A stretch of 11,944 nt of DNA. Source: Sphingobium sp. (GTDB lineage: Bacteria > Pseudomonadota > Alphaproteobacteria > Sphingomonadales > Sphingomonadaceae). The notes beneath the pieces were generated by a model that was not told where the DNA came from, made no database searches, and saw only the letters and a program-made list of their open reading frames with translations. The translations under genes and the position numbers were made by a program. Every line of letters starts with the position of its first letter. The stretch's first letter is position 1. The DNA lies in assembly GCA_030148625.1 (NCBI GenBank), contig JASBTC010000359.1, positions 1-11,944 on the forward strand, in the 5' to 3' direction. Of the stretch, positions 1 through 11,944 are shown piece after piece.

Positions 1-2
1 CC

Positions 3-275
3 TTCCGCCAGGCCTATGCGCTGCGCGAGCCTGTACCCGGCCCCTATCCGCGCGTCGTCTCGCCTGCCGAGCAGCTTGCGGCGCTCGCGGTGCCCGCGAC
101 CCCGCTGCCCCTATTGTCGATGGCCTCGGCACCCGCCCCGCGCGCCATGCCCATCGACGTCCAGCCGGCCTATGAAAGCAGCGGCCAACCGCTTGCCGGC
201 AGCCCGGCGGCGATCACGCCGGATTCGCAGATCCGCGAGGAATGGCGCGACAGCGGACGCTGGATCGCGCGTTAG
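3..275 (+). CDS. C-terminal part of an unrecognised protein (5' end outside window)
   Basis: An open plus-strand frame runs in from the left edge and ends at TAG 273-275, giving the last 90 residues of a longer protein. The tail is rich in Ala and Pro, with a low-complexity stretch (AALAVPATPLPLLSMASAPA), and ends in a charged segment (QIREEWRDSGRWIAR). I see no recognisable domain, catalytic motif or membrane segment. Codon use, with G or C in most third positions, fits a real coding frame. The competing frame at 16-282 is Arg/Pro-rich and looks like a shadow. The gene converges on hutU with 60 bp between the stops. Function cannot be stated from this fragment. Confidence 0.6.
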   Translation, partial: FRQAYALREPVPGPYPRVVSPAEQLAALAVPATPLPLLSMASAPAPRAMPIDVQPAYESSGQPLAGSPAAITPDSQIREEWRDSGRWIAR

Positions 276-297
276 AGTTTGATTGATCTCTCCTTTT

Positions 298-323
298 GTC
301 ATTCCCGCGTTAGCGGGAATGAC
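298..323. repeat. Intergenic hairpin of the ATTCCC-N8-GGGAAT type
   Basis: A perfect 11-bp inverted repeat (GTCATTCCCGC / GCGGGAATGAC) with a GTTA loop lies between the convergent stops of the upstream gene and hutU. No T-run follows on either strand, so it is not a textbook intrinsic terminator, although it could stop transcripts from both sides. Its core fits the ATTCCC-N8-GGGAAT pattern known from the neisserial dRS3 element. Similar palindromes are scattered through many proteobacterial genomes. Confidence 0.7.
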
Positions 324-335
324 ATGAAGGGCAGA

Positions 336-2003
336 TCAGCCCAGGATTCCCGGCAAGTCGAGCTCATGCTCGCGCGCGCAATCGAGCGCGATGTCGTAGC
401 CGGCATCGGCATGGCGCATCACGCCCGTCGCCGGGTCGTTCCACAGCACGCGTGCGAGCCGGCGGTCGGCATCCTCCGATCCGTCGCAGGTGATCACCAT
501 GCCTGAATGCTGGGAATAGCCCATGCCGACGCCGCCGCCATGATGCAGCGATACCCAGGTCGCGCCGCTCGCGGTGTTGAGCAGCGCATTGAGCAACGGC
601 CAGTCCGACACGGCATCGGATCCGTCGCGCATCGCTTCGGTCTCGCGATTGGGGCTGGCGACCGACCCTGAATCGAGATGGTCGCGCCCGATCACGATCG
701 GTGCCTTGAGCTCGCCCGTCCGCACCATTTCGTTGAAGGCCAGCCCGAGCCGGTGGCGGTCACCGAGCCCCACCCAGCAAATCCGCGCCGGCAGTCCCTG
801 GAACTGGATGCGCTCGCGCGCCATGTCGAGCCAGCGGTGGAGATGCGCATTGTCGGGCAGCAGCTCCTTCACCTTGGCGTCGGTGCGGTAGATGTCCTCG
901 GGATCGCCCGACAGCGCCGCCCAGCGGAACGGTCCGACGCCGCGGCAGAAGAGCGGGCGGATATAGGCGGGCACGAAACCGGGAAAGTCGAAGGCGTTGG
1001 CGACGCCCTGGTCCTTGGCGACCTGGCGGATATTGTTGCCGTAATCGACCGTGGCGACGCCGGCCGCCTGGAAATCGAGCATCGCCTGGACGTGCACGGC
1101 CATCGACGCGCTGGCGGCTTCGGTCACGGCCTGGGGATCGCGCTCGCGCGTCTCGAACCAGCGATCGAGCGTCCAGCCGGCGGGCAGATAGCCGTTGACC
1201 GGATCATGGGCGGAGGTCTGGTCGGTCAGCATGTCGGGCCGCACGCCGCGACGGTAGAGTTCTGGCAGGATCTCCGCGGCATTGCCGAGCAGGCCGACCG
1301 AGATTGCGCGCTTCTCCGCGCACGCCTGTTCGATCAAGGCCAGCGCCTCCTCGATCGTGTTCGCGGCATGGTCGAGATAGCGCGTCTTCAGCCGCATCTC
1401 GATCCGGCTCGGCTGGCATTCGATCGCGAGGCACGACGCGCCCGCCATCACTGCGGCCAGCGGCTGGGCGCCGCCCATGCCGCCGAGCCCGGCGGTCAGC
1501 AGCCAGCGACCCGACAGGTCGCCGCCGAAATGCTGGCGGCCCATGTCGACGAAGGTCTCATAGGTGCCCTGAACGATGCCCTGCGATCCGATATAGATCC
1601 ACGAACCCGCGGTCATCTGGCCGTACATCGCCAGGCCCTTGCGATCGAGCGCGTTGAAATGCTCCCAATTCGCCCAGGCGGGCACCAGATTCGAATTGGC
1701 GATCAGCACGCGCGGCGCATCGGCATGGGTGCGGAACACGCCGACGGGCTTGCCCGACTGGACGAGCAATGTCTCGTCATCCTCCAGCCGCTTCAGCGTC
1801 TCGACGATCCGGTCGAAGCTTTCCCAGTCGCGCGCGGCGCGGCCGATGCCGCCATAGACCACCAGCTCGTGCGGATTCTCGGCCACTTCGGCATCGAGAT
1901 TGTTCATCAGCATGCGCAGCGGGGCTTCGGTGAGCCAGCTTTTCGCATTGAGCGTGGTGCCGCGCGGGGCGGCGATCGAACGGCTATTGTCGAGACGGGT
2001 CAT
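336..2003 (-). CDS. hutU: Urocanate hydratase (urocanase)
   Basis: Urocanase adds water to urocanate to give 4-imidazolone-5-propanoate, the second step of histidine breakdown, using tightly bound NAD+ in the cytoplasm. The 555-residue product matches the usual length of about 555-560. It has the Gly-rich NAD-contact segment [12 protein letters not shown] at 172-183 and the family signature [10 protein letters not shown] at 401-410. Cys409 corresponds to the active-site Cys of the Pseudomonas putida enzyme. The C-terminal block [17 protein letters not shown] at 485-501 is also typical. The ATG at 2003 is chosen because it overlaps the hutG stop (ATGA) and is preceded by AGGGA six bases upstream. 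A longer frame to 2099 would only add hutG-overlapping residues unlike the family. It is the last gene of hutI-H-G-U, so it is probably translationally coupled to hutG. Confidence 0.97.
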
Positions 2004-2803
2004 TGGTCTTCCCTGGCAAAGTCGAGACATGAAGCGAGAATGGTGCGGAGCGTGGCCTGAAGCGGCGCGGCGACATGCGGGTCCCAGAGCGGCGGCCAAC
2101 GCCCAAGTTCATCGAGATAGCCGCGCATCGCGAGTTCCATCTGGATCGCATGGACGCCCTGTGCCGGATCGCCGTAATGGCGCGTGATCCAGCCGCCACG
2201 AAAGCGGCCATTGGTGACGCGGCTCATCCCGCTGGCATCGCATGCCGCTTCGACCGCCGCAGCGAGTGCGCCGTCGCAGGTCGCGCCGCCATCGGTGCCG
2301 ATGTTGAACTGGGGCAGTTCGCCGTCGAACAGGCGGGGGACATGGCTGCGGATCGAATGCGCGTCGTACAGGACGATGCGCGAGTGACTGGCGCGCAGCC
2401 GCGCGATCTCGGTGGAAAGCGCTGCGTGATAGGGATCGAAATAGGCCTGACGGCGGCGCGCGATCTCGGCCGTGTCGGGCGCGTGGCCGTCGCGGTAGAG
2501 CGGCTCTCCGTCGAAAGTCTCGGCCGGGCACAGGCCGGTGGTCGCCTGACCCGGATAGAGCGATGCGCCGGACGGATCGCGGTTCACATCGATCGCGGTG
2601 CGCGACACATGGGTGTGGATGATCGTCGCGCCGAGCGCGGCGGCGAAGCCGTAAAGCCGGTCGACATAAAAATCGGCGTCGCGCACGCCGAGCTGCGCAG
2701 AGAGGAGACCGGCGGCGACATCGTCGGGTATCCACGTGCCGGCATGCGGCACGCTGACGATCAGCGGCGCCGTGCCGCGTTCGATGGTGAGCCAGCTATC
2801 CAT
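2000..2803 (-). CDS. hutG: N-formylglutamate amidohydrolase (deformylase)
   Basis: This is the last step of the five-step histidine route: N-formylglutamate is hydrolysed to glutamate and formate. The 267-residue length is typical of the formylglutamate amidohydrolase family. Family-like segments are [11 protein letters not shown] (16-26), [18 protein letters not shown] (42-59), [20 protein letters not shown] (67-86), LYDAHSIRS (145-153) and GGWITRHYG (203-211). It is distinct from the ureohydrolase (arginase-like) proteins also called HutG in four-step pathways. The pairing with hutF agrees, since HutF makes its substrate. The ATG start at 2803 has no strong Shine-Dalgarno. Upstream, a 150-bp gap holding a palindromic repeat separates it from hutH, the only non-overlapping junction in this operon. 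Confidence 0.95.
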
Positions 2804-2814
2804 TGCACAGCTGC

Positions 2815-2940
2815 CGTTTGTCCCGAGCGAAGTCGAGGGACGCTCGCGCGATGTCCAACGTCCCTCGACTTCTCCGCGAAGTGGAGAAGTTTATCCTGAG
2901 CGCCTGCCTTGGCAGGCAGTCGAAGGGCTCGGGACAAACG
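2815..2940. repeat. Composite cloverleaf-like palindromic repeat inside the hut operon
   Basis: A perfect 14-bp outer inverted repeat (CGTTTGTCCCGAGC at 2815-2828, its complement at 2927-2940) encloses three further perfect stems. These are 12 bp (2831-2842 / 2859-2870), 8 bp (2868-2875 / 2883-2890, sharing three bases with the previous stem) and 7 bp with a TT loop (2902-2908 / 2911-2917). The GAGC...GTCGA arms resemble intergenic repeats seen in sphingomonads (from memory, not searched). It occupies most of the 150-bp gap between hutH and hutG and would be transcribed with them, so it may affect mRNA stability or the relative output of hutI-hutH versus hutG-hutU. Confidence 0.8.
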
Positions 2941-2953
2941 GAGGTAGTGGAGG

Positions 2954-4462
2954 TCATTCCGAAACCTCGGGCAGTCCAGTCAATGCCGCCACTTCCCCAC
3001 CCGTCACCAGCGCAGTCGCCGCCAACATGTCCGGGTGGAAATGCCGATCCTCGTCGAGCGTCGGCACCTGTGCCCGCAGCAATGTACGTGCCGATTCGAG
3101 CGTGGCGCTCGATGCCAGCGGCCTGTGGAAATCGCAGCCCTGCGCGGCCGCGAGATATTCGATGCCGAGAATGTTCGCCAGATTCTCCGCCATCGCCATC
3201 AGCCGGCGCGCGCCATGCGCGGCCATCGAGACATGATCTTCCTGATTGGCGGAGGTCGGGATCGAATCGACGCTTGCCGGATAGGCGCGTTGCTTGTTCT
3301 CCGAAACGAGCGCCGCGGCGGTCACCTGCGGGATCATGAAGCCGGAATTGAGGCCGGGGCGTGGTGTCAGGAACGCGGGCAGCCCCGACAGCGCCGGATC
3401 GACCAGCATCGCGATGCGCCGTTCGGCGATCGATCCGATCTCGCACAGCGCCAGCGCGACCATGTCGGCGGCGAAGGCGACGGGTTCGGCGTGGAAATTG
3501 CCGCCCGACAGCGCCTCGTCGGTCTCGGCGAAGATCAGCGGATTGTCGGAGACGCCATTGGCTTCGGTGCCCAATGTCACCGCCGCCTGACGCAACAGGT
3601 CGAGCACCGCGCCCATCACCTGGGGCTGGCAGCGCAGGCAATAGGGATCCTGCACCCGCTCGTCGCCTATGGCATGGCTGGCGCGGATCGCGGAACCCGC
3701 CATCAGCGTGCGAAGCGACGCCGCGGTCTCGATCTGGCCCTTGTGCCGGCGCAGCGTGTGGATGCGCGGATCGAACGGCGTGTCCGATCCCTTGGCCGCT
3801 TCGGTCGACAGCGCGCCGGTCACCAGCGCGGTCTGGAACAGCCGCTCCGCCTCGAACAGCCCGGCCAGCGCATAGGCGCACGAGAATTGCGTGCCGTTGA
3901 GCAGCGCCAGCCCTTCCTTGGGGCCGAGCGTCAGCGGCGCGAGGCCGGCATCGGCCAGTGCCTGCGCGGCCGGCTTGTCGCCGATCCGGCCGACGCCGAT
4001 CATCGCCGCGGCAAGATGGGCGAGCGGGGCGAGGTCGCCCGATGCGCCGACCGATCCCTGGGCGGGAATGACGGGAATCAGATCCTTGGCCAGCATCGCT
4101 TCGAGCAAGGCGATCGTCGCCGGACGTACGCCCGATGCGCCCTGGGCAAGGCTCGCCAGCTTCAATGCCATCATCAGCCGCGCGACCGGCACGGGCATCG
4201 GCGCGCCGACGCCGGCGGCGTGGCTGAGCACGATGTTGCGCTGGAGCGTTTCGAGATCGGCGTCGCCGATCTTCACGCTGGCAAGCTTGCCGAAACCGGT
4301 ATTGATCCCATAGACCGGCTCGTGCCGCGCCAGGATGCGTTCGACCGCTGCGGCGCTCGCGGCGATCTTCGCATGCGCACTGTCGTCGAGCACGGGCAAG
4401 GCGCCGCGATAAATGGCGCGCCAATCGGAAAGTGGAACTTGGCCGGGAACAAGGGTCAGCAT
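2954..4462 (-). CDS. hutH: Histidine ammonia-lyase (histidase)
   Basis: Histidase removes ammonia from L-histidine to give urocanate, the committed first step and the source of the inducer of hut genes in other bacteria. The 502-residue product carries the [14 protein letters not shown] signature at 136-149. Ala140-Ser141-Gly142 cyclise to the MIO electrophile. Residues known from the P. putida enzyme are present: Tyr51 (YGINTGFG), His81, Tyr274, Arg277, Phe323 and Glu408. The ATG start overlaps the end of hutI by 7 nt, and AAAAGG lies about six bases upstream, inside hutI. The gene is cotranscribed with hutI. Downstream comes the palindromic repeat and then hutG. Nothing suggests loss of function or the phenylalanine or tyrosine lyase members of the family. 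Confidence 0.97.
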
Positions 4463-5670
4463 GATTTGCCTTTTCTCACGCGGTCATGAAGGGGATTGAA
4501 GCCGATGCGGTAGATCAGCTCGGCTGGGCGCTCGATGTCCCAGATTGCGAGATCGCAGGACTTGCCGGGCTCGAGCGTGCCGATTTCCGCCTGCAGCCCG
4601 AGCGCGCGCGCGCCCTCGCGGGTGACGCCCGCCAGGCATTCGTCGACGGTCAGGCGGAACAGGGTCGCAGCCATGTTCATAGCCAGCAGCAGCGAAGTCA
4701 TCGGCGAAGTGCCGGGGTTGCAGTCGGTCGCGATCGCCATCGGCACGCCCGCTTCGCGCAGGCCGACAATCGGCGGCAGCCGGGTTTCGCGCGTGAAATA
4801 ATAGGCGCCGGGCAGCAGCACCGCGACCGTGCCCGCCTCCGCCATCGCGGCGATGCCCGCGGTGTCGAGATGTTCGAGATGATCGGCCGACAATGCGCCG
4901 AAACCTGCCGCGAGCGCGGCGCCATGGCTGTTCGACAATTGCTCGGCATGGAGCTTGACCGGCAGGTCGTGGTCGCGCGCCGCCGCGAACACGCGCTCGA
5001 CCTGTTCGGGGGTGAAGCCGATCGTCTCGCAGAATGCGTCGACCGCGTCGGCCAGCCCCTGCGCGGTGATTGCCGGGATCATCTCGTCGGTGACATGATC
5101 GATATAGCCGTCGGCATCGCCCGCATATTCGGGGGGCAATGCGTGGGCGCCGAGGAATGTGGTGACGACGCGGACATCGCGCAGCCTGCCGAGCGCGCGC
5201 GCGGCGTGGAGCATGTCGAGTTCGGCATCGAGCGAGAGGCCGTAGCCCGACTTGATCTCGATCGTGGTCAGCCCTTCGGCGATCAGCGCGTCGAGCCGGG
5301 GGAGTGACTGGGCGACCAGGCCGTCCTCGCCGGCCGCGCGCGTCGCGGCCATCGTCGAGACGATCCCGCCGCCGCTGCGCGCAATTTCTTCATAAGAGGC
5401 ACCGGCCAGCCGGCGCTCGAATTCATGCGCGCGGTCGCCGCCATGGACGAGATGGGTGTGGCAATCGATCAGGCCCGGCGTGATCCAGCGACCCTGGCAA
5501 TCGATCGTCTCGATCGCGTCGATCGCCACCACGGGACCGGCATGGACGATGAGTCCGTCGCGGCACGCGACCATGCCCGATTCGACGACGCCCAATGCGC
5601 CGCCGGCGTCCGACGACGCCATCGTCGCCAGCCGGGCATTGGTCCAGACACGGTCCGCTTGAATCACCAT
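4456..5670 (-). CDS. hutI: Imidazolonepropionase
   Basis: This is the third step: the imidazolone ring is hydrolysed to N-formimino-L-glutamate. The product is a metal-dependent amidohydrolase of 404 residues, the usual size. The metal ligands fit the family: His71 and His73 ([10 protein letters not shown]), His241 (KLHAEQ), His264 (ADHLEH) and Asp316 (ATDCNPG), with Glu244 as likely catalytic acid. [19 protein letters not shown] at 85-103 is very typical of HutI. I chose ATG 5670; a TTG at 5688 would add six residues. Neither has a convincing Shine-Dalgarno, so a leaderless mRNA is possible. It heads hutI-H-G-U and lies only 46 bp from the divergent hutF start, with the presumed HutC operator between them. 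Confidence 0.96.
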
Positions 5671-5680
5671 GCGCTTAAAC

Positions 5681-5709
5681 TTGATCAATCCGATGAATAT
5701 GTCTAGTCA
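5681..5709 (+). promoter_or_regulatory. Possible hutF promoter, leaderless
   Basis: TTGATC (5681-5686) and TAGTCA (5704-5709) are 17 bp apart. The expected transcription start then falls at or next to the A of ATG 5717, which would make the hutF mRNA leaderless and explain the missing Shine-Dalgarno. The -10 match is weak. On the minus strand TAGACA (5705-5700) could be the hutI -35 element, with its -10 at 5682-5677, giving a start near ATG 5670. The call rests mainly on geometry. Confidence 0.3.
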
Positions 5710-5714
5710 TATTC
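5695..5714. promoter_or_regulatory. Candidate HutC operator (20-bp palindrome)
   Basis: GAATATGTCTAGTCATATTC is an inverted repeat with 18 of 20 positions symmetric; only the bases flanking the central CTAG break symmetry. It lies in the 46-bp gap between divergent hutI and hutF, ending three bases before the hutF ATG. The TGT...ACA-like core (TGTCTAGTCA) resembles the TGTATATACA core reported for Pseudomonas HutC, and hutC is the second gene of the plus-strand operon. One operator here could repress both operons by blocking RNA polymerase. Binding itself is inferred. Confidence 0.65.
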
Positions 5715-5716
5715 GC

Positions 5717-7066
5717 ATGACGACGCTCTGGCTTGAATCCGCACTGCTTCCCACCGGCTGGACCGACGGCGTTCGCGTCGCGATCGCCGGGGGTGTGATC
5801 GAACATGTCGGGCGCGCCGATCCGCAGCCAGGCGACGAGCGCTACGCGATCGGCATTCCCGGCCTGTGCAACGTGCACAGCCACGGATTCCAGCGCGGCA
5901 TGGCGGGCCTGTCGGAACATCGCGGCACGGCCGGCGCGGACGACGATTTCTGGAGCTGGCGCGAAGTGATGTACCGGTTTCTCGACCGGCTTTCCCCCGA
6001 CGATGTCGAGGCGATCACCGCGCTGGCCTTTGCCGAGATGCTGGAGGGTGGATATACTCGCGTCGGCGAGTTCCACTATCTTCACAATGATCCCGCGGGC
6101 GGGCGTTACGCCGATCCCGCCGAAATGGCGGCGCGCATCGTCGCCGCGTCGGATACGACGGGCATCGGCCTGACCTTGCTGCCGGTCTTCTACGCGCATA
6201 GCGATTTCGGCGGACTGCCGCCCAAGCACGGCCAGCGGCGCTTCATCAACGATCTCGACGGTTTTGCCGCTTTGCTCGATGCCTCGGCCGGGCTGCTGAG
6301 CGGCGACGCGCGGCTCGGCATTGCGCCGCACAGCCTGCGTGCGGTGACCGGTGAGGAACTGGCGGCATTGCTCGCGATGCGACCGACCGGACCTGTCCAT
6401 ATCCATGCCGCCGAGCAGGTCGGCGAAGTGCAGGCGAGCATCGCCTTCTCCGGCGCACGGCCGGTCGAATGGCTGCTCGACAATGTCGGGCTCGATGCGC
6501 GCTGGTGCCTCGTCCATGCCACGCATCTGAACGAGGCGGAGGTCGATCGGTTGGCGGCGAGCGGCGCGGTGGCGGGGTTGTGCCCGGTCACCGAGGCCAA
6601 TCTCGGCGACGGCATCTTTCCCGCTCTGCGCTATCTCGCCGCCGGCGGGCGGATCGGCACAGGCACCGATTCGAACATCATGATCGCCGCGGCCGACGAG
6701 CTTCGTGCGCTCGAATACAGCCAGCGCCTCGCCCATCGCGGCCGCAACATGCTTGCCGGGGACGACCGCTCGACCGCGCGGCGGCTGTTCGATGCGACGC
6801 TCGACGGTGGCGCCCGGGCGCTTGGCGTGACGGGCGGGATCGTCGCGGGCGCGTCCGCCGACATCGTGTCGCTCGATGCGAATCATCTCTCGCTGGTCGA
6901 ACGGACCGGCGACGCGCTGCTCGACGGATGGATCTTTGCCGGCCGGACCGGTGCGATCGACTGTGTGTGGCGCGCGGGCCGCAAAATGGTCGCAAATGGT
7001 CGTCATGTCGCCGCCGACGCGATCGCTGCGCGTTACCGGAAGACTTTGGCACGGATCCTTGCATGA
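5717..7066 (+). CDS. hutF: Formimidoylglutamate deiminase
   Basis: The enzyme removes the imino group of N-formimino-L-glutamate, giving N-formyl-L-glutamate and ammonia, so histidine carbon leaves as formate rather than through the four-step formimidoylglutamase route. The 449-residue product is an amidohydrolase with metal ligands His54 and His56 (NVHSHGFQRGMAGL), His230 (HIHAAEQ), His267 (VHATH) and Asp318 (GTDSN), and likely catalytic Glu233. DDFWSWREVMYRF at 76-88 and RKMVANGRH at 422-430 are typical of HutF. ATG 5717 fits the family N-terminus. In-frame ATGs at 5669, 5693 and 5699 would place coding sequence inside the operator and add residues unlike the family. No Shine-Dalgarno precedes any of them. 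The stop overlaps the hutC start (ATGA). Confidence 0.95.
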   Translation: MTTLWLESALLPTGWTDGVRVAIAGGVIEHVGRADPQPGDERYAIGIPGLCNVHSHGFQRGMAGLSEHRGTAGADDDFWSWREVMYRFLDRLSPDDVEAITALAFAEMLEGGYTRVGEFHYLHNDPAGGRYADPAEMAARIVAASDTTGIGLTLLPVFYAHSDFGGLPPKHGQRRFINDLDGFAALLDASAGLLSGDARLGIAPHSLRAVTGEELAALLAMRPTGPVHIHAAEQVGEVQASIAFSGARPVEWLLDNVGLDARWCLVHATHLNEAEVDRLAASGAVAGLCPVTEANLGDGIFPALRYLAAGGRIGTGTDSNIMIAAADELRALEYSQRLAHRGRNMLAGDDRSTARRLFDATLDGGARALGVTGGIVAGASADIVSLDANHLSLVERTGDALLDGWIFAGRTGAIDCVWRAGRKMVANGRHVAADAIAARYRKTLARILA

Positions 7067-7755
7067 CGCTGGACGAACGGATCAGGGGCGATATCGAGGA
7101 CCGGATCCGATCGGGCGCATTGAAGCCGGGCGACCGGATTCCCTTCGAACATGAACTCGTTGCCGATTATGGCTGTGCGCGCGCGACGGTCAGCAAGGCA
7201 CTGACCGCGCTCAGCCGCGCCGGCCTGATCGAGCGCCGCCGGCGGGCGGGGTCATTCGTCGCGCATCCGCATATCCAGTCGCCGGTGCTCGACGTGCCCG
7301 ATATCGGTCAGGTGATCGCGGCGCGGGGCGACGCCTATCATTTCACGCTGGCCGGGCGGCGCGTACGCCGGCGGCAGGCGGCCGATCCGCTCGACGGTGC
7401 CGGTCAGGTGATCGTGCTCGATGGCGTGCACCATGCCGCGGGGGAGCCGTTCGGCCATGAGTCGCGGCTGATCGCGCTCGACGCGGTGCCCGATGCGCGC
7501 GACATCGATTTTTCGGTGGTCGCGCCGGGATCCTGGCTGCTCGATCATGTCGCATGGAGCGATGCGCGCCATCGGATCGCAGCGGTTCCCGCCGAACCGC
7601 AGATCGCGCGCATGCTGGGCATCGCGCCAGGCACGGCCTGCCTCCAGCTCGAGCGCTGGACCTGGCGGATGGGGGCCGCGATCACCTGGGTACGGCAGAC
7701 ATTTCCCGGCGATCGCTACGATCTGGTCGCGGAATTCACGCCGCAGAGCCGCTGA
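7063..7755 (+). CDS. hutC: HutC, GntR-family repressor of histidine utilisation
   Basis: The 230-residue product has an N-terminal GntR winged helix at about residues 3-66, with a typical ELVADYGCARATVSKALTALSRAGLIERR helix-turn-helix core split around residues 31-59. A C-terminal UTRA-type effector domain spans about 85-228. This architecture defines the HutC subfamily. In characterised bacteria HutC binds hut promoters and is released by urocanate. Position agrees: it is translationally coupled to hutF by ATGA and the operon begins at the palindromic operator, so it probably represses itself. The Shine-Dalgarno is weak (GGAT), as expected for a coupled gene. It ends 24 bp from the convergent thioesterase stop. 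Another UTRA regulator could look similar, but the locus makes HutC clear. Confidence 0.93.
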   Translation: MTLDERIRGDIEDRIRSGALKPGDRIPFEHELVADYGCARATVSKALTALSRAGLIERRRRAGSFVAHPHIQSPVLDVPDIGQVIAARGDAYHFTLAGRRVRRRQAADPLDGAGQVIVLDGVHHAAGEPFGHESRLIALDAVPDARDIDFSVVAPGSWLLDHVAWSDARHRIAAVPAEPQIARMLGIAPGTACLQLERWTWRMGAAITWVRQTFPGDRYDLVAEFTPQSR

Positions 7756-7779
7756 ACGGACGGGCCGTAAAAGAGCCGG

Positions 7780-8541
7780 TCAGATGAACAGCGCGATGCT
7801 TTGCATGCCGCTCGCGATCGGCACGCCATCGGCGTTCCAGATCGTCATGACCTGGCTGGAGCAACCGTTGCGCGCATAATCCGCGACCGATCGCATCAGC
7901 CACCAGCCATCGCGCGTCTCGGGCGCCAGGGTCAGCAGGTTGACGAGCCAGGTCATCGAACTGATCGGCCCCGTCTGCGTCGCGAGTGCCAAAGCGGCGG
8001 GCGGCAGGGCGTCGCCGACCGTGGCGATTTCGGTCATGGGGTCGATACCGTCGCGATCCTTGAGCCGCACCCACCGCGTCCAGTCCGCCCCGATCCGCGG
8101 CATCTCGATCACGTCGAAATTGTGGATGAAGCTCGGAGCGCTGACGGGCAATATCGATGGCGTCGCCGGGGTGGGCAGCGGTCCCGGCGCGGAAAGCGCG
8201 ACATGATCGATATGCGACGGTTGGTCGTGCATGAAGACGAAGATCGCCGTGAGCCCCAGTCCGGCCTCGCTCGTCACATCGGCGCGGACGAACGCCGCGG
8301 TGCGGCCGCGGCGCAGCAATGTCACGCTTGCCGTCACCCGGCCGGCAAGGGGCCCGACGAATGAGACCTGAGCCGTTCTGAGCGGGGGCAGGTCGGGTGC
8401 CACGCGTTGGGCAGCCTGTAGCGCGAGCGCGTGCGACAGGCCGCCATAGGCGGTGCGCCCCTGCATCCAGCCCGGAGGAATCTCGAAGCACAGCCCGCCG
8501 GGCGTTTCGGTGGCGGCGTTCAATATGGCAGCAAGCGACAT
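7780..8541 (-). CDS. TesB-like acyl-CoA thioesterase family protein
   Basis: The 253-residue protein resembles the double hot-dog thioesterases (TesB-like). The N-terminal hot-dog contains GWMQGRTAYGGLSHALALQA (24-43), the conserved Gly-Arg-x-x-x-Gly-Gly loop. The first half continues with an ARG-rich beta region (LLRRGRTAAFVRADV, 75-89). The second half holds SSMTWLVNLL (194-203), GWWLMRSVADYARNGCSSQ (212-230) and the closing IWNADGVPIASGMQSIALF. Such proteins hydrolyse acyl-CoA thioesters in the cytoplasm, but the substrate here is unknown. There is no signal peptide. ATG 8541 is the natural start, with only a weak ribosome site. It converges with hutC and has no sequence-based tie to histidine catabolism. 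Confidence 0.8.
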   Translation of the reverse strand: MSLAAILNAATETPGGLCFEIPPGWMQGRTAYGGLSHALALQAAQRVAPDLPPLRTAQVSFVGPLAGRVTASVTLLRRGRTAAFVRADVTSEAGLGLTAIFVFMHDQPSHIDHVALSAPGPLPTPATPSILPVSAPSFIHNFDVIEMPRIGADWTRWVRLKDRDGIDPMTEIATVGDALPPAALALATQTGPISSMTWLVNLLTLAPETRDGWWLMRSVADYARNGCSSQVMTIWNADGVPIASGMQSIALFI

Positions 8542-8651
8542 GGCACTGCGTTAAAGCGGTCCGCGATGCGATGGAATTGCCGACGGCGCACGATGGCGCC
8601 GCGCACGCAATTTCTGGACGATCGGCAGCGCGATGCTCCATGCGGCCCGAG

Positions 8652-8683
8652 CCAAAAAAATGGCGCGCCGAAGCGCGCCATTT
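8652..8683 (-). terminator. Intrinsic terminator of the glycine-zipper gene
   Basis: Read on the minus strand, AAATGGCGCGC pairs perfectly with GCGCGCCATTT around a TTCG tetraloop. The 3' arm runs into seven U residues (A-tract 8654-8660 on the plus strand). It begins 23 bp past the stop of the 8706-9011 gene. The orientation of the U-tract assigns it to that gene, although the hairpin is symmetrical. Confidence 0.85.
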
Positions 8684-8705
8684 CTTCAACGATGTGTGCC
8701 GAGTT

Positions 8706-9011
8706 TCAGCGGCAGCGGCGCTTGCTGTCGATTTCCTTGCCGATCAGCGCGCCAGCGGCGGCGCCCAGGATCGTGCCGGTGGCGCGGTCGCCGCGCGTAT
8801 CGATCGCGCGGCCGGCCAGCGCACCGCCGACGCCGCCGACGATCAGGCCGGTCGTGCCGTTGGACTTGCGGCAATACATGCGGCCGTCGCGACCGCGCCA
8901 TTCGCGATAGCTGCTATGACGCTTCTTTGCCGACGCGCCGTCGGTCGGGACGACGAAGCTGGCGGGTATCGCAAGCGAGGCGGCACCAATGGCGAGCATG
9001 AGAGTACGCAT
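8706..9011 (-). CDS. Secreted glycine-zipper (17-kDa-antigen-like) protein
   Basis: A 101-residue exported protein. Residues 1-28 form a signal peptide (Arg2, hydrophobic 4-22, likely cleavage after GASA). A basic, aromatic segment follows (KKRHSSYREWRGRDGRMYCRKS split at 29-50). Two Gly/Ala-rich zipper stretches come next, LIVGGVGGALAGRAID (56-71) and TGTILGAAAGALIGKEID (78-95), typical of Rick_17kDa_Anti/glycine-zipper domains that insert in or associate with the cell envelope. Cys47 and Cys100 could form a disulfide. There is no lipobox, so it does not look like a lipoprotein. ATG 9011 is preceded by AAGGGA seven bases upstream. The longer frame to 9098 has no such site and would bury the signal peptide. 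The family's exact role is unknown. Confidence 0.85.
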   Translation of the reverse strand: MRTLMLAIGAASLAIPASFVVPTDGASAKKRHSSYREWRGRDGRMYCRKSNGTTGLIVGGVGGALAGRAIDTRGDRATGTILGAAAGALIGKEIDSKRRCR

Positions 9012-9023
9012 GACTATTTCCCT

Positions 9024-9037
9024 TTGATTTAGATCAA
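9024..9037. promoter_or_regulatory. Perfect FNR/CRP-superfamily box (TTGAT-N4-ATCAA)
   Basis: TTGATTTAGATCAA matches the FNR/Anr/FixK consensus at all ten specified positions. Its centre (9030.5) is 13-26 bp upstream of the minus-strand glycine-zipper start, too close to activate that gene but suited to repress it. It lies 41.5 bp before position 9072, where a plus-strand start for the cupin gene could fall after the -10-like TATCGC (9061-9066). No FNR-type regulator is in the window, so binding is inferred. Confidence 0.5.
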
Positions 9038-9137
9038 TGACGCGTTGACAACGTGGGGAGTATCGCGCCGGTTGCATGAACCTCATACAACAATACAACC
9101 TGTTGAATCACAATGTTTCTTTTTTTGGGATGACGAC

Positions 9138-9575
9138 ATGGAAGACGTCGCACGACGCATCATCGATCGCCTCGGACTGGAGCCTCATCCCGAAGGCGGC
9201 TGGTTTCGGGAGACCTGGCGCGCCGATGCGGCGGTGGCCGGTGCCCGCGCGGCCGGCACCGCGATCCATTTCCTGCTCGAACATGGCCAGCGTTCGCATT
9301 GGCACCGGGTGGACGCGACCGAGATCTGGCTGTGGCATGCCGGCCATCCGCTCACGCTCTCGATCGCGGAAAGCGACACCGGCCCCGTGCGCGGCATCCG
9401 GCTGGGTGGCGATGTGCTGAACGGCGAAAACCCGCAGGGAATCGTGCCGGCGCATGCATGGCAGGCCGCGGAGGCCATGGACGGCTGGGCATTGGTGAGC
9501 TGCACGGTGACACCGGGTTTCGAATTTGCGGGTTTCGCGCTCGCGGCGCCGGACTGGGCGCCGGGGCGGCACTGA
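9138..9575 (+). CDS. DUF985/cupin_5 family protein
   Basis: The 145-residue product follows the DUF985 (cupin_5) pattern almost throughout: LGLEPHPEGGWFRETWR (12-28), TAIHFLLEHGQRSHWHRVDATEIWLWHAGHPL split over 41-72, LGGDVLNGENPQGIVPAHAWQAA around 89-111, and SCTVTPGFEFAGFALA (121-136). This is a small cytoplasmic cupin beta-barrel. His54, His56 and Glu62 sit where a cupin metal or ligand site would be. The family's biochemical role is not settled, and a sugar-epimerase-like or binding role has been considered for structural relatives. ATG 9138 is preceded by GGGA about nine bases upstream, after a T-tract at 9114-9126. The frame upstream lacks family sequence. It reads divergently from the glycine-zipper gene across 126 bp containing the FNR-type box. 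Confidence 0.88.
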   Translation: MEDVARRIIDRLGLEPHPEGGWFRETWRADAAVAGARAAGTAIHFLLEHGQRSHWHRVDATEIWLWHAGHPLTLSIAESDTGPVRGIRLGGDVLNGENPQGIVPAHAWQAAEAMDGWALVSCTVTPGFEFAGFALAAPDWAPGRH

Positions 9576-9634
9576 TCGCTTCATCGCCGGTACAGGCGCA
9601 TTGGCGCTGAATGGCGCGCGCAAGGAGACATGCC

Positions 9635-10030
9635 ATGCGTCCGATCTGCGCCTTCGTTCTCGCTGCCTTTCTCACGCCCACTCTTCTCACGTCCACGCCG
9701 ATCTTCGCCCAGGCTCCGGCACGGACCGAGATCATTCTCGCCGATTTCAGCTTCACGCCGGCATCGCTGCATCTGAAGGCGGGGCAGCCGGTGACGCTCC
9801 ATTTCGTGAATCGCGGCTCGGGCGGGCATAATTTCGCCGCACCCGAATTCTTCGCCGGGGCGCGGATCGATCCCGCGAGCATGGCCGCCGTGAAGCGCGG
9901 CAAGGTCGAACTTGCCAAGGGGGCCAGCGCCGACGTGACGCTGGTACCGGCCAGGGGCCGTTACCCTGCGCACTGTTCGCATCTGTTGCACAGCGGCTTC
10001 GGAATGAAGGGCGATGTCGTCGTCGATTAG
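9635..10030 (+). CDS. Exported cupredoxin-like copper protein
   Basis: The 131-residue product starts with a Sec signal peptide (MRPICAFVLAAFL..., likely cut near 25-26, IFA-QA). A single cupredoxin beta-sandwich of about 100 residues follows. Blue-copper ligand candidates are His65 (SGGHNF) and the C-terminal loop Cys114-x4-His119-x4-Met124 (YPAHCSHLLHSGFGMKG). Such periplasmic proteins carry electrons or bind and deliver copper; the partner is unknown. A strong Shine-Dalgarno AAGGAG at 9622-9627, seven bases before ATG 9635, fixes the start; an upstream in-frame ATG at 9611 lacks one. The Cys-to-His spacing is longer than plastocyanin's and resembles azurin and multicopper-oxidase loops. 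His116 is an extra potential ligand. The non-coding repeat begins only 10 bp after the stop. Confidence 0.87.
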   Translation: MRPICAFVLAAFLTPTLLTSTPIFAQAPARTEIILADFSFTPASLHLKAGQPVTLHFVNRGSGGHNFAAPEFFAGARIDPASMAAVKRGKVELAKGASADVTLVPARGRYPAHCSHLLHSGFGMKGDVVVD

Positions 10031-10040
10031 AGGCGTACTT

Positions 10041-10409
10041 TTTTCCCCGATTTCCCCGTTATCCACAGCCAGAAGGGGCTTTGCGCGACTCGGCATTCCA
10101 TGAAAGCTTGTGTCTGCGGACGAGAGAGATCGGACGGCGACGGACGAAGCCTCCTCACCTGCAAGGCCACTGTGGATGCCGATTTTCCTTCGGGAATTGG
10201 GGCTGGAAACGGCGGTTCGGCGACGGACCAAGCGTCGGGATGCAAGCGCGAAAGTGCATGCGGAACGCGATTTGAGGATGGAGCCATCGGTGGTCTCCGC
10301 TTTCGGGTGGGGGCGCCAAACCGCCGAAGCGCGGGCGGCTGGCCCTTCGGGTCGTGCACGTCGGGTTCGGCAGCGTGGGGGCTGGCAGCGATGCCGGCCC
10401 CCATTTCGC
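10041..10409 (+). repeat. Copy 1 of a tandem ~370-395-bp non-coding element; candidate structured RNA
   Basis: This copy begins with three 9-bp units (TTTTCCCCG, ATTTCCCCG, TTATCCACA; 10041-10067). It shares with copy 2 the blocks GCGACTCGG (10085-10093), a TTCCATGAAAGCTTGTG-like stretch (10096-10112), GAAGCCTC (10146-10153), a C(UUCG)G hairpin (10185-10196) and the final GNRA hairpin. Within this copy ATCCACAG (10061-10068) can pair with CTGTGGAT (10170-10177). No credible open frame covers it. It starts 10 bp after the cupredoxin stop, so it might be a 3' UTR of that gene or a separate transcript. I do not recognise a known RNA family. Confidence 0.6.
10376..10403 (+). terminator. GNRA-capped terminator-like hairpin ending copy 1
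   Basis: TGGGGGCTGGCA (10376-10387) pairs with TGCCGGCCCCCA (10392-10403) over 12 bp, with one U-G wobble and a GCGA loop, followed by TTT. On the minus strand the wobble would become an A-C mismatch, so plus-strand RNA is favoured. The U-run is short, so it may be a structural domain instead of an efficient terminator. Confidence 0.55.
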
Positions 10410-10453
10410 ATGCGCACGATCCGCAATCCTGAAAATTTCGAATCGCCGGGTGC

Positions 10454-10481
10454 TTGCACCTTACGAAAGATGCGCTAATCG
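10454..10481 (+). promoter_or_regulatory. Weak promoter candidate upstream of copy 2
   Basis: TTGCAC (10454-10459) and TAATCG (10476-10481) are 16 bp apart. This would start RNA near 10488, inside a 9-bp hairpin (10484-10492 / 10496-10504, one G-U pair), about 50 nt before copy 2. The hexamers are imperfect, so the call rests on position. Confidence 0.2.
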
Positions 10482-10537
10482 CGCCGGGTCGTCCCACGAC
10501 TCGGGCTGGTGCTTGGCCATCTGAAATGCCGCCGCAC

Positions 10538-10932
10538 TTATCCCCGTTTTCCCCGTTATCCACAGGCTTGGAAGCCGATTTTCCGCTTGGTGCGACTCGG
10601 TTTTCATGACAGCTTTGTGACGTGGAAGAGAGAGTTCCGCGGGAAACCAAAGAAGCCTCGATCAACCACAAGCCGCTGTGAAAGCACAGGATTTTCTTCG
10701 GAAAGTGGCTGAGTGGAAGCAGATGGTAGGCGCCGGAAGCGGTGTAAACGAGCCGAAACGCAAGTGGAGGCGGCGCGACACCCCAAGAAGGAGCCGGTGA
10801 ACGACCTGGAGGTTTCGGCTGAAGGGTGGAAAGCACCGACGCCTGAGCGAGAATGGATTGCCGCAAGGTTGAGACGTTCGCAAAGCTCGGCGCAGTGGGG
10901 GTTGGCAGCAATGCCAGCCCCCATTTTCGTTT
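10538..10932 (+). repeat. Copy 2 of the tandem non-coding element; candidate structured RNA
   Basis: This is a diverged second copy about 497 bp downstream of copy 1 in the same orientation. It starts with TTATCCCCG, TTTTCCCCG, TTATCCACA (10538-10564). It keeps GCGACTCGG (10592-10600), the CATGAcAGCTTTGTG stretch (10605-10619), GAAGCCTC (10652-10659), a C(UUCG)G hairpin (10693-10704) and the terminal GNRA hairpin. A local hairpin CTGTG-AAAG-CACAG (10676-10689) differs from copy 1. The middle third aligns poorly between copies. The same order of short conserved blocks separated by variable sequence is what related structured RNAs look like. No supported open frame covers it. Confidence 0.6.
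10896..10923 (+). terminator. GNRA-capped terminator-like hairpin ending copy 2
   Basis: TGGGGGTTGGCA (10896-10907) pairs with TGCCAGCCCCCA (10912-10923) with one U-G wobble and a GCAA loop, followed by TTTTCGTTT. Compared with the copy 1 hairpin, the wobble has moved by one pair and the loop stays GNRA, so pairing is preserved on plus-strand RNA. The T-rich tail is better than that of copy 1. Confidence 0.6.
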
Positions 10933-10994
10933 GGGATGTGTGTGCTGTGTTGGCATTGCCTCGGAGGCGGACAGGAAACGCGATTTCCGCCGAA

Positions 10995-11103
10995 CCGTTT
11001 GGGCTGAGCTTGTCGAAGCCCTGTCCTTGTTCGGCACTGGCGCAAAAGAAAAGCAGGGGTTGGCCTGCGGCCGACTTCGTCCCGGCAGGCCTAGTCCGAA
11101 CGG
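10995..11103. repeat. Second composite palindromic repeat, related to the one in the hut operon
   Basis: An outer 8-bp stem (CCGTTTGG 10995-11002 / CCGAACGG 11096-11103, one wobble) encloses GGGCT...AGCCC (11001-11005 / 11017-11021) around GAGCTTGTCGA, and GGCCTGC...GCAGGCC (11062-11068 / 11085-11091). An alternative stem joins CCGAAC 10990-10995 with GTTCGG 11029-11034. The CGTTTG ends, the GAGC...GTCGA arm and the GGCAGGC arm match the architecture of the 2815-2940 element, but pairing is less perfect. It fills the gap before the stop of the minus-strand FAD monooxygenase gene. Confidence 0.5.
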
Positions 11104-11133
11104 TGCTGTTTGAGCCTTGAGGGCGACCAGTCG

Positions 11134-11944
11134 CTAAACCATCATCCCCTGAAGCAGCTTCGGCAGATCGCCCGATTCGCCGCGCGCCTCGGCCATGAAG
11201 CGTGCCTTGAGCGGCGGTATCCGCTGCACCGCGCCCAGCCCGAAGCGGCGGATCGCCGAAGCCGTGCGCCCCTTCAGCCCGAACAGCCGGGTCAATCCGT
11301 CGGTGGAGGCTGCGACCATGAAGGTATCGAGGCTGCGCCAGCGCTCATAGCGCGCAAGGATCTGCGCATCGCCCAGGTCGAGCCCTAGCCGCGCGCCCGC
11401 GACGATCACTTCGGCCAGTGCCGCGGCGTCGCGGAAACCGAGATTGAGCCCCTGGCCGGCGATCGGGTGGATGCCGTGCGCCGCATCGCCGACCAGTGCG
11501 AGCCGATCGCTCGTGATATGCGCGGCATGGTGGAAGCCGAGCGGGTAGCTCGATCGCGGCGCCGCGGGTGAGAGACGGCCGAGCAGACCGCCCATCTGTT
11601 TCTCCGCCTCGGCCAGGAAAGCGCGATCGGACAATTTGAGCATGCCCGCCGCATCCTTGCGCGCGACCGACCAGACGATCGCCGATCGTCCCAGCCCCGG
11701 CGTCGCCGACAGCATCGGCAGCAGCGCGAACGGTCCGGACGGATAGAAGATCTCATAGGCGACATTGCCGTGCGGCTTTTCGTGATCGAAGGCGGAGACG
11801 ATCGCGACATGATCATATTGCCAGCGCGCGACATTGATCCCGGCTGCCTCGCGCATCGGCGAGTTGCGCCCTTCCGCCGCGACCAGCAGCGGCGCGGTGA
11901 GAACCCGCCCATCTTCCAGCACCACGGTCACGCCGTGCGGGCCG
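11134..11944 (-). CDS. UbiH/UbiF/COQ6-family FAD-dependent hydroxylase (N-terminus outside window)
   Basis: The last 269 residues of a flavoprotein monooxygenase are visible; the frame stays open to the right edge, so the N-terminal FAD-binding fold is missing. AAEGRNSPMRE just inside the window is the A-x-G-x-x-S-x-x-R motif of this family. LVGDAAHGIHPIAGQGLNLGFRDAAAL (about 11496-11416) is the GD motif plus the ubiquinone-hydroxylase signature. A helical C-terminal region follows and ends GMMV. Members hydroxylate the aromatic ring of ubiquinone precursors at the inner membrane. Which ring position this one modifies cannot be read from the fragment, so no symbol is given. The stop at 11134 faces the non-coding region. 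Confidence 0.9.
   Translation of the reverse strand, partial: GPHGVTVVLEDGRVLTAPLLVAAEGRNSPMREAAGINVARWQYDHVAIVSAFDHEKPHGNVAYEIFYPSGPFALLPMLSATPGLGRSAIVWSVARKDAAGMLKLSDRAFLAEAEKQMGGLLGRLSPAAPRSSYPLGFHHAAHITSDRLALVGDAAHGIHPIAGQGLNLGFRDAAALAEVIVAGARLGLDLGDAQILARYERWRSLDTFMVAASTDGLTRLFGLKGRTASAIRRFGLGAVQRIPPLKARFMAEARGESGDLPKLLQGMMV

Follow-up and report, generated by a model that had tools for sequence, protein, structure and literature searches.

A predicted family of structured non-coding RNA genes with GANTC promoters and DnaA-box-like sites in Sphingomonadales

What are two diverged, tandem stretches of apparently non-coding DNA that share the same parts in the same order? This question is raised by a locus in the window – the whole 11,944-nucleotide stretch of Sphingobium sp. 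DNA analysed here – which is sphingomonad DNA with histidine-utilisation genes in its left part (named by eye from the open reading frames). Both copies of the element sit on the + strand between a cupredoxin gene and a monooxygenase gene:

9611-10030, + strand: cupredoxin gene (Pfam)
~10041-10406, + strand: copy 1, whole element (sequence)
~10538-10927, + strand: copy 2, whole element (sequence)
11134-11931, - strand: FAD-binding monooxygenase gene (Pfam)

The preliminary description of two tandem, diverged copies with a shared order of parts was borne out. Each copy opens with three 9-mers, the last of them TTATCCACA; a spacer follows, then CTTKG-GCGACTCGG, CATGA-AGCTT, a T-poor stretch of ~300 bp (17% and 14% T in copies 1 and 2) and a terminator hairpin. 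Downstream of CATGA-AGCTT both copies also contain a GAAGCCTC block and UUCG-loop hairpins, and each closes with a GNRA-loop 12-bp hairpin followed by T (10375-10406 and 10895-10927). A MAFFT alignment of the copies spans 426 columns, with a mean column identity of 77%.

To place the duplication in time, we used Sphingomonas colocasiae, which carries both copies in tandem, adjoining the same monooxygenase gene. Copy 1 is 88% and copy 2 94% identical to its S. colocasiae counterpart, while each window copy reaches 61-63% (local alignment) against the counterpart of the other. Since like is closest to like, the duplication is older than both species and each copy has been retained. Substitutions within the predicted RNAs (26/263, 9.9%, in copy 1; 16/271, 5.9%, in copy 2) and their terminators (1/33 and 3/37) were far rarer than in the spacer between the copies (45/129) or the DNA downstream (54/203; 27-35% for these flanks). 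Together with the tandem pair in S. colocasiae, this indicates that the two-copy pattern is not due to chance.

We also found no sign that either strand encodes a protein, in agreement with the earlier statement that the copies hold no credible open reading frame. Three reading frames over the copies matched no Pfam family, the substitutions in copy 2 are spread evenly over codon positions (6/5/5) and copy 1 differs from S. colocasiae by four 1-nt indels. With Pfam as the protein search, we rejected coding on both strands. Across the 72 RNAs of the comparative set described below, at least one fully open frame occurs antisense in 44 and sense in 18, and each window copy has two such antisense frames; T makes up only 13% of the RNA, and we attribute the stop-free antisense frames to this composition.

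We next turned to the first three blocks of the element. Alignment with relatives resolved them into an array of 9-mers, which we take to match the DnaA box, and a promoter:

10041-10067, + strand: copy 1 DnaA-box-like array, TTTTCCCCG-ATTTCCCCG-TTATCCACA (sequence)
10079-10109, + strand: copy 1 putative promoter, -35 region CTTTGCGC (alignment with relatives)
10087-10091, + strand: copy 1 GACTC, a GANTC site (alignment with relatives)
10101-10109, + strand: copy 1 putative extended -10, TGA-AAGCTT (alignment with relatives)
10538-10564, + strand: copy 2 DnaA-box-like array, TTATCCCCG-TTTTCCCCG-TTATCCACA (sequence)
10585-10615, + strand: copy 2 putative promoter, -35 region CTTGGTGC (alignment with relatives)
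10594-10598, + strand: copy 2 GACTC, a GANTC site (alignment with relatives)
10607-10615, + strand: copy 2 putative extended -10, TGA-CAGCTT (alignment with relatives)

Relatives show the same order: 9-mers (TTATCCCCG, ATATCCCCG, TTATCCACA), a spacer, a -35-like CTTGG or CTTTG, C-GACTC-G and an extended -10. The last of these lies ~17 bp past the -35 (by eye) and is made up of TGA and a hexamer that has A at position -11 and T at position -7. GANTC is the methylation site of CcrM and is read by GcrA; both window copies carry it within the predicted promoter, as expected of GcrA/CcrM regulation, and both have an exact TTATCCACA nearby, as expected of a DnaA box. GcrA sites of Caulobacter have been described as YGAKTCK (PMC7987155), a pattern matched by CGAGTCG, which is the lower strand of CGACTCG. 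We detected GcrA (PF07750) in all 40 relatives' genomes examined. One study of putative ctrA promoters from Sphingomonadales describes every promoter it analysed as carrying GANTC (PMC8116508).

To assess the constancy of this arrangement, we collected 100 GANTC sites and retained 92 promoters. Five sites spaced by less than 18 bp were discarded, along with L112, L153 and L169, which we judged to be false. GACTC occurs in 88 of the 92 and GAATC in 4; C precedes the site in 97% and G follows it in 77%, and the fitted extended -10 has G-14 in 96%, A-11 in 84% and T-7 in 98%. Part of this constancy is by design, because every promoter in the set had to contain GA[ACT]TC and the -10 offset was chosen for best fit. 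A less biased set consists of eight loci in which the 3' match by itself reaches E<=1e-9 (L046, L048, L053, L054, L057, L058, L059 and L062, six of which also had a 5' match spanning GACTC), and all ten elements in it have GACTC at that place. Among 40 loci from a model of the RNA 3' end, a strict search recovered box, GANTC and extended -10 together in 13, against 0 on the reverse strand; within 1 kb, a box was present in 29, GANTC with an extended -10 in 16, and neither box nor promoter in 8. The joint promoter pattern occurs in 38 of 396 genomes of the order (39 matches, of which ~8 look unrelated by eye), compared with 5 matches of the reversed pattern, and in 2 of 385 genomes of the class.

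One clade departs from this arrangement. Its 13 loci retain both the TTATCCACA box and the extended -10. In 12 of them, however, the core promoter has no GANTC, and 12 have GAATC upstream of the box. Judged from these sequences, this clade argues against uniform control by methylation.

The distance from TTATCCACA to GANTC falls into classes across the 100 sites: 18-19 bp (7 sites), 26-30 (60, with 28-29 bp in 57), 38 (1), 45-47 (14) and 56-57 (11), with 7 others. These classes step by ~9 bp and not by 10.5 bp, which suggests box units, and we rejected helical phasing of the boxes on this ground. The 9-mers are also some of the most strongly conserved sequence at this locus, with 0/28 positions changed against S. 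colocasiae in copy 2 and 1/27 in copy 1 (scored over 10042-10068). Both the register and the conservation would suit a locus whose function lies in the DNA, with the 9-mers titrating or loading DnaA and the RNA a by-product or a means of keeping the site open. Such loci are known under the names datA and DARS. We nevertheless consider this explanation improbable, since the 9-mers, -35, GANTC and -10 stand in a fixed order that points into the RNA, and the RNA body is itself conserved with compensatory changes (see below), which would not be expected of a by-product. The copy 2 promoter differs from that of S. colocasiae at 2/35 positions (scored over 10583-10617), and the stretch from GACTC to TGA in copy 1 at 5 of 24.

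These observations divide an earlier claim, that the islands of conservation reflect selection on structure. As far as sequence comparison can tell, the 5' islands – the TTATCCACA array, GCGACTCGG and CATGA-AGCTT – are promoter DNA and DnaA-box-like sites conserved as DNA and not as RNA structure; for the RNA body downstream, strong covariation upholds the claim. The length of 370-395 given for the element does not carry over to the RNA: because the first three blocks are promoter DNA, the predicted RNA is shorter, at ~290-310 nt:

10116-10406, + strand: copy 1 predicted RNA, start inferred ~7 nt past the -10 (sequence comparison)
10375-10406, + strand: copy 1 predicted intrinsic terminator, GTGGGGGCTGGCAGCGATGCCGGCCCCCATTT (sequence, 3'-end model)
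10622-10927, + strand: copy 2 predicted RNA, start inferred (sequence comparison)
10895-10927, + strand: copy 2 predicted intrinsic terminator, GTGGGGGTTGGCAGCAATGCCAGCCCCCATTTT (sequence, 3'-end model)

In relatives the predicted RNA reaches ~740 nt. A recognised terminator follows 74 of the 92 promoters, and dropping two misassigned ends (L047 and L058_-1242) left 72 RNAs with lengths of 280 to 740 and a median of 399, counted from 32 nt past the start of GANTC.

We then asked whether these RNAs are structured. With the terminator included, their folding energy lies on average 4.0 s.d. below that of dinucleotide shuffles. With the terminator removed, the mean z is -2.24 and 37 of the 72 fall below -2, compared with -1.27 (21/72) for the reverse complement and -0.84 (14/72) for upstream flanks. 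Without their terminators, the two window copies did not fold more stably than shuffled sequences (z -0.07 and -0.36); taken alone they are unremarkable in folding, and the case for structure thus rests on comparison. We aligned eight clades of 3-9 sequences, keeping the terminator, and in every one the RNAalifold energy was 7-15 s.d. below that of 20 column shuffles. Covarying pairs clearly exceeded shuffles in some clades (30 vs 5.3 ± 2.1, 24 vs 6.9 and 15 vs 1.9), did so moderately in others (21 vs 10.2, 20 vs 11.8 and, in the clade of the window, 9 vs 4.2 ± 1.5) and hardly did so in two (3 vs 1.7 ± 1.4 and 20 vs 15.6 ± 3.1).

From these alignments we identified a putative four-way junction directly before the terminator, common to copy 2 and its clade as well as to two other clades. 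Along the core the order is P1, P2, AAGAA, P3, P4 and the P1 3' strand. In general form, P1 is GCGCC/GGCGC, P2 consists of GG, a bulged AAGN and a stem, P3 is GGGC-CGN/..CG-A-CGCCU and P4 is GAGC/GCUC; copy 2 has GGAGC in place of GGGC in P3. In copy 2 the predicted core is laid out as follows:

10730-10893, + strand: four-way-junction core P1-P4 (covariation; positions read by eye)
10730-10734 and 10889-10893, + strand: P1, GCGCC with GGCGC
10735-10736, 10741-10745 and 10778-10782, + strand: P2, GG, bulge AAGC and GGUGU, with ACACC and then CC
10785-10789, + strand: linker AAGAA
from 10790, with 10834-10838 and 10841-10844, + strand: P3, GGAGC (one bulged A needed), CACCG and GCCU
10845-10848 and 10885-10888, + strand: P4, GAGC with GCUC

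Consistent with selection on pairing, 146 of 162 cells are paired in the P2 stem across 27 distinct RNAs, compared with 108.1 ± 4.5 when the 3' strands are shuffled (0 of 5000 shuffles reach the observed value), and positions of this stem swap among A-U, U-A, G-C and C-G. Support is weaker for the P3 upper stem, which gives 40 of 55 paired cells vs 34.2 ± 2.3 (27 of 3000 shuffles reach it). As the alignments come from related clades, the cells in these counts are not independent events. P1 never breaks and shows no covariation signal, nor does the base of P3, and P4 hardly varies (226 of 3000), so these helices say little. An alternative pairing joins the P1 3' strand to the CGCC of P3, as in the first 3'-end model. 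The covariation that the preliminary description had asked for in a wider alignment is present, in P2 and in most clades.

The core is a feature of part of the family: both of its motifs (GGCGCCGGAAG and CCARGAAGG) occur in only 28 of the 72 RNAs, 27 of them distinct. Copy 1 keeps the promoter and the terminator without either motif. On these sequence features, copy 1 is a divergent tandem paralogue, and copy 2 the bearer of the predicted four-way-junction core. The compensatory changes, the lack of a coding pattern and the terminator of its own are each what a structured non-coding RNA gene would be expected to show. We read each copy as such a gene, within a family recognisable by its promoter and terminator anatomy.

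How widespread is this family? A collection of species genomes contains the 18-mer TTTCCCCGTTATCCACAG in 28 stretches. Longer versions, 757-770 bp from array to terminator, are found in Sphingomonas sp. BN140010 and an alphaproteobacterial MAG. Using blastn with copy 2, we found matches at E<=1e-3 in 72 of 298 family genomes (a set centred on that of S. colocasiae), often as two blocks, one at the 5' end and one at the 3' terminator, ~300-750 bp apart; two candidates were scored per genome, so these matches and the copy numbers derived from them are lower bounds. We also built a covariance model of the RNA 3' end from 19 sequences, here called R1, and applied it with strict filters and 10 candidates per genome. 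R1 matches 175 of 396 Sphingomonadales genomes at E<=0.01 (113 at E<=0.001). Because the model leans on the terminator and 8 of the 40 R1 loci had neither box nor promoter nearby, some of the 175 matches may be look-alike terminators. Related copies elsewhere had been anticipated, and both searches supply them. In the class as a whole, R1 matches 3 of 385 genomes at E<=0.001 (G001, G017 and G106, the latter two also in the family draw), from a draw that includes few Sphingomonadaceae (at least G001, G017, G044, G094 and G106). The family appears confined to Sphingomonadales, as far as R1 sees.

Most genomes matched by R1 have a single match (161 of 175). At least 5 of the 72 blastn-positive genomes hold two copies, three of them in tandem (G001, G171 and G218). 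The suggestion that the RNA is intrinsically paired therefore fails, and the pair in the window is better seen as a lineage-specific duplication. Tandem copies could also point to a mobile or repeated element (REP- or MITE-like, or a group II remnant). We regard this as scarcely credible given the single matches, the retention of the same place in the sister species, and the possession of a promoter, a terminator and compensatory changes; moreover, 72,556 plasmid records yielded matches of only 30-45 bases, and a plasmid-borne or repeat element was rejected accordingly.

We compared the RNA with known families. Rfam 15 gave no match at or above the gathering score in the window or in 20 relatives, in keeping with the earlier failure to recognise a family; the five sub-threshold hits in the window (e.g., mir-4449, sR14 and asX1) were far below their cut-offs, and the window contains no tRNA or tmRNA. 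None of the titles and abstract openings listed by searches of open-access literature describes it. The RNA family is thus apparently undescribed, and the covariation-supported alignment adds a family that Rfam 15 lacks. Candidate homologues may exist among the Zms sRNAs of Zymomonas, which enter here by their description only (PMC7064620).

Several known RNAs resemble it in part. 6S RNA (RF00013) is likewise a long structured RNA at about one copy per genome. We rejected it because the window has no RF00013 hit and 7 of 8 relatives' genomes tested have a 6S-like hit at a separate locus, below the gathering score. CsrB and RsmZ are sponge RNAs, and a sponge that binds CsrA through GGA motifs would suit the length of ~300-400 nt, the terminator and the purine bias seen here (59%; 17.5 GGA per RNA vs 15.4 in shuffles). 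However, GGA exceeds shuffles only 1.14-fold, AGGA (0.95) shows no enrichment, and CsrA (PF02599) was found in 0 of 40 relatives' genomes by a search that detects it in 3 of 14 control genomes. A CsrA sponge is thereby refuted for the relatives tested, and we consider it very unlikely for the RNA in general. OLE, GOLLD and ROOL are large, multi-arm structured bacterial non-coding RNAs of unknown function; our RNA is similarly large, multi-arm, non-coding and conserved by structure, whereas it has no Rfam match and presumably differs from them in promoter logic and host range.

A closer parallel in theme is offered by alphaproteobacterial cell-cycle RNAs, with which we compare descriptions and not sequences. 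CcnA of Caulobacter crescentus is described as a 182-nt RNA encoded at the replication origin that acts on the 5' UTRs of ctrA and gcrA; its promoter and end carry three weak DnaA boxes together with a CtrA box (PMC8959179). It resembles the RNA here as an alphaproteobacterial non-coding RNA set in the DnaA/GcrA/CcrM/CtrA circuit with DnaA boxes at its gene (PMC8959179); unlike CcnA, the RNA here would span ~280-740 nt, is found at various loci, has its boxes upstream of a GANTC promoter and forms a predicted four-way junction. EcpR1 of Sinorhizobium meliloti is described as a Rhizobiales RNA under stringent-response control, with a dominant form of 101 nt and two stem-loops (PMC4414408). The likeness is that EcpR1 is a trans-acting sRNA on dnaA and gcrA, conserved across the families of an order (PMC4414408). 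Given that such sRNAs are described as acting on dnaA, gcrA or ctrA messages (PMC4414408, PMC8959179), our RNA could be a base-pairing sRNA that silences cell-cycle mRNAs. We think this unlikely, because the unpaired bases conserved in the core form short runs of purines only (AAGN and AAGAA) inside the junction, and the loops differ between clades; a protein partner is the more likely.

Taken together, these features lead us to favour, with some reservation, the view that each copy is a free-standing structured non-coding RNA gene of Sphingomonadales whose product probably acts in trans and whose output is likely tied to replication through DnaA and GcrA. RNA polymerase would start at the conserved promoter, with its CcrM-type GANTC in the -35/-10 region and DnaA-box-like 9-mers just upstream, read ~300 nt here (to ~740 nt in relatives) and stop at the strong intrinsic terminator. 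The transcript would fold into many arms, and the 3' half of copy 2 and of RNAs akin to it would form the four-way junction (P1-P4) beside the terminator, holding the fixed unpaired purines of the AAGN bulge and AAGAA linker. CcrM methylation and GcrA are described as coupling promoters to fork passage, and DnaA as the initiator (PMC8116508, PMC5988900); RNA output would most likely follow fork passage and DnaA/GcrA activity, if the promoter depends on methylation and DnaA acts at the 9-mers. The RNA would then probably work in trans in the control of replication or the cell cycle, by binding protein or as a scaffold. The best supported of these steps is a predicted structured RNA gene with a replication-type promoter.

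By its sequence features, the RNA would belong among cell-cycle-linked alphaproteobacterial non-coding RNAs, with a reasonable chance of forming a class of its own. A bolder and more doubtful possibility is that this class of large RNA is a replication read-out of an entire order: joining a DnaA 9-mer array to a CcrM site would let a burst of RNA follow fork passage, and the core would bind a cell-cycle or replication protein without antisense pairing. If so, the RNA would itself belong to the machinery that controls replication. More broadly, the RNA may couple gene control to the copying of the chromosome. For many large structured RNAs there is no clue to the pathway; here the promoter supplies one, which makes an RNA layer in the timing of Sphingomonadales replication directly testable.

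Finally, we examined the genomic setting. No fixed neighbour gene emerged: the 144 flanking ORFs of 73 elements (only L047 dropped) fall into 94 clusters, although some of these ‘neighbours’ are spurious, such as ORFs antisense to the window copies. In one clade 12 elements have a uvrD-like gene upstream, and in another clade 8 have an argG-like gene there (by eye); apart from these single-clade cases the neighbours are scattered, and we rejected a fixed partner gene. Distances from the origin were taken to a gene that we presume to mark it, in 16 of 21 genomes with that gene (G001, G004 and G024 were dropped for a marker on another contig, G047 and G729 for an incomplete contig). The element lies at 0.019-0.383 of the genome length from the marker (median 0.155), which is not the origin location of CcnA; the slight lean to the origin side has P ~0.05 if the genomes are independent, which they are not. 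This varying distance and the changed promoter spacer of copy 1 count against the favoured explanation. The 18-mer TTTCCCCGTTATCCACAG is also found upstream of dnaB-like genes in two genomic stretches (L002 and L009), and in two others (L010 and L023) it precedes a kinase/pyrophosphorylase gene that we take to be an oriC neighbour (genes named by eye).

The distance from the DnaA-box-like TTATCCACA to GANTC falls into discrete classes of 18-19, 26-30, 38, 45-47 and 56-57 bp, which account for 93 of the 100 aligned promoter sites (window copies and relatives, filtered on GANTC). Successive classes are ~9 bp apart – a step that, judged from the sequences, looks like the register of the box units. 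The intervals in the window are:

10059-10091, TTATCCACA-to-GANTC, aligned promoter site
10556-10598, TTATCCACA-to-GANTC, aligned promoter site

One clade within the family (n = 13; L074-L076, L088, L157, L159, L163, L166, L173, L175, L178, L183 and L184) has lost GANTC from the core promoter in 12 loci, and GAATC lies upstream of the DnaA box in 12 of the 13. This clade represents a natural rewiring experiment.

The predicted RNA exceeds 650 nt in 13 loci (L001, L082, L086, L087, L092, L094-L097, L127, L129, L132 and L139), and these share their promoter and terminator type with the 300-nt versions. By sequence comparison, length varies strongly within a single family of predicted RNAs.

In one genome, G189, two elements lie ~2.8 kb apart in convergent orientation:

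G189:C1:1041847-1044772, opposite strands, element pair, the first within L049

The metagenome-assembled genome (MAG) that carries L001 has an additional GTCCCCGTTATCCACAGGC...CTGTGGAT site at L042:1505-1525 (G003), after which no terminator was seen. DnaA-box-like arrays similar to those of the window copies precede a dnaB-like gene (by reading, a replicative helicase) in two alphaproteobacterial MAGs:

L002:4148-4175, array ending TTTCCCCGTTATCCACAGG, upstream of dnaB-like gene
L009:4849-4875, array ending TTTCCCCGTTATCCACAGG, upstream of dnaB-like gene

By eye, the window also contains intergenic palindromic REP-like repeats (e.g., GTCCCGAGCGAAGTCGAGGGAC and CATTCCCGCGTTAGCGGGAATG):

285-330, 2817-2945 and 10995-11110, REP-like repeats
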